Assembly: GCF_002750855.1 (NCBI RefSeq)
Contig: NZ_NWUC01000002.1
Location: 434,001-498,000, forward strand
Direction of reading: 5' to 3'
DNA length: 64,000 bases
Source: Neopararhizobium haloflavum
GTDB lineage: Bacteria; Pseudomonadota; Alphaproteobacteria; Rhizobiales; Rhizobiaceae
The position numbers were made by a program, and so were the translations under genes. Under the pieces are notes generated by a model, which saw nothing but the letters and a program-made list of their open reading frames with translations, ran no database searches and was not told the DNA's origin. Positions 1-64,000 of this stretch are shown here, piece by piece (the stretch's first letter is position 1; each line of letters starts with the position of its first letter).

Positions 1-1041
1 TTCGTTGACGACTGCCGGGCCGTAGGTTTCCGTCAGGCCATAAAGGTGCACGACCTCAAACCCGGCCTCCGCCATGCCGGAGAGCACCTGCTCGGGCGGC
101 GGTGCGGCAGCCGTATTGAACGAAACCGTCTGCGGGAATTCTCGCCTGTCCGCCTCATCCGCATTGATCAGCGTCGACATGACGATCGGCGCACCGCAAA
201 GATGCGTCACGCCATGGTCGGCGATCGCATCATACATCGCCCTTGCGCGCACCCAGCGCAGGCAGACGTGTGTGCCGGCGAGGACGCCAAGGGTCCAGGG
301 GAAGCACCAGCCGTTGCAGTGAAACATCGGCAGCGTCCACAGATAGACCGGATGCTTGCCCATGCCGGAGGCGATCACGTTCGAATAACCCATGAGGGCA
401 GCGCCGCGGTGATGGTAGACAACACCCTTGGGATTGCCGGTGGTGCCGGACGTGTAGTTGAGCGACAGTGAATCCCACTCGTCCTCAGGCCCCGCCCATT
501 CGAAGTCGGGATCACCGCTTTCGACGAACGCCTCATAATCCGCGGTACCGATCCGTTCGCCTTTCGCGAAGGGGGCATCGGCGGGATATTCCAGATCGTC
601 ATAGTCGATGACCATCGGACTGACGGTCGCCTTCGCCAAAGCCTCTGCCACCACCGCGGAAAATTCGCGGTCGACAATCAGAACCTTGGTCTCGGCGTGA
701 TCGAGCTGAAAGGCCACGACGGCCGCATCGAGGCGCGTGTTGATGGAATGGAGCACGCCACCGGACATCGGAACTCCGTGATGGGCCTCCAGCATGGCAG
801 GCGTGTTGGAAAGGACCACCGAGACCGTATCGAAGCGCTTCACGCCTGCCTTGACGAGCGCGGAGGCGAGGCGGCGGGAGCGCTCGAAGAAGGTGCGGTA
901 ATCCATCCGCGCATTGCCGTGAATGACGGCGACGTGGTCGGGATGGACATAGGCGGCGCGGCGCAGGTGATCGATCGGTGTCAGCGGCTGGAAATTCGCC
1001 GGGTTGCGGTCGAGATCCGTTTCGTAAGCGTGGCCATGCAT
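1..1041 (-). CDS. AMP-dependent acyl-CoA ligase, N-terminal part (runs off left edge)
   Basis: Class I adenylate-forming enzyme that activates a carboxylic acid to its acyl-CoA through an acyl-AMP. The frame is open from the ATG at 1041 to the first base of the window, giving 347 codons, so the C-terminal half is missing. The AMP/ATP loop TSGTTGNPKG lies near residues 191-203 and HLYGLTETYG is close to the cut end; both are family hallmarks. The N-terminus (PANFQPLTPIDHL) resembles the AlkK/plant AAE group acting on short- or medium-chain acids, but the substrate cannot be read from sequence. A GAGGAG ribosome site sits about 11 bases before the start. The TauE gene lies upstream on the same strand. 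Family assignment is firm; substrate is unknown. Confidence 0.88.
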   Translation of the reverse strand, partial: MHGHAYETDLDRNPANFQPLTPIDHLRRAAYVHPDHVAVIHGNARMDYRTFFERSRRLASALVKAGVKRFDTVSVVLSNTPAMLEAHHGVPMSGGVLHSINTRLDAAVVAFQLDHAETKVLIVDREFSAVVAEALAKATVSPMVIDYDDLEYPADAPFAKGERIGTADYEAFVESGDPDFEWAGPEDEWDSLSLNYTSGTTGNPKGVVYHHRGAALMGYSNVIASGMGKHPVYLWTLPMFHCNGWCFPWTLGVLAGTHVCLRWVRARAMYDAIADHGVTHLCGAPIVMSTLINADEADRREFPQTVSFNTAAAPPPEQVLSGMAEAGFEVVHLYGLTETYGPAVVNE

Positions 1042-1105
1042 GGATCGCCTGTCTCCTCTTCCCGTTCAGTCGCTGTCGATGACGATATCTGCAAATTCGG
1101 GCCGA

Positions 1106-1876
1106 TCAACTGGAGATGCCTGCCACGCCGTCCCAGATGAGCTTGATCGCCGCCAGCATCACCATGGCGTACATGAATGGATAGAAGACCGACGGCTTCA
1201 TTCGCCGCACCAGCCATGCGCCGGCAAGCGTTGCCAACGGCGCGACCGGCATCAAAACGGCCGCCGCCTTGAGGTTTGCCGCGTCGAACTGGCCGAGCGC
1301 GAAATAGGGCAGCACCTTCACCGCATTGACGACGGCGAAGAAGCGCGTGCTGGTGCCGACGAACTTGCGCGGTGGCATGTGCAGTGGCAGTGCGTAGATC
1401 TGGTAAGGCGGCCCGCCGGCATGCGCGATGAAACTCGTGAAGCCAGACAGGGCGCCCCAGAACGAGCCCGCCGCGACCCGTTGGCGGCCTGCAGCCTGGC
1501 CATTCCTCGCCGCCATACGCTGCTTCACGAGATAGTCAACGACAAACCACAGGGCCACCAGGCCGACGATCAGCCGGATCATGGTATCTGTCACATAGGC
1601 GGCGAGCGCCCATCCCGCCGCAATGCCGACCAGAGCGCCCGGCAGCATGATCGCCAGCGTCTTGCGATCATTGTCGTGCCGCCACGTCCAAAGGCCCACC
1701 ATGTCCATCACGATCAGGATCGGCAGCAGAATCGCGGCAGCCTGGACGGGCGACATGACAAGCGCCATCAACGGGACACCCAGCAATGCCATCGCACCCC
1801 CCAGCCCGCCTTTCGACAGACCGATGAGAACCACCGCGGGGATGCCCACTGCATAGAACGAGGGATCGGAAAGCAT
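1106..1876 (-). CDS. TauE/SafE-type sulfite exporter family membrane protein
   Basis: A 256-residue, strongly hydrophobic protein with about seven to eight predicted membrane spans. The N-terminal IGLSKGGLGG segment and the later FTSFIAHAGGPPYQIY segment are the two glycine-rich repeats typical of TauE/SafE (DUF81) carriers. Members export sulfite, sulfoacetate or other organic anions; the substrate here is not evident. The gene lies directly upstream of the acyl-CoA ligase on the same strand with about 65 bases between them, so they may be co-transcribed. It is divergent from the thiamine-phosphate-synthase-like gene. Length is normal for the family. Confidence 0.88.
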   Translation of the reverse strand: MLSDPSFYAVGIPAVVLIGLSKGGLGGAMALLGVPLMALVMSPVQAAAILLPILIVMDMVGLWTWRHDNDRKTLAIMLPGALVGIAAGWALAAYVTDTMIRLIVGLVALWFVVDYLVKQRMAARNGQAAGRQRVAAGSFWGALSGFTSFIAHAGGPPYQIYALPLHMPPRKFVGTSTRFFAVVNAVKVLPYFALGQFDAANLKAAAVLMPVAPLATLAGAWLVRRMKPSVFYPFMYAMVMLAAIKLIWDGVAGISS

Positions 1877-1980
1877 GGAAGAGAGTTGATCCTTTCAATC
1901 GGCGCGTCTATCCGAGAACGCTTGACAATGCGAGACGTCCGATAGGCGTTGCCCCGAATTCGATGAAGGTGCCGAACACA

Positions 1981-2634
1981 ATGGCTGACCACGACGACAG
2001 ATGCCGCCTCGTACTGGTGACGCCGCGGGACGGCGACATCGAAACGCAGGCGGCCGCGCTCGATGCGGCGCTGCGCGGAGGCGACGTTGCGACACTGATC
2101 ATTCCGCAATACGACCGAGATGACCGGGAGTTTCAGGCTCTGTGCGAGCGCCTTGTCGCGATTGGCCAGCAGCATGAAGCAGCCGTCATGATCGCCGGCG
2201 ACAGCCGGGTGACCGGACGCAGCAAAGCCGATGGACAGCACGTCGAGGAAGGCCGTGATGCGGCCCGCGACGCTATCGAGAAATTCTCGCCGCGCCTGAT
2301 CGTCGGCATCGGCAACATCAAGGACCGGCACGCGGCGCTGGAGATCGGCGAGATGCGGCCCGACTACGTCTTCTTCGGCAAGCTCAACGGCGACATCAAG
2401 CCGGAAGCCCACCCCAAGGTGCTCGCGCTTGCCGAATGGTGGGCGTCCATGGTCGAGATTCCTTGCATCACGATGGGCGGCGCATCCATCGAATCGGCGC
2501 TTGAGGTGGCTGAAACCGGTGCTGAATTCGTCGCCATGCACCGCGCGGTCTTCGACAATCCCATAGGCCCGGCGCAGGCCGTTGCCGAGATCAATGCCCT
2601 GCTCGCCGAAAAAGCGCCAAGGTTCCATACATGA
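1981..2634 (+). CDS. thiamine-phosphate-synthase-like TIM-barrel protein
   Basis: About 217 residues of the TMP-synthase/TenI fold. The strand order LVLVTP, GDVATLII, AAVMIAGD, LIVGIGN, DYVFFGKL, CITMGG and AEFVAMHRAVF matches the barrel, and the IPCITMGG phosphate-binding loop near the C-terminus is visible. ThiE joins HMP-PP and HET-P, but proteins of this rhizobial subgroup are divergent and the biochemical role is unproven. The start at 1981 is preferred because GAAGGTG stands nine bases upstream; an in-frame ATG at 1963 lacks such a site. The stop overlaps the next start (ATGA at 2631), so translation of the Sel1 gene is probably coupled. Confidence 0.78.
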   Translation: MADHDDRCRLVLVTPRDGDIETQAAALDAALRGGDVATLIIPQYDRDDREFQALCERLVAIGQQHEAAVMIAGDSRVTGRSKADGQHVEEGRDAARDAIEKFSPRLIVGIGNIKDRHAALEIGEMRPDYVFFGKLNGDIKPEAHPKVLALAEWWASMVEIPCITMGGASIESALEVAETGAEFVAMHRAVFDNPIGPAQAVAEINALLAEKAPRFHT

Positions 2635-3794
2635 TGGCCTTCATGGCTGGAGCAGAAACCGGCGCACGGGCTGCGCCATCGCGGTGGCGTATTGCCGCAA
2701 ATGTGCCAATGGCACTGGTGTGCATGATCAGTTGCGCGATCGCGCAGACGGACGAGCCTGCGATGGCCGGTGACGCGCCGGTGGAGATGGAGACGCTTCC
2801 GAACCTGCAACCGAGCGACCGGCTTCTGGACGATCCAATCGATCCCATCGCGCCCGGAGAGCCAGGCTTCCTGCTTGACCGGCTGGCGGGGGAGGAAGAG
2901 GAAGCGCAGCGGATCCTGCTGCCGCCCGCAGTGACACCTTTGCCGCCTTCACTGCTTCAGGCGGGCACGCCCGAGGCCGCCTATGGCGCGTTCCAGCGGG
3001 GGCATTATCTCACTGCGCTCGACCTTGCCTTGCCGCTTGCAGAGGAAGGTGAAGTGAGCGCGCAAACGCTCGTCGCCGAACTCTTCGCCGAAGGGTTCGC
3101 AGTGCCGCGGGATATGGAGCAGGCGGCCTTCTGGTACGGTCAGGCGGCGGCCGGCGGCGACCCTGTGGCGCAGTTCAAATACGCCCTCATGCTGCTTTCC
3201 GGTCGCCATGCTGAGCGCGATGTCGAACGCGGCCGCGCCCTGATGCAGGCCGCGGCGGACCAGGGCAACCCCATCGCCCAGTTCAATTACGGCCAGATAC
3301 TCGTCGAGCGTACACCTGGCGAACGCGGGCTGATGGACGCCCTGCCCTATTTCGAAAAGGCGGCGGAACAGGGCATCGCCGATGCTCAATATGCACTCTC
3401 GCAGATCTACCTCAACGCCGTCGACATATCGGAAGCCAATCGCGACAGCGCGCGCCAATGGCTCTTGCGTGCGGCGCGGGCCGGATATGACACGGCCCAG
3501 CTCGACCTTGCCATCTGGCTCGTCGACGGCATCGGCGGGGAGAGCGACTATGAGGCCGGATTTCGCTGGATGCAGCGGGCGGCGGTGCGTGGCAACGTGA
3601 TCGCGCAGAACCGTCTCGCCCACCTCTATATCGAGGCGATCGGCACGCGGCCCGATCCTGTCGAGGCCGGCAAGTGGTATGTGCTTTCACGCCGGGCCGG
3701 ACTGAACGATCCGGTGCTCCAGGACTTCTTCCGCGGCCTCACCGACGAAGAGCAGCGCCAGGCCATCGAGGCGGCCAATTCGTTTCGCCGTTAG
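2631..3794 (+). CDS. secreted Sel1-like repeat protein
   Basis: A 387-residue protein with an N-terminal hydrophobic segment near residues 22-42 consistent with a signal peptide or anchor, a low-complexity Pro/Glu-rich stretch, then Sel1 repeats from about residue 110 to the end. The repeats carry the usual pattern, for example AAFWYGQAAAGGDPVAQFKY and ARQWLLRAARAGYDTAQLD, about six copies in all. Such alpha-solenoids hold partner proteins; rhizobial members include periplasmic regulators such as ExoR, but this protein is longer and not clearly ExoR. It overlaps the upstream TMP-synthase-like gene by four bases. Function is unknown beyond protein-protein binding. Confidence 0.85.
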   Translation: MMAFMAGAETGARAAPSRWRIAANVPMALVCMISCAIAQTDEPAMAGDAPVEMETLPNLQPSDRLLDDPIDPIAPGEPGFLLDRLAGEEEEAQRILLPPAVTPLPPSLLQAGTPEAAYGAFQRGHYLTALDLALPLAEEGEVSAQTLVAELFAEGFAVPRDMEQAAFWYGQAAAGGDPVAQFKYALMLLSGRHAERDVERGRALMQAAADQGNPIAQFNYGQILVERTPGERGLMDALPYFEKAAEQGIADAQYALSQIYLNAVDISEANRDSARQWLLRAARAGYDTAQLDLAIWLVDGIGGESDYEAGFRWMQRAAVRGNVIAQNRLAHLYIEAIGTRPDPVEAGKWYVLSRRAGLNDPVLQDFFRGLTDEEQRQAIEAANSFRR

Positions 3795-3929
3795 CCGCGC
3801 GGCCCGGCCGCACTTGCAACCGGCCCGCATTTGTGGTCTTGAAGCGCGCGATCCCATCAATGCGCCGACCTGCAGCCGCCTTGGCGCGCCGTCGCGCATG
3901 ACCAGAAAGCCATCTATCGGAACGACCCC

Positions 3930-4493
3930 ATGAAGATCAACGGCAATGAAATTCGTCCCGGCAACGTCATCGAGCACAATGGCGGGCTATGGGCGGCGGT
4001 AAAGACCAACGCTGTCAAGCCTGGCAAGGGCGGCGCCTTCAATCAGGTCGAACTGAAGAACCTGATCGACGGGACCAAGCTCAATGAGCGGTTCCGCGCA
4101 TCGGAAACGGTCGAGCGCGTGCGGCTGGAACAGAAAGACTTCCAGTATCTCTACGAGCAGGGCGAAATGCTGGTCTTCATGGACAACGAAAACTACGAGC
4201 AGCTGGAACTGCTCAAGGATTTCGTCGGCGACCGCGCGGCCTTCCTGCAGGATGGCATGACGGTCACCGTCGAACTCTACGAGGAAAAGCCGATCGGCAT
4301 CTCGTTGCCGGACCAGGTGACGCTGACGATCAGCGAAGCCGACCCGGTGGTGAAGGGCCAGACGGCTGCCTCGTCGTACAAGCCTGCCGTCATGGAAAAC
4401 GGTGTGCGGGTGATGGTTCCGCCTTTCATCGAGGCGGGCGAACGCATTCTCGTCGACACCAACGAGATCACCTATATCCGCCGCGCCGACTGA
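3930..4493 (+). CDS. efp: translation elongation factor P
   Basis: EF-P of 187 residues, the standard length. It binds ribosomes stalled on polyproline stretches and stimulates peptide-bond formation. The three beta-barrel domains are recognisable. The loop PGKG at residues 31-34 carries Lys33, equivalent to the lysine that EpmA modifies with beta-lysine in enterobacteria; no epmA or epmB is seen in this window. The C-terminal [20 protein letters not shown] matches the EF-P signature. A short gap separates it from the Sel1-repeat gene, and suhB follows 30 bases downstream, an arrangement suggesting co-transcription. Confidence 0.97.
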
Positions 4494-4523
4494 CGCGGCC
4501 TTCCCTCTCGGATACTCTTCTTC

Positions 4524-5330
4524 ATGGCTCGATCCGCCCTCCTCCACGTCATGGTCCAGGCCGCCCTCAAGGCTGGTCGCTCGCTATCGCGCGATTTCGG
4601 CGAGGTGCAGAACCTTCAGGTCTCGCTCAAGGGACCGGGCGACTATGTCAGCCAGGCCGACCGCAAGGCGGAAGACATCGTCCGCTCAGAACTGATGCGG
4701 GCACGGCCGACCTACGATTTCCTCGGCGAGGAAGGCGGCGAGACGAAAGGGTCCGACGGCGCGCATCGCTGGATCGTCGATCCGCTGGACGGCACGACGA
4801 ATTTCCTGCACGGCATTCCGATTTTCGGCGTGTCGATCGCGCTGGAGCGCAACGACGAGATCGTCGCCGGCGTAATCTTCAATCCGGCCATGGACGAGCT
4901 CTACACCGCCGAGCGTGGTGGCGGCGCCTTTCTCAACGATCGGCGTCTGCGCGTTGCGGCACGCCGCAAACTGAGCGACGCGGTGATCGCCACCGGCGTT
5001 CCGCATCTTGGTCGCGGCCATCACGGCAAGTTTCTGATCGAACTGCGCAACGTCATGGGCGAGGTCGCCGGCGTCAGGCGGACCGGTTCTGCCGCGCTCG
5101 ACCTTGCCTTTACGGCGGCCGGACGTTTCGACGGCTATTGGGAAAAGAACATCAATGCCTGGGACATCGCTGCCGGCATGCTATTGGTGCGAGAGGCCGG
5201 CGGGTTCGTCACTGACCTTGAGGGTGGAAACCGCATGTTCGAGAACGGCACCGTGCTTGCCGGCAACGAATATATTCACAAGGCCTTGAAGGACGCGGTG
5301 CAGCGGCCGGGGCTCTCGCCCGACAAATAG
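4524..5330 (+). CDS. suhB: inositol monophosphatase family protein SuhB
   Basis: A 268-residue Mg-dependent sugar phosphatase. The metal and phosphate motifs are intact: the GEEGGE segment near residues 67-72, WIVDPLDGTTNFLHG near residues 83-97, and WDIAAGMLLVREAGG near residues 212-226. SuhB hydrolyses inositol-1-phosphate in vitro and in enterobacteria also assists rRNA antitermination. It follows efp by 30 bases and precedes the MotA/ExbB-like gene. A second, more divergent member of the same fold (HisN type) lies at 47.8 kb, so the two names should not be confused. Confidence 0.93.
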   Translation: MARSALLHVMVQAALKAGRSLSRDFGEVQNLQVSLKGPGDYVSQADRKAEDIVRSELMRARPTYDFLGEEGGETKGSDGAHRWIVDPLDGTTNFLHGIPIFGVSIALERNDEIVAGVIFNPAMDELYTAERGGGAFLNDRRLRVAARRKLSDAVIATGVPHLGRGHHGKFLIELRNVMGEVAGVRRTGSAALDLAFTAAGRFDGYWEKNINAWDIAAGMLLVREAGGFVTDLEGGNRMFENGTVLAGNEYIHKALKDAVQRPGLSPDK

Positions 5331-5418
5331 TCCGCCCTGGCAACCGTTTGGCGGCTTTCATTTCGTCCTCAATATCGGTTACTGTCCGGCCCATGCGACG
5401 ATTGGGAGCCTTCTTCGT

Positions 5419-6465
5419 ATGGCAGGTTTGAAATTCTCGGGCTGGGGGATATCCGAAGGCGGAACCAGCACCGATATTCACAAGCTATCGAGCCCGCTCG
5501 TCTTCTTCTGGAGCATGTTGATCTTCCTGATCATCGTGGGTTTTCTGGCCGCCATCCTTTACCGTCAGATCCAGGCAGCCTTCGTCACCAATCCGGGGCT
5601 GAACGGTCTCATTCTCGGCGTTCTGCTGATCGGCATCCTGCTGGCCTTCAATCAGGTCCTGCGTCTCAGGCCTGAAGTGCGCTGGGTGAATTCCTTCCGG
5701 GCGGCAGGCAGCGCCGAAAAAGCGGGGCGTGAACCCGTGCTGCTGGCGCCCATGCGGGCTTTGGTCGGGCAGCGGCAGGAGATGGCGCTCTCCACCTCAT
5801 CGCTGCGCTCCATTCTCGATTCGATCGCCACCCGCCTCGATGAATCGCGTGATACATCGCGATATCTCATCGGTCTTCTGGTCTTTCTCGGCCTGCTCGG
5901 CACCTTCTGGGGGCTTCTGGATACGATCGGCTCGATCAACAGCACGATCCAGTCGCTCGATCCAGGCAGTGGGGACACCAGCGACATTCTCGCCAGCCTG
6001 CAGGCCGGGCTCTCCGCGCCGCTGGGCGGCATGGGCACCGCGTTCTCCTCCTCGCTCTTCGGTCTCTCGGGCTCTCTGATCCTCGGCTTCCTCGACCTTC
6101 AGGCTGGGCGAGCACAGAACCGGTTCTACACCGAACTGGAAAACTGGCTGGCCACCGTGACGGATATGGACTCCGAACGCCTCGCCGCAGACTTCGCAAA
6201 AGAACCGGGCAACAGCGACGAACTGCGGCTTCTCACGGAACGCCTGCAGGCGCTGTCGCAGGAAAGCGGCATGTCGCAGCGCTCGACCACCGCGATGGCC
6301 AATCTGGCCGAGGGCATTCAGGGTCTGGTCAAGAACATGCGGTCCGAGCAGCAGATGCTCCGGGACTGGATCGAGGCGCAGCAAAAGGAATCGCGCGCGC
6401 TGCGCAACACGCTGAACGATCTTGCCGAGCGCATGGAACCCGGCGACAAGAGCAGCGAGACCTAA
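5419..6465 (+). CDS. MotA/TolQ/ExbB-like proton-channel family membrane protein
   Basis: A 348-residue inner-membrane protein. Two spans (about residues 29-50 and 59-80) are followed by a soluble loop and the conserved pair LGLLGTFWGL (about residues 152-165) and GGMGTAFSSSLFGLSGSL (about residues 196-215), the signature of ion-conducting MotA/ExbB pores. A charged, probably helical C-terminal tail of about 110 residues follows. The partner OmpA/MotB-like gene starts four bases after the stop. The pair therefore looks like an ion-driven stator anchored to peptidoglycan. There are no flagellar, tol or tonB genes nearby, so the name MotA or ExbB should not be transferred literally. Confidence 0.85.
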   Translation: MAGLKFSGWGISEGGTSTDIHKLSSPLVFFWSMLIFLIIVGFLAAILYRQIQAAFVTNPGLNGLILGVLLIGILLAFNQVLRLRPEVRWVNSFRAAGSAEKAGREPVLLAPMRALVGQRQEMALSTSSLRSILDSIATRLDESRDTSRYLIGLLVFLGLLGTFWGLLDTIGSINSTIQSLDPGSGDTSDILASLQAGLSAPLGGMGTAFSSSLFGLSGSLILGFLDLQAGRAQNRFYTELENWLATVTDMDSERLAADFAKEPGNSDELRLLTERLQALSQESGMSQRSTTAMANLAEGIQGLVKNMRSEQQMLRDWIEAQQKESRALRNTLNDLAERMEPGDKSSET

Positions 6466-6469
6466 CGCC

Positions 6470-7501
6470 ATGGCGCTTGCCCGCAACCGGCGTCGCGAAA
6501 GGACCGTCGACTACTGGCCGGGCTTCGTCGATGCACTGTCGACGTTGCTGCTCGCGATCATGTTCCTGTTGTCCGTCTTCGTGCTGGCGCAGTTCCTGCT
6601 CAGCCGGGAGATCAGTGGACGCGACGTCGTTCTCAACCGGTTGAACAGCCAGATCAACGAACTGACGCAACTGCTGGCTCTGGAACAGGCCGCCAGTCAG
6701 GATGCCGAGGATGCACTGGCCAATCTGCGCGCTTCGCTTTCGCAATCGGAAGAGGAACGCTCACGACTCCAGCAATTGCTTGATCGCAACGAGGGGGTCT
6801 CCTCGGAAGCGGAAAACCAGATCGGTTCGCTGGAACAGTCCCTCGACGAAGAACGCCAGATGAGCCAGCGGGCTCTCAGCCAAGTCGAACTCCTCAACCA
6901 GCAGATTTCCGCCCTGCGCAGCCAGATTGCCGCATTGGAAGGCGCGCTGGATGTTTCGGAGGACCGCGACGAAGAGGCCCAGGCGCGCATCGCGGATCTT
7001 GGCCGGCGGCTCAACGTGGCGCTCGCCCAGCGTGTGCAGGAGCTCAACCGCTACCGATCAGATTTCTTCGGCCGGCTGCGCGAGATTCTATCGGATCGCG
7101 AGAATATCCGCATCGTGGGCGACCGCTTCGTCTTCCAGTCCGAAGTTCTGTTTCCTTCCGGGGGGGCCGATCTCAATCCGGCAGGCGAAGAGCAGATGGC
7201 GGAACTGGCGACGGCCGTGCTGGAGCTCGCGCAGGAAATTCCCTCCGACATCAACTGGGTCCTGCGCGTCGACGGGCACACGGACAACGTCCCGCTTTCG
7301 GGCACCGGACAGTATGAGGACAACTGGGAGCTCTCGTCGGCACGCGCGACGGCCGTGGTCAAGTTCCTGATCGAACAGGGTGTTCCGGCCAACCGACTTG
7401 TTGCCGCCGGTTTCGGGGAATTCCAACCGATCGTCGAAGGCGACAGTTCGGAGGCGCGCGCGACGAACCGGCGGATCGAATTGAAACTGACCGAGCGCTG
7501 A
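6470..7501 (+). CDS. MotB/OmpA-like peptidoglycan-binding partner of the MotA/ExbB-like protein
   Basis: A 343-residue protein with one N-terminal membrane span (about residues 19-45) that includes Asp21 in GFVDALS, placed like the proton-carrying aspartate of MotB/ExbD. A long coiled coil (about residues 55-190) links it to a C-terminal OmpA-like domain with VDGHTDN, NWELSSARA and the final ATNRRIEL, which bind meso-DAP peptidoglycan. The ATG at 6470 was chosen because it lies four bases after the stop of the upstream gene. The architecture is that of a stator B subunit with an unusually long coiled-coil arm. Confidence 0.87.
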   Translation: MALARNRRRERTVDYWPGFVDALSTLLLAIMFLLSVFVLAQFLLSREISGRDVVLNRLNSQINELTQLLALEQAASQDAEDALANLRASLSQSEEERSRLQQLLDRNEGVSSEAENQIGSLEQSLDEERQMSQRALSQVELLNQQISALRSQIAALEGALDVSEDRDEEAQARIADLGRRLNVALAQRVQELNRYRSDFFGRLREILSDRENIRIVGDRFVFQSEVLFPSGGADLNPAGEEQMAELATAVLELAQEIPSDINWVLRVDGHTDNVPLSGTGQYEDNWELSSARATAVVKFLIEQGVPANRLVAAGFGEFQPIVEGDSSEARATNRRIELKLTER

Positions 7502-7540
7502 CATGGCAGAGCGGCCGACCCTCCATGCGGGACAGAAGCG

Positions 7541-9052
7541 GTGAATGTCGCGTCGTGGCTTGAGCGAACGGCGCGGATGCATCCCGACAACGCCGCCTTG
7601 CTTCTTGGAAGCACGGTTGTCGCGGACTATCGGAAATTCCGGCAAGAGGCTGCGTCGGTGGCTGCAGGTCTCATCGCCGCCGGTGTTGCGCCCGGCGACC
7701 GGGTGGCAATTTTCGCGGGCAATTCGGTACACTACCTGCGCGCGCTCTACGGGATCTGGTATGCCGGCGGCGTGGCCGTGCCGATCAATGCCAAGCTGCA
7801 CGCGAACGAAGCCGCCTGGATCATTGAGAACGCGGATTGCAAGCTGGTCTTCGTCGAACCGCGATCAAGGCCGGCGCTGGACAAGCATTCGCCGGCCATC
7901 ACCTCGCTCGACGATGTCGAGCTCGCCCCCCTTATGGATATGGCGCCTGTCGACGCGCCCATAGCGCGCGAGGCGAGCGATCTATGCTGGCTCTTCTACA
8001 CGTCGGGTACGACGGGTCGCCCGAAGGGCGTGATGATCACCCATGGAAACGTCGCCGCTATGACAGCGTGCTATTTCATCGACGTCGACACGGTTGAGGC
8101 AGAAGATGCCGCCCTTTATGCGGCGCCGCTCAGCCACGGGGCCGGCCTATACAATTTCATGCACGTCATGCGCGGCGCACGCCATGTGATCCCGGCCTCC
8201 GGCGGGTTTCGGCCGGACGAAATCTTCTCTCTGGCTCGGGCGCTCGGACGTATCCATATGTTTGCGGCCCCGACGATGGTGAAGCGTCTTGTCGCCGCAT
8301 CGCCGGGAAAAGAGGACACGGCCGGCATCAAGACGATCGTTTATGGCGGGGGACCGATGTATCTGGCCGACATCATCGACGCCACCCGCGTGCTCGGGCC
8401 GCGCCTTGCCCAGATCTACGGCCAGGGTGAAAGCCCGATGACGATCACGGCAATGGCAAAGTCGATGGTCTCCGACCGCAACCATCCGCGATGGCGCGAT
8501 CGACTTGCCTCGGTCGGGCGAGCGCAAAGCCTGATGGAGGTCGGTGTCATCGGTTCGCAGGGGCAGTCACTTCCATGCGGCACCGTTGGCGAAGTCGTCG
8601 TTCGCGGACCAGCTGTCATGGCCGGATATTGGCGCAATCCAGATGCCACGGCGGCGGCGCTGCAAGACGGCTGGCTGCGGACAGGTGACATGGGAAGCTT
8701 TGACCAGGACGGCTTTCTGACGCTCAAGGACCGCTCCAAGGATGTGATCATCTCCGGCGGCACGAACATCTATCCACGCGAGGTCGAAGAGGCATTGCTC
8801 TCGCACGAGGCCGTCGCGGATGTCTCCGTCATCGGAGCGCCGGACGACGAGTGGGGCGAAATCGTCGTCGCTTATGTCGTCCTTCGTGATGGAGCGACAG
8901 CAGACGAAGGCGCGCTCGATGCCCATTGCCTCGAATCGATTGCGCGGTTCAAGCGACCGAAAGCCTATGTCTTCATGGATCGGCTGCCCAAGAACAATTA
9001 CGGCAAGGTCCTCAAGACAGCGCTGCGCGAGGATTGGCGGCAACGGGCCTGA
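7541..9052 (+). CDS. class I acyl-CoA synthetase (AMP-binding)
   Basis: A complete 503-residue fatty-acid or aryl-acid CoA ligase. Motifs in order: LFYTSGTTGRPKG (about residue 150), YGQGESPMTI, GWLRTGDMGSFDQDG, DRSKDVIISGGTNIYPREVEE, and the catalytic lysine region PKNNYGKVLKTALRE at the C-terminus. Translation starts at GTG 7541. YGQGE replaces the more common YGxTE, a mild variation also seen in several CoA-ligase subgroups. It lies 39 bases after the OmpA-like gene and converges with the ABC transporter gene, three bases apart. The substrate cannot be assigned from sequence. Confidence 0.9.
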   Translation: MNVASWLERTARMHPDNAALLLGSTVVADYRKFRQEAASVAAGLIAAGVAPGDRVAIFAGNSVHYLRALYGIWYAGGVAVPINAKLHANEAAWIIENADCKLVFVEPRSRPALDKHSPAITSLDDVELAPLMDMAPVDAPIAREASDLCWLFYTSGTTGRPKGVMITHGNVAAMTACYFIDVDTVEAEDAALYAAPLSHGAGLYNFMHVMRGARHVIPASGGFRPDEIFSLARALGRIHMFAAPTMVKRLVAASPGKEDTAGIKTIVYGGGPMYLADIIDATRVLGPRLAQIYGQGESPMTITAMAKSMVSDRNHPRWRDRLASVGRAQSLMEVGVIGSQGQSLPCGTVGEVVVRGPAVMAGYWRNPDATAAALQDGWLRTGDMGSFDQDGFLTLKDRSKDVIISGGTNIYPREVEEALLSHEAVADVSVIGAPDDEWGEIVVAYVVLRDGATADEGALDAHCLESIARFKRPKAYVFMDRLPKNNYGKVLKTALREDWRQRA

Positions 9053-9055
9053 CGG

Positions 9056-10876
9056 CTATTTGGCTGCCTGCAGGTATTCATCCCAACCTTGTTCGAACTG
9101 GAGCCTCGCCAGGCGTGCGTAAACGCCATCGCGGCGGACAAGCGCCTGATGCGTCCCCTCCTCCACGACACGCCCGTGGTCCATGACCAGAATGCGGTCG
9201 GCCTTCAGGACTGTTGCCAGACGATGGGCGATGACAAGCGTTGTGCGGCCCTTCATCAGGCCCTCCAGCGCACGCTGAACGAGCGTTTCGCTTTCGGCGT
9301 CGAGCGCGGAGGTCGCCTCATCGAGCAGCAGGATCGGCGCATCCTTCAAGATGGCGCGGGCAATGGCGATCCGCTGCCGCTGACCGCCTGAAAGGGTGAT
9401 GCCGCGCTCGCCCACCATCGTATCGTAGCCATCCGGCAGCTCGCGAACGAAGCCATCGGCGAGCGCAGCGATGGCCGCACTGTGGATCGCCGTTTCCGCG
9501 GCCTCTGGCCTGCCAAAGGCGATGTTCTCGCGCACCGTACCGGCAAAGATCGTGACGTCCTGAGGGACAATCGCGATACGCGCGCGGACTTCGGCCGGAT
9601 CGGCCCTGGCGATGTCGATCCCATCGACCCGCACCCGGCCGGACATTGGGTCGTAAAAGCGAAGCAACAGCGAGAAAAGCGTGCTCTTGCCGGCGCCAGA
9701 AGGCCCGACAATGGCGACGGTCTCTCCGGGCCTAATAAAAAGATCCAGCCCGGAAAGGATCGGCAGATCGTCTCTTGCGGGATAGGCGAAAGAGACCTTC
9801 TCGAAAGCCACCGATCCGGTGGCCGGCGCCGGCAACGGAACGGGATCGGCCGGTGCGCGTATGGCCGGCACTTCATCGAGAAGTTCCGACAGGCGTTCTG
9901 CAGCACCGGCCGCCTGCGAAATCTCGCTCCAGACTTCCGAAAGCGCGCCGAGGCTGCCGGCTGCGAACAACGAATAGAGCAGAAACTGGCTGAGCGTGCC
10001 GGGCGACATCGATCCGTCCAGGACACGCTGCGCGCCGAACCACAACACTGCGACGACACTGCCGAAGACCATGCAGATCGCAAAGCCCGTCAAGCATGCC
10101 CTGGCGCGAACAGCATCCCGGGCCGCCGAGAAAGCGGATTCGACAGCATCGTTGAAGCGCTGGCCGGCGACGGGTTCGTTGTTGAACGCCTGAAGCGTGC
10201 GCGAGGCGCCGATCGCCTCGCCGGCATAGGACATGGCATGGGCGAGCGTATCCTGAGCGGCACGCGAACGACGCCGCACGGCCCGTCCGAAGGCAACCAG
10301 AGGAAAGACAATGATCGGAATGGCCCCCAGGACGAGGCTCGACAAGCCTGGACTGGTGACGATCATCATTGCGATCGCGCCGATGCACAGGATGGTGTTG
10401 CGCAAGGCGAGCGAGGCGGTGGCGCCGACCGTCGACTTGATCTGCGTGGTGTCTGCCGTCAGCCGCGAAACGATCTCGCCGGATTGATTGACATCGTAGA
10501 ACGAGGAAGAGAGCCGGGTGACGTGCGCGAACACATCGCGCCGCAAGTCCGAGACCACGCGCTCTCCGAGCGTGATGACAAAATAGTAACGGCACGCGCT
10601 CGCCAGCGCGAGCAGCACCGCGATGAGAAGCAACATGAGGAAGTAGTTGTTGATGAAATTCGCGTCGTCGGTCGAAAAGCCGTGGTCGATCATGCGGCGC
10701 ACGGCGAGCGGCAAGGTCAGCGTCATGGTGGCGGCCAGCGCGAGAAAGACCAGCGCTCCGGCAACGAGCTTGCGATAACGTAGTACGTAGGGAAAAAGCC
10801 GCGCCAGGGGCCGGACCGATCGGCCCCTCGTCTTCGTCTCAATTTCTGCCAACCGCCCGGACTCCAGCATGTTCAC
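9056..10876 (-). CDS. ABC transporter half-molecule, fused permease and ATPase (MsbA-like)
   Basis: A 606-residue exporter half that would work as a homodimer. An N-terminal six-span membrane domain (about residues 30-310) is followed by the nucleotide-binding domain with Walker [10 protein letters not shown] (about residue 392), signature [14 protein letters not shown], and Walker [13 protein letters not shown]. The layout matches MsbA/LmrA-type lipid or drug exporters, and Rhizobiales carry several of these, so substrate is open. The gene is convergent with the acyl-CoA synthetase and divergent from rpmE, with the rpmE promoter lying in the shared upstream region. Confidence 0.92.
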
Positions 10877-10898
10877 CCCGGATTCGTCCCGCGGGGCC

Positions 10899-10927
10899 TT
10901 GTTATCGAATTTTCCTTCCTGTATAGG
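10899..10927 (+). promoter_or_regulatory. sigma-70-type promoter of rpmE
   Basis: TTGTTA (10899-10904) and TATAGG (10922-10927) separated by exactly 17 bases, upstream of rpmE. It predicts a leader of about 110 bases before the rpmE start. The opposite strand holds the start of the ABC transporter gene. Confidence 0.6.
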
Positions 10928-11044
10928 CTCGCCATCAAATTAGGAAGCCGTGACCTTGATCGGCGGCGCTCCATCACCCATTTGGGCCGATTTGCCGCAA
11001 CGCATGCTGGTCTGCGCGCCCTCGAACAGTCAGGACCTGAGACG

Positions 11045-11266
11045 ATGAAAGCCGATACGCATCCCGACTATCACATGATCAAGGTGATCATGACAGACGG
11101 CACGGAATACATGACCCATTCGACCTGGGGCTCCGAGGGCGACACCATGACGCTCGAAATCGACCCCAAGTCGCACCCGGCCTGGACCGGCGGCAACCAG
11201 AACCTTCTGGACCGCGGCGGCCGCGTCTCCAAGTTCAAGAAGCGTTTCGAAGGCCTCGGCCTCTAA
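11045..11266 (+). CDS. rpmE: 50S ribosomal protein L31
   Basis: L31 of 73 residues, matching the alphaproteobacterial long form that begins [10 protein letters not shown]. The start at 11045 was chosen from this conserved N-terminus; a longer in-frame extension to 10982 is not conserved. The CxxC zinc motif of some L31 proteins is absent, so this is the zinc-independent (C-minus) type. A strong bidirectional terminator follows immediately and separates it from the convergent rcdA gene. Confidence 0.96.
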
Positions 11267-11288
11267 GACCTGCTTCTGCGCTGAATGG

Positions 11289-11317
11289 AAAAAGCCCGGT
11301 TCGACCGGGCTTTTTTT
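11289..11317. terminator. bidirectional terminator between rpmE and rcdA
   Basis: A seven-base GC-rich stem (AGCCCGG/CCGGGCT region, 11294-11310) flanked by an A-run on the left and seven T on the right. It can end rpmE on the plus strand and rcdA on the minus strand. Confidence 0.92.
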
Positions 11318-11345
11318 GTTTGACCGTATTGAGAATATTGCCGGC

Positions 11346-11864
11346 TCAGTGCCGCGCAAACGCCGTTTGCAGCAGCGAGATTTGTGCCTGGACGCTGTTC
11401 TCGTTGTCGGGACGCAACTCGTCTGTCTGGTCGACGTTGTAGATTTCCCGGTCGAGCATCGCGACACGCGCCTGCAATCGGAGCGATCGGGCGACGAGTT
11501 CGCGAAACGCTTCGGGCAGATCGTCCCAGCCGGGCGCCGTCGTGTCGACCGTAAAGCTCTCGATGCGGACCTTGTTCTTTTCGGAGATGACCTGGTCGCG
11601 CGTCATCTCTCCATTGTTGACGGCGCGCTGCAGAAGGAGCCAGGAGGCCATCTGCATCAGCCGCGTCGTCAGTCTCATCGATTCGGCGGCATAGAGGATC
11701 GAGGCCATTCGCGGCAGATCTTTCGAGGACTGCCGACCGGGGCCGTCCAGGTAACTCGCCGTCTCTTCAACAAGACCCATTCCTTCCGCATACAGCGACT
11801 TGAAGGGCGCAGAGCTGGCGACATGACCTGCAAAGCTGATCGTGTTCGTTTCAATATCTTCCAT
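11346..11864 (-). CDS. rcdA: RcdA, adaptor for CtrA proteolysis (DUF1465)
   Basis: A 172-residue protein of the DUF1465/RcdA family. RcdA bridges phospho-free CpdR-primed ClpXP and PopA in Caulobacter to deliver the master regulator CtrA for degradation. Family signatures are clear: GLVEETASYLDG, ESMRLTTRLMQMASWLLLQRAVNNGEM, and a C-terminal NSVQAQISLLQTAF. The ATG at 11864 fits the conserved N-terminus (MEDIETNTISFAGHV); a longer frame to 11924 adds unconserved residues. A CtrA box of type TTAA-N7-TTAA lies 148 bases upstream, which would close a feedback loop. cpdR is present at 49.9 kb in the same window. Confidence 0.93.
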   Translation of the reverse strand: MEDIETNTISFAGHVASSAPFKSLYAEGMGLVEETASYLDGPGRQSSKDLPRMASILYAAESMRLTTRLMQMASWLLLQRAVNNGEMTRDQVISEKNKVRIESFTVDTTAPGWDDLPEAFRELVARSLRLQARVAMLDREIYNVDQTDELRPDNENSVQAQISLLQTAFARH

Positions 11865-12011
11865 TGAAGGCGCTTCCCTTGGGCACGTCTTTTTGGCTGG
11901 TCCGAACACGCGCGTTTGGCCCATTGAGGTCTAAACACACGAGTCGTCGGGACGTTCCGTCCGATCTAGAGCTAGAATGGGACGGCGGCACGGTCGGAGG
12001 CAAGAACGTAA

Positions 12012-12026
12012 TTAAGAAAGGGTTAA
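12012..12026 (-). promoter_or_regulatory. CtrA box upstream of rcdA
   Basis: Exact TTAA-N7-TTAA (TTAA at 12012-12015 and 12023-12026, spacer seven). This is the full CtrA consensus. It is 148 bases before the rcdA start and beyond the terminator that closes transcription from upstream, so it most likely serves rcdA. Confidence 0.7.
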
Positions 12027-12076
12027 TGTCCACAACGCGGCTTGGCAAGCGGGACGCGCAAACGCGGGCGCTGGAC

Positions 12077-12102
12077 AAAAAAAGAGCCGCAAATGCGGCT
12101 CT
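12077..12102 (-). terminator. Rho-independent terminator (minus strand)
   Basis: Stem AGAGCCGC/GCGGCTCT with a four-base loop, followed on the minus strand by seven T. No protein gene ends near it: the DUF1192 stop is 160 bases upstream and has its own hairpin. This is the main reason to infer a separate RNA gene. Confidence 0.88.
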
Positions 12103-12176
12103 CGAGAGTTTAACAGGGAGGCGTCAAACAGAGTGACCAGCAGTCAGTCTGCAAAGCATCCAGAACGTCTGGATGT
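12077..12176 (-). ncRNA. candidate CtrA-controlled small RNA
   Basis: Predicted transcript of roughly 95-100 bases on the minus strand. A CtrA box (12198-12212) and a -10-like TTTAAT (12181-12186 on the minus strand) stand just upstream. The RNA would open with an eight-pair hairpin (12157-12175), continue with a single-stranded part containing GCCUCCCUG (about 12113-12123), which can pair with Shine-Dalgarno sequences, and end at a canonical Rho-independent terminator (12077-12102, seven U). This architecture is typical of Hfq-type alphaproteobacterial trans-acting RNAs. It has not been compared with a family model; EcpR1-type cell-cycle RNAs are one family to test. Confidence 0.55.
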
Positions 12177-12197
12177 TTCGATTAAACACCACCACGA

Positions 12198-12212
12198 TTA
12201 ACAAACACTTAA
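12198..12212 (-). promoter_or_regulatory. CtrA box of the small RNA candidate
   Basis: Exact TTAA-N7-TTAA (12198-12201, 12209-12212). On the minus strand it sits where CtrA-activated promoters place the box, over the -35 region relative to a TTTAAT -10 at 12186-12181. Confidence 0.68.
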
Positions 12213-12238
12213 CAGGCTAATTTTTCCTAGAATCTTCG

Positions 12239-12259
12239 AGGTCGTAGAATGTACGACCT
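12239..12259. repeat. inverted repeat after the DUF1192 gene
   Basis: Perfect eight-base arms AGGTCGTA and TACGACCT with a five-base loop, two bases beyond the DUF1192 stop. It may be a weak terminator or mRNA-end hairpin; no T-run follows directly. Confidence 0.55.
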
Positions 12260-12261
12260 GA

Positions 12262-12450
12262 TCAGCGAAAGAAGCTCTCTGCGGCGGCTCGGCTCGCCGA
12301 CTTTGCCTGACGTTCTGCTTCGAGACGCTCGATCTCACGTTTCAACGCCGCGATTCGTTCTCCAAGTTCGTCGGCCGACAGCAACGTCAGATCGGCGCCG
12401 ATTTCATGCACCTTGGCCAGCGGCTTGGGTTCCTCATCGAACATTGCCAT
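12262..12450 (-). CDS. DUF1192 family small protein
   Basis: A 62-residue protein whose conserved core is MAMFDEEPKP...LTLLSADELGERIAALKREIERLEAE, the DUF1192 signature. The second half is a short coiled coil (IAALKREIERLEAERQA). The start at 12450 gives the family's usual length; an in-frame ATG at 12504 would add a non-conserved leader. Function is unknown, though it is widespread in Alphaproteobacteria. It is divergent from the quinone oxidoreductase gene. Confidence 0.85.
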   Translation of the reverse strand: MAMFDEEPKPLAKVHEIGADLTLLSADELGERIAALKREIERLEAERQAKSASRAAAESFFR

Positions 12451-12557
12451 CGCACCAGTCCTCGCATCGTCGGCAGTGGCCGAATTGTCCCCTGCCCTCG
12501 CCATGACCCCATGACAGGCACTATAAGACGAAGCCTGGCAATGCGAAACAGGACGGA

Positions 12558-13556
12558 ATGCTGATGAGTGGAACGATGAAAGCCGTTGAAATCACCAAGC
12601 CCGGCGGACCGGACGTGCTGGCGATCGTTGATCGCCCGATGCCTGAGCCCGGCGCCGGCGAGGTGCTGATCGCGGTCAAGGCGGCAGGCATCAACCGGCC
12701 GGACTGCCTGCAGCGGGTCGGTGCCTATCCTCCCCCGCCCGGCGCATCCGATATTCCGGGCCTCGAAGTTGCCGGCCAGATTGCGGCTGTCGGCGAAGGC
12801 GTCACCGCATGGTCTGTTGGCGAAGCGGTTTGCGCGCTCATCGCAGGCGGCGGATATGCGACCCATTGCGTGGCTCATGAAGGCAGCGTTCTGCCGATCC
12901 CCGGCGACCTTTCCATGGCCGAGGCGGCCGCAGTGCCCGAGACGTTCTTCACCGTTTGGCACAACGTCTTCGAGCGCGGCGGCTTGAAAGGTGGCGAGAC
13001 ATTGCTGGTTCATGGCGGCACGTCCGGGATCGGGACCACGGCGATTCAGCTTGCCAAGGCATTCGACGCACGGGTCATCGCGACGGCAGGATCGAAAGAA
13101 AAATGCGAGGTCTGCCGTGACCTTGGTGCCGACCACGCGATAAACTACCGCGAGGAGGATTTTGTCGACGCGGTCAAAGCGGTAACGGATGGCCATGGCG
13201 CAGATGTTATCCTGGACATGGTGGGTGGCGATTACATCAGCCGCAATTACAGCGCGGCGGCGATCGAAGGACGCATCGTGCAGATTGCCTTCCTCAACGG
13301 ACGCAAGGCCGAGGCAGACTTTTCCAAGCTGATGATGAAACGTCTGACCCATACCGGGTCCACCCTTCGAGCGCGCGATGCGGCTTTCAAGGCGCGTCTT
13401 GCAGCAGAGCTGAAGTCGAGCGTGTGGCCCCTCATTGCGTCTGGCCGGGTCAAGCCTGTCATGGATACGATCTTGCCATTCGAGGACGTAAAAGCAGCCC
13501 ATGCACGCATCGAGGATACAAGTCATATCGGCAAGATCGTTCTTGAGATGCGATGA
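12558..13556 (+). CDS. NAD(P)H-dependent quinone oxidoreductase (PIG3-type MDR family)
   Basis: A 332-residue zinc-independent medium-chain reductase. The GroES-like domain begins MKAVEITKPGGPDVL, and the Rossmann part has VHGGTSGIGTTAIQLAKA (about residues 153-170), the NADPH-binding loop of PIG3/quinone reductases. It lacks the structural-zinc cysteine cluster of alcohol dehydrogenases. Family members reduce quinones or enones with NADPH. Three closely spaced ATGs (12558, 12564, 12576) could each start translation. It is divergent from the DUF1192 gene, and a hydrolase follows on the same strand. Confidence 0.9.
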   Translation: MLMSGTMKAVEITKPGGPDVLAIVDRPMPEPGAGEVLIAVKAAGINRPDCLQRVGAYPPPPGASDIPGLEVAGQIAAVGEGVTAWSVGEAVCALIAGGGYATHCVAHEGSVLPIPGDLSMAEAAAVPETFFTVWHNVFERGGLKGGETLLVHGGTSGIGTTAIQLAKAFDARVIATAGSKEKCEVCRDLGADHAINYREEDFVDAVKAVTDGHGADVILDMVGGDYISRNYSAAAIEGRIVQIAFLNGRKAEADFSKLMMKRLTHTGSTLRARDAAFKARLAAELKSSVWPLIASGRVKPVMDTILPFEDVKAAHARIEDTSHIGKIVLEMR

Positions 13557-13642
13557 CCATGCGCGAAACCGATCGGCGGCGCGGCGCGTAGACATGGCAA
13601 GGTTCCCATACCTTGTCTGATCGTCATCCCATACCGGTTCTC

Positions 13643-14656
13643 ATGCGCCTCATGCTTCATCTCCTCGTCCTCCTCGTCGTCGTTGCCGCACTGCTCTTCG
13701 GCTATACGCGCTGGCAGACGGGACGTATCGAAGCGCTGTATCCACCGGTCGGCAGTTTCGTCGAGCTGGATGGGTATCGCATGCATGTGGTGCATGAAGC
13801 GGCCGAAGGCGGCGACCTGCCGCCGATCGTTTTCCTCCACGGGGCCAGCGGCAATCTGCGCGATCAACTCACCGCGTTCCGCCAACCGCTTATGGGACGG
13901 GCGGAACTGCTTTTCGTCGACAGGCCCGGTCACGGCTATTCGGAGCGCGGCGGCCCCGAGAACGCCTATCCAGACGGACAGGCCCGGGCAGTCGCTGCCG
14001 TGATGGACAAGCTGGGCATCGAAAGAGCCATCATCTCCGCGCACTCCTTCGGTGCTGCCATTGCCGCCAGCTTCGCCCTTCAGTTTCCCGAAAAGACCGC
14101 CGGGCTTCTCTTTCTGGCCCCAGCCACGCACGCCTGGCCCGGCGGTGTCGCATGGTATTATGGCGTGGCGCGCTCGTCTTTCACCGGAGCGGCGTTCACC
14201 AGCCTCGTGTCGCTACCTGTGGGCATGGGACGTGTGGCGAGCGGGACGCGGTGTGTTTTCGCGCCCAACCCGATGCCTGCAGACTATGCCGAGGAGACTG
14301 CACCGGCCTTGGTGCTGCGCCCGTCGGCGTTCCGATACAACGCAACCGACGTCGCCAATCTCAACGCCTATGTCAAAGGTGCCTCACGTCAGTACCCCGA
14401 TATCGATGCCCCGACGATCATCATCACCGGCACACGCGACGATGTCGTCGCCCCGGAGATCCATTCACGCGGCCTGGAACGCGACATTGCCGATGCGAAG
14501 CTGATCCGTATCGCCAATATGGGCCACAAGCCGGACTATGTGGCAAATGACCTCGCCGTCGCTGCGATCGAGGTTCTGGCGGGAATGGAGCGCGATCTTG
14601 ACGGGCTGGCCGATGCTGTCGAGGCACGGGTCGCAGATGACGACGAGAAATGCTGA
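13643..14656 (+). CDS. alpha/beta hydrolase with N-terminal membrane anchor
   Basis: About 337 residues. A hydrophobic N-terminal segment (LMLHLLVLLVVVAALLFGY) suggests a membrane anchor or uncleaved signal. The hydrolase fold follows with the oxyanion HGASGN, nucleophile elbow AHSFGA, and a late IITGTRDDVVAP plus GHKPDY that supply the acid and histidine. Substrate is unknown. An upstream in-frame TTG (13613) would add ten residues; the ATG is preferred. It converges with pyk and the two stop codons touch (14656/14657). Confidence 0.86.
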   Translation: MRLMLHLLVLLVVVAALLFGYTRWQTGRIEALYPPVGSFVELDGYRMHVVHEAAEGGDLPPIVFLHGASGNLRDQLTAFRQPLMGRAELLFVDRPGHGYSERGGPENAYPDGQARAVAAVMDKLGIERAIISAHSFGAAIAASFALQFPEKTAGLLFLAPATHAWPGGVAWYYGVARSSFTGAAFTSLVSLPVGMGRVASGTRCVFAPNPMPADYAEETAPALVLRPSAFRYNATDVANLNAYVKGASRQYPDIDAPTIIITGTRDDVVAPEIHSRGLERDIADAKLIRIANMGHKPDYVANDLAVAAIEVLAGMERDLDGLADAVEARVADDDEKC

Positions 14657-16096
14657 TCAGATGCCGGACTGGCCGTCCGAGCCGATATAGGCGATGCGCA
14701 GCATGTTCGTCGCGCCGGGCGTCCCAAGCGGCACGCCGGCGGTGATGATCAGCCTGTCGCCGGGGTTTCCAAAGCCTTCGCGGTGGGCGATGCGACAGGC
14801 CCGGTCCACCATGTCGTCGAGATCGGTCGCATCCTCGGTCACGACGCAATGAAGTCCCCAGCAAACAGAAAGCCGCCGCGCCGTGTGGATGACCGGCGAG
14901 AGAGCCAGGATCGGCGTTTCCGGGCGCTCGCGCGAGGCGCGCAGTCCGGTCGTGCCCGATGAGGTGTAGCAGACGATCGCCGACAAATTCAGCGTTTCCG
15001 CAATCTGCCGCGCTGCAAGTGAGATGGCGTCGGCACCAGTCGCCTCCGGTTGGGGGCGCTGCGCGTAGATGATGCTGGGATAATTGGGGTCGCGCTCGAC
15101 CTTTCTGGCGATGGCCGCCATGGTGCTTACGGCCTCGACGGGATAGTCGCCCGCAGCGGACTCGGCAGACAGCATCACCGCATCGGCGCCTTCGAAGACC
15201 GCAGTGGCGACATCCGAGACCTCGGCGCGCGTCGGCACGGGCGCGGAGATCATCGATTCCAGCATCTGTGTCGCGACGACAACAGGCTTTCCTGCGCGTC
15301 GGCAAGCGCGCGTCAACTGCTTCTGAATGCCCGGCACGGCCTCGATCGGCATTTCGACCCCGAGGTCGCCTCGCGCGACCATCAAGGCGTCGGACAGTTC
15401 AATGATTTCATCGATGCGCTCAAGCGCCTGCGGCTTCTCGATCTTGGACATCAGCCCGGCCCGGCCGCGCACAATCTTGCGCACCTCCGCAAGATCTTCC
15501 GGCCGCTGGATGAAGGACAGCGCGATCCAGTCGACCTCTTCGGTCGCGATTACCGCCTCAAGATCCTTGCGATCCTTTTCCGTCAGCGCGCCGGTGCCAA
15601 GGGTGCTGTCCGGCAGGCTGACGCCCTTGCGGTCGGATATGTGCGTGCCGGAGACGACGACGGTCTCGATCGAACGGCCATCCGTCTTGACAGCCTTGAG
15701 CTGAAGACGGCCATCGTCGATCAGCAGGCGATGCCCTGGCTGGACCGCCTCGAGAATTTCCTTGTGCGGCAGGTTCACCCGCGTGCGATCGCCTGGCGTG
15801 GGGTCATCATCCAGCGTGAAGGTATCGCCGATCCCCAGTTCGACCTTGGTGTCCTTGAACTTTCCGACCCGGAGCTTCGGGCCCTGAATATCGGCAAGAA
15901 TGCCGATCGGGCGGCCAACGGCCTTTTCGACATTGCGAATGCGACCGATGAGCTGGCGCATGATGTCATGGCTGGCGTGGCTCATATTGATGCGAAACAG
16001 GTCGGCGCCAGCTTCATAGAGCTTCTGGATCATCGCCTCTTCGGACGATGCCGGTCCGAGTGTGGCGAGGATCTTGACCTTCCTGAGACGCTTCAT
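14657..16096 (-). CDS. pyk: pyruvate kinase
   Basis: Complete 479-residue enzyme converting phosphoenolpyruvate and ADP to pyruvate and ATP, the last step of glycolysis. Seen motifs: KILATLGPAS and FRINMSHASH at the N-terminus, the active-site LMSKIEKPQALERIDEI (about residue 215), MVARGDLGVEMP, and ATQMLESMI with AVMLSAESAAGDYP. The C-terminal domain is shorter than in E. coli PykF but normal for rhizobial enzymes. Its start overlaps the stop of the DUF1036 gene by four bases, suggesting translational coupling. Confidence 0.97.
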   Translation of the reverse strand: MKRLRKVKILATLGPASSEEAMIQKLYEAGADLFRINMSHASHDIMRQLIGRIRNVEKAVGRPIGILADIQGPKLRVGKFKDTKVELGIGDTFTLDDDPTPGDRTRVNLPHKEILEAVQPGHRLLIDDGRLQLKAVKTDGRSIETVVVSGTHISDRKGVSLPDSTLGTGALTEKDRKDLEAVIATEEVDWIALSFIQRPEDLAEVRKIVRGRAGLMSKIEKPQALERIDEIIELSDALMVARGDLGVEMPIEAVPGIQKQLTRACRRAGKPVVVATQMLESMISAPVPTRAEVSDVATAVFEGADAVMLSAESAAGDYPVEAVSTMAAIARKVERDPNYPSIIYAQRPQPEATGADAISLAARQIAETLNLSAIVCYTSSGTTGLRASRERPETPILALSPVIHTARRLSVCWGLHCVVTEDATDLDDMVDRACRIAHREGFGNPGDRLIITAGVPLGTPGATNMLRIAYIGSDGQSGI

Positions 16097-16731
16097 TCCT
16101 GGGAGCCTTCCTCGTCATTGGCTGTGGTGTCGGCGTCGTCGCTCGGCGATGCATCGCCATCTTGCGCGCCGTTCGTTTCGTCGTTCCCGGCGGACGGACG
16201 GTCTCGGGCCGGGTTCGCCGCGCCATCGGGCTCATCGGGGATTTCCTGAACAGCACCTGGCACGTCAGAGAGCTGCACCATCCAACTGCCCTGCCGGCCC
16301 GTATCGTATTCCTTGAATTCCATGCGCTGATAGCCGCGGGCAACGCAGTCCTGCACGCCGACGATCTTGAACTCGTCGTCGGCTACGCACATGTTGATTT
16401 CACCTGCCCAGCGCCCGCCCCGCGCCGCATCCTCGGCGTAAAGGTAGTAATAGCGCGATTGCAGTTGCCCTTCGATCAGCGTCGCGCATGAGGTCGCGGG
16501 TATCTGCCACCAGCCCTCGGTCACCCAGCCGTCCGACGCGCGATAGCCGATCGCAACCCCGACGAGGTTCTGGGTACCATTGCAGACCCTGAAATCGGCA
16601 CGGGCCGTTTGGGATTGCCCGGCCAACGCCACGAAAGACAGCGCGGCAACGGCCGAAAATCGTAGGAGCCATGACATGGGGCGTACGCTCGCAGGCACGT
16701 GGTCGATCGATTTTCCCGTTTGATTCATCAT
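16093..16731 (-). CDS. secreted DUF1036 protein
   Basis: About 212 residues with a signal peptide (MSWLLRFSAVAALSFVALAG...ARA, cleavage near ARA-DF). The DUF1036 core follows: FRVCNGTQNLVGVAIGY, GWWQIPATSC, YYYLYAEDA and a pair of conserved cysteines (INMCVADD, VQDCVARGY). A charged, disordered tail of about 60 residues (Pro/Asp/Asn-rich) ends the protein and is not conserved. Likely periplasmic; function unknown. The exact start is uncertain (16779, 16731 and 16677 are all possible). It is the first gene of a pair with pyk. Confidence 0.82.
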   Translation of the reverse strand: MMNQTGKSIDHVPASVRPMSWLLRFSAVAALSFVALAGQSQTARADFRVCNGTQNLVGVAIGYRASDGWVTEGWWQIPATSCATLIEGQLQSRYYYLYAEDAARGGRWAGEINMCVADDEFKIVGVQDCVARGYQRMEFKEYDTGRQGSWMVQLSDVPGAVQEIPDEPDGAANPARDRPSAGNDETNGAQDGDASPSDDADTTANDEEGSQE

Positions 16732-16913
16732 GTTGGTTGTGCGCTGCGGCGGACGGATTGTCAACGAAGCGCAACCCATGAATGCGGCTTTCGCAACCGA
16801 TGGCGGGGCCCTTTAGGCCCCGGTTGACGGGATTGTATCGGCCCAGCTAGAAACTGCTTCAGACAATCGCCATCTGTCGATCAAGGCATGCGGCAAGCGA
16901 AGGGAGAACGATT

Positions 16914-17243
16914 GTGAGCGCATCGGATGTGAAGCACACGCTGGGGCTTGACGAGGCAAAGCGCACGGAACTCGAAGCGGCCGCCTTCAGGCGCTTGTTG
17001 GCCCACTTGCGCGAGCGCACGGATGTTCAGAACATCGACCTGATGAACCTGGCCGGTTTTTGCCGGAACTGCCTGTCCAACTGGTATCGCGACGCAGCCG
17101 AGGCTGACGGCATCGCGATGACCAAGGACCAGTCCCGCGAGATCGTCTACGACATGCCTTATTCGGAGTGGAAAGCCCGCTTTCAGAGCGATGCCACGCC
17201 AGAGCAAGAGGCTGCTTTTGCGGACACACCGCGTCACGAGTGA
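16914..17243 (+). CDS. DUF1244 family protein
   Basis: A 109-residue cytosolic protein starting at GTG 16914, with GGGAGAACG as ribosome site. The core NLAGFCRNCLSNWYRDAA contains a CRNC pair, and DMPYSEWKARFQ closes the domain; both are DUF1244 hallmarks. The CxxC could hold a metal or be redox-active, but no function is established. It lies upstream of gapR on the same strand, with about 110 bases between. Confidence 0.85.
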   Translation: MSASDVKHTLGLDEAKRTELEAAAFRRLLAHLRERTDVQNIDLMNLAGFCRNCLSNWYRDAAEADGIAMTKDQSREIVYDMPYSEWKARFQSDATPEQEAAFADTPRHE

Positions 17244-17353
17244 GCACAAGCGTCACGAATTGGTCTTGACGACGGCGCCACTTCGCGGCACCTCATCGCC
17301 GAGCCGGAACCAAGGCCGGCACCTTCCAGGGCAGACGAACAGGAGTTAGAGCG

Positions 17354-17614
17354 ATGTCCGACACAGGCGGCGTCGCACGCGACCAATTGCGTGCATTTGT
17401 CGAGCGGATCGAACGCCTCGAAGAGGAAAAGAAGACGATCGCGGACGATATCAAGGACGTCTATGCCGAAGCCAAGGGCACAGGCTTCGATACAAAGGCG
17501 CTGCGCAAGGTCATCTCGCTGCGCAAGATCGACAAGGATGAGCGCATGGAGCAGGAAGCGATCCTCGATACTTACCTGCACGCTCTGGGAATGGGCCCCG
17601 CGCCGAGCGAATAA
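17354..17614 (+). CDS. gapR: GapR-family DNA-binding protein (DUF2312)
   Basis: An 86-residue protein of the GapR/DUF2312 family. GapR clamps overtwisted, AT-rich DNA ahead of replication and transcription and stimulates type II topoisomerases in Caulobacter. Signatures: a long basic/acidic helix [40 protein letters not shown] and [20 protein letters not shown]. It is encoded with a good GGAGT ribosome site and followed by a perfect 13-bp terminator stem. Alone it looks monocistronic. Confidence 0.93.
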
Positions 17615-17641
17615 TCAGCGCCTGGGCGCACTGCTTGCACA

Positions 17642-17679
17642 AGGCCGCGGCTGGCTCATCCAGCCGCGGCCTAACTTTA
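17642..17679 (+). terminator. terminator of gapR
   Basis: Perfect 13-bp stem (17642-17654 with 17660-17672), five-base loop, then AACTTT. Strong hairpin with a modest T-run. Confidence 0.78.
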
Positions 17680-17730
17680 TGCGCGGTCGGCAGCGAATGG
17701 CTTCAGCTGAGCGGGCGCTCAGTCGACACG

Positions 17731-17762
17731 AAAAAGCCGCGGCCCAAATCGCGCCGCGGCTT
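17731..17762 (-). terminator. terminator of the DUF882 gene
   Basis: Ten-base stem (17734-17743 with 17753-17762), and on the minus strand a T-run from 17735 to 17731. It stands 22 bases after the DUF882 stop. Confidence 0.85.
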
Positions 17763-17783
17763 GATCAGTCAGCGAATGATGCG

Positions 17784-19640
17784 TCAGTCCGCCTTGGCGA
17801 AGCGCGCGACGCTGAGGAAGTTGACGGCGGCGCCCGTGAAGCGGTTGGCTTCAACGGTGGTTGCCGAAAAGCCCGTCGTATAGACCGTCTCCGGCGCTGC
17901 CCTCAGTGCCTTGTTGACAAAGCGCGGCGACTTGACTGGCTCGGTTACGGTGGCCAGACGGGTCTGGCTGATCGCCCAATCGGAAACCATCGTTTCGGTC
18001 AGGTCGGGTTCGGTGCGGACCGCCTTGGGTTCTGTGCGGCGGGCATCAGCCGCCGTCGGGCGTCCGCCCTTCAGCGGCGTGTTACCCAAGGTGCTGGCCA
18101 TACGTTCGGCGAGAGCGCCATTCGCGGCCGGTGCCGAAGACGATGGATCGAGCGCTGCCATTTCGACAGGCTGAGTCACCTCCCCACCGGATGACCGGGC
18201 GTCGCTGGCCGCGCCGTTTCCAGCGACGTCAGACCCGGCTTGGCCGCTGTCCTCGGCCGATCCATCGCCCGATGCAGCACGAAGGCTCGCCATCTGCGGA
18301 CGATCCGCCGGGACAGGAGCAAGTGCGGTTTGCAGGGCCGATTGACCATCAGGCTCGATCGAAGCTTCCGCCATCAGGACGTCGGTCACGTCGCGACCTT
18401 CGAAGGCCGGTGCGTCGTCGGCAGCGAAAACGCTGATGCCGGATCGGTCGGCAAGGAATTCGGGCACCGGAACGCTATAGGCCGCAAGGTCCACGAACTC
18501 CGGTTTCGCCTCGGGCTGAACCTCGGCAACTTCGCTTTCCGGCGTCGGAGCGGGAAGCGTTGCGGCTGCAAGGCTTGCTGCGGGAGGCGGTGTCGTCTCG
18601 CCAACGAGTGCGAGAGCGGCGACCTGCGGCGGCGGAACCTGGCCTATGACAGGTCGATTGACCGGGATGGGTGCGCTGCGTGATGCCGGAAGGACAGAGG
18701 CAAGCGCACGCTGCGGCGCCGGCTGCGGCGGCGTTGGCTGCTGCACTGCGGCAGGCTGTGCCTGCGGCTGAGGTGCCGACGACGCGATTGCTGTCGCATC
18801 TTCGTCCTCGTCACCATTGTTGCCGAAGAGCATTGCCAGAAGATTGCGGCGGTTTCCGCTCGAGCCATCGCCTGCGCCGCCACCGGCGACTTCGATGCCG
18901 CTGGCGCCGACCCGGCGCTTGTAGTCAGCGAGCGCCTGATCGTAACCGGCCAGTTTCCTGCCGTCTGGCGGCAGGTGAAGCGTCTTGCCGTCAGGGAAAA
19001 GAGACGCCAATTGCTGACGGCTCATGCGCGGCCAGGCACGCACACTGCCAACGTCCAGATGCACGAAAGGCGAACCGGAGTTCGGATAGTATCCGACGCC
19101 GCCAACCTGGAACTTCATGCCCAATTCGCGAATCTTGCTGATCGACACGTCGGGGAGGAAGAAGTCCATAGCCTTGCCAAGCGTGTGCTGGCTGTTCTTT
19201 GCCACGCCAGATGAGCGCGAACGCAACATGTTGTTCGTCTTGGGTGAACGATAGGCCGAAACCACATAGATATAATCGCGCGAGCCGGACGCCTGATAGA
19301 CTTCCCACAGGAGGTCGAACAATCGCGGATCCATTTTGGTCGGTTCGTTTCGCCGCCAATCGCGGAGAATATGGTTGAGCTGGTCGAGACCACTTTGCAC
19401 AAAGCGCCCGTTCTTCTTGAACGTGATCTCGGCGCGTTCCTTGGTATGAGTGAAATGAATCTTCAACGATCGCGTTTGCGCCTGGGCGCCCGTGGTGCCC
19501 AGGGTAAATACGGTCGCGACGAACGCGGCCATGAGGGTCCAGCAGACCGTTCTTGAGACAAGCCGCGAAACCGAGGCGTAACGCACGCCACCGCTTTTCG
19601 CCGCGCTATCGATGCACCCCGAATTGACTGGCAAAATCAT
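17784..19640 (-). CDS. DUF882 / M15A-like peptidase with long low-complexity tail
   Basis: About 618 residues from the ATG at 19640. A signal peptide-like segment (TLMAAFVATVFTLGTTGAQAQ) precedes an M15A/YcbK-type zinc peptidase domain (about residues 30-260). The metal ligands are visible in SQHTLGKAMDF and FVHLDVG, and the FAYRSP-like segment AYRSPKTNNMLR is conserved. Family members cleave or remodel peptidoglycan. The remaining 350 residues are Ala/Pro/Gln-rich and apparently disordered, much longer than in the core family. It lies next to the sigma-54 response regulator on the same strand. Confidence 0.87.
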   Translation of the reverse strand: MILPVNSGCIDSAAKSGGVRYASVSRLVSRTVCWTLMAAFVATVFTLGTTGAQAQTRSLKIHFTHTKERAEITFKKNGRFVQSGLDQLNHILRDWRRNEPTKMDPRLFDLLWEVYQASGSRDYIYVVSAYRSPKTNNMLRSRSSGVAKNSQHTLGKAMDFFLPDVSISKIRELGMKFQVGGVGYYPNSGSPFVHLDVGSVRAWPRMSRQQLASLFPDGKTLHLPPDGRKLAGYDQALADYKRRVGASGIEVAGGGAGDGSSGNRRNLLAMLFGNNGDEDEDATAIASSAPQPQAQPAAVQQPTPPQPAPQRALASVLPASRSAPIPVNRPVIGQVPPPQVAALALVGETTPPPAASLAAATLPAPTPESEVAEVQPEAKPEFVDLAAYSVPVPEFLADRSGISVFAADDAPAFEGRDVTDVLMAEASIEPDGQSALQTALAPVPADRPQMASLRAASGDGSAEDSGQAGSDVAGNGAASDARSSGGEVTQPVEMAALDPSSSAPAANGALAERMASTLGNTPLKGGRPTAADARRTEPKAVRTEPDLTETMVSDWAISQTRLATVTEPVKSPRFVNKALRAAPETVYTTGFSATTVEANRFTGAAVNFLSVARFAKAD

Positions 19641-19854
19641 CCCCACACGCAGGTTTTCATTCCCGTCATACCGCAATGCCCGATCTTTACGGTCGCACCG
19701 TGGCGGGCCGGCAACACAGACGGCCAAGGCTGCAATGTTAGTGAATGAATAGCTAACAACACCTAAACAGTCAAAGCAGTCGGGAATTTTATCGCGTGCG
19801 GGACATTCAAGGCCCAGCGCAAGGAAGCATACTCAACGCGTATCCGTGACAGCC

Positions 19855-21423
19855 TCAACGCGTGTGCACGACGGGATTGCCCGCATCGATACCGTAATCC
19901 TTGAGCTTGCGGTAAAGCGTCGAGCGCCCGATCCCGAGCCGCCTTGCCACTTCGCTCATCTGGCCACCATAGAATTCCAGGGCAAAACGGATGAGTTCCT
20001 CCTCAAGCGCCGCTATGGCTCGCACGTCTCCGTCCTCGTCAAGCGCGTCAAGCGTCGCACGCGATTCGGAACGCAGGGTCCGCCCGGACAGAAATGTCGG
20101 CGTGGCATAGGCGCCCTCTCCGGCAGCGGCAACCGGTTCCTGAAAACCAGGGTTGGCCGGCGGAGGGTCAAGCGACAGCAACGGCGGAGCCTCGGCGAGC
20201 GAGACACGCTGCCCGTCGCCGGCTTCACGCACATCGTATCCCGGCAGCTGCGCGGCGATCTGCGGGAAGAAATCGGGCGTCAGCAGCCCGTCGTCGCAAA
20301 GCACGACCGCACGGAAGACGGCGTTCTCCAGCTGACGCACGTTGCCTGGCCAGTCGTAGGCCGTCAGCATCGCCAGGACCTCCGGGCTGATCGATACCGG
20401 CCCGCGCAACCTGTGCTCGAGCGCGAAACGGTCGGCAAACGCCCGAACCAGCATCGGAATGTCTTCCTTGCGGTTCCTCAGGGGCGGCACGAGGATAGGG
20501 AAGACATTGAGACGGTAATAGAGGTCTTCACGGAAACGCCCGGCCTTCACTTCTTCGATGAGGTTCTTGTTGGTTGCGGAAATCAGCCTGACATCGACCT
20601 TGGCGCTCTGGCGTGCGCCGACGGTCTCGACCTCTCCGTCCTGAACCGCGCGCAAGAGCTTGACCTGAATATCGAGCGAAAGGTCGCCGATCTCGTCGAG
20701 GAACAACGTGCCGCCATTGGCCTCGACAAATTTGCCGCGATGCTTCTCCGTGGCTCCCGTGAAGGCGCCGCGCTCGTGACCAAACAACACGCTCTCGACC
20801 AGCTTGTCCGGGATGGCGCCGCAATTGACCGTGACGAACGGCTTTCCCCGGCGCTCGCTGGCCCGCTGTATCGCACGCGCGATCCGCTCCTTGCCGACAC
20901 CGGATTCGCCCTCGATGACGACCGGGATGTTCGAGGATGCCGCACGCTCGGCCAGATGCATCACCCGTTCCATCGCCGGGCTGGCCGAGACGATGTCGCT
21001 GATCGACCGATCGGGGCGACGCGGTGCCCGGTTGCCGCTCTCATCGACCTTCAGGGCGTTCCGGATGGAAACGGCAAGCCGCTCCGGCGAAACCGGCTTT
21101 ACGACGAAATCGAACGCGCCGGCGCGCATGGCATCGACAACGGTATCGATACCGCCATGGCCGGTCTGCACGATGACAGGCGTGCGGTTTCCATTGGCCT
21201 CCATGCGGCGCATCACCTCAAGCCCGTCCATGCGCGGCATCTTCAGATCGAGCACAATGACCGAAAATTCGGGCCCGCCCGCATCCATTGCCTCGAGCGC
21301 CACGTCACCGTCCTCCGCGGCGATGACGGAGCCGCCCATCTGCTCGACAGCTGCCTTGAGCAGCCGGCGCTGAACGGGATCGTCGTCGACGACGAGGACG
21401 TGGGGGTTTGCTGACTGGTCCAT
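19855..21423 (-). CDS. sigma-54-dependent response regulator (NtrC type)
   Basis: A 522-residue regulator with three parts. The receiver (residues about 8-125) has the acidic pocket VVDDD, phospho-acceptor Asp59 in VLDLKMP and Lys in VVKPVS. The AAA+ domain has Walker A GESGVGKE, the sigma-54 contact GAFTGA, and LFLDEIGDL. The C-terminal Fis-type helix-turn-helix is EVARRLGIGRSTLYRKLKDYG. The frame is open far upstream, but the conserved receiver begins at the ATG at 21423. No sensor kinase is adjacent, so its signal is unknown. It is divergent from the M3 peptidase gene. Confidence 0.92.
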   Translation of the reverse strand: MDQSANPHVLVVDDDPVQRRLLKAAVEQMGGSVIAAEDGDVALEAMDAGGPEFSVIVLDLKMPRMDGLEVMRRMEANGNRTPVIVQTGHGGIDTVVDAMRAGAFDFVVKPVSPERLAVSIRNALKVDESGNRAPRRPDRSISDIVSASPAMERVMHLAERAASSNIPVVIEGESGVGKERIARAIQRASERRGKPFVTVNCGAIPDKLVESVLFGHERGAFTGATEKHRGKFVEANGGTLFLDEIGDLSLDIQVKLLRAVQDGEVETVGARQSAKVDVRLISATNKNLIEEVKAGRFREDLYYRLNVFPILVPPLRNRKEDIPMLVRAFADRFALEHRLRGPVSISPEVLAMLTAYDWPGNVRQLENAVFRAVVLCDDGLLTPDFFPQIAAQLPGYDVREAGDGQRVSLAEAPPLLSLDPPPANPGFQEPVAAAGEGAYATPTFLSGRTLRSESRATLDALDEDGDVRAIAALEEELIRFALEFYGGQMSEVARRLGIGRSTLYRKLKDYGIDAGNPVVHTR

Positions 21424-21594
21424 GATCGGTAGGAATCTGCCCTTGAAGGTTCTGGCGCTTCCCACGACATTCCCATAGGAGCTTGAAGATGAACTTGCCG
21501 GAACCATTCGCATTTTAACGGTCGCGTTCCAGAACGACGCGGATGCGTCGTTGCGGGACGGACGACCTGTTTCAGAACAGAGGAAAGATTGCCG

Positions 21595-23466
21595 ATGACT
21601 GTCGCACAAGCCGGATACACCGCCCTTTCGCCGCGGTCCGCCGCTGCCCATGAGCAAGGTGCGGGCGAGCCGTTCGGCCCCCTGCCGACATGGAAGCTTT
21701 CCGATCTTTATCCCGGCCGCGACTCCGATGCGTTGAAGAACGATCTGGCCGCCGGGATGTCTGACGCGCTGGCCTTCGAAAAGAAGTGGCGTAGCCAACT
21801 CGCAGCGGCGGCAGAAAAGGATAGCGATAACGGGATCGGCGCTGCGATAAGGGAGTATGAGGCAATCGAGGAGCGGCTCGGGCGGATCATCTCCTTTGCA
21901 GGCCTCCTTTATTTCTCGGATACGAGCGACCCGGCCAACGCGAAATTCTACGGCGACATCCAATCCAAACTGACCGATGCGAGCTCGCATCTGCTCTTCT
22001 TCGGCCTTGAGCTCAACGCGATCGACGATGCATCCATGGACGCGGCAATGGCGCGCGACACCCTGACGGGGCATTATCGGCCATGGATCGTCGATCTTCG
22101 GAAAGACAAGCCTTACCAGCTGGATGAAAAGATCGAACAGCTCTTCCACGAGAAATCCATCACCGCGCATGGTGCATGGAATCGTCTGTTCGACGAGACG
22201 ATGGCGGCGCTGCGGTTCGACGTGGACGGCGAAAAGCTGAGCCTCGAACCGACGCTGAACCTGCTTCAGGACCATGACGGGGCCAAACGGGAAAAAGCTG
22301 CGAAAGCGCTGGCCGCGACCTTCAAGGAGAATCTGCGGACCTTCACGCTGATCACCAACACGCTCGCCAAGGACAAGGAAATTTCCGATCGCTGGCACGG
22401 CTTCAAGGACATCGCGGATTCGCGGCATCTGGCGAACCGGGTGGAGCGGGACGTGGTCGACGCACTGGTGGAGGCGGTGCGCGATGCCTATCCGCGCCTG
22501 TCGCACCGCTACTACGCCATGAAGGCGCGCTGGCTGGGCATGGATCAGATGGATTACTGGGACCGCAATGCGCCCCTGCCCGATACCCCGCAAACGCCGA
22601 TCTCGTGGACCGAGGCGCGCGAGACGGTGCTGTCCGCCTACGGTGGCTTCGCACCGGAAATGGCCGAGATCGCAGGCCGGTTCTTCGACAAGGACTGGAT
22701 CGATGCCGAGACGCGGCCCGGCAAGGCACCCGGCGCTTTCGCCCATCCCACCGTTCCGTCGGTCCATCCCTATGTTCTCGTCAACTACATGGGCAAGCCG
22801 CGGGACGTCATGACGCTTGCCCATGAACTGGGCCATGGCGTGCATCAGGTCCTTGCCGGCGGCCAGGGCGCGCTGATGGCCTCAACGCCACTGACGCTGG
22901 CTGAAACCGCCTCCGTCTTCGGCGAGATGCTGACGTTCCGTGCGCTGCTCGATCAGGCAAAAGACAAGCGCGAGCGGAAGGCGATGCTCGCCCAAAAGGT
23001 CGAGGACATGATCAACACGGTGGTCAGGCAGATCGCCTTCTATGATTTCGAGCGCAAGGTCCACACGGCGCGCAAGGATGGCGAACTGACTTCCGACCAG
23101 ATCGGAGAATTGTGGCTCTCAGTCCAGTCCGAGAGCCTTGGACCGGCGATCCGGATATCGGAAGGTTATGAAACCTATTGGGCCTACATTCCGCACTTCA
23201 TCCATTCGCCGTTCTACGTCTATGCCTATGCATTCGGCGACTGTCTGGTGAACTCTCTCTACGCTGTCTACCAGAATGCCGAGGAAGGCTTCCAGGCGAA
23301 GTATTTCGAGATGCTGAGAGCGGGCGGCACGAAGCATCACTCCGAATTGCTGGCACCGTTCGGTCTCGACGCCTCGGATCCTGCGTTCTGGGGCAAGGGT
23401 CTATCGATGATCGAGGGGCTGATCGACGAGTTGGAAGCCCTCGATCGGGATAAAGAGGACGGCTAA
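21595..23466 (+). CDS. M3 family oligoendopeptidase (PepF type)
   Basis: A 623-residue zinc metallopeptidase. The active site HELGH is in MTLAHELGHGVHQ (about residues 405-417), with the downstream glutamate in LAETASVFGEM. PepF/M3 enzymes hydrolyse short peptides in the cytosol. The start at 21595 has AGGAAAG eight bases upstream; an in-frame TTG six bases earlier is too close to that site. Its last base overlaps the ATG of the DUF3445 gene (TAATG at 23464), so the two are probably translated together. Confidence 0.92.
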   Translation: MTVAQAGYTALSPRSAAAHEQGAGEPFGPLPTWKLSDLYPGRDSDALKNDLAAGMSDALAFEKKWRSQLAAAAEKDSDNGIGAAIREYEAIEERLGRIISFAGLLYFSDTSDPANAKFYGDIQSKLTDASSHLLFFGLELNAIDDASMDAAMARDTLTGHYRPWIVDLRKDKPYQLDEKIEQLFHEKSITAHGAWNRLFDETMAALRFDVDGEKLSLEPTLNLLQDHDGAKREKAAKALAATFKENLRTFTLITNTLAKDKEISDRWHGFKDIADSRHLANRVERDVVDALVEAVRDAYPRLSHRYYAMKARWLGMDQMDYWDRNAPLPDTPQTPISWTEARETVLSAYGGFAPEMAEIAGRFFDKDWIDAETRPGKAPGAFAHPTVPSVHPYVLVNYMGKPRDVMTLAHELGHGVHQVLAGGQGALMASTPLTLAETASVFGEMLTFRALLDQAKDKRERKAMLAQKVEDMINTVVRQIAFYDFERKVHTARKDGELTSDQIGELWLSVQSESLGPAIRISEGYETYWAYIPHFIHSPFYVYAYAFGDCLVNSLYAVYQNAEEGFQAKYFEMLRAGGTKHHSELLAPFGLDASDPAFWGKGLSMIEGLIDELEALDRDKEDG

Positions 23467-24386
23467 TGCCGAGCAGGGAGGCCTTGGCGCATCCGGTCCA
23501 CACCCCTTACGACGGTTCTTCAAAGCCGTTCTCGATCGGCCTCAAACCACTCGACCTCACGGCGTGGTTCGAGATCGACCAAGACCTTGGCCGCTATCAG
23601 GGAGAGAAGGAGCGTTTGTGGGCGGATAACCGCCATCAGGTCTACGCCCAAACGGAGGGCTCGCTCCCAGCGCAGAATGAAGCCCTCCGGCTGATCTCCA
23701 GGCAGTTGCCCATCCAGCGGCCGGACATTTACCAGCGGGCCGGCGAACTGATGCGCGTGAGCGAGCGCGTGACGGTCGATCTTGCGGACGATGCGAGCCC
23801 GCCGCTCTGGCGCGCGGCGCGCCTTGTGCCGGACGATCTGGTGATCATGCAGAAGCACGACGACGGCTGGCGGCTGACGGCAGCCTCGCTGTCCTTCCCC
23901 TCGTCATGGTCGCTGCGGGAAAAATTCGATCGCCCCATTCAGGACATCCATGAGACCGTGCCGGCCTTCGGGCGGGGTACCCGCAATGCGATGCTCATTG
24001 ACCGGATCTTCGACAATCTGCAGCCGGACCATCCCGTCTGGCGGCTGAACTGGTCGATCTATCCCGACGACCGGCTGCACCATCCGAAAACGAAGACCGA
24101 GCGGGGTTCGGATTTCGTCCCGCAGGTGGAGCCGGGCTCGACATTCATCCGTGTCGAAAAGCAGACGCTGCATCGACTGCCCCAGACCGGCGCGATCCTC
24201 TTCACGATCCGCATCTATGTCGATCCACTGACTGCGCTGTTGGACCATGGCGAGGGAGAGCGTCTGGCGCGCGGTCTTCGCCAGCAGCTGGAAGCGCTGG
24301 ATGCCGAGCAGATCGACTACAAAGGCCTGGCGCCGCGGCGCGCTGCGCTGATCGCGGCTCTCAGCCGTATCGAACAGTCAAGTTGA
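23466..24386 (+). CDS. DUF3445 protein (heme-dependent oxidative N-demethylase-like)
   Basis: A 306-residue protein of DUF3445, the fold of the heme-dependent oxidative N-demethylase heme subunit, which removes methyl groups from secondary amines. Recognisable stretches are DQDLGRYQGEKERLW, VPDDLVIMQKHDDGWRLTAASLSFPSSW, and RVEKQTLHRLPQTGAILFTIRIY. The other demethylase subunits are not nearby, so this may be a lone paralogue with a different role. It overlaps the upstream peptidase gene by one base. hss follows after 116 bases. Confidence 0.82.
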   Translation: MPSREALAHPVHTPYDGSSKPFSIGLKPLDLTAWFEIDQDLGRYQGEKERLWADNRHQVYAQTEGSLPAQNEALRLISRQLPIQRPDIYQRAGELMRVSERVTVDLADDASPPLWRAARLVPDDLVIMQKHDDGWRLTAASLSFPSSWSLREKFDRPIQDIHETVPAFGRGTRNAMLIDRIFDNLQPDHPVWRLNWSIYPDDRLHHPKTKTERGSDFVPQVEPGSTFIRVEKQTLHRLPQTGAILFTIRIYVDPLTALLDHGEGERLARGLRQQLEALDAEQIDYKGLAPRRAALIAALSRIEQSS

Positions 24387-24502
24387 CGGGCCGCGTCCGC
24401 GGCCGGCTTTATTGTGACATGAAAACGTGCTTTAGCCGGGCATGATCACGGACGGGCCGCATCGCGCCCGCAATCAATCCACGAGCGCAGGAGCATCGGA
24501 CC

Positions 24503-25948
24503 ATGGCAGGCAAGGAATACCCCGTATACGGCGAAATCGACGGCCCGATCGTCATGATCGGGTTCGGATCCATCGGACGGGGCACGCTGCCTTTGATCGA
24601 ACGGCATTTCAAATACGACAAGGATCGTCTGGTCGTCATCGATCCGCGCGCCGACAACGAGGAAATCCTCAAGAAGCATGGCGTCAAGTTCATTCAATCG
24701 GGCGTGACAAAAGAAAACTACAAGGATTTGCTGACCCCGCTCCTGACTGAGGGGCCCGGTCGCGGGTTCTGCGTGAATCTTTCGGTCGACACGTCGTCTC
24801 TCGACCTCATCAAGCTGTGCCGGGAACTGGGCGTTCTCTATATCGATACCGTGGTGGAGCCGTGGCTCGGCTTTTATTTCGACAAGAGCGCCGACAACGC
24901 CTCGCGGACAAACTATGCCCTGCGCGAAACGGTACGTCAGGAGAAGCTGAAGAACCCGGGCGGACCGACTGCCGTTTCGACCTGTGGGGCCAATCCCGGC
25001 ATGGTCTCGTGGTTTGTCAAGAAAGCCCTCGTGGACCTGGCGAACGAGTTTTCGATTGCGTTCGAGGAGCCGGCGCAGGACGACCGACAGGGATGGGCCG
25101 AACTGATGGCCAAGGCGGGCGTCAAGGGAATCCACATCGCCGAACGTGACACCCAGCGCACGAAGCACCCCAAGCCGATGAACGTCTTCTGGAACACCTG
25201 GTCGGCCGAGGGCTTCATATCCGAGGGGCTGCAACCCTCGGAACTGGGCTGGGGCACGCATGAAACCTGGCGCCCGGACAATGCCAAGGACCACAAGGAC
25301 GGATGCAAGGCGGCGATCTATCTCGAACAGCCCGGAGCGAACACGCGGGTGCGCACTTGGTGCCCGACGCCCGGCCCGCAATACGGGTTCCTGGTCACGC
25401 ACAACGAGTCGATCTCGATCGCGGATTTCTTCACCCTCAAGGACGACAGCGGCAACGTCGTCTTCCGACCGACCTGCCACTATGCCTACCATCCGGCCAA
25501 TGACGCGGTGCTGTCGCTGCACGAAATGTTCGGCAATGGCGGCAACCAGCAACCCAAACTGCACGTCCTCGACGAGGACGAACTGGAAGACGGCATCGAC
25601 GAACTCGGCGTCCTGCTCTACGGCCACCAGAAGAACGCCTATTGGTACGGGTCACGTCTTTCGGTCGAGGAAACACGCGAGATCGCGCCCTACCAGAACG
25701 CGACCGGCCTGCAAGTGACGTCGGCTGTCCTGGCCGGCATGGTCTGGGCGCTGGAGAACCCCGAGGCGGGCATCGTCGAAGCCGATGAGATGGACTACAA
25801 GCGCTGCCTCGACGTGCAGATGCCTTATCTGGGACCGGTCGAAGGACACTACACCGACTGGACGCCGCTCGAAGGGCGTCCGGGTCTCTTCCCGGAAGAC
25901 ATCGACGAAAGCGACCCCTGGCAGTTCCGCAACGTCCTCGTCCGCTAG
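24503..25948 (+). CDS. hss: homospermidine synthase
   Basis: A 481-residue NAD-dependent enzyme that joins two putrescines, or putrescine and spermidine, to form sym-homospermidine, the main polyamine of many rhizobia. The Rossmann segment IVMIGFGSIGRGTLPLIERH is at the N-terminus (about residues 12-31), followed by VVIDPRADNEE and the family-specific CGANPGMVSWFVKKAL. Length equals the alphaproteobacterial enzymes. A perfect 11-bp hairpin lies about 27 bases after the stop. Confidence 0.95.
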   Translation: MAGKEYPVYGEIDGPIVMIGFGSIGRGTLPLIERHFKYDKDRLVVIDPRADNEEILKKHGVKFIQSGVTKENYKDLLTPLLTEGPGRGFCVNLSVDTSSLDLIKLCRELGVLYIDTVVEPWLGFYFDKSADNASRTNYALRETVRQEKLKNPGGPTAVSTCGANPGMVSWFVKKALVDLANEFSIAFEEPAQDDRQGWAELMAKAGVKGIHIAERDTQRTKHPKPMNVFWNTWSAEGFISEGLQPSELGWGTHETWRPDNAKDHKDGCKAAIYLEQPGANTRVRTWCPTPGPQYGFLVTHNESISIADFFTLKDDSGNVVFRPTCHYAYHPANDAVLSLHEMFGNGGNQQPKLHVLDEDELEDGIDELGVLLYGHQKNAYWYGSRLSVEETREIAPYQNATGLQVTSAVLAGMVWALENPEAGIVEADEMDYKRCLDVQMPYLGPVEGHYTDWTPLEGRPGLFPEDIDESDPWQFRNVLVR

Positions 25949-25975
25949 GGACGACAGGCGTATTGCTTTCACATG

Positions 25976-26003
25976 GACCGCAATGCATCCTCGCATTGCG
26001 GTC
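25976..26003. repeat. hairpin downstream of hss
   Basis: Perfect 11-base arms GACCGCAATGC and GCATTGCGGTC with a six-base loop. It has no T-run, so it may protect the hss mRNA end or act as a weak terminator. Confidence 0.6.
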
Positions 26004-26132
26004 TCGCGGTTCATTCGTTGCAAATCTGCCACATGGCGATCCTGCGCTTGAATGGGCCCGGAACCAAGGCAATAGCTGCGCATTGCGTCGGCGGGGGCTT
26101 TGACAAGCCCGAACTCAACGGGAGACACCACG

Positions 26133-26519
26133 ATGAATCGTTACCTTCGCCTCTCATGCCTGGCCGGCATGGCCGTTCTGCTCGCCGCATGCCAGTCCGC
26201 CGGGCCGAACCGTCAGCTGGTTCTGCGCGAAGTGCCGCAGCAACGCGGCCCTGCCATCGAGGGCGATTGGGTCGACCCTAACGGTATCGTATCGAGCTTC
26301 AACAGCGGACGGTTCGAGACGCGCACCACGGACACCAACAGCCTGCTGGCCGACGGCAGCTACACCCTCGTCTCGGATCGGCTCGTCGAAATCGACATGA
26401 CCTCGCGTGTGCGCGGGACCCAATCGCAGGTCAACTGCGCCCTCGTCAGCCCATCGCAGCTGAACTGCACCTCCGACAGCGGCTCGCAGTTCTCGCTCGC
26501 GCGGCGCGCTGCCGGCTGA
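26133..26519 (+). CDS. omp10: outer membrane lipoprotein Omp10
   Basis: A 128-residue lipoprotein. The lipobox LLAAC ends a short signal peptide (residues about 1-20), making Cys20 the lipidated residue. The mature domain carries EGDWVDPNGIVSSFNSGRFETRTTDTN and VNCALVSPSQLNCTSDSGSQFSLARR, which closely resemble Brucella Omp10; the two cysteines in that C-terminal part probably form a disulfide. The start was placed at the ATG before the signal peptide; an upstream in-frame ATG adds only non-conserved residues. Confidence 0.94.
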   Translation: MNRYLRLSCLAGMAVLLAACQSAGPNRQLVLREVPQQRGPAIEGDWVDPNGIVSSFNSGRFETRTTDTNSLLADGSYTLVSDRLVEIDMTSRVRGTQSQVNCALVSPSQLNCTSDSGSQFSLARRAAG

Positions 26520-26565
26520 AGAACCGGATTTCAGCGGCAAGAGGCAACAAGACGTCAGATCGACA

Positions 26566-26597
26566 AGGGCCTGGTGGCACACGCCGCCGGGCCCTTG
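26566..26597 (+). terminator. hairpin after omp10
   Basis: An interrupted GC-rich stem (AAGGGCC ... GGGCCCTT) about 50 bases after the omp10 stop, with a short T content after it. Likely transcription end; weaker than the other terminators listed. Confidence 0.5.
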
Positions 26598-26740
26598 TGC
26601 TTCAGGCCGGCACGGCGTCGCTATTTGCGCTTGATGTTGCCGGCTCTTGATGAAAGCATCCCCTGCGGCGCGGTCCGGAGCTTGTCACAAAAGCTCAACG
26701 GAATGCTGTCACCAAAGAGCGGAACGACAAGGGAGCCTTC

Positions 26741-28927
26741 ATGATGTCCACGACCCTCCGGCGCGCAATGATCTCGGTTTCAGCGCTGGCGCTGACCACA
26801 GGCGCAGCACATGCCGATTTCACCCTCGACATCCTGCACATCAACGATCTGCATTCGCGTATCCAGGCAATCAACGCCTATGACTCGACATGCTCGCAGG
26901 AAGAGGCGGACGCAGGGGAATGCTTCGGCGGTGTCGCACGCGTGAAGACGATGATCGACGAACGCCGGGATGCGCTGACGGGAGAAGATGCGAACCTCCT
27001 CGTTCTCGATGCCGGCGACCAGTTCCAGGGCTCCCTGTTCTACACCACGTATAAGGGTGACGCCGAGGCCGAGTTCATGAACGCCATCGGTTTCGACGCC
27101 ATGGCGCTGGGCAACCACGAATTCGACGACGGCCCTGAGGGTCTCGACAATTTCCTTCAGCAGGTGGAAGTCCCGGTGATATCCGGCAACACCATGGCGG
27201 CTGAAGGTTCGCTGCTCGACGGCAAGTACGAGCCCTATCTGATCAAGGAATTCGGAGAAGAGCGTGTCGGCATCCTTTCCGTCCTTGCGACCGACACCGA
27301 CGAGACCTCATCGCCGGGAGACGACATCACCTTCGAAGACGAGATCGAATATCTCACGGGTGCGGTCGAGGAACTGGAAGCGGAGGGCATCAACAAGATC
27401 GTCCTGCTCTCACACGTCGGCTACGTCCGCGATCAGGAGATTGCCGCGGCGGTCGACGGAATCGACGTGATCGTCGGCGGGCACTCGCACACGCTGCTCT
27501 CGAATTCGGAAGAAGGCGCTGCCGGCCCCTACCCTACTCTGGTCGCCAACCCATCGGGCACTGAGGTCCCGATCGTTCAGGCTTATGCCTATTCGAAATA
27601 TGTCGGCGAGCTGCGTGTCGAGTTCGACGACGATGGCGTCGTGACGTCGGCGACCGGCGATCCTCATCTGCTCGACAACAGCGTCGAGCCGGATGAAGAA
27701 GTCGCGGCCCGTGTCGAAGAGCTTGCCGGACCGATCGAAGACCTGATGCAGGAACGCGTGTCGGACGCGACCGGTCCCATCGACGGCTCGCGCGAGACAT
27801 GCCGGGCGCAGGAATGCGAGATGGGCAACCTTGTCGCCGACGCGATGCTCTGGAAGACCGAGGACCAGGGCGTCGATATCGTCATCCAGAACGGCGGCGG
27901 ACTGCGTGCCTCGATCGATGGCGGCGAGATCACCATGGGCGACGTCTTCGGCGTGCTGCCGTTCCAGAACACGCTGGCGACATTCGAACTCACCGGCGCC
28001 AATGTCGTCGAAGCGCTCGAGAATGGCCTCAGCCAGTATGAGGAACAGGCGGGACGCTTCGCGCAAGTCGCCGGGATGCGCTACACCTTCGATGCCACTC
28101 AGCCTGCCGGCGAGCGTGTCGTGTCCGTCGAGGTGGCCGACGGCGATGGCGGATTTGCGCCGATCGATCCGGAGGCGACATACGGCGTCGCGACCAACAA
28201 CTATATGCGCACCGGCGGAGACGGCTATGCCATCTTCGAGAGCGAGGGCATGGATGCCTATGATTATGGGCCGGGTCTCGAGCAGGTCGTGGCCGACTAT
28301 CTGCGCGAGAACGAGCCTTATGAGCCTTATCTCGACGGCCGTATCATCGATGCGAACGCCGAGGGCGGGAGCGATGCGGCCGCCCCCGCCGCGGAGGAAA
28401 TGCCGGCGGAAGAGCCTGCGGACACGGCCGACACGCCAGCGGCCGAAGACATGAGCGATGAGCCGGCAGCCGCCCCGGTCGAGGAGGACATGGCGGAAGA
28501 ACCGGCCATGTCCGGGGACGACGAAACGGCAGGCGAAACGACCGAACCCGCACCGGCTGACGGCGCGGGCACAGAAACCGAAGCGCCGGCAGCCGAGGAA
28601 CCCGCCTCCGCCATGCCACCGCAACAGCCCGCCATGAGCGACGAGACGGGAGACGCTTCGGAACCAGCCGACGACAGCACCATGAGCGACGATGCGGCCA
28701 GCGAGGAAGGCGCCGTTGCCGATCCGATCGAGCCAGCGCCGATGGAAGAACCCATGGAGGCGAGCGGCGAACAGACGCACACGGTCGTCCGCGGCGACAC
28801 GCTTTGGGACCTGGCGGAAGAGTTCTATGGCGACCCCGAAATGTGGAGGATGATCGCCGAAGCCAATCCGGACTATGCCGACGGCATGCTGGAAATCGGC
28901 GCGGAACTGATGATCCCCGCAAAGTAG
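26741..28927 (+). CDS. 5'-nucleotidase/metallophosphatase fused to a LysM domain
   Basis: A 728-residue exported protein. A signal peptide ends near AAHA (residue about 25). The metallophosphatase domain shows ILHINDLHSR, LGNHEFDDG and GGHSHTLLS, and the substrate-binding 5'-nucleotidase C domain has NGGGLRASIDGGEITMGD. A strongly acidic Ala/Pro/Glu/Asp linker of about 130 residues (about 545-675) leads to a C-terminal LysM (HTVVRGDTLWDLAEEFYGD ... IGAELMIP) that should bind peptidoglycan. It probably dephosphorylates nucleotides or related substrates in the periplasm. A perfect 15-bp terminator stem follows. Confidence 0.9.
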   Translation: MMSTTLRRAMISVSALALTTGAAHADFTLDILHINDLHSRIQAINAYDSTCSQEEADAGECFGGVARVKTMIDERRDALTGEDANLLVLDAGDQFQGSLFYTTYKGDAEAEFMNAIGFDAMALGNHEFDDGPEGLDNFLQQVEVPVISGNTMAAEGSLLDGKYEPYLIKEFGEERVGILSVLATDTDETSSPGDDITFEDEIEYLTGAVEELEAEGINKIVLLSHVGYVRDQEIAAAVDGIDVIVGGHSHTLLSNSEEGAAGPYPTLVANPSGTEVPIVQAYAYSKYVGELRVEFDDDGVVTSATGDPHLLDNSVEPDEEVAARVEELAGPIEDLMQERVSDATGPIDGSRETCRAQECEMGNLVADAMLWKTEDQGVDIVIQNGGGLRASIDGGEITMGDVFGVLPFQNTLATFELTGANVVEALENGLSQYEEQAGRFAQVAGMRYTFDATQPAGERVVSVEVADGDGGFAPIDPEATYGVATNNYMRTGGDGYAIFESEGMDAYDYGPGLEQVVADYLRENEPYEPYLDGRIIDANAEGGSDAAAPAAEEMPAEEPADTADTPAAEDMSDEPAAAPVEEDMAEEPAMSGDDETAGETTEPAPADGAGTETEAPAAEEPASAMPPQQPAMSDETGDASEPADDSTMSDDAASEEGAVADPIEPAPMEEPMEASGEQTHTVVRGDTLWDLAEEFYGDPEMWRMIAEANPDYADGMLEIGAELMIPAK

Positions 28928-28946
28928 CGGCGACACTTCGCCTTAC

Positions 28947-28989
28947 CGCAAGGGGCCCGGAGCGTCAGCGTTCCGGGCCCCTTGCGTTT
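28947..28989 (+). terminator. terminator of the nucleotidase gene
   Basis: Perfect 15-bp stem (28947-28961 with 28972-28986), ten-base loop, followed by TTT. Confidence 0.85.
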
Positions 28990-29136
28990 GGGCAATGCCA
29001 TGCGACAAATTGGAATGATTGAAAAGAAGCTCGCCTGTCTTATTTCTCAGGCCACTCAATAAAGGCTCTGCGAAGCAATCATGACGCATTATCGAGGCGA
29101 TTGCCGAGCCGTAATCGAGAGGGGTCGTCCTGGCGC

Positions 29137-30201
29137 ATGAACGAGCACGTCACACCTACACCGGAGACGACGAAACCGATCGGCGATCTGCCGGCGGACC
29201 ATCCCCCCGTCGCGGCGCAAAAGGTCGGTGTACTGCTGGTCAATCTCGGCACGCCGGACGGCACGGACCCGGTTTCTATGCGCCGTTATCTCAAGGAGTT
29301 TCTGACCGATAGCCGGGTGATCGAGTGGCCCAAGGCAGTCTGGTATCCGATTCTGTTCGGCATCGTGCTGAACAAGCGGCCAAAGCGTGTCGGCCTGGCA
29401 TACGAACAGATCTGGAATCACGACCTTAACGAGAGCTACCTGCGGACCTATACGCGCAGCCAGTCCGATCTGCTGGCCGGCGCTCTGCGCCAGCACGCGC
29501 AGGTCAAGGTGGATTGGGCGATGCGTTATGGACAACCGTCCATTCCGACAAAGATCGAAGCCTTGAAGTCGGCAGGGTGTGAGCGAATCCTCATTTTCCC
29601 GCTCTATCCGCAGTATTCCGCGACCACGACGGCAACGGTGAACGACAAGGCATTCGAGACGCTGATGAAGATGCGCTGGCAGCCGGCGCTGAGAACGGTG
29701 CCGCCGTATCACGACGAACCCGTTTATATAGAGGCGCTGGCCAGTTCGATCGAGCGGCACCTTTCGACCCTCGATTGGGAACCGGAGGTGGTGCTGACAT
29801 CGTTTCACGGAATTCCACAATCGTACTTCAAGAAGGGCGACCCCTATCACTGCCACTGCCTGAAGACGGCGCGGCTGCTGCGCGAGCGCCTCGGCTATTC
29901 GAAGGACAAGCTCGTCGCCACCTTCCAGTCGCGCTTCGGGCCGGAGGAGTGGTTGCAACCCTACACCGACAAGACTGTCGAGAAGCTCGCCAGGGAAGGC
30001 GTGAAGCGCATAGCGGTCCTCAACCCGGGCTTCGTTTCAGACTGCCTGGAAACACTGGAGGAGATCGACGGCGAAGCGCGCGAAATCTTCACCGAGCATG
30101 GCGGCGAGTATTTTACCCATATTCCCTGCCTCAACGATTCCGCTGAAGGCATGAGCGTGATCGAAGCGATGGTGCGCCGTGAACTTCAAGGCTGGGTTTG
30201 A
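29137..30201 (+). CDS. hemH: ferrochelatase
   Basis: A 354-residue enzyme inserting Fe(II) into protoporphyrin IX, the last step of heme synthesis. The N-terminal GVLLVNLGTPDG, the middle ILIFPLYPQYSATTTAT and the SFHGIPQSYFKKGDPYHCHCLKTARLL segment with the catalytic histidine are all present. The ATG at 29137 was preferred to an in-frame TTG 36 bases earlier. The following small membrane gene begins within or just after its stop codon. No Irr-type iron box was recognised upstream. Confidence 0.95.
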   Translation: MNEHVTPTPETTKPIGDLPADHPPVAAQKVGVLLVNLGTPDGTDPVSMRRYLKEFLTDSRVIEWPKAVWYPILFGIVLNKRPKRVGLAYEQIWNHDLNESYLRTYTRSQSDLLAGALRQHAQVKVDWAMRYGQPSIPTKIEALKSAGCERILIFPLYPQYSATTTATVNDKAFETLMKMRWQPALRTVPPYHDEPVYIEALASSIERHLSTLDWEPEVVLTSFHGIPQSYFKKGDPYHCHCLKTARLLRERLGYSKDKLVATFQSRFGPEEWLQPYTDKTVEKLAREGVKRIAVLNPGFVSDCLETLEEIDGEAREIFTEHGGEYFTHIPCLNDSAEGMSVIEAMVRRELQGWV

Positions 30202-30224
30202 GGCGCTTGAGCGACATCGCCGCG

Positions 30225-30482
30225 ATGGCTCTTGATGAGATCGGGCCGTGGATATGGTGGGTTGGCGCGCTCGGCGCATTCGCGGTCGAGATCGTGACCG
30301 CACGGGGCATTGCTTTTCGCATCGCTGTCGCGCTGCTACTGGCTGGCGCGCCGGCGCTTCTTCATGTCGGTGAAGGATACCCCGCCGCCTCGATTGGCAT
30401 TTTCATCAGTTCGGCAGTCGGCATGCTGGCTGTCCAGCGGTTTGCCGGATGGGGAGTTCAGGGCCGTTCGGGCGATCGCTGA
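30225..30482 (+). CDS. small membrane protein, NfeD-like in appearance
   Basis: About 85 residues with two to three hydrophobic segments (WIWWVGALGAFAVEIV, FRIAVALLLAGAPALLHV, ASIGIFISSAVGMLAV). The arrangement resembles short NfeD-type proteins that accompany stomatin homologues, but no stomatin gene is adjacent, so this is only a resemblance. An alternative TTG start at 30198 overlaps the hemH stop. The gene converges with the isomerase gene. Function is unknown. Confidence 0.6.
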   Translation: MALDEIGPWIWWVGALGAFAVEIVTARGIAFRIAVALLLAGAPALLHVGEGYPAASIGIFISSAVGMLAVQRFAGWGVQGRSGDR

Positions 30483-30492
30483 TGCGCCTCGA

Positions 30493-31485
30493 TCACGCGG
30501 CACCGACCCGCAGCAAATCGTGGAAATGAATGATCCCGACCGGCAGTCCACGTTCATCCGTCACGATCAACGCACTGATATTGTGATCCTCCAACACCGC
30601 AAGCGCGCTGCTTGCCAGCGTGGAGGTTCTCACCGTCTTGGGATTGCGCGTCATCATGTCCTCGACGGTCAGCGCGGTCAGGTCACGGCCCAGATTGCGC
30701 GCCAGATCGCCGTCGGTAATGATGCCGGCCAGGGCGCCGCCCTCGCCGACGATCCCGACGCAGCCGAAGCGCTTTTCCGCAAGCCTTGCCACCGCTTCGG
30801 GGACACCGGTTCCCAGAGGCACCAGCGGCATGCGGTCGCCGGTGTGCATCAGTTCGCCAACATGCATCAACATGGCGCCGAGCTGACCGCCGGGATGAAA
30901 CACGCCGAAATCGTTTGCGGTGAAGCCGCGCGCTTCCAACAGCGCGATGGCCAGCGCGTCGCCGAGCGCCAATTGCATGAGGGTTGAGGTGGTCGGAGCC
31001 AATCCGTGCGGACAGGCCTCCTGCTCGCGTGGCAAGACCAGTGCGATATCGGCCTCGACGCCCAGCGCCGAGCCTGCGCCCGCCGTCAGGCCGACCAGCG
31101 GAATGCGAAATCGCTTGGCATAGGCGATGATGCCTTTCAACTCCGCGCTTTCGCCCGACCATGACATTGCGATGACCGCATCGTCGCGCGCGATCATGCC
31201 AAGATCACCATGATTGGCCTCGGCGGGATGGACGAAGAATGCCGGCGTTCCGGTCGAAGCCAGGGTCGCGGCGAGCTTCGAGCCGATATGGCCACTTTTT
31301 CCCACCCCCGTGACGATCACCCGCCCGGAAATCGCCGCGATGCAGGCGACAGCGCGCGCGAACGGTTCGGCGAGGTCGCTGGCGAGCGCCCGCTCAAGTG
31401 CCTCCAGCCCTGCCCGTTCGATCGACAGGGTGCGTCTGGCCGATGCGGGTGCGTCAGACTCGTCGGGAGCGCTCTCATTCTTCAT
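30493..31485 (-). CDS. KpsF/GutQ-type D-arabinose-5-phosphate isomerase
   Basis: A 330-residue enzyme interconverting ribulose-5-phosphate and arabinose-5-phosphate, the entry to Kdo and lipopolysaccharide or capsule synthesis. An SIS domain (about residues 35-175; GVGKSGHIGSKLAATLASTGTPAFFVHPAEANHGDLG) precedes two CBS motifs (about residues 200-330). The active-site ANHGDLGM is intact. It is divergent from an outer-membrane barrel gene, and galU follows downstream, consistent with an envelope-sugar neighbourhood. Confidence 0.92.
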   Translation of the reverse strand: MKNESAPDESDAPASARRTLSIERAGLEALERALASDLAEPFARAVACIAAISGRVIVTGVGKSGHIGSKLAATLASTGTPAFFVHPAEANHGDLGMIARDDAVIAMSWSGESAELKGIIAYAKRFRIPLVGLTAGAGSALGVEADIALVLPREQEACPHGLAPTTSTLMQLALGDALAIALLEARGFTANDFGVFHPGGQLGAMLMHVGELMHTGDRMPLVPLGTGVPEAVARLAEKRFGCVGIVGEGGALAGIITDGDLARNLGRDLTALTVEDMMTRNPKTVRTSTLASSALAVLEDHNISALIVTDERGLPVGIIHFHDLLRVGAA

Positions 31486-31616
31486 GCCGCATCGGTTAGC
31501 TGCTTTCCCCGGCGCTGTCCACGGTCGTCAGGATGGGAAAGAAACCATTAACCATAGCGCTTTACCTTTCGGAAACCGACCGACTCGCCGGCGGGTATCA
31601 ATGCGCAAGGACGACG

Positions 31617-33017
31617 ATGGGCCTTTTCGATCGCAGATGTGAGCCGCGGCTTGCCGCCGCAACGCTCGCGGCGATCATGGCCATTGCGCCCGCCGCCGCG
31701 CAAAGCATCGAAGAACAACCATTGGCATTGACGGCGCCGACCGGTCCGGCTGCGAGTGTCCCACTCGAGCTGCCAGCTACGACCCCGATCGTCGAGGAAA
31801 CACCGAGCGCACCGATCGATACGCGCGCCAACCCTCGCACCGAACGGGTTGACGGAGCGCTGAGGCTCCGGTCTGCCGATGAGCGCGATGAAGATGAAGA
31901 CCTTGGCATTCGCGCGGGTCGCTTCATCATCCGGCCGACGCTCAGCCAGCGGATCGTCGGAGAGCGCAGCAGCAGCACGGGCGGCACCGAGGATCGCGTT
32001 TTTTCCGAGACGCAAGGCGATATCGAGATTCTGTCGGACTGGTCACGGCATGCGCTCACCGTACTGGGCAGCACCGTTCATGAGGAAAATCTGAGTGGAG
32101 ACGGTCAGACCGATCCCTCGACCGACATCAATGCGACGCTGCGGCTCGATCTCGCCGACGAGACCACCGCCACGTTGCGTGCGGGCTACAGCTTCTACCG
32201 CGAAGATGAAACCGATCCGAACGCGCTGGAAGGTGCGACCACTCAAGCCGGCGTCAACGCGTTCACGCTGGGTGGCGAAGTTGCGCGCGATCTCGGCATC
32301 ATCCGCGCCTCTCTGGATCTCAGTGGTGAGCGTACGATCTTTGACGATGTCAGGCTGTCGGACGGATCGTCCCTCGATCTTGGTGATCGGGACCAGACCA
32401 GCATATCGCTGACCGGGCGCGCGACCTACAATAGCGGTGCGGCACTGGCGCCGCTTGTCGAGGCCGAGTTGACCCGCAGCGAATATGACGAGCAGTTCGA
32501 CCGCAATGGCTTCGAACGCTCCGCCTGGTCCTATGGCCTGAGAACAGGGCTTGCCATCGATCTCGGCGAAAAATGGTCGGGCGAAATCGCCGCAGGGTAT
32601 GCGCTGCGCGATATCGACGATCCCCGCCTTGCCTCTGTCGATGCTCTCACGGTCGACGGATTGCTCAATTGGTCGCCGCACCGGGGAACGGATGTCGCTC
32701 TCGGTTTGATCACGGAAATCGAAAGCTCGACCACACCCGACCTGCCAGGATCGGTCGCCTATCGCGTCTATTCCAGCATCACGCACGCCATTCGCAGCGA
32801 TATCGTTGCGCGTCTGGGTGGAGGCGCCACGCTCCGGCTTTACGACGGTTCGACTTTCGGCGACGAGACGATCTACGACGCCTCTGTCGGGCTGACATGG
32901 CGCCTCAACCGTTATCTCGACCTGCTGGCCGATGTCGGATACGAACGCACCACGCGGGACGGCGAGGACGACTTCGACACGACTTATGTCGGGATGGGCG
33001 TATCGCTGCGTCGCTAG
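31617..33017 (+). CDS. outer-membrane beta-barrel protein (BBP2-like)
   Basis: About 466 residues. A signal peptide (ATLAAIMAIAPAAAQ) precedes a disordered stretch (about residues 30-100) and then a large barrel domain with alternating, aromatic-terminated strands (for example LRAGYSFYRED, GEIAAGYALRDI, LLADVGYERTT). The C-terminal DTTYVGMGVSLRR matches the final barrel strand. Overall it resembles the putative beta-barrel porin 2 group, but no substrate is evident. The start at 31617 places the signal peptide correctly; an in-frame ATG at 31533 adds 28 unsupported residues. Confidence 0.78.
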   Translation: MGLFDRRCEPRLAAATLAAIMAIAPAAAQSIEEQPLALTAPTGPAASVPLELPATTPIVEETPSAPIDTRANPRTERVDGALRLRSADERDEDEDLGIRAGRFIIRPTLSQRIVGERSSSTGGTEDRVFSETQGDIEILSDWSRHALTVLGSTVHEENLSGDGQTDPSTDINATLRLDLADETTATLRAGYSFYREDETDPNALEGATTQAGVNAFTLGGEVARDLGIIRASLDLSGERTIFDDVRLSDGSSLDLGDRDQTSISLTGRATYNSGAALAPLVEAELTRSEYDEQFDRNGFERSAWSYGLRTGLAIDLGEKWSGEIAAGYALRDIDDPRLASVDALTVDGLLNWSPHRGTDVALGLITEIESSTTPDLPGSVAYRVYSSITHAIRSDIVARLGGGATLRLYDGSTFGDETIYDASVGLTWRLNRYLDLLADVGYERTTRDGEDDFDTTYVGMGVSLRR

Positions 33018-33022
33018 CGGCG

Positions 33023-33904
33023 TCAGGCCTTCAGCATGGCGCGCAGATCGTCCTCGATCAGGCCCCGCAGATCATCGCGGGCCATGGCGAAAGCGATGTT
33101 GGCCTTGATGAAACCATCCTTGGAGCCGCAATCGTAGGTGTCACCGCGGAACTTGTATCCGGCAAAGGACGACCTGTCGGCGAGCTTCAACATGCCATCG
33201 GTCAGCTGAATCTCGTTGCCGGCTCCACGTTCCTGGGTTTCGAGGATCGAGAATATTTCCGGCTGCAGGATATAGCGGCCGTTGATGAACCAGTTCGACG
33301 GCGCGGTGCCCTTCTTCGGCTTCTCCACCATCTCGGTGATGCGAAAGCCGTCTCCTATGCTGTCGCCGATGCCGACAATCCCGTATTTGTGGGCGAGTTC
33401 GGGGTCGCATTCCTCGACCGACACGATATTGCCGCCGGCCGTTGCATAAAGGTCCATCATGCCCGAAAGACAGCCCTTCTGGTCATTCATCAACATGTCC
33501 GGCAGAAGCAGGGCGAACGGTTCGTCACCAACAATGTCGCGGGCGCACCAGACCGCGTGACCAAGGCCCAATGGCTCCTGCTGACGGGTGAAGCTCGTCG
33601 TCCCCGCCCGCGGCAGCATTGACTGGACGAGGTCGAACTCCGCTTTTTTCCCGCGGGATTTCAGCGTTTCGTTCAACTCGAACTGAATATCGAAGTGATC
33701 CTCGATGACGCCCTTGTTTCGTCCGGTGACGAAAATGAAGTGCTCTATTCCGGCGGCCGCGGCCTCCTCGACCACATACTGAATGACGGGCTTGTCGACG
33801 ATGGTCAGCATTTCCTTGGGCACGGCCTTCGTCGCCGGCAAGAACCGGGTTCCGAGTCCCGCCACCGGGAATACCGCTTTCCTGACGCGCCGCTTGTTGT
33901 CCAT
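33023..33904 (-). CDS. galU: UTP-glucose-1-phosphate uridylyltransferase
   Basis: A 293-residue enzyme making UDP-glucose from UTP and glucose-1-phosphate for surface polysaccharides. The nucleotide-binding [23 protein letters not shown] is at residues 10-33, and [30 protein letters not shown] and [18 protein letters not shown] identify GalU. The gene converges with the barrel gene (six bases apart) and is divergent from the transglycosylase. Confidence 0.96.
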
Positions 33905-34206
33905 CCTGATTCTACCCTTTCAATCCTGCCGCGATGTCACCAATCCCCACGCCTTCATGCAACGTGCACCACTTGCGCGTTGGACGCAAAATTTCAAAAA
34001 GAGTGTTCCCCGTCATATGGTAAAGACTTTGTTGAGGTGCGCTCACTATCATCGGTTCTCAGTAGGCGGACCACTCGACATAGCGGCGCAAATCATGTCG
34101 CGTAGCAAACGGTGATTGGTCTGATTGGTTCCGGGGCTCCGAGAGCCCTGACAGCATATTCAACGGCGCCACATGGCGCCTTGCGAAACGGCAGGAGGCA
34201 GACACG
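33905..34206. other. 302-base gap between galU and the transglycosylase gene
   Basis: Divergent promoter region. I see no protein gene, only a GGGCTC/GAGCCC hairpin (about 34132-34150) and a GGCGCC repeat pair shortly before the plus-strand gene. No confident promoter could be placed. Confidence 0.6.
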
Positions 34207-35427
34207 ATGATGCGTTTTACTGTCACCCGGAGGGCCGGGCGGCTCGCCGCGATCGCTGCAACGGCAGGGTTTCTCGCTGCCGGTCCGGCAAGCGCCGACG
34301 CGGGTTTCCAACAGTGGATCGCCGATTTCAGGAACGTAGCCGCCCAAGGCGGCGTCAGCGGCTCGGTCTATGACAACGCCTTCGAAGGCGTGACTATCCC
34401 CGATCCCGAGGTTCTGGAAAAAGCGCGTTACCAGCCGGAGTTCCGCTCGCAGGTCTGGGATTATCTCGATAGCCGCGTCAATCCGTTCACGGTCCGAAAG
34501 GGCCAGGAAATGGCACGGCGCCATGGCCGCGTTCTTGGCCAGATCGAGCGCCAATTCGGTATCGACCGATCGGTAATTCTGGCCATCTGGTCGATGGAGT
34601 CCAATTACGGCGAGGTCTTGGAAAAGCCGGATCGCCTGCATTACGTGCCGCAAGCGCTTGCCACTCTGGCCTATGGCGACAGCCGGCGGGCGAAATTTGC
34701 ACGCACGCAGCTCGTCGCCGCGCTGAAGATTCTGCAGAGCGGCGACATCCGGCGCGAGCAGCTGAGTGGTTCCTGGGCCGGAGCGATGGGCCATACCCAA
34801 TTCATTCCCACCAGCTACCAGGCCTATGCGGTCGACATGGACGGCAACGGTCGCCGCGACATCTGGACCTCTGTCCCCGACGCGCTGGCGACGGCGGCAA
34901 ATCTTCTGGCCAAGAACGGTTGGCAGACGGGCAAGACCTGGGGGTACGAAGCCGCGGCACCATCCGGCGGCGGGCGCTATGACGGGCAGACGAAAACCCT
35001 GGCGGAGTGGCAGCAACTCGGGTTCACCCGTCCTGACGGGCGCGGATTCCCGCGGCCTTCGGACAGGGCCGAACTCAAGATGCCGGCAGGGGCGAGCGGC
35101 CCAGCCTTTCTGATGCTGCGCAACTTCTTCATCATCAAGCGCTACAACAACTCCGATTCCTACGCGCTTGCGGTCGGGCTTCTGGCCGACCAGATCGCCG
35201 GATATGGCGCTATGACGCAACGCTGGCCTCGCCCGGCCGGCACGCTCAGCATGGAAGAGAAGTTCGAGTTGCAGACGCGATTGAAGCACCTCGGATATTA
35301 CGGCGGTGAGATCGACGGCAATCTCGGATCAGGCTCGCAAGCTGCCATCAAGCAGTTCCAGTCGCGTACCGGCATGGATGCCGATGGCGTTCCGTCGCAG
35401 AACGTTCTGGATCGCCTACGCCGCTAG
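34207..35427 (+). CDS. MltB-type lytic murein transglycosylase with peptidoglycan-binding domain
   Basis: A 406-residue periplasmic enzyme cleaving the glycan strand of peptidoglycan. Signal peptide (AAIAATAGFLAAGPASA), then an SLT_2 (MltB) domain with the catalytic glutamate in WSMESNYG (about residue 135) and AMGHTQFIPTSYQAYA, and a C-terminal peptidoglycan-binding domain (LQTRLKHLGYYGGEIDG ... GSQAAIKQFQSRTGM). The domain order and length fit the rhizobial family. A terminator hairpin lies 50 bases downstream. Confidence 0.94.
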   Translation: MMRFTVTRRAGRLAAIAATAGFLAAGPASADAGFQQWIADFRNVAAQGGVSGSVYDNAFEGVTIPDPEVLEKARYQPEFRSQVWDYLDSRVNPFTVRKGQEMARRHGRVLGQIERQFGIDRSVILAIWSMESNYGEVLEKPDRLHYVPQALATLAYGDSRRAKFARTQLVAALKILQSGDIRREQLSGSWAGAMGHTQFIPTSYQAYAVDMDGNGRRDIWTSVPDALATAANLLAKNGWQTGKTWGYEAAAPSGGGRYDGQTKTLAEWQQLGFTRPDGRGFPRPSDRAELKMPAGASGPAFLMLRNFFIIKRYNNSDSYALAVGLLADQIAGYGAMTQRWPRPAGTLSMEEKFELQTRLKHLGYYGGEIDGNLGSGSQAAIKQFQSRTGMDADGVPSQNVLDRLRR

Positions 35428-35476
35428 ATCGTTTCGTTTCTGTAGAAAAGCGGTCGTGACGCCGACGAGATGACCC

Positions 35477-35518
35477 GGCCTCCGGAGAAGACGGCATCGT
35501 CTTTCCGGAGGCCATTTC
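35477..35518 (+). terminator. terminator of the transglycosylase gene
   Basis: Ten-base stem (35477-35486 with 35504-35513) with a long internal loop, followed by ATTTCATT. Confidence 0.7.
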
Positions 35519-35592
35519 ATTCGATCCTGAATTCGCGATAGAGTGCGGCATGCGAGGGCTGATTGCCGCGCGGACGATCAGCGTGGAGACCA

Positions 35593-36957
35593 ATGCAGCG
35601 GCAACTGGACAACAATGAGCGCAATGAACCCCGGCACGCAGCGACACTGGCGCGCAGCGTGGTGCTTATTGCTGCCGCGCTCGTGGCGTTCGCCATCACG
35701 CCGCTCGTTCTGACGGCGGAGGCCCAGCAACGGGTTGAGCGTCGTTCCATCATCGACATGCTGTTCGGCCCACGTCAGCAGCCCAATTTTCCGCCGCCGC
35801 CACAACGGGCCCAGCCTCAACGCCAGCAGGCGCCGCAGTCCCGCCCGCGTCAACGCAGCAGTCAGCAGCCCTCCCGATCCGCGCCGCGCCGACAGCAAGC
35901 GAGTACACCCGCCGCTCCACCTGCAGTGGAAAAGAGCGAAGACGCCAGCACCATTCTCGTTGTCGGCGACTTCATGGCCTCCGGTCTGGCCGAAGGACTG
36001 GAGGCGACGTTCGCCGAAAACCCCGACATCGTCGTCGAGCGCGATACCAACGGCTCCTCGGGCCTGGTGCGCGATGATTTCTATGATTGGCACGCGGCGC
36101 TTCCCGGACTGATCGATGAGAGCGAGCCGGAAATCGTCGTCGTGATGCTTGGTTCGAACGACCGCCAGCAGATGCGGGTCGACGGACAGACAGCCGACGT
36201 CCGGTCCGAAGCCTGGAGCGGTGAGTATGCGCGCCGCGTCGAGGAGCTCGCGAAGATCGTGACGGATCGCGAGATTGGGCTCGTCTGGGTCGGTGCGCCC
36301 GCGTTTCAGTCTCCCCGCATGAGCGCGGATATTCTGGCGTTCAACGATATCTATCGCGAGCGGATCGATGCGGCCTCCGGCTCCTTCGTCGATATCTGGG
36401 ACGGGTTCGTGGATGAATCGGGCGCCTTCATCTTCACCGGTTCCGATGTGCAGGGGCAGCAGGTACGGCTACGCGGCTCGGACGGCATCAACATGACGGC
36501 TGCCGGCAAACAGAAACTCGCCTTCTATGCCGAAAAGCCGATCCGGCGGATCCTGGACGAACGCAATGGCGACGGCCAGGACACGCTTGCCGCTTTGCCG
36601 CGCGGCAGCGAGACGGCGCCGCCGCAAGCCGTGGTGCCGCAACTGGTGACCCGCACGCCGCCGATGCGCATTACCGATCCGGCATTCGACGGCGGCGAAC
36701 AGTTGCTTGGCGGAGACCGTGAACCTTACGATCCGGCTCTGAAATCACCGCGGGACGAACTTGTCGAGACGGGAACGGTCGCTCCGGCCCCGGTTGGCCG
36801 GGCGGATAATTTCCGCTGGCCGCCGAAACAATCGGAAACCGGCGACGCTGACGTCACAGGTGCGCCGTCGCCCGCGGGACAGAACGTCGGCGACACCGCA
36901 CCGTCCGGCGAGCGGGCCGCTGCACCGACGACAGCGCCCCCTGATCAATCCCTGTAG
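35593..36957 (+). CDS. secreted DUF459 protein, SGNH fold without catalytic serine
   Basis: About 454 residues. An N-terminal hydrophobic span (residues about 18-40) is followed by a basic Gln/Pro/Arg-rich region and the DUF459 (SGNH hydrolase-like) domain. The block I motif reads VGDFMASGL, where the usual nucleophile serine is Phe127; block III MLGSND is intact; block V reads SDGIN, with Asn300 where the catalytic histidine would stand. The Pro/Thr-rich C-terminus is disordered. It is probably envelope-associated and may be a binding or acyl-transfer-incompetent protein. It converges with gltD. Confidence 0.82.
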
Positions 36958-37002
36958 CGTGCTTTTCGACCTTGCGGCTCGTGCGTCGGTCGGCGCTTGG
37001 GG

Positions 37003-38472
37003 TCAGCGCGGAAGTATGGTCGAGCCCATCAACTCGAGATCGATCGCCCGGGCCGCCTGCCGTCCTTCGCGGATGGCCCATACGACCAGCGATTGGCCGC
37101 GACGCACATCGCCAGCTGCCCAAAGCTTGTCGACCGACGTCTGGTAGTCCTCGTCGTTCGCCTCGACGAAAGTCGAGCCACGACGATCCTTGCCGATCGA
37201 AAGCTGGCCTTCGAGGTCCTTGACCACACTGTCGGAAAACGGACCTCTGAAGCCGATGGCGATGAACGCAAGATCGGCCTTGATGACGAATTCGGTGCCG
37301 GCGATCGGCTCGCGCTTCTCGTCGACTTCGCAGCACTTCACTCCGACCAGCTTGCCGTCCTCGCCGACGAATTCGAGCGTGCCCGCCTGAAACTCGCGCT
37401 GCGCGCCTTCTGCCTGGGATGACGATGTTCGCATCTTCGTCGCCCAGAATGGCCAGACGGCAAGCTTGTCTTCCTTTTCCGGCGGCCGCGGACGGATATC
37501 GAGCTGTGTCACCCGCACCGCGCCCTGGCGGAATGCCGTTCCCACGCAGTCCGACGCCGTATCGCCGCCGCCAACTACCACGACATGCTTTGCCGCCGCG
37601 ATGATCGGCTCTGAGGGCCATCCGGTGGACTCGATCGAGCGGCGGGCCACGCGCTTGTTCTGCTGGACGAGGTAAGGCATCGCATCATGAACGCCATCCA
37701 GGTCAACGCCTGGAATGCCGGCGTCCCGCGGCGTTTCCGATCCGCCCGCATAGAGTACCGCGTCAAACTCCGCCTTCAGCTGTTCCACGGTCTTCTCGAC
37801 GCCGATGTTGACGCCGCAGTGGAAGGTCACACCCTCGCCTTCCATCTGCTCGACCCGGCGGTCGATGAAATGCTTCTCCATCTTGAAGTCGGGAATCCCG
37901 TAGCGCAGGAGGCCGCCAATCCTGTCTTCGCGTTCGAAGACATGCACTTCGTGCCCAGCCCGGCCAAGTTGTTGCGCCGCGGCCATGCCGGCTGGTCCCG
38001 ATCCGATGACCGCCACTTTCCGGCCCGTCTTGCGGCTCGCCGGCTGCGGCACGATGAACCCACGCTCATAGGCCTTGTCGGCGATCGCCTGTTCGATCGT
38101 CTTGATCGCGACAGGCACGTCCTCAAGGTTCAGCGTACACGCCTCTTCGCACGGCGCCGGGCAAATGCGTCCGGTGAACTCCGGGAAGTTGTTGGTGGAG
38201 TGCAGGTTGCGGATCGCCTCGTCCCAGTTGTCGTTATAGACGAGATCGTTCCAGTCCGGAATCTGGTTGTGGATGGGACAACCCGTCGGACCGTGACAAT
38301 AGGGAATGCCGCAATCCATGCAGCGCGCCGCCTGCTTGGAGATTTCGGAATCCGACATCGGAATGACGAATTCCTTGAAGTGCCGTATCCGGTCGGAGGC
38401 CGGCTGATACTTGGCGGTCTGCCGGTCGATCTCGAGAAAACCTGTTACCTTACCCATGTCGCTTCCGTTCAT
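37003..38472 (-). CDS. gltD: glutamate synthase small subunit
   Basis: A 489-residue FAD- and NADPH-binding subunit of glutamate synthase. It supplies electrons to GltB for the conversion of glutamine and 2-oxoglutarate to two glutamates. The N-terminal iron-sulfur segment shows CMDCGIPYC and [13 protein letters not shown], and the two nucleotide sites are [16 protein letters not shown] and [12 protein letters not shown]. It lies 121 bases after gltB on the same strand. An ATG 15 bases downstream of the chosen start is an alternative. Confidence 0.96.
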
Positions 38473-38593
38473 TGGTGCCGCCTCTTCAGATTACGGCAAG
38501 AATGTTGGGTGAGACGGACACCGGCCGAGATGCAGCCGGCCGCTGGCCCCCGCGCCTTCAGGGCGGCACGGGAGCGCCATCCGCATATGTTCG

Positions 38594-43333
<4,740 letters not shown>

Positions 43334-43851
43334 CGTGCCTACCTCCTGTCAGCGCCCCTGCGGGGCTTCGATTCCAATTCCATGCTCCGAGTCGAACCAT
43401 CGGCGGGGTCGCAGAAGCTGGCGGCCTTTCGTTCGCCGAAATGGCCGCGCACCACTTTGCTGCTGTTGCTCCAGACAATACGCCAGAAGCGCCGTCCGCC
43501 CGCCTTCCCGTCTCGGCCGGCTCTCGCCGCGCTTTCGTCGTGACGCTCATTATAGTGCGATCGTGCCGCCGTCATAGGGGCGGCTGCCACGGCGAAAATA
43601 GGACAGGCTTGCTGTCCTATTCCGAGGCTCTATGCCAGAAAGCGAATGTGGAGGCAAGTTCTGCAGTCGATTTTTATGCCGTCATGGGCACAAATATTGC
43701 CGCAACCGCCTCTAATGGCGCAACTTTCGGTCGAGGATGCTGCAGAGCGAGACACAAAGCGCCGCCGGGCATGGAGCGATTGCTCTTCCGCCCGCCAGCG
43801 CCTATGCCTGCCCCCGCACCCTGAAACCGTGGACGACAGGAAATCGCCGTC
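43334..43851. other. 518-base gap between gltB and the threonine aldolase gene
   Basis: Divergent upstream region. I see no convincing protein gene. It holds a perfect ten-base inverted repeat at 43597-43621 and a small GCCCC/GGGGC hairpin near the gltB start (43353-43367). Short open frames run through on both strands but lack ribosome sites and family motifs. Confidence 0.65.
43597..43621. repeat. perfect inverted repeat between gltB and the aldolase gene
   Basis: Arms AATAGGACAG and CTGTCCTATT, exactly complementary over ten bases with a five-base centre. It may be a regulator operator or a cruciform; it lies 264 bases upstream of gltB and 231 upstream of the aldolase. Confidence 0.6.
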
Positions 43852-44901
43852 ATGCACTTTGCATCCGACAATTGGGCCGGAGCCCACCCCAAAATCGCCG
43901 AGGCGTTGACGCACCACGCTGCCGGCTTTGCCGCAGCCTATGGATCGAGCGACCTCGACAAGGCAATCGAGGCGAAGTTCAACGACATCTTCGAGCGAGA
44001 AGTGGCGGTCTTCTTCGTCGGTACGGGAACGGCGGCCAACTCCCTAGCGCTGGCCAGCGTCAACCGTCCGGGCGGCGTCTCCTTCTGTCACCGCGAAGCG
44101 CACATCATCGAAGACGAATGCGGCGCGCCCGAAGCTTTCACGCATGGCGGCCGACTGGTTCCTGTCGACGGGCCGAATGGCCGGATGGACCCCGCCGTGC
44201 TCAAATCGGAAATCGGTCGCTTCCCGCCCGGCTCGGTGCACACGGGCCAGCCGATGGCGATCTCCATCACGCAGGCGAGCGAAATCGGAACGGTCTACGA
44301 TGGGCCCGCCATCGAGACCATCGCCGGGATTGCCCGCCAGCACGGCCTTCCGCTGCACATGGACGGTGCCCGGTTCGCAAATGCGCTGGTTCATCTCGGC
44401 ATGACGCCGGCTGAAATGACATGGAAGCGTGGCGTCGATGTCGTCTCCTTCGGCGCCACCAAGAATGGCTGCTGGTGTGCGGAAGCGCTTGTCTTCATGG
44501 ACCCCGAAAAGGCGCGCGACCTGCCCTTCATCCGCAAACGTGCCGCGCAGCTCTTTTCGAAGAGCCGTTTCGTCGCGGCCCAGTTCGAGGCGTATTTCAA
44601 GGACGACCTCTGGCTCGAACTTGCACGCCATTCGAACGAGATGGCGGTGCGGCTTCGCGACGGTCTCAAGACATCAAAGCGCGCGCGGCTCGGCTGGCAA
44701 CCCGACACCAACGAGGTTTTCGCCATCATCCGTAAATCCGATGCGGATACGGCAAAGGCGAAAGGCGCCGTCTTCTACGACTGGCCGGCGCCGCGTTCCC
44801 TGGGCGGCCTGATCGGCGAGGACGAGATGCTGATCCGCCTCGTCACCAGCTTTGCAACCCGCCCCAAGGACGTCGATGATTTTCTTGGCCTTGTCGCATA
44901 G
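43852..44901 (+). CDS. low-specificity L-threonine aldolase family protein
   Basis: A 349-residue PLP enzyme of the beta-eliminating lyase/threonine aldolase group, splitting threonine-type beta-hydroxy amino acids to glycine and an aldehyde. The pyridoxal lysine is Lys204 in SFGATKNGCW, and HMDGARFANALVHLG carries the active-site aspartate and arginine. It shows an N-terminal FASDNWAGAHP that is shared by bacterial aldolases. It begins with a GACAGGAAATCGCCGTC leader and stands alone. Confidence 0.9.
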   Translation: MHFASDNWAGAHPKIAEALTHHAAGFAAAYGSSDLDKAIEAKFNDIFEREVAVFFVGTGTAANSLALASVNRPGGVSFCHREAHIIEDECGAPEAFTHGGRLVPVDGPNGRMDPAVLKSEIGRFPPGSVHTGQPMAISITQASEIGTVYDGPAIETIAGIARQHGLPLHMDGARFANALVHLGMTPAEMTWKRGVDVVSFGATKNGCWCAEALVFMDPEKARDLPFIRKRAAQLFSKSRFVAAQFEAYFKDDLWLELARHSNEMAVRLRDGLKTSKRARLGWQPDTNEVFAIIRKSDADTAKAKGAVFYDWPAPRSLGGLIGEDEMLIRLVTSFATRPKDVDDFLGLVA

Positions 44902-44973
44902 CGCCGATTCCTGAACGGAGCGTTCGGCGCTTTGCAATTGTTGAAGGAACGGGCGTCCACTATGGGATGCGCC

Positions 44974-45312
44974 ATGAAGCGGTTCGGGTCCCTCCTTCTG
45001 TTCCTTGTACTGATCGCCGGCCTTCTCGGTCCGGCGATCGCTGGAGTGGTGAGCGCCAGAGAGGCTGTTTGCCCCTCGCAGCAGAGCGTCGCCGAATGCC
45101 CCGCCGGTTTGGCGCCGGCGGTCCTGGCACCGACATCGTCTGGCAAAAAGATCGGCTGCGGCGCTGCGACGGTACCGTCGCAGCCTTCGGCCCTGGCGAT
45201 CGTCCAGAGCATGATCGAAGTTGAATTCGCATCGGCCGATCCATCACGGCGGGACCACTATCCAGATGACCCCACGCCGCCGCCCAAGCGGCGCATCACG
45301 CTGCAAATCTAG
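44974..45312 (+). CDS. small secreted protein of unknown function
   Basis: About 112 residues with a clear signal peptide (SLLLFLVLIAGLLGPAIAG) and several cysteines after it (CPSQQ, AECPAG, IGCGAA). The C-terminal half is Asp/Pro-rich (YPDDPTPPPKRR). No family was recognised. It lies 74 bases before the DoxX gene on the same strand and may be co-expressed with it. A longer in-frame ATG (44932) exists, but the signal peptide begins at 44974. Confidence 0.55.
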   Translation: MKRFGSLLLFLVLIAGLLGPAIAGVVSAREAVCPSQQSVAECPAGLAPAVLAPTSSGKKIGCGAATVPSQPSALAIVQSMIEVEFASADPSRRDHYPDDPTPPPKRRITLQI

Positions 45313-45386
45313 CCGCAGAATTCGCTCTCCCAACTTGCCGCGCAGACCGGGGATCCCGGTCGGGCGCGTACCTCAAGGATACATCA

Positions 45387-45830
45387 ATGACGAAGACAAC
45401 CAATCAGAAGCTCATCATCCCCGCCCTTGGGCCGCTCTACGCCGGATCATCGGAACTGGCCGAGACATTGCTGCGCGTGGTCGCCGGTCTGGCGCTCGTT
45501 ACGCATGGCCTGCCCAAGATCATGGACCCGTTCGGCGCAGTCGGCATGGTCGAAGGTCTTGGATTTTATCCCGGCACACTATGGTCGCCGCTGCTCTCGG
45601 CGACCGAATTCCTCGGCGGCATTCTGATCGCGATCGGCCTCTTCACCCGGTCGGCCGCTTTCGCCGCCACGATCGTGCTGCTGGTGACGGTCTGGTTTCA
45701 CTGGCTCGTCCAGGGAGAAGGCTATGGCGGCGCCGAAAAGTCGATCCTGTGGGCGGCGATGACGTTCTATTTCGTCATTCGCGGTGCCAATTCCCACTCC
45801 GTCGACGCAAGGATCGGTCGACAGTTATGA
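45387..45830 (+). CDS. DoxX family membrane protein
   Basis: A 147-residue four-span membrane protein. The DoxX pattern is visible as LLRVVAGLALVTHGLPKIMD, GMVEGLGFYPG, ATEFLGGILIAIGLFTR and TIVLLVTVWFHW. Members are linked to oxidative stress and thiol or quinone redox, but the activity here is not defined. It converges with the hsp20 gene and shares the terminator hairpin between them. Confidence 0.9.
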   Translation: MTKTTNQKLIIPALGPLYAGSSELAETLLRVVAGLALVTHGLPKIMDPFGAVGMVEGLGFYPGTLWSPLLSATEFLGGILIAIGLFTRSAAFAATIVLLVTVWFHWLVQGEGYGGAEKSILWAAMTFYFVIRGANSHSVDARIGRQL

Positions 45831-45837
45831 GCTGATA

Positions 45838-45866
45838 CCAAAACGGCGTCCCTAAAGGGACGCCGT
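45838..45866 (-). terminator. terminator of hsp20 (also closes DoxX)
   Basis: Ten-base stem (ACGGCGTCCC/GGGACGCCGT) with TTTT on the minus strand at 45843-45840. It serves hsp20 and could act weakly in the other direction. Confidence 0.78.
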
Positions 45867-45893
45867 GAACCTCAGCGGGATTGTAGCGCAGCT

Positions 45894-46358
45894 TCAAGCG
45901 TTCTGCGCTTCGATCTGCTTTGCCTTGCCGGAAGTTGCCTCAATGGCGATCCGGCGCGGCTTCATGGCTTCGGGTATCTCGCGAACGAGATCGATGTGCA
46001 GGAGCCCGTTCTTGAGCGAGGCACCGCGCACCTCGACATGATCGGCGAGCTGGAAACGCCGCTCGAAGGCGCGTTTGGCGATACCGCGATACAGAAATTC
46101 GCTGCCATCGTCGCCGTTTTCGTCGGACTTCTCGCCCTTGACCGTCAGCGTGTGCTCTCGCGCTTCGATCGACAGTTCGTCTTCACCGAACCCGGCCACA
46201 GCCATCGTGATTCGATAGGCGTTCTCGCCGGTGCGTTCGATGTTGTAGGGCGGGTAGGTTTGTCCCTGATCTGGCTGGGCAAGGCTGTCCAGCATCGTGA
46301 ACAGGCGATCGAAACCGACCGTGGAGCGGTAGAGGGGGGAAAAATCTACGTGACGCAT
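45894..46358 (-). CDS. small heat shock protein (Hsp20/IbpA type)
   Basis: A 154-residue holdase chaperone. The alpha-crystallin domain spans about residues 35-130 and ends with the GLLHIDLVREIPE segment in place of the usual IXI context. N-terminal FSPLYRSTVGFDRLF and NIERTGENAYRITMAVAGF are rhizobial Hsp20 features. It has a heat-shock promoter and a structured leader (see both). The ribosome site AAGGAGG is buried in a hairpin. Rhizobia usually have several such genes; only one is in this window. Confidence 0.93.
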   Translation of the reverse strand: MRHVDFSPLYRSTVGFDRLFTMLDSLAQPDQGQTYPPYNIERTGENAYRITMAVAGFGEDELSIEAREHTLTVKGEKSDENGDDGSEFLYRGIAKRAFERRFQLADHVEVRGASLKNGLLHIDLVREIPEAMKPRRIAIEATSGKAKQIEAQNA

Positions 46359-46457
46359 TGTTCAAGTCCTCCTTGAGCGACTCATGATTGTTGCAATCCG
46401 GCCTTCCATCCCCGATGCGGCGGACGGAGGACCACGGACCCGCAAAAGGCGTCCGCA
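46359..46457 (-). promoter_or_regulatory. ROSE-like RNA thermometer leader of hsp20
   Basis: The predicted 5' leader (about 100 bases) folds into several stems: GCGGACG/CGTCCGC, GATTG-CAA-CAATC, and a last hairpin in which UCGCU lies just before CAAGGAGGA. ROSE leaders of rhizobial hsp genes carry a conserved U(U/C)GCU opposite the Shine-Dalgarno AGGA at exactly this place. Warming would free the ribosome site. The assignment is from pattern and position only. Confidence 0.6.
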
Positions 46458-46463
46458 AAGCCT

Positions 46464-46492
46464 AGATGGGCACGGGTTTGCCGGCGTTCAAG
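46464..46492 (-). promoter_or_regulatory. RpoH (sigma-32) heat-shock promoter of hsp20
   Basis: On the minus strand CTTGAA (46492-46487) and CCCATCT (46470-46464) separated by 16 bases, an excellent match to the heat-shock consensus CTTGAA-N(13-17)-CCCATnT. Distance to the ATG is about 105 bases, leaving room for the thermometer leader. Confidence 0.82.
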
Positions 46493-46579
46493 AGGATTTG
46501 GGCGGGGTCAAATTTTTCTCGTTACAGAGGGAATAAGAGGGCGTCTCGCACCGTTTCTCACATGAATGCGAGATGAACA

Positions 46580-46729
46580 TCGGGTTCGGATCGCGTTCAG
46601 ACGCCATGGACCATAGTCCCCACCGTCGGGACAACGAAATCCTGACTGGCTGGAGTGTAACGTCCCTTCCCTCCAGTCATCGGCCGGAGGCGCGAGAATC
46701 ATATCGCTCCCGCGCTTCCGGTCTTTTTT
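46580..46729 (+). ncRNA. candidate small RNA divergent from hsp20
   Basis: The plus-strand stretch before 46813 has no protein gene but ends in a textbook terminator (46684-46729). Before it is a hairpin TGACTGG/CCAGTCA (46643-46679) whose loop contains the C/U-rich GUCCCUUCCCUCC, able to pair with Shine-Dalgarno sites. The 5' end is a guess; no clear promoter was found. It could alternatively be the leader of the hydrolase gene (attenuator). Confidence 0.45.
46684..46729 (+). terminator. strong terminator without an obvious gene
   Basis: Eleven-base stem CCGGAGGCGCG (46684-46694) with CGCGCTTCCGG (46711-46721), one G-T pair, followed by TC and six T. It lies on the plus strand with no plus-strand protein gene within 700 bases upstream other than DoxX. 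Confidence 0.85.
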
Positions 46730-46812
46730 CTCCCTTGCCCTTTGTATCGATCTTTCTGCTAAGGCATTGAAGTGACCGGCGCGCTGGCGCCTTCGATGCA
46801 AGCGACGAGGCA

Positions 46813-47811
46813 ATGGACGACATTCTCTTCCAGACACCCCACAATCCTTTTCCCGACAGCGACGGCGGCCGTCACATCGCCGGCCATTTCGACAGCCGCG
46901 ACGGCAAACGCTTGCGTTATGCGATCTTCAAGTCGGACATTTCAGTCGCCAAGGGCACGGTGGTGCTTTTGCAGGGCCGCAACGAATGTATCGAGAAGTA
47001 TTACGAGACGATTGCCGACCTCAATCGAATGGGCTTGTGGGTCGCCACATTCGACTGGCGCGGACAGGGCGGCTCGGAACGGCTGATGACCAGCCACAGC
47101 GCGGGATATGTGCGCCGGTTTTCGGATTACGAGGCAGATCTTGAGGATTTTCTGGAGTCGATCGTCCTGCCGGATGCGCGACTGCCGTTCTTCATCGTAG
47201 CCCATTCGACGGGCGCGCTTGTCGCGCTCTCAGCGGCGCCGCGACTTTCCAATCGAATCGACAGGATGGTGCTTTGCGCGCCGTTCATCGCGCTTGGAGA
47301 TCAGCGCCTCGGGTTGGGAAGCATCGGCTTGATGACCGCACTGATGACGAAACTCGGTCTCGGGCGTCGGCTGGTTGCACGCAACCGCCACGACCAGCCG
47401 TTCAAGGACAATCGGCTCACCCACGACGAGACGAGGTTCAGGCGCAACCAGGCGATCTTTGGCGTTGCGCCTGTGCTATCGCCTTCCAGCCCGACCGCTC
47501 GCTGGATCAACGAGGCAATACGCACCATGCGGCAGGCGCGAGAACCTTCGCATCTGGCATCGATTCGTATTCCGACCCTCATTCTCGCCGCTGGTGCCGA
47601 CCGTATCGTTCCGATCCGCGAGATCGAGGAACTCGGCAGCTATTTTCGTGCCGGACGGATCATCACCATCGATCGTGCCCGCCACGAGTTGTTTCAGGAG
47701 AAGGATCTCTACCGGGAACAGGCTCTTGCGGCGATCGAGGCGTTCCTGCCCGGCGCATCGCGGCCGATTCATGGGGAGCACGGCCAGCGCGACCGGGCCG
47801 TCAACGATTGA
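46813..47811 (+). CDS. alpha/beta hydrolase, lysophospholipase (PldB) type
   Basis: A 332-residue serine hydrolase. The oxyanion region VVLLQGRNECIEKYYE, nucleophile FIVAHSTGALVAL (Ser near residue 122), LILAAGADRIVP with the acid and RARHELFQE with the histidine define a monoacylglycerol/lysophospholipase-like fold. It is likely cytosolic; no signal peptide is seen. It converges with hisN (six bases between stops). Confidence 0.88.
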   Translation: MDDILFQTPHNPFPDSDGGRHIAGHFDSRDGKRLRYAIFKSDISVAKGTVVLLQGRNECIEKYYETIADLNRMGLWVATFDWRGQGGSERLMTSHSAGYVRRFSDYEADLEDFLESIVLPDARLPFFIVAHSTGALVALSAAPRLSNRIDRMVLCAPFIALGDQRLGLGSIGLMTALMTKLGLGRRLVARNRHDQPFKDNRLTHDETRFRRNQAIFGVAPVLSPSSPTARWINEAIRTMRQAREPSHLASIRIPTLILAAGADRIVPIREIEELGSYFRAGRIITIDRARHELFQEKDLYREQALAAIEAFLPGASRPIHGEHGQRDRAVND

Positions 47812-47816
47812 GCAGT

Positions 47817-48590
47817 TCAACGCTTGAGCAGTTCCAGGGCTTCGCCGTGGACGGCAGCGCTGCCGCAGGCGATGATGTCGCCGCCGGCTTCTGGCCGCCC
47901 GCCATCCCATGTGGTCACGATGCCCCCGGCCTGTTCGATGATCGGTATCAGAGCGCCGATATCGTAGGCCTTCAGGCCGGATTCGATGACGATGTCGATA
48001 TGGCCTCCGGCAAGAAGCGAATAGGCGTAGCAGTCACATCCGTAGCGCGCGAGCGTCACCGCCCGTTCGACCTCTTCATACGCTTCTATTCGGTCGCCAG
48101 CGAATATCTTGGGCGAGGTGGTGAAAAGCGTTGCGTTGGCGAGGTTTTGACAGTCGCGCACAGCCAGAACGCTTTCACCGGCGGGGCCGCGGTATCGGGC
48201 CTTGGTGCCGTCCGCGACAAATCTCTCGCCGATGAAGGGCTGGTCCATGACACCCATCATCGCCCGGCCCTCCTGGTAGAAGCCGACCAGCGTGCCCCAG
48301 ACAGGCAGCCCGGAGATGAAAGCACGCGTGCCATCGATCGGGTCGATCACCCAGACATGATCGCGGTCCGCGCCCTCGCTCCCGTGCTCTTCGCCCAGAA
48401 TTCCGTGATCGGGATACGTTTCGGCGATCATGGTGCGAATGACGGACTCCGCGGCGCGGTCGGCCTCGGTTACGGGATCGAATCCACCTGACAGCTTGTT
48501 GGTCACTGCCGTGCCGGTGCGAAAGCGCGGGAGGGTTTCGCGGGCGGCGGCATCGGCCAGCCGGACCAGAAAGGCGGTGTCGGGGATCAT
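47817..48590 (-). CDS. hisN: histidinol-phosphatase, inositol-monophosphatase fold
   Basis: A 257-residue Mg-dependent phosphatase. Metal sites are GILGEEHGSEG, VWVIDPIDGTRAFISGLP and the late YDIGALIPIIEQAGG. It resembles HisN, which removes phosphate from histidinol-phosphate; misnaming as SuhB is common for this family, and a bona fide SuhB is at 4.5 kb. The ATG at 48590 is preferred; a longer frame reaches 48644. It is divergent from the mmgR small RNA, the position that gave the 'suhB RNA' motif its name. Confidence 0.85.
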   Translation of the reverse strand: MIPDTAFLVRLADAAARETLPRFRTGTAVTNKLSGGFDPVTEADRAAESVIRTMIAETYPDHGILGEEHGSEGADRDHVWVIDPIDGTRAFISGLPVWGTLVGFYQEGRAMMGVMDQPFIGERFVADGTKARYRGPAGESVLAVRDCQNLANATLFTTSPKIFAGDRIEAYEEVERAVTLARYGCDCYAYSLLAGGHIDIVIESGLKAYDIGALIPIIEQAGGIVTTWDGGRPEAGGDIIACGSAAVHGEALELLKR

Positions 48591-48671
48591 TGGGTGGAGG
48601 GTCCTCTCATTGCCCGGCCCGCATGGGACTAAAGTATGCTGCACCTGCGAAAACCAGCACTAATGGCTTGA

Positions 48672-48700
48672 TTGACATTTGTGCGGCGCAGCAATACATT
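48672..48700 (+). promoter_or_regulatory. promoter of mmgR
   Basis: TTGACA (48672-48677) and TACATT (48695-48700) with a 17-base spacer, a near-consensus housekeeping promoter directly before the RNA gene. Confidence 0.85.
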
Positions 48701-48704
48701 CATT

Positions 48705-48784
48705 GGGCAGTTCGCTGCAATGCCCTCTCTTTGGGCGTTTCCTCCCTAGACTTCAACCGCGTCTTCACCGGCGCGGTTTTTTTT
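48705..48784 (+). ncRNA. mmgR: MmgR small RNA (suhB RNA motif, alpha-r8 family)
   Basis: An 80-base transcript bounded by a consensus promoter and a Rho-independent terminator. It opens with a GGGCA/TGCCC hairpin, has the single-stranded UUUCCUCCCU that is the hallmark of the alpha-r8/MmgR family, and ends with an AACCGCG/CGCGGTT stem and eight T (48777-48784). In Sinorhizobium meliloti MmgR limits polyhydroxybutyrate storage under nitrogen limitation. Its position next to the inositol-monophosphatase-type gene supports the call. No phb genes are in the window. Confidence 0.85.
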
Positions 48785-48786
48785 GG

Positions 48787-49671
48787 CTATTCGGCTGCGA
48801 GGGGCCGGACGGCTTGCTGGTCGGCGACGAGAGCGACCATGGCGTCGATGAAATCGCAGAGATCGCCGTGTATCAGGTCGAAACTCGGCTTCTTTTCAAG
48901 CTTTTCCTCATCAAAGTACAAACCGCGGTTCACTTCGATCTGGATGGCGTGCAGGCCATGGGTCGGCCGGCCGTAGTGCTCAGTGATGAACCCACCGGCA
49001 TAGGGCTTGTTGCGTGTCACGGTATAGCCGAGGTTCTGGAGGAAAAGCGCCGCAGCGCGGGAAAAATCCTGCGAAGCACTCGTCCCATAGCGATCGCCGA
49101 TAATGAAATCAGGCCGTGGCCCGGTTGCAGACGTGCGGATGCTCGCCGGCATGGAATGGCAATCGATCAGCACCGCTTGTCCGAACCGAACATGTGTGCG
49201 CGCGATCAGGCGCCTCAGACAGGCATGATAAGAGCGATAAAGCGTCTCGATGCGGGCGAGCGCGTCGGCAACCGGGATACGATGGGCATAGATCTCCATG
49301 TTCTCGGCGACGAGGCGCGGTATCGTGCCAAGGCCCCCAGCAACGCGTGTCGAGCCGACATTGGCGTAGGAGGGCAACTTGCCGTCGAACATCTTCGGGT
49401 CGAGTTCGTAGGGCTCGCGGTTGACGTCGAGAAAGGCGCGGGGAAAATGTGCGACGAGCAGCGGCGCCCCTGCCGTCACGGCGTGGGAAAAAAGCTCGTC
49501 GACATAGTGGTCTTCGGACTTGCGGATGCGGCGCGCGTCAAGGCGTGATTGCTTGAGAAACGCCTCTGGATAGATGCGGCCGCTGTGAGGAGAATTGAAG
49601 ATAAGGGGGGTGCTCTGACGGGCCGCCATTCGCACTTCGAACGGCTCGCGATCAAAGACGGCCTCACTCAA
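48787..49671 (-). CDS. hutG: N-formylglutamate amidohydrolase
   Basis: About 294 residues. It hydrolyses N-formylglutamate to formate and glutamate at the end of one histidine-degradation route. The family motifs STPLIFNSPHSGRIYP, SEDHYVDELF, FLDVNREPYELDP and VLIDCHSMPAS are present. The TTG at 49671 was chosen: AGGAAGG stands ten bases upstream and the known N-terminus begins there; a longer frame reaches 49833 but adds 54 unconserved residues. Other hut genes are not in the window, so the pathway assignment is by family only. Confidence 0.86.
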   Translation of the reverse strand: MSEAVFDREPFEVRMAARQSTPLIFNSPHSGRIYPEAFLKQSRLDARRIRKSEDHYVDELFSHAVTAGAPLLVAHFPRAFLDVNREPYELDPKMFDGKLPSYANVGSTRVAGGLGTIPRLVAENMEIYAHRIPVADALARIETLYRSYHACLRRLIARTHVRFGQAVLIDCHSMPASIRTSATGPRPDFIIGDRYGTSASQDFSRAAALFLQNLGYTVTRNKPYAGGFITEHYGRPTHGLHAIQIEVNRGLYFDEEKLEKKPSFDLIHGDLCDFIDAMVALVADQQAVRPLAAE

Positions 49672-49923
49672 ATGCCCTGATCCTTCCTCTGTTGCGCAGT
49701 AACGGGCGGCAGCCTTGCCGCCCCTGATGCGCGCAGTTTCATGTTGCCAGTTGCCTTTCGGGCTGTCCATAGGCATGGAAGGGCCACAAGCGTGTGCCAT
49801 CGACACAGGGACGCAGCTCTTGCCGGATACCATTCACCAGATATTTACCGAAATGTTGTTTTTGTGGCAGCAGGAGGCGCCTTCTTCATGACGGCCGACG
49901 ACGACATCCAGGGACGACAGAGA

Positions 49924-50283
49924 ATGAAGATTCTTCTCGCGGAAGACGATAACGACATGCGGCGCTTTCTCGTCAAGGCGCTCGAAAAGGCAGGCTACGA
50001 CGTCCGGTCTTTCGACAATGGTGCGAGTGCCTATGATCGCCTGCGCGAGGAACCATTTTCTCTCCTTCTGACCGATATCGTGATGCCGGAAATGGATGGG
50101 ATCGAACTGGCGCGGCGCGCGACCGAACTGGATCCCGACCTCAAGGTCATGTTCATCACCGGCTTTGCCGCTGTGGCGCTGAACCCCGACTCCAATGCGC
50201 CGAAAGACGCCAAGGTTCTCTCCAAGCCGTTCCACTTGCGCGACCTCGTCAACGAGGTCCAGAAGATGCTGGAGGCGGCCTGA
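49924..50283 (+). CDS. cpdR: CpdR, single-domain response regulator controlling ClpXP
   Basis: A 119-residue receiver without output domain. Asp51 in LLLTDIVMPEMDG is the phosphorylation site; EDDNDMRRFLVKALEKAGY and VLSKPFHLRDLV are near-identical to rhizobial CpdR. Unphosphorylated CpdR primes ClpXP for CtrA and other cell-cycle substrates, acting upstream of RcdA, whose gene is at 11.3 kb. The ATG at 49924 gives the family length. No CtrA box was seen in its upstream 250 bases. tRNA-Val follows. Confidence 0.95.
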   Translation: MKILLAEDDNDMRRFLVKALEKAGYDVRSFDNGASAYDRLREEPFSLLLTDIVMPEMDGIELARRATELDPDLKVMFITGFAAVALNPDSNAPKDAKVLSKPFHLRDLVNEVQKMLEAA

Positions 50284-50335
50284 CAGGCCGTCAGATTCCT
50301 TTTCCAAAGGGGTCAGTTTTAGGCGTTTTCGCCTA

Positions 50336-50364
50336 TTGACGCGGCAAAGTCTTTTGTGGTCTAT
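50336..50364 (+). promoter_or_regulatory. promoter of tRNA-Val
   Basis: TTGACG (50336-50341) and a GTCTAT -10-like hexamer (50359-50364) with a 17-base spacer, 15 bases before the tRNA. Confidence 0.6.
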
Positions 50365-50378
50365 GCCGCCTCACGGAT

Positions 50379-50453
50379 GGGCGTGTAGCTCAGCGGGAGA
50401 GCACTACGTTGACATCGTAGGGGTCACTGGTTCAATCCCAGTCACGCCCACCA
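50379..50453 (+). tRNA. tRNA-Val (anticodon GAC)
   Basis: Cloverleaf with acceptor GGGCGTG/CACGCCC, anticodon loop TTGACAT (anticodon GAC), T-arm GGTTCAATCCC and an encoded CCA end at 50451-50453. Length 75. Confidence 0.96.
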
Positions 50454-50601
50454 TCCAATCCCATCAATATTGCATCATCGTTTCGACGCCTCTTGCGCGG
50501 GAACAATCCCGTTGGAATATCAACGCGATGAGCTGTTGTGCCGAGCACAACCGCACGCTACCCAGTGGCTTACCTTCGGTTGTCAAGCGACGAGGACGAG
50601 C

Positions 50602-51456
50602 ATGGCGTTTCGATACTTTCTGACTTTCAGCATGGCAAGCCTCGTACTGCTCGCCGGCCCTGGGCGGGCCGCTGACCAGGTGGCGCCAGCGCCACCGCCA
50701 CAGCCGGCCGAATCGCCGCTCGCGACGCAGCCCGGATTCGGCATCGTCGTCGGCGGCCTCGGTTTCGTTACACCCGCCTATGAAGGATCTGACGAATACC
50801 GCGTGACCGGCTTTCCGCTGGTCTATCCGAAATTCCACTCCGATGGCGAAGGCGGGTTCGGCTCACGTGTTTCAATCAAGGGACCGGACGATGTTCGTTT
50901 CGCCTTGTTGCGCCAGGGTGGCTTCGATGCCGGGCCTGTCGTCGGCTACACATTCGGCCGCGACGAAGACGACGCCGATTTGTTGCGTGGGCTCGGTGAC
51001 CTCGATGGCGGGCTGCTGCTCGGCGCTTATGGTGGCTACAGGCTGGAGCCGTTCTTCTTCGATGCGGTCTATCAGCGCCAGGTGAGCGGGCAGGACGATG
51101 CCGGCTACCAGATCAAGCTCGAGGCAGGAACCAAGACCATGCTCTCGGACCGCCTGGACCTTAGAACGAGCCTTGGTACCTCCTACGCCTCTGACGACTA
51201 TATGGGAACGTTCTTCGGAATAACGCCGGCACAAAGCGCTGCATCGGGACTCTCGGCATACGAGGCCGAAGGCGGGTTCAAGTCTGTCGGGATCGATCTG
51301 GAGATGAACTATCAACTGACCGATCGTGCGGGCTTCAAGGCGAGCGCCGGCTATAGTCGTCTGATCGGCGATGCTGCGGACAGCCCCATCACCGCCTCGC
51401 GTGATCAGTTCCGCGGCGGCATTGGCCTCAGCTATACATTCGGAGCGGTCAGGTAA
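50602..51456 (+). CDS. MipA/OmpV family outer-membrane protein
   Basis: A 284-residue protein with a signal peptide (FLTFSMASLVLLAGPGRAA) and a beta-barrel of the MipA/OmpV type. Recognisable parts are GFGIVVGGLGFVTPAYEGSDEYRVTGFPLVYPKF near the N-terminus and the closing SRDQFRGGIGLSYTFGAVR. MipA scaffolds murein hydrolases in E. coli, and other members are porin-like, so role is uncertain. The ATG at 50602 precedes the signal peptide with GAGGACGAG as ribosome site. Confidence 0.87.
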   Translation: MAFRYFLTFSMASLVLLAGPGRAADQVAPAPPPQPAESPLATQPGFGIVVGGLGFVTPAYEGSDEYRVTGFPLVYPKFHSDGEGGFGSRVSIKGPDDVRFALLRQGGFDAGPVVGYTFGRDEDDADLLRGLGDLDGGLLLGAYGGYRLEPFFFDAVYQRQVSGQDDAGYQIKLEAGTKTMLSDRLDLRTSLGTSYASDDYMGTFFGITPAQSAASGLSAYEAEGGFKSVGIDLEMNYQLTDRAGFKASAGYSRLIGDAADSPITASRDQFRGGIGLSYTFGAVR

Positions 51457-51560
51457 GGGGTGCGCCATCGCAACTGCGGACCTGCCGGACAGATCTCAGC
51501 GCGCGGTTTCGCAATGCCACTTGAGGAGAGACCGGCTCGGCCTCTCCCGTATTCAGTAAC

Positions 51561-51737
51561 TTATTGCTGGTCGGCAATGTAGACGGTGGTCGGCTGTTCG
51601 GCGGTCGCGGGCATCGGTACGAAACCGGCCATGCTGGCCACGAGGAAGCCGGCGATCATCATCTTCGCGGTCACGACAACGACAACGACGGGGCGAAGGG
51701 CACTGGCGACGCTTTCCCTCTGGGTGGTGGCAGACAT
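51561..51737 (-). CDS. small single-span or secreted protein, 58 residues
   Basis: A 58-residue reading frame with a good AAGGAAACAACAAA ribosome region. The middle is hydrophobic (PVVVVVVTAKMMIAGFLVASMAGFV), with PMPATAEQPTTVYIADQQ after it, suggesting either a membrane span or a cleaved signal peptide ending at ATA. The longer frame to 51857 lacks support. No family was recognised. The strong hydrophobic pattern and the ribosome site make it plausible as a real gene. Confidence 0.5.
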   Translation of the reverse strand: MSATTQRESVASALRPVVVVVVTAKMMIAGFLVASMAGFVPMPATAEQPTTVYIADQQ

Positions 51738-52067
51738 TTTGTTGTTTCCTTCTCGTCCATCCAAACTGGGATCCGAACCCTTTCCCATTCGCGCCGCGCT
51801 TTTGCCGTATTGGCGGCGGCTGAAACAGGCAAGGTCCCGTGCTGTGGCATCGGCCACGCGGGCTTAACCCCCAAATGGGGCCGCGGTTCCGACCAAAATC
51901 GCAAATCCACACCCATCAGCGAAGATGGCCGAAATGTGTAGCAAATAGGTTACAACTTCACCGGCCGGTCGAAAGAATTATCGTAAATTCCAAAGGATCG
52001 ACCTGACAGCCGAGGGGGCCGGTTGTCATCGACCCGCGCCGTGGTGTCATCGCAGTCATCAGGCTGG
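51738..52067. other. 330-base gap between the small protein gene and livM
   Basis: No protein gene recognised. Contains a CCCCC-AAAT-GGGG hairpin near 51868-51882 and the presumed promoter of the small gene, but no promoter or terminator could be placed with confidence. Confidence 0.55.
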
Positions 52068-53051
52068 TCAGAGCGGCTTCTTGATCCGTTGCGCGATCAC
52101 GCCGACGATGCCTTCCCGGAAGAGCAGCACGCCCAGAACGAAGATGACCCCTTGCATGACGGTCACCCAGGCGCCGAAGGAAGCAAAATAGTTCTGCATC
52201 GCCACGATGATCCCGGCGCCGAGAAGCGGACCGAACACCGTGCCCATTCCGCCAAGCAGCGTCATCAGGACGACTTCGCCTGACATCGTCCAATAGACGT
52301 CGGTGAGCGATGCCAGCTGGAAAACGAGTGCCTTGGTGGCGCCGGCAAGGCCGGCGAAGGTCGCCGAGATCACGAACACCGCAAGCTTGTAGCGGTTGAC
52401 GTGATATCCAAGCGAAATCGACCGCGGCTCGTTCTCTCGGATCGCCTTGAGCACCTGTCCGAATGGCGAGTGAATGATGCGGTAAATGGCGAGGACGCCA
52501 CCGAACGTGATGGCGAGCACGAAATAATAGAGAACCCGGTCGGGCTGAATGTTCAGCAGACCGAACAGCTCCCCACGCGGCACCGCCTGGATGCCGTCCT
52601 CGCCACCGGTGAACTCGGCCTGCAGCGAGAAGAAATAGACCATCTGCGCGAAGGCGAGCGTCACCATCGCGAAATAGATTCCCTGCCGGCGGATCGCCAA
52701 CGACCCGATGACGATGCCGAGCACGAGCGCCGTGCCGGTTCCGCAGAGGATCGCAAGTTCAGGGGTCAGCCCCCAGACCTTGGCCGCGTGGGCCGAGATG
52801 TAGCTTGCCGATCCGAAATAGGCCGCATGACCGAATGACAGCAGCCCGCCGAAGCCAAGGAGCAGATTGAAGGCCGCTGCGAACAGCGCAAAGCACATCA
52901 CCTTCATGAGGAAGATCGGGTAGAGCAGGAACGGCGCCACCAACATGAAGACGAAGAGGCAGGCGAAAATCAGCATGTGATGACGGGGCATGCCCATCGT
53001 CTTGTCCCGTGGCTGGACGGGGACGTGCGAGACGGTGTCGGTCGTGGTCAT
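52068..53051 (-). CDS. livM: branched-chain amino acid-type ABC transporter permease LivM
   Basis: A 327-residue membrane permease with about ten predicted spans. Signatures: FNLLLGFGGLLSFGHAAYFG and the cytosolic EAA-like loop AIRENEPRSISLGYHVNRYKLAVFV. The ATG at 53051 overlaps the livH stop by one base. Substrate (leucine/isoleucine/valine, urea, or an aromatic acid) cannot be told from the permease; the operon has its own substrate-binding protein and a divergent IclR regulator, which points to a catabolic substrate. Confidence 0.92.
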   Translation of the reverse strand: MTTTDTVSHVPVQPRDKTMGMPRHHMLIFACLFVFMLVAPFLLYPIFLMKVMCFALFAAAFNLLLGFGGLLSFGHAAYFGSASYISAHAAKVWGLTPELAILCGTGTALVLGIVIGSLAIRRQGIYFAMVTLAFAQMVYFFSLQAEFTGGEDGIQAVPRGELFGLLNIQPDRVLYYFVLAITFGGVLAIYRIIHSPFGQVLKAIRENEPRSISLGYHVNRYKLAVFVISATFAGLAGATKALVFQLASLTDVYWTMSGEVVLMTLLGGMGTVFGPLLGAGIIVAMQNYFASFGAWVTVMQGVIFVLGVLLFREGIVGVIAQRIKKPL

Positions 53052-53938
53052 CAGGCGGCCCTCCCGAAAAGACCTGCAGGCTTGATCAGCAGCACGATCG
53101 CCATGATGACGAAGATGACGACGGCGGACCCCTCCGGATAGAAGACCCGCGTCAGACCTTCCACCAGGCCGAGGCCGAAGCCGGTGATGATCGCCCCCAG
53201 GATCGAGCCCATGCCGCCAATGACGACGACGGCGAACACGACAATGATGAGGCTTTCGCCCATGTTCGGATTGACCGAGTAGATGGGCGCGGCAAGAACG
53301 CCGGCAAAGGCGGCGAGCGCGACACCAAACCCGTAGGTCAAGGTGATCATCCGCGGCACGTTGATGCCGAAGGCGCCGACCAGCGTCGGATTTTCCGTCG
53401 CGGCGCGCAGATAGGCACCCAGTTTGGTCTTCTCGATCACGAACCACGTTCCGAAACAGACCACGACCGAGGCGATGATGACCCATAGCCGCGAATTGGG
53501 CAGATACATGAAGCCGAGATTGTGGCCTCCGGCAAGAAGTTCCGGCGGCCGATAGGACATGCCCGAAATGCCATACTCGTTACGGAACAGTCCCTGGATG
53601 ATCAGCGCGAGACCGAAGGTCAGCAGCAGCCCGTAGAGATGATCCAGGTGATACAGGCGCGAGATCATCAGGCGCTCGATGACGATGCCGGTGGCGCCGA
53701 CGATCAACGGCGCCAGAACCAGCGCATACCAATATTCGATGCCGAAATAGTTCAACAGCATCCAGGTAACGAAAGCGCCCATCATATACTGCGCGCCGTG
53801 GGTGAAGTTGATGATGTTCAACAGCCCGAAGATCACGGCCAGGCCGAGACTGAGCATCGCATAGAAGGCGCCGTTGATCAGGCCGAGCAGGAGCTGGCCG
53901 AAGAGGGCTTGCGGGGGTATGCCCAGCAGTTCGAACAT
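53051..53938 (-). CDS. livH: branched-chain amino acid-type ABC transporter permease LivH
   Basis: A 295-residue permease. N-terminal LLLGLINGAFYAMLSLGLAVIFGLLNIINFTHG is the LivH hallmark, and the cytosolic EKTKLGAYLRAATENPTLVGAFGINVPR loop contacts the ATPases. It overlaps livM by one base and follows the substrate-binding protein gene, with a hairpin in the 77-base gap between them. Confidence 0.94.
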   Translation of the reverse strand: MFELLGIPPQALFGQLLLGLINGAFYAMLSLGLAVIFGLLNIINFTHGAQYMMGAFVTWMLLNYFGIEYWYALVLAPLIVGATGIVIERLMISRLYHLDHLYGLLLTFGLALIIQGLFRNEYGISGMSYRPPELLAGGHNLGFMYLPNSRLWVIIASVVVCFGTWFVIEKTKLGAYLRAATENPTLVGAFGINVPRMITLTYGFGVALAAFAGVLAAPIYSVNPNMGESLIIVVFAVVVIGGMGSILGAIITGFGLGLVEGLTRVFYPEGSAVVIFVIMAIVLLIKPAGLFGRAA

Positions 53939-53949
53939 GGCGAAGGACC

Positions 53950-53995
53950 GGCTTTTCTGTCTGACGGGAGAGAACGCCGGACCAAAAGGCCCGGC
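53950..53995 (-). repeat. hairpin between the substrate-binding gene and livH
   Basis: CGCCGG ... CCCGGCG arms (about 53974-53996) in the intergenic stretch. Such hairpins often stabilise or attenuate mRNA between the abundant binding protein and the permeases. Confidence 0.45.
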
Positions 53996-54015
53996 GTCCG
54001 GATTGCGCTGAGGGT

Positions 54016-55284
54016 CTAGTTGGCTTCCTCGCCTTCAGCTTCTTCCTCGGCAGCCGGTTCTTCGGCACCGCCGGCAGCGGCTTCCTCGACCAGCGAGCAA
54101 CCACCCTCGTCAAGCGGGCGGAATGCCTCTTCGGCAGGGATGGTGGCGAGCAGGTTGTAGTAGTCCCAGTCGCCTTCCGATTCTTCCGGCGTCTTGACCT
54201 GGAACAGATACATGTCGTGCATCTTGCGCCCATCGGCGCGCACTTCGCCCTGGCCGAACAGCGGATCGTCGGTCGGCATCTCCTTCATCGCCGCAACGAC
54301 TTCGTCGGCGTTGGTCGATCCGACCTGCTCGACAGCCTTCAGATAATGCAGCACCGAACCGTAGACCCCGGCCTGGACCATCGACGGCATATCGCCCGCC
54401 TCCTCCATGTACCGCTCCGACCAGGCGCGCGTATCGTCGTTCAAGTCCCAATAGAAGGATTCGGTGAGAACAAGCCCCTGCGCGGTCTCAAGGCTCAGCG
54501 CATGCACGTCGTTGACGAACATCAGCAGGCCCGCCAATGCCTGGCCGGCCTGGGTGATACCGAATTCCGACGCCTGCGTGATGGCATTGACCGTATCACC
54601 GCCGGCATTGGCCAGACCGATGACCTTGGCGCCGGATGCCTGCGCCTGCAGCAGGAATGAAGAAAAGTCGCTGCCCGGGAACGGGTGACGGACCGATCCG
54701 ACAACCTCGCCGCCCGCCTCTTCGATGACGGCCGTGGTGTCATTCTCCAGCTGATGGCCGAAGGCGTAGTCAGCGGTGATGAAGAACCAGCTATCGCCAC
54801 CTTCCCGCACCATTGCGCCACCGGTACCGTGCGCAAGCGCATAGGTGTCGTAGGTCCAGTGAACGGTATGCGGCGAGCAGGCGCCACCCGTCAGTTCCGT
54901 CGTTGCCGCACCCGAATTGAGAAACACGGCGTCTTCGTTGCGGATGATCTCGTTGATCGCAAGCGCCGCGGACGAAGTCGGAACGTCGGCGATGGCGTTG
55001 ACGCCTTCCTCGTCGATCCACTGCTGTGTCACCGTCGATGCCACGTCCGGCTTGTTCTGGTGGTCGGCTGAAAGGATTTCGACGTTAAGGCCCTTCTCCT
55101 CGGCGCCGAAGTCCTCCACGGCCATGCGCGCGGCGATGACCGAACCTTCGCCGGAGATGTCCGAATAAATACCCGACCGGTCGTTGAGAACGCCGATCTT
55201 CACATCGATCGCGTCCTGAGCCAGAGCGGGAACCGCCGCCAGCACCGCAAGAGCAGATGTGGCGAATGCAAACTGTCGTACCAT
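54016..55284 (-). CDS. periplasmic substrate-binding protein of the Liv-type importer
   Basis: A 422-residue type I solute-binding protein with signal peptide (FATSALAVLAAVPALAQ). The Leu/Ile/Val-binding-family core has KIGVLNDRSGIYSDISGEGSVIAARMAVEDFG at the N-terminus. The final 25 residues are acidic Ala/Glu (EEPAAEEEAEGEEAN) and not part of the fold. Its ligand cannot be predicted; homologues bind branched-chain amino acids, amides or aromatic acids. It lies between livF and livH in the operon. Confidence 0.91.
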   Translation of the reverse strand: MVRQFAFATSALAVLAAVPALAQDAIDVKIGVLNDRSGIYSDISGEGSVIAARMAVEDFGAEEKGLNVEILSADHQNKPDVASTVTQQWIDEEGVNAIADVPTSSAALAINEIIRNEDAVFLNSGAATTELTGGACSPHTVHWTYDTYALAHGTGGAMVREGGDSWFFITADYAFGHQLENDTTAVIEEAGGEVVGSVRHPFPGSDFSSFLLQAQASGAKVIGLANAGGDTVNAITQASEFGITQAGQALAGLLMFVNDVHALSLETAQGLVLTESFYWDLNDDTRAWSERYMEEAGDMPSMVQAGVYGSVLHYLKAVEQVGSTNADEVVAAMKEMPTDDPLFGQGEVRADGRKMHDMYLFQVKTPEESEGDWDYYNLLATIPAEEAFRPLDEGGCSLVEEAAAGGAEEPAAEEEAEGEEAN

Positions 55285-55324
55285 TGTTTTCCTCCCAATG
55301 AGGCGCTGACGCGCCGGTTTGCCC

Positions 55325-56083
55325 TCACACGCCCAGATAGGCGTGAAGCTTTTCGATATTCGCGTCGAGCTCGGCGTTCGGTATGCAGTCCACCACCCGC
55401 CCCTGCTCGACCACGTAATGCCGATCCGCGACCGAAGACGCGAAGCGGAAATTCTGCTCGACGAGCACGATGGTGAAACCCTCGCGCTTCAATCTTGCGA
55501 TCGTCTGGCCGATCTGCTGCACGATCACGGGAGCCAACCCCTCCGTAGGCTCGTCGAGCAGCAGCATCTTGGCGCCAGTCCGCAATATCCGGGCGATTGC
55601 CAGCATCTGCTGTTCGCCGCCCGAAAGCTTCGTTCCCTGACTGGAAAGCCGTTCCTTGAGATTGGGGAAGAGTTCGAAAATCTGATCGATCCCCAGACCA
55701 CCCTCGCGGACCTTGGGTGGCAGATGAAGGTTCTCCTCAACCGAAAGCGTCGAGAAAATGCCACGCTCCTCCGGGCAGAAGGCGATGCCGGCCCTGGCAA
55801 TCTTGCGCGCCGGCAGGCCGATCAGTTCCTGGCCCTCGAAGCTCACCGAGCCTTTCCGTTTGGTCAGGATGCCCATCACTGCTTTCAGCGTGGTGGTCTT
55901 GCCAGCGCCGTTTCGCCCGAGAAGCGTGACGACTTCGCCCTTCGCGACATCGAAATCGATGCCGTGCAACACATGGCTCTCACCGTACCAGCCTTCCAGG
56001 CCCTTCACGCTCAGATGCGGGTCCGCCACGGAAACCCCGCCTGGCCGCGTCGTCGGATCCTGCACCGCCACCGCTTCAGGCAT
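55325..56083 (-). CDS. livF: ABC transporter ATPase LivF
   Basis: A 252-residue ATPase. Walker A LLGRNGAGKTTT, signature LSGGEQQMLAIARI and Walker B MLLLDEPTEGLAP are intact, with the LivF-type length. The ATG at 56083 overlaps the livG stop by eight bases (ATGCCTGA). It powers the LivHM permease pair. Confidence 0.93.
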   Translation of the reverse strand: MPEAVAVQDPTTRPGGVSVADPHLSVKGLEGWYGESHVLHGIDFDVAKGEVVTLLGRNGAGKTTTLKAVMGILTKRKGSVSFEGQELIGLPARKIARAGIAFCPEERGIFSTLSVEENLHLPPKVREGGLGIDQIFELFPNLKERLSSQGTKLSGGEQQMLAIARILRTGAKMLLLDEPTEGLAPVIVQQIGQTIARLKREGFTIVLVEQNFRFASSVADRHYVVEQGRVVDCIPNAELDANIEKLHAYLGV

Positions 56084-56831
56084 GTCCCGCTCCGATATAA
56101 GCTTCAATCACTTTCGGGTCTTTCGAGACGGTCGCGTAGTCGCCCTCCGCCAGCACTTCGCCGCGCGCCAGAACCGTTATGCGGTCGGACAGATCGGCAA
56201 CGACCGAAAGATTGTGCTCCACCATTAGGATGGTGCGATTTTGCGAGATGCGCTTGATCAGCGCGGAGATGCGTTCGACATCCTCCTGCGCCATGCCGGC
56301 CATCGGCTCGTCCAGCAACAGCATCTCCGGGTTGAGCGCGAGCGTCGTGGCGATCTCCAGTGCGCGCTTGCGACCGTAGGACAATTCGGCGGCACGCTCG
56401 TTGGAGAACTCTGTGAGGCCGACATCCTGGATGTGAGCACGCGCCTCGTCGTCATATTCGTGCAGGACGGATTCAGACCGCCAGAAATCGTAGGAGTCCC
56501 CGCGCCGGCGCTGCAGCGCGATGCGCACGTTCTCCAGAACCGTGAGGTTCGGAAAGACCGCCGATATCTGGAACGAGCGGACGAGGCCCTGGCGCGCGAT
56601 GTCTGCCGGGGTCAAGCCGGTGATGTCCTGCCCCTTGTAGGTAATCTTGCCAGCAGTGGGCTGCAAAAACTTGGTCAGCAAATTGAAGCAGGTTGTCTTG
56701 CCTGCTCCGTTTGGACCTATCAAAGCATGGATCGTACCGCGCTCGACGGCGAGATCGACCTTATTGACCGCGACGAAGCCCTTGAATTCCTTCGTGAGCC
56801 CGCTCGCGGACAGAATAGCGGCGTCCGTCAT
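56076..56831 (-). CDS. livG: ABC transporter ATPase LivG
   Basis: A 251-residue ATPase, first gene of the importer operon. Walker A ALIGPNGAGKTTCF, signature LSYGRKRALEIATTLA and Walker B MLLLDEPMAGMAQEDVE are present; the LSYG form is usual for LivG. It is divergent from the IclR regulator with 140 bases between starts, containing a promoter-like pair and the palindrome described separately. Confidence 0.94.
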   Translation of the reverse strand: MTDAAILSASGLTKEFKGFVAVNKVDLAVERGTIHALIGPNGAGKTTCFNLLTKFLQPTAGKITYKGQDITGLTPADIARQGLVRSFQISAVFPNLTVLENVRIALQRRRGDSYDFWRSESVLHEYDDEARAHIQDVGLTEFSNERAAELSYGRKRALEIATTLALNPEMLLLDEPMAGMAQEDVERISALIKRISQNRTILMVEHNLSVVADLSDRITVLARGEVLAEGDYATVSKDPKVIEAYIGAGHA

Positions 56832-56884
56832 GTTCCTCCCGCCGTATTTCCCCGAGAGTCTTTGTGCTCTCCATCGTTGAACGG

Positions 56885-56913
56885 ACGCTAGCGCGCACCT
56901 TCGAAGCTGTCAA
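56885..56913 (-). promoter_or_regulatory. promoter of the liv operon
   Basis: On the minus strand TTGACA (56913-56908) and TAGCGT (56890-56885) with 17-base spacing. The -35 is perfect, the -10 is weak, which fits a promoter that needs an activator. Confidence 0.6.
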
Positions 56914-56938
56914 TCAACATTCAGTTGCCAGGAACTTA

Positions 56939-56954
56939 GTTCATATATATGAAC
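56939..56954. promoter_or_regulatory. 16-bp perfect palindrome, probable IclR operator
   Basis: GTTCATATATATGAAC, fully palindromic, 18 bases before the iclR start and 26 bases upstream of the liv -35. Size and symmetry match operators of IclR-family dimers. Confidence 0.7.
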
Positions 56955-56971
56955 AACGCAGGAGGCGCTCG

Positions 56972-57721
56972 ATGCGAATTCGCCAGCTCGATAAAGCACT
57001 GGATCTGCTCGATCTGTTTGCTAAAGATAAGCAGCCGCTTACGCTGACGTCGATCGCGGCTGAGCTGGACATGCCGAAGTCGAGCGTTTTCAACCTGATC
57101 GACACGCTTTCGCGCCGGGGCCTTATCTATGAAACACGCCAGCGCGGCGGGTATTATCCAACTCCGCGCCTCCACGAGATCGCAAGCGCGATCATGGAGG
57201 GCGACGTCTTCCTCCTCAACATCCACGACGAACTTGAGCGACTTGCCTCCGACACGGGGGAAACCGTTTTGTTGGCGGCACGTCAGGGCGCGGAGGTCGC
57301 CTATATCGACGTCGTGGAATCGGCGTCGCCCATCCGCTATTTCGCCCGGTATGGAGAACGCCGACCGCTCTATACGACGTCCACCGGCAAGGCGATCCTG
57401 ACCTCCTATGACAGGGCGGAGCGGGAAAAGGTGCTGTCAAGCATTGAGTTCGTGCGCCACCAGGAAACGACGTTCACCGACCCGGCGCGATTGATGGCGG
57501 AACTCGACGTTTCCGTGGAACGTGGCTTTACGCTGGATCGCGCCGAATTCACGCCCGACGTGATGGGCATCGGGGTGCCGCTGGTTCACGGCACCCGGCG
57601 TTTCGGCCTTGCCATCGCCGGGCCGCTCTATCGCATGGACCATCAACGCCACCGGCTTGCGCGGCTTCTCCGCGCCGCGGCCGATCGGATGCAGCGGATC
57701 ATGGAGAATGCCGACCTGTAG
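56972..57721 (+). CDS. IclR family transcriptional regulator
   Basis: A 249-residue regulator with an N-terminal winged helix (QPLTLTSIAAELDMPKSSVFNLIDTLSRRGLI) and the C-terminal GAF-like effector domain (GETVLLAARQGAEVAYIDVVES ... RRPLYTTSTGKAILTSY). The ATG at 56972 has GCAGGAGG upstream; an open frame continues farther 5' but is not conserved. It most likely controls the divergent liv operon and perhaps itself through the palindrome. Effector unknown. Confidence 0.93.
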   Translation: MRIRQLDKALDLLDLFAKDKQPLTLTSIAAELDMPKSSVFNLIDTLSRRGLIYETRQRGGYYPTPRLHEIASAIMEGDVFLLNIHDELERLASDTGETVLLAARQGAEVAYIDVVESASPIRYFARYGERRPLYTTSTGKAILTSYDRAEREKVLSSIEFVRHQETTFTDPARLMAELDVSVERGFTLDRAEFTPDVMGIGVPLVHGTRRFGLAIAGPLYRMDHQRHRLARLLRAAADRMQRIMENADL

Positions 57722-57782
57722 CCGCGCGCCACTTGCGGTGTCGCTCATTCCTCGGATAAAGCCATGCGCAAGGAGCATACGC

Positions 57783-58271
57783 ATGAACCGTACCGTGCAT
57801 CTTGTCGATCTCGATGGGCTTGTGGGCCAGGAGGTCGGGCTGTCGGATTGGATCACGGTTGATCAGTCGATGATCGATGCGTTCGCGAATGCCACAAACG
57901 ACCACCAGTTCATCCACGTCGACCCCAGGCGGGCCGCTGCCGAAACGCCTTTCGGCGGGACGATCGCGCATGGCTTCCTGACGCTCTCGCTGCTGTCTTC
58001 GATGAACTATGCCTGCCTGCCAACGATCGCGGAGCAGACCTTCGGCATCAATTACGGATTCGACAAGATCCGTTTCATGGCGCCGGTCAGGAGCGGTGCG
58101 CGCGTGCGTGGCCGGTTTCGGCTCAAGGCCGCTCGTTTTCGCGGGCACGACATGGTCATGACGACCTATGACGTGACGGTCGAGATCGAAAACGAGCGTA
58201 AAGCGGCACTCACGGCGGAGTGGCTGACGATCAGCCAGTTCGATCCGAAGGACAAGCCCGCGGCAGCCTGA
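57783..58271 (+). CDS. MaoC-like (R)-specific enoyl-CoA hydratase family protein
   Basis: A 162-residue hot-dog-fold protein. The active-site pair is Asp/His in ATNDHQFIHVDP, and HGFLTLSLLSSMNY is the second family segment. Such enzymes hydrate enoyl-CoA in fatty-acid breakdown or feed polyhydroxyalkanoate synthesis. The start has AAGGAG about nine bases upstream. It follows the IclR gene by 61 bases and may be in the same unit, suggesting an acyl-CoA step linked to the importer's substrate. It converges with queF. Confidence 0.87.
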   Translation: MNRTVHLVDLDGLVGQEVGLSDWITVDQSMIDAFANATNDHQFIHVDPRRAAAETPFGGTIAHGFLTLSLLSSMNYACLPTIAEQTFGINYGFDKIRFMAPVRSGARVRGRFRLKAARFRGHDMVMTTYDVTVEIENERKAALTAEWLTISQFDPKDKPAAA

Positions 58272-58730
58272 TCACCCACGGCCTCGGTAGGGCGGAACAC
58301 CCTGATCCGGCACCCAGGCTCCCTCCGGCGCGTTTCCCGTCTGCCAGAATACGTCGATCGGGATGCCGCCGCGTGGATACCAGTAGCCTCCGATTCTGAG
58401 CCAGGCAGGCTGCAGCAGATCGACGAGCCTCTTGGCGATGTAAACCGTGCAATCCTCGTGAAAGGCGCCGTGGTTTCGAAAAGAGGTGAGAAAGAGCTTG
58501 AGCGACTTGGATTCCACCAGCCAATCGCCCGGAATGTAATCGATCACCAGATGCGCGAAGTCGGGCTGACCCGTCACCGGGCAGATCGACGTGAACTCAG
58601 GGACAGTAAAACGTGTGACGTACTGCGTACCGGCGTGTGGATTGGTCACCCGCTCCAGCGTGGCAGCCTCCGGGTTTGCGGCCGGAGCCGCCTCGTGCCC
58701 CAGCAGAGACAGCGTCGAGTTCTCGTTCAT
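58272..58730 (-). CDS. queF: NADPH-dependent 7-cyano-7-deazaguanine reductase
   Basis: A 152-residue type I QueF that reduces preQ0 to preQ1 in queuosine synthesis. The nucleophilic cysteine is in [11 protein letters not shown], and [18 protein letters not shown] is the NADPH/acid site. It follows the soxG stop with one base between (TGATATG), so it is read as the last gene of the sox unit. This linkage of queuosine and sarcosine genes has no obvious biochemical reason. Confidence 0.94.
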
Positions 58731-58731
58731 A

Positions 58732-59301
58732 TCAGCGCACATCCTTTGCCGCCTCGCTCAGGAAGGCGAATGCGTAGTCGGAGAAGGAGCGCCAGCACTC
58801 CACGCGGAACATGTCGTCGGCCATGCGCCATATGACGACTTCGATCTTGCCGAGAACGGTGCGCGAACAGGCGTTGACGGGAAAGGCCTTCAACGAGAGA
58901 TCCTGGGGACATCCGGCGGCCAGGACCGAGGCAGCCGCCTCTCCCGTAACCATGATCGCAGTGTTGCGATGGGACACATCGACGGCGGAATGCAAAACGC
59001 CGGTCTCTGCGAGCCTGGCCAGCAGATCGGCCGCCTCGCCATTTTCGCCATCGTCGATCAGCAACCATTCGTCTGGCCCGAGCCAAAGCACCGACCGGTC
59101 GCCATCCCCGTTCACGACTGCTGTCTTGGGGGCACGTGGAAGGTCGAGCCCTATGGCCATCGACAGGGCCGAGAGCGCGTCCCCGCCCGCGCGCAGCGCG
59201 ATCCGAATGGCGGGAGGTGCAGGCGTCAAGCCGACATGGGCCGATGCGCCGCGCCGGTTTTGCAATGGATGAATGCGCTCCATGCCGACGGGGCTATCCA
59301 T
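58732..59301 (-). CDS. soxG: sarcosine oxidase gamma subunit
   Basis: A 189-residue structural subunit of heterotetrameric sarcosine oxidase. The family core is [13 protein letters not shown] and the [32 protein letters not shown]-like region, followed by [25 protein letters not shown]. It overlaps the end of soxA by eight bases. The complex oxidises sarcosine to glycine with formaldehyde or methylene-THF and peroxide. Confidence 0.9.
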
Positions 59302-62300
59302 TGAGCCTTCCTCCTTCCTTGTCGAAGAACACGGTGGACGTCACCTCGACCTCGATGGTGCGATCGGGCATGGGAACATAGAGCGTCTGGCCGATGCGCT
59401 CGCGACCACCCGCCACGACGGCAAGCGCGATGGATCGTCCGCAATTGTCCGACCAATAGGACGAGGTGACATGGCCAAGCATGGTCATGGGTATCTTCTC
59501 GTTGGGGTCGGCCACGATCTGGGCGCCCTCATCCAGAACAATCCTGGGGTCCTTCGTCGTCAGACCAACGAGTTGCTTGCGATCGGTGCGGACGAGATCC
59601 GACCGCCTCAAGCCGGCAATCCCGACGAAATCCGGCTTCTTCTTAGAAATCGCCCATGAAAGGCCCGCATCGTGCGGGGTCACTGTGCCATCGGTATCCT
59701 GCCCGACAATGATGTAGCCCTTTTCGGCGCGCAGCACGTGCATCGTCTCCGTGCCATAGAGACAGGCGCCCATCGCCTCGGCGCGCTCCCACAATGCCTC
59801 GAAGACCGAGCGCGCATAGTCGGCCGGCACGTTGACCTCGAAACCGCGCTCTCCGGTGAACGACATGCGGAAAAGCCGTGTGGGGACACCGCAGATCACG
59901 CCTTCGCGCACCGACATGTGCGGCATCGCCTCGTCCGACATGTCGATGCCTTCCACGAACGGCGCGATGATCTCACGCGCCTTCGGACCCTGGACGGCGA
60001 TGACGGCCCACTGCTCGGTGATCGAGGTGAGCCAGACGTCGAGATCCGGAAATTCCGTCTGCAGATAGTCCTCCATGTGATGCAGCACACGCGGTGCACC
60101 ACCCGTCGTGGTGGTCACATGGAAGCGGTCCTCGGCGAGACGACCAACGACACCATCGTCATAGATGTAGCCATCCTCGCGCAGCATGACGCCGTATTTC
60201 GAGCGCCCAGGCGCAAGACTGGACCAGGCATTGGTATACATCAGATCGAGGAATTTCGCCGCATCAGGGCCGACGACTTCGATCTTGCCGAGGGTCGAGG
60301 CGTCGAACAGCCCCGCCGTTTCGCGCACGGTGCGGCATTCGCGGGCGACCGCCTGGTGCATATCCTCTCCGACGCGCGGAAAGTACCAGGCACGCTTCCA
60401 CTGGCCGACATCCTCGAAAATCGCGCCGTTCGTCTCCCAGCATTCGTGAAGCGCGGTTTTCCGGACCGGATCGAAGAGCGCGCCGCGGCTGTGGCCGACG
60501 ATTGCGCCGAAAGTAACGGGCGTATAAGGCGCGCGGAACGTTGTCAGGCCGACTTCCGGGATCGATTTGCCAAGCGTCTCGGCGGCGATCGCCAGCCCGT
60601 GCATGTTGGAGGTCTTGCCCTGGTCTGTCGCCATGCCGTTGGTGGTGAAGCGCTTGACGTGCTCGATGGAGTGCATGCCCTCTCGCACGGCAAGCCTGAT
60701 GTCCTTCGCCGTCACGTCATTCTGGAAATCGACGAATGCTTTCGCCGCAGAGTCGGCCCCGGCCCCCTCGCCCGCGCCGGCCATCCCACTGGTCCATTGA
60801 CTGCGACCTTCCGCACGGCTTTCCACGGCAACGGAAAGCTTGGGGACATCCTCAGCACCGGTCGCCCGCGCCATCAGCTCGCCGGATGCAAGCGCCTCCT
60901 CGACGATTTCCTGCAGGCCCGCCGTTCCGTTGCATGCGCCGATCGAAAGACAGTCCTGCGCATAGGCGCCCGGCAGAAACCGGCTGTTCTCCGCGTCCCA
61001 GGTGACCTTGCCACGCGACTGGGAAAAGAGATGGATGGCCGGGGTCCAGCCGGCCGACATGATGAGCGCATCGACGGCGATCTTTCGGCCCCCATCGCTC
61101 GAACCGATGGGACGCACCCTGATCGACGACACGCGCAGCCGGCCGCCGGTTGCGATGACACCGTGGCGCGTCAGCACCTCGATGCCGAGATCGGCGGCAG
61201 CCGACAGCAGCCCCTCGCCCGGTCCGTCGCGGGTGTCGACGATCACGGGTATCTCTATCCCCGCACGCTTCAGGTCGAACGCGGCCTCATAGGCGCTGTC
61301 GCAGGCCGCATAAACCCCGACCTTCGAGCCGACGGCGACGCCGTAGTGGTTGAGGAACGTGCGCGCGGCAGATGCCAGCATGATCCCCGGCCGGTCGTTG
61401 TCGGGAAAGACCATATGCCGCTCGATCGCGCCTGTCGCCAGGATCACGCGGCGCGCACGGACCTGCCAGAGCCGCTCGCGCGGCTGATCACTGCGCGGGG
61501 ACGCAAGGTGATCGGTTACCCGCTCGGTGAGGCCGACAAAATTCTGCGCATAGTATCCAAACGCCGTGGTCCGGGTGAGAACTTCCACATTGTCCATGAA
61601 GGCCAGACGCCGGGCCGTCTTCTGTGCCCATTCGAAGCCGTCTTCACCGTTGATCGAGATGCCCACCTCGTGATGCAGGGCACCGCCCATCTCTGCCTGC
61701 TCGTCGCAAAGGATGACGCTGACGCCGCTTTCGGCGGCGGCAAGCGCGGCGGAGAGTCCGGCGACGCCCCCGCCGACGACGAGCACGTCGCAGTGCGCGT
61801 AGCGCGATGCGTAACGGTCCGGATCGGGCTCGGTCGGCGCAACGCCGAGGCCGGCGGCAGCACGGATATTGGGTTCGTATAGCCGTTCCCAGGCCGCCCG
61901 CGGCCACATGAAGGTCTTGTAGTAGAAGCCGGCAGCCAGAAACGGCGACAACGCGTCATTGACAGCTCCCACATCGAAGGCAAGGGATGGCCAGCGGTTT
62001 TGCGAATTGGCCCGCATTCCATCGAAGACCTCCTGAACGGAAGCGCGCACATTCGGCTGGTAGCGTGCCGCATCGCGCGAGACGCCCATCAGCGCGTTGG
62101 GCTCTTCCGCCCCGGCCGAGAGCACGCCGCGGGGCCGGTGATACTTGAACGAACGGCCCATGAGATGAATGCCGTTGGCAAGAAGGGCGGAGGCGAGCGT
62201 GTCACCTTCGAGCGCGGTCAACTGCTTGCCGTCAAAGGTAAAGCGTGCGGTTCTGGCTGGTGTCAGCCGTCCGGCGCCGGCGACCCTGTTCGCGCCCGAC

Positions 62301-62323
62301 GTCATGCGATGCGGTGCGCTCAT
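59294..62323 (-). CDS. soxA: sarcosine oxidase alpha subunit
   Basis: A 1009-residue subunit. It begins with a ubiquitin-like ferredoxin-type segment (FTFDGKQLTALEGDTLASALLANG), then a dinucleotide site VLVVGGGVAGLSAAL (about residue 170) that binds NAD, and from about residue 600 a GcvT-like domain that transfers the methyl group to tetrahydrofolate (RAEKGYIIVGQDTDGT). The ATG at 62323 overlaps the soxD stop by four bases. A longer frame to 62443 lies inside soxD and is not real. Confidence 0.95.
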   Translation of the reverse strand: MSAPHRMTSGANRVAGAGRLTPARTARFTFDGKQLTALEGDTLASALLANGIHLMGRSFKYHRPRGVLSAGAEEPNALMGVSRDAARYQPNVRASVQEVFDGMRANSQNRWPSLAFDVGAVNDALSPFLAAGFYYKTFMWPRAAWERLYEPNIRAAAGLGVAPTEPDPDRYASRYAHCDVLVVGGGVAGLSAALAAAESGVSVILCDEQAEMGGALHHEVGISINGEDGFEWAQKTARRLAFMDNVEVLTRTTAFGYYAQNFVGLTERVTDHLASPRSDQPRERLWQVRARRVILATGAIERHMVFPDNDRPGIMLASAARTFLNHYGVAVGSKVGVYAACDSAYEAAFDLKRAGIEIPVIVDTRDGPGEGLLSAAADLGIEVLTRHGVIATGGRLRVSSIRVRPIGSSDGGRKIAVDALIMSAGWTPAIHLFSQSRGKVTWDAENSRFLPGAYAQDCLSIGACNGTAGLQEIVEEALASGELMARATGAEDVPKLSVAVESRAEGRSQWTSGMAGAGEGAGADSAAKAFVDFQNDVTAKDIRLAVREGMHSIEHVKRFTTNGMATDQGKTSNMHGLAIAAETLGKSIPEVGLTTFRAPYTPVTFGAIVGHSRGALFDPVRKTALHECWETNGAIFEDVGQWKRAWYFPRVGEDMHQAVARECRTVRETAGLFDASTLGKIEVVGPDAAKFLDLMYTNAWSSLAPGRSKYGVMLREDGYIYDDGVVGRLAEDRFHVTTTTGGAPRVLHHMEDYLQTEFPDLDVWLTSITEQWAVIAVQGPKAREIIAPFVEGIDMSDEAMPHMSVREGVICGVPTRLFRMSFTGERGFEVNVPADYARSVFEALWERAEAMGACLYGTETMHVLRAEKGYIIVGQDTDGTVTPHDAGLSWAISKKKPDFVGIAGLRRSDLVRTDRKQLVGLTTKDPRIVLDEGAQIVADPNEKIPMTMLGHVTSSYWSDNCGRSIALAVVAGGRERIGQTLYVPMPDRTIEVEVTSTVFFDKEGGRLNG

Positions 62324-62631
62324 GCCGACGTTCCTTTCTGCGCCTTGAGAGCGTCGAGGTCCGGTTTGGGCTTGCCGGCTTCGTAGGTTGCCAGAAACTT
62401 GTCGGTGATCGTGTTTCTGACGGCGTTGAAAAAGCGCCCGCAACCATGGATGTGCCGCCAGCGCTCGAAGACCTCGCCTTTCCTATTGTCGCGGATGAAG
62501 AAATAGCCCTGAAAGGCCTCCTCCGAGAGGTCAGCCATGGCGTCCGGTCGTGCAATATGCGCCTCGCCGGCGTGGCGGAACTCGATCTCCGGTCTTTCTT
62601 CCGCGCAGTAAGGACAGTGGATCAGAAGCAT
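62320..62631 (-). CDS. soxD: sarcosine oxidase delta subunit
   Basis: A 103-residue zinc subunit. Two N-terminal cysteines (CPYC at residues 6-9) and a histidine/cysteine pair (HIHGCGRFF) form the zinc site. YFFIRDNRKGEVFERWRH is the family signature. Four-base overlap with soxA, 21 bases after soxB. Confidence 0.94.
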   Translation of the reverse strand: MLLIHCPYCAEERPEIEFRHAGEAHIARPDAMADLSEEAFQGYFFIRDNRKGEVFERWRHIHGCGRFFNAVRNTITDKFLATYEAGKPKPDLDALKAQKGTSA

Positions 62632-62652
62632 TCTTTCAGCCCTTTTTCACAT

Positions 62653-63906
62653 TCAGTGCGCAACGGCGGCGGCGGCGGCCTCGTCGATCAGCCGGCCGGT
62701 GCGGAAGCGTTCAAGCGTGAAATTCTCATTGATCTTGTGCGGCGCATCGTTGGCGATGGTGTGGGCGAACACATGCGCCGATCCCGGTGTCGCCTTGAAG
62801 CCGCCCGTTCCCCAACCGCAGTTGACGTAAAGACCTTTCACCGGGGTTTTTGCCAGGATCGGCGAACGGTCAGGCGTGACGTCGACGATGCCTCCCCAGG
62901 AGCGCAGCATCTTCATGCGCGTGAATATCGGGAACATCTCGCAGATGGCATCCAGGGTGTGCTGTATGATGTGAAGGCCGCCGGTCTGCGAATAGGACGT
63001 GTACTGGTCCGTGCCCGCGCCGATGACGAGTTCGCCCTTGTCCGACTGCGAAATATAGGCATGCACCGTGTTCGACATGACGACACAGGGGAAGATTGGC
63101 TTGACGGGCTCGGAAACGAGCGCCTGCAACGGAAAGCTTTCGAGCGGCATGTGGACGCCTGCCATGTCCATCAGGACGGAGGTATGGCCGGCAGCAACGA
63201 CGCCGACCTTCTTGGCGCCGATGAAGCCGCGCGCCGTGTCGACGCCCTTGACCTCGCCGTTCGGACCCCGCCGAATGCCGGTCACCTCGCAGTTCTGGAT
63301 GATGTGCACGCCCATGTCGGATGCGGCGCGCGCATAGCCCCAGGCGACGGCATCGTGACGGGCGACCCCGCCCCGTCTCTGAAGGGCGGCGCCCATGACC
63401 GGATAGCGCGCCGACTGAGATATGTTCAGCGGCGGGCAAAACGCCTTCGCCTCCTCAGGCTCCAGCCATTCGTTGTCGACACCATTGAGCCGGTTCGAAT
63501 GGACATGCCGCTTGGCGGATTGAACGTCATGAACATTGTGCTGCAACATCATCACGCCGCGGGCGGAATACATGACGTTGTAGTTCAGTTCCTGCGACAG
63601 ATCCTGCCAGAGATTGAGCGCATGGTTATAAAGGCCGGCGCTTTCGTCGTAGAGATAGTTGGACCGGATGATCGTCGTGTTGCGTCCGGTATTGCCACCG
63701 CCGAGCCATCCCTTTTCGATGACGGCAACATTGCGGATGCCGTGCTCCCTGGCGAGATAGTAGGCGGTTCCGAGCCCATGGCCCCCCGCTCCCACAATCA
63801 CGACATCATAGGATGAGCGCGGTTCTGGCGAGGACCATTGCTTCTCCCAGCCATTGTGGCCGCGCATGGCCTCGCGGGCTATCGCGAAGACGGAATATTT
63901 GCGCAT
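62653..63906 (-). CDS. soxB: sarcosine oxidase beta subunit
   Basis: A 417-residue flavoprotein, first gene of the unit. The FAD site [19 protein letters not shown] is at residues 33-51. His184 in ARHDAVAWG lies where SoxB carries its covalent FMN. The conserved [22 protein letters not shown]-terminus and C-terminal [22 protein letters not shown] agree with known SoxB proteins. The enzyme works in choline/glycine-betaine breakdown. Confidence 0.95.
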
Positions 63907-63954
63907 GGAAGCTCCCGGTTCATCCCGATTCTATGTGTCGCTCTCAGCGGACGG

Positions 63955-63983
63955 GCGCTAGGCAACCTTGACAGCCATGTCAA
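63955..63983 (-). promoter_or_regulatory. promoter of soxBDAG with operator-like palindrome
   Basis: On the minus strand TTGACA (63983-63978) and TAGCGC (63960-63955), 17 bases apart. The -35 is one arm of the inverted repeat TTGACA-N4-TGTCAA (63968-63983), so a repressor bound there would block RNA polymerase. Confidence 0.6.
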
Positions 63984-64000
63984 ATGCCCGGCCACGACAG

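Follow-up and report, generated by a model that had tools for sequence, protein, structure and literature searches.

CcnA of Caulobacter crescentus, a 182-nt RNA encoded at the replication origin, carries a CtrA box in its promoter and acts on ctrA and gcrA through a CCCC loop; in rhizobia, a CcnA-like homologue is reported, in the accessible text of the paper, as not clearly detected (PMC8959179). A rhizobial small RNA (sRNA) tied to the cell cycle is EcpR1 (SmelC291), described in the accessible parts of two papers as lying downstream of divK-pleD and having the loop motif UCCGCCGCAUCU and a ppGpp-linked sigma-70 promoter (PMC4414408; PMC7143759). In Sinorhizobium meliloti, the RNA sm84 was assigned to the interval SMc03988>SMc03989> with an expected length of 110 nt; a Northern band of about 80 nt (2008), microarray signal under several stresses and a predicted sigma-70 promoter are given in the accessible text (PMC2573895). 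Deep sequencing recovered SmelC671, 100 nt on the plus strand at 2,986,421-2,986,520 of strain 1021 (PMC2873474, accessible text), whose family takes in ReC71 of Rhizobium etli and conserves the motif CUCCCUGU (PMC3927594, accessible text). The main texts of these last three papers (PMC3927594, PMC2573895, PMC2873474) contain zero mentions each of CtrA and rcdA.

Both rcdA and CtrA proteolysis are essential in S. meliloti, where CtrA is bound at the rcdA promoter region by ChIP and rcdA expression is unchanged on CtrA depletion (PMC4433202, accessible text). For rcdA, more than one start site is described in three agrobacterial lineages, whose CtrA motifs are located farther upstream than those of Caulobacter (PMC10469942, accessible text). 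The terms sRNA, small RNA and non-coding each occur zero times in the accessible text of PMC4433202, and no sRNA at rcdA is named there or in that of PMC10469942.

The window analysed here is a stretch of 64,000 nt from Neopararhizobium haloflavum, on whose minus strand the following features succeed one another, from upstream to downstream:

12262-12504, minus strand: DUF1192 gene, the upstream neighbour of the sRNA (Pfam PF06698, 72.9 bits).
12198-12212, minus strand: CtrA box of the sRNA, an exact TTAA-N7-TTAA, TTAAGTGTTTGTTAA (from sequence).
12181-12186, minus strand: -10-like hexamer TTTAAT (read from sequence).
12077-12176, minus strand: small RNA of the BjrC1505/SmelC671 family, about 100 nt (RF02356 score, fold, covariation).
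12157-12175, minus strand: hairpin SL1 (CAUCCAG...CUGGAUG), 94.7% of cells paired and double changes at 5 of 6 pairs in 81 sequences.
12128-12152, minus strand: hairpin SL2, 86.6% of cells paired and double changes at 6 of 6 pairs in 81 sequences.
12110-12127, minus strand: hairpin SL3 with loop CCUCCC, with 78.1% and 95.5% of cells paired in its two helix parts and few double changes.
12112-12122, minus strand: near-invariant motif GCCUCCCUGUU, presumed mRNA-pairing seed (alignment of relatives).
12077-12103, minus strand: intrinsic terminator, stem 12103-12082, T-run to 12077 (terminator scan).
12012-12026, minus strand: second CtrA box, exact, presumed rcdA promoter element, between terminator and rcdA.
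11346-11924, minus strand: rcdA (DUF1465), gene of the CtrA-degradation adaptor (PF07323, 195 bits).
11875-11879, minus strand: AGGGA, rcdA ribosome site with 5-nt complement to the sRNA seed, a weak candidate target (best 15.6% of background genes).

The first-pass annotation, made from the letters of the window, had described a minus-strand TTAA-N7-TTAA, a TTTAAT hexamer and a terminator enclosing a small RNA next to rcdA. All three elements are located where it placed them, the PF07323 match confirms rcdA downstream on the same strand, and the terminator, the Rfam match and the conservation in relatives bear out a terminator-ended RNA. The exact motif occurs twice in the 64-kb window against 0.05 expected, at the sRNA box and in the gap before rcdA; that second box (12026-12012) had gone unmentioned, while the first stands as a promoter element of the sRNA. 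We infer an sRNA start at about 12174-12176; a TTTACT-like column at the place of the hexamer is common in the alignment of family relatives. For rcdA, alignment with related proteins makes 11864 (MEDIETNT) a more likely start codon than 11924. The terminator of the sRNA is the only terminator-like site in 11850-12350, a scan that by itself proves little since shuffles of the same stretch give 0.7 on average. A coding role, judged by eye, was set aside: a frame of 11 codons could open at an ATG in SL1, an ATG that S. meliloti lacks.

Against RF02356 (BjrC1505, a Bradyrhizobium sRNA), the segment 12220-12077 matches the complete model (positions 1-140) with 64.9 bits, above the cut-off of 50. 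A described family was thus found for an RNA that the first-pass annotation had left without one, and by position and motif it is also the SmelC671 family. A search of 11900-12320 with the other Rfam families, alpha-r included, returned at E <= 1 only RF02356 and a sub-threshold mmgR. Our own covariance model R1, made from family RNAs over 99 positions and holding no promoter sequence, gives the window RNA 89.9 bits, a score that reflects in part the use of this very sequence in building it. In S. meliloti CP090106.1, R1 finds one strong copy (71.3 bits, 3,080,585-3,080,687; next best 21.8), placed between DUF1192 and DUF1465 as in the window. Judged by gene interval, strand, size of about 100 nt and the CUCCCUGU motif, the window RNA and this copy are members of the sm84/SmelC671 family, with which the window RNA also shares the terminator. 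SMc03988 and SMc03989 we take to be DUF1192 and DUF1465 (rcdA), from gene order and locus numbering. The 6S RNA lies 13.0 kb upstream of the sRNA in CP090106.1 and 14.3 kb by the published strain 1021 coordinates, distances that are near and unequal. As a side remark, CP090106.1 (3.7 Mb, chromosome-type genes, labelled pSymB) and NZ_CP069303.1 (4.6 Mb) are filed as plasmids.

BjrC1505 resembles the window RNA in its whole-model match, the same seed motif GCCUCCCUGUU and the terminator, and its best class-level match (L032, 125.9 bits) also precedes rcdA and has a CtrA box with one mismatch. In the Rfam model, the 5' 43 nt are treated as RNA folded into helices; in family loci, that stretch holds the CtrA box. 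In 80 of the 81 family sequences, these helices (model positions 1-43, 14 pairs) are paired in 43.3% of cells, compared with 41.8% when partners are shuffled, and 11 of 200 shuffles score as high, which suggests that the 5' third of RF02356 is promoter DNA with a CtrA box and not RNA. We keep the family membership on the strength of the score and read the unsupported helices as a fault of the model. Altogether, this is almost certainly a real sRNA of the BjrC1505/SmelC671 family. The sRNA itself is already known: an orphan family with expression evidence and, in the literature examined, no assigned function.

Neither of the precedents cited in the first-pass annotation, EcpR1 and CcnA, accounts for its identity. 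EcpR1 is ruled out by motif, UCCGCCGCAUCU being absent from the window RNA, and by neighbourhood, which is divK-pleD/rpmG for EcpR1 and DUF1192 with rcdA here. CcnA is ruled out by place and size, the window RNA being about 100 nt long and beside rcdA; they are alike in having a CtrA box in the promoter, and in how the RNA acts CcnA would be its closest parallel (PMC8959179, accessible text). Also rejected was mmgR/suhB (RF00519), which scores 20.9 bits on the window RNA against a cut-off of 41. The weak resemblance of the BjrC1505 RNA to mmgR at that score comprises CCUCCCU and a terminator; separately, the window contains another known sRNA, a mmgR proper (RF00519, 54.5 bits) at 48715-48791 on the plus strand.

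At E <= 0.001, RF02356 is present in 81 of 101 family genomes, a set that we take to be GTDB Rhizobiaceae, and 57 of the 101 exceed the curated cut-off; across the class the figures are 40 of 385 genomes and 17 over the cut-off. None of eight Rhizobium/Sinorhizobium-type loci reached the Rfam cut-off for RF02356, and 14 control genomes, Caulobacter vibrioides among them, gave no RF02356 match. R1 recovers the sRNA in 10 of the 20 family genomes that RF02356 missed, and a laxer use of R1 at rcdA loci adds one more (L370, 29.1 bits), for a total of 92 out of 101. The nine family genomes that lack it measure 1.1-3.6 Mb, all but one being smaller than 2.7 Mb, and seven of these nine have retained a DUF1465 gene. 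Class-wide, R1 is found in 41 of 385 genomes. Starting from RcdA-protein matches instead (best 80 of 544, from Rhizobium, Sinorhizobium/Ensifer, Shinella and related genera, close relatives of one another), R1 places the sRNA upstream of rcdA in 80 of 80 loci. Some genomes have two or three sRNA matches, such as G478 (C6:79514-79860, within 350 bases) and G310 (C10, C15); second matches also occur in G034, G101, G268, G289 and G365, several of them weak.

The predicted fold is unusually stable. The 100-nt RNA starting at 12176 has an energy of -39.3 kcal/mol against -22.1 +/- 3.0 for shuffled sequences (z -5.8, 0 of 200 as good). A structure written by hand, comprising SL1, SL2, SL3 and the terminator, pairs in 92.1% of cells across 81 sequences. 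Its covariation score is 0.197, whereas shuffled versions give 0.119 and slid ones no more than 0.080. The structure goes beyond what unguided RNAalifold kept, namely SL2 and the terminator only, with a covariation term of -0.68. Most compensatory changes sit in SL1 and SL2, the terminator pairs in 99.4% of cells across the 81 relatives, and the outer part of SL3 is unpaired in about a fifth of cells, Rhizobium/Sinorhizobium type included. CUCCCUGUU within the sRNA is near-invariant across family relatives. Hairpins, C-rich motif and terminator are thus kept in relatives, and the absence of conservation by which the first-pass annotation would have been refuted is not observed. Comparison of the 81 sequences shows the hairpins and terminator to be under selection. 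The description of the C-rich motif as free holds only in part: in the predicted fold of the window RNA, CCUCCC forms the loop of the third hairpin, whereas in the S. meliloti fold, where the middle hairpin has diverged, the seed is unpaired. A motif of the SmelC671 family would be expected in a long single-stranded domain.

Upstream of the RNA, the CtrA box recurs with great regularity. Of the 172 family loci scored, 171 have a TTAA-N7-TTAA whose end lies 20-21 nt ahead of the RNA segment: exact in 110, with one mismatch in 51 and with two in 10. In the 81 loci found by RF02356, where 70 nt before the RNA were considered, 60 are exact and 21 have one mismatch, a count biased by the fact that RF02356 itself covers the box. 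The other two groups were found without promoter sequence: the 80 loci fetched by RcdA (best 80 of 544) have 44 exact boxes, 27 with one mismatch and 9 with two, and 11 further loci found by R1 have 6, 3 and 1, respectively. The eleventh, L207 (G014), has no box at that place and is the sole such case among the 172 scored, though the sRNA model gives it 66 bits; a weak second match in G034 (L211, 34 bits) was left out of the scoring. Dinucleotide shuffles hold an exact site in a mean of 0.64 of the 81 loci and 0.42 of the 80. The N7 spacers vary freely, with 73 different ones in the 81 loci and 46 in the 80 (best 80 of 544). At class level, counted by hand in the stretch examined, 35 of 39 loci have a box with at most one mismatch, 15 of them exact. 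In S. meliloti, the 50 kb around rcdA hold exactly two exact sites (0.03 expected), at the same two places as in the window. The bases after the second half-site are conserved as well, with the consensus TTAAGCTTTA in the 81 family loci, from which the window departs; perhaps they form a further binding half-site.

The box that the first-pass annotation described for the window thus recurs at a fixed distance from the RNA in nearly all family loci scored. The comparison strongly supports control of the sRNA by CtrA, which would be new as far as we have searched: no link of the BjrC1505/SmelC671 RNA to CtrA was found in the freely accessible literature covered. We consider it very probable that this promoter is CtrA-controlled; a box by itself proves no such control, and L207, the 10 loci with two mismatches and the sigma-70 promoter predicted for sm84 count against it.

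The downstream neighbour is nearly as constant within the family. By tblastn, 79 of 81 family loci and 19 of 39 class loci have rcdA downstream of the sRNA on the same strand; in the remaining 2 and 20 it is not found within 1.5-2 kb. Some of the class-level sRNA matches score low and could be fortuitous. Of nine ORFs next to the sRNA in seven rcdA-less loci, none matches DUF1465. In three of these class-level cases (L037, L041, L051), the sRNA with its exact CtrA box precedes a gene for a Cys/Met-metabolism PLP enzyme, and in L076 an AraC-type regulator lies near it on the opposite strand; the exact box persists in all four without a neighbouring rcdA. DUF1192 was detected by tblastn in 21 of 81 loci, a low count probably owed to a short divergent protein, and we give it no weight as evidence of synteny. 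The gap between terminator and rcdA contains its own exact box in 62 of 79 family loci and in 80 of 80 loci fetched by RcdA (best 80 of 544), 142 of 159 in all, mostly 105-150 nt from the start codon (extremes 62 and 247). Since both boxes lie between DUF1192 and rcdA and rcdA expression is unchanged on CtrA depletion, the published ChIP signal at rcdA may belong to the sRNA, beside rcdA's own box. The multiple rcdA starts and upstream CtrA motifs of agrobacteria could fit the sRNA promoter.

We favour, as probable, the reading of a stand-alone sRNA gene of the BjrC1505/SmelC671 family with a CtrA-dependent promoter and its own terminator, beside a separately CtrA-boxed rcdA and pairing in trans. 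That the RNA acts in trans through its C-rich seed seems rather likely, and the choice of targets was approached through ribosome sites. Seed matches at rcdA were counted in 79 family genomes, the 81 minus L008 and L076 where no rcdA was found (78 genera, two genomes sharing one); related genomes are not independent, and naive p values overstate. As background served 577 genes from 800 kb of S. meliloti, 76 annotated genes, and 365 genes from the window together with 400 kb of its contig, taken with a simple gene caller that, on an annotated test stretch, correctly placed 35 of 38 stops and 28 of the 38 starts.

A Watson-Crick match of at least 6 nt between a genome's own seed and its rcdA ribosome site is present in 24 of the 79 against 7.5% of background; 55 lack it, and the window's own match is 5 nt. 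Among the close relatives fetched by RcdA (best 80 of 544), 67 of 78 have one, leaving out L182 and L198, which are without CTCCC. The ribosome site of rcdA includes CAGGG in 27 of the 79 family genomes and in 72 of the 80 RcdA-fetched loci (best 80 of 544), compared with 26 of 577 sampled S. meliloti genes, 17 of 365 own-genome genes and 5 of 76 annotated S. meliloti genes (rcdA included). By seed energy, rcdA falls in the best 10% of background in 26 of 79 genomes, the corresponding counts being 2 of 30 (ctrA), 2 of 29 (gcrA) and 2 of 26 (rpmE, whose L31 start was located in 26 of 81 loci). Tested with the commonest sRNA core in place of each genome's own, ctrA ribosome sites give a 6-nt match in 0 of 31 cases and gcrA sites in 2 of 30, or 2 of 31 and 4 of 30 within -100..+20, a rough proxy for leader pairing; by this measure and by seed energy neither shows enrichment, and neither was kept as a candidate target. 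One genome, G037, has two equal ctrA matches, on contigs C2 and C14.

Other segments of the sRNA, scored in every second genome, reach the best 10% at rcdA in 8 of 40 (SL1), 8 of 35 (linker), 1 of 40 (SL2) and 3 of 40 (terminator); because SL1 and the linker also exceed chance a little, part of the pairing signal may not be seed-specific. By total duplex energy rcdA is unremarkable, ranking 189th among the 577 genes sampled from S. meliloti and 121st among the 365 from the own genome. Own sRNA/leader pairs have energies 0.57 kcal/mol better than swapped ones, a value reached in 32 of 5000 permutations and confounded by kinship. Compensatory changes between seed and leader were looked for and discarded: eight loci depart from CTCCCTGTT, and the 6-nt match is present in three (L098, L101, L108) and in none of the other five. 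The enrichment of the seed complement at rcdA is suggestive, not decisive. It makes rcdA the best candidate of the four examined (rcdA, ctrA, gcrA, rpmE), most of all within the Rhizobium/Sinorhizobium/Shinella branch; given the ordinary total energy, the 55 of 79 genomes without a 6-nt match and the mere 5 nt in the window, we nevertheless regard it as doubtful that rcdA is among the targets.

These same data bear on the reading in which the CtrA-driven sRNA is real and acts chiefly on other mRNAs whose ribosome sites are of the GGGAG type, with rcdA a mere neighbour. We rate it at close to an even chance: the seed resembles an anti-Shine-Dalgarno sequence, so that many genes could pair, the energy rank of rcdA is ordinary and the sRNA is kept at loci without adjoining rcdA, whereas the enrichment of seed complement and of CAGGG at rcdA sites, unlike ctrA, gcrA and rpmE, speaks against it.

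That the box instead represses, or is a spacing element, with the sRNA a stress or growth-phase RNA under sigma-70, appears improbable. The published sigma-70 prediction and multi-stress microarray detection of sm84 (PMC2573895, accessible text) would agree with it, and the second half-site lies about 22 nt before the inferred start, a position that does not tell activation from repression. On the other side, the box precedes the -10-like hexamer, at the place expected of an activator that substitutes for a -35 element, and a scan of 11850-12350 found no sigma-70 consensus promoter, a weak point as shuffles give only 0.2. Least probable of all is that the sRNA promoter is a distal rcdA promoter and the RNA an attenuated rcdA 5' leader acting in cis by terminator read-through, for although 79 of 81 family loci have rcdA next on the same strand and agrobacterial rcdA has several starts with far upstream CtrA motifs (PMC10469942, accessible text), the RNA has its own, nearly invariant terminator, rcdA has a separate exact box (142 of 159 loci, 80 of them the best 80 of 544), the S. 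meliloti transcript is short, about 80-100 nt (PMC2573895, PMC2873474, accessible texts), and rcdA is not found near 20 of 39 class-level (some weak) and 2 of 81 family loci.

A stand-alone, trans-acting RNA fits better than a leader because of that terminator and the separate box before rcdA. In such a scheme, phosphorylated CtrA would activate the sRNA late in the cell cycle, and its C-rich CUCCCUGUU would pair in trans with ribosome-binding sites and lower translation. CtrA would then turn on both its own degradation adaptor, RcdA, and an RNA restraining that adaptor, so that CtrA destruction would be delayed. The most specific version is one we hold unlikely as it stands: a twin CtrA-box module in Rhizobiaceae (CtrA box, sRNA, terminator, CtrA box, rcdA) working as an RNA-delayed loop, where CUCCCUGUU/AACAGGGA pairing would block the rcdA ribosome site and protect CtrA until the RNA falls, making SmelC671 a CtrA-driven counterpart of CcnA in rhizobia.

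Altogether, an orphan and widely conserved sRNA family gains a likely regulator, CtrA, and a role that can be tested. The arrangement offers a possible explanation for CtrA ChIP signal at rcdA without an effect on rcdA transcription (PMC4433202, accessible text), and it suggests that rhizobia possess an RNA arm driven by CtrA.
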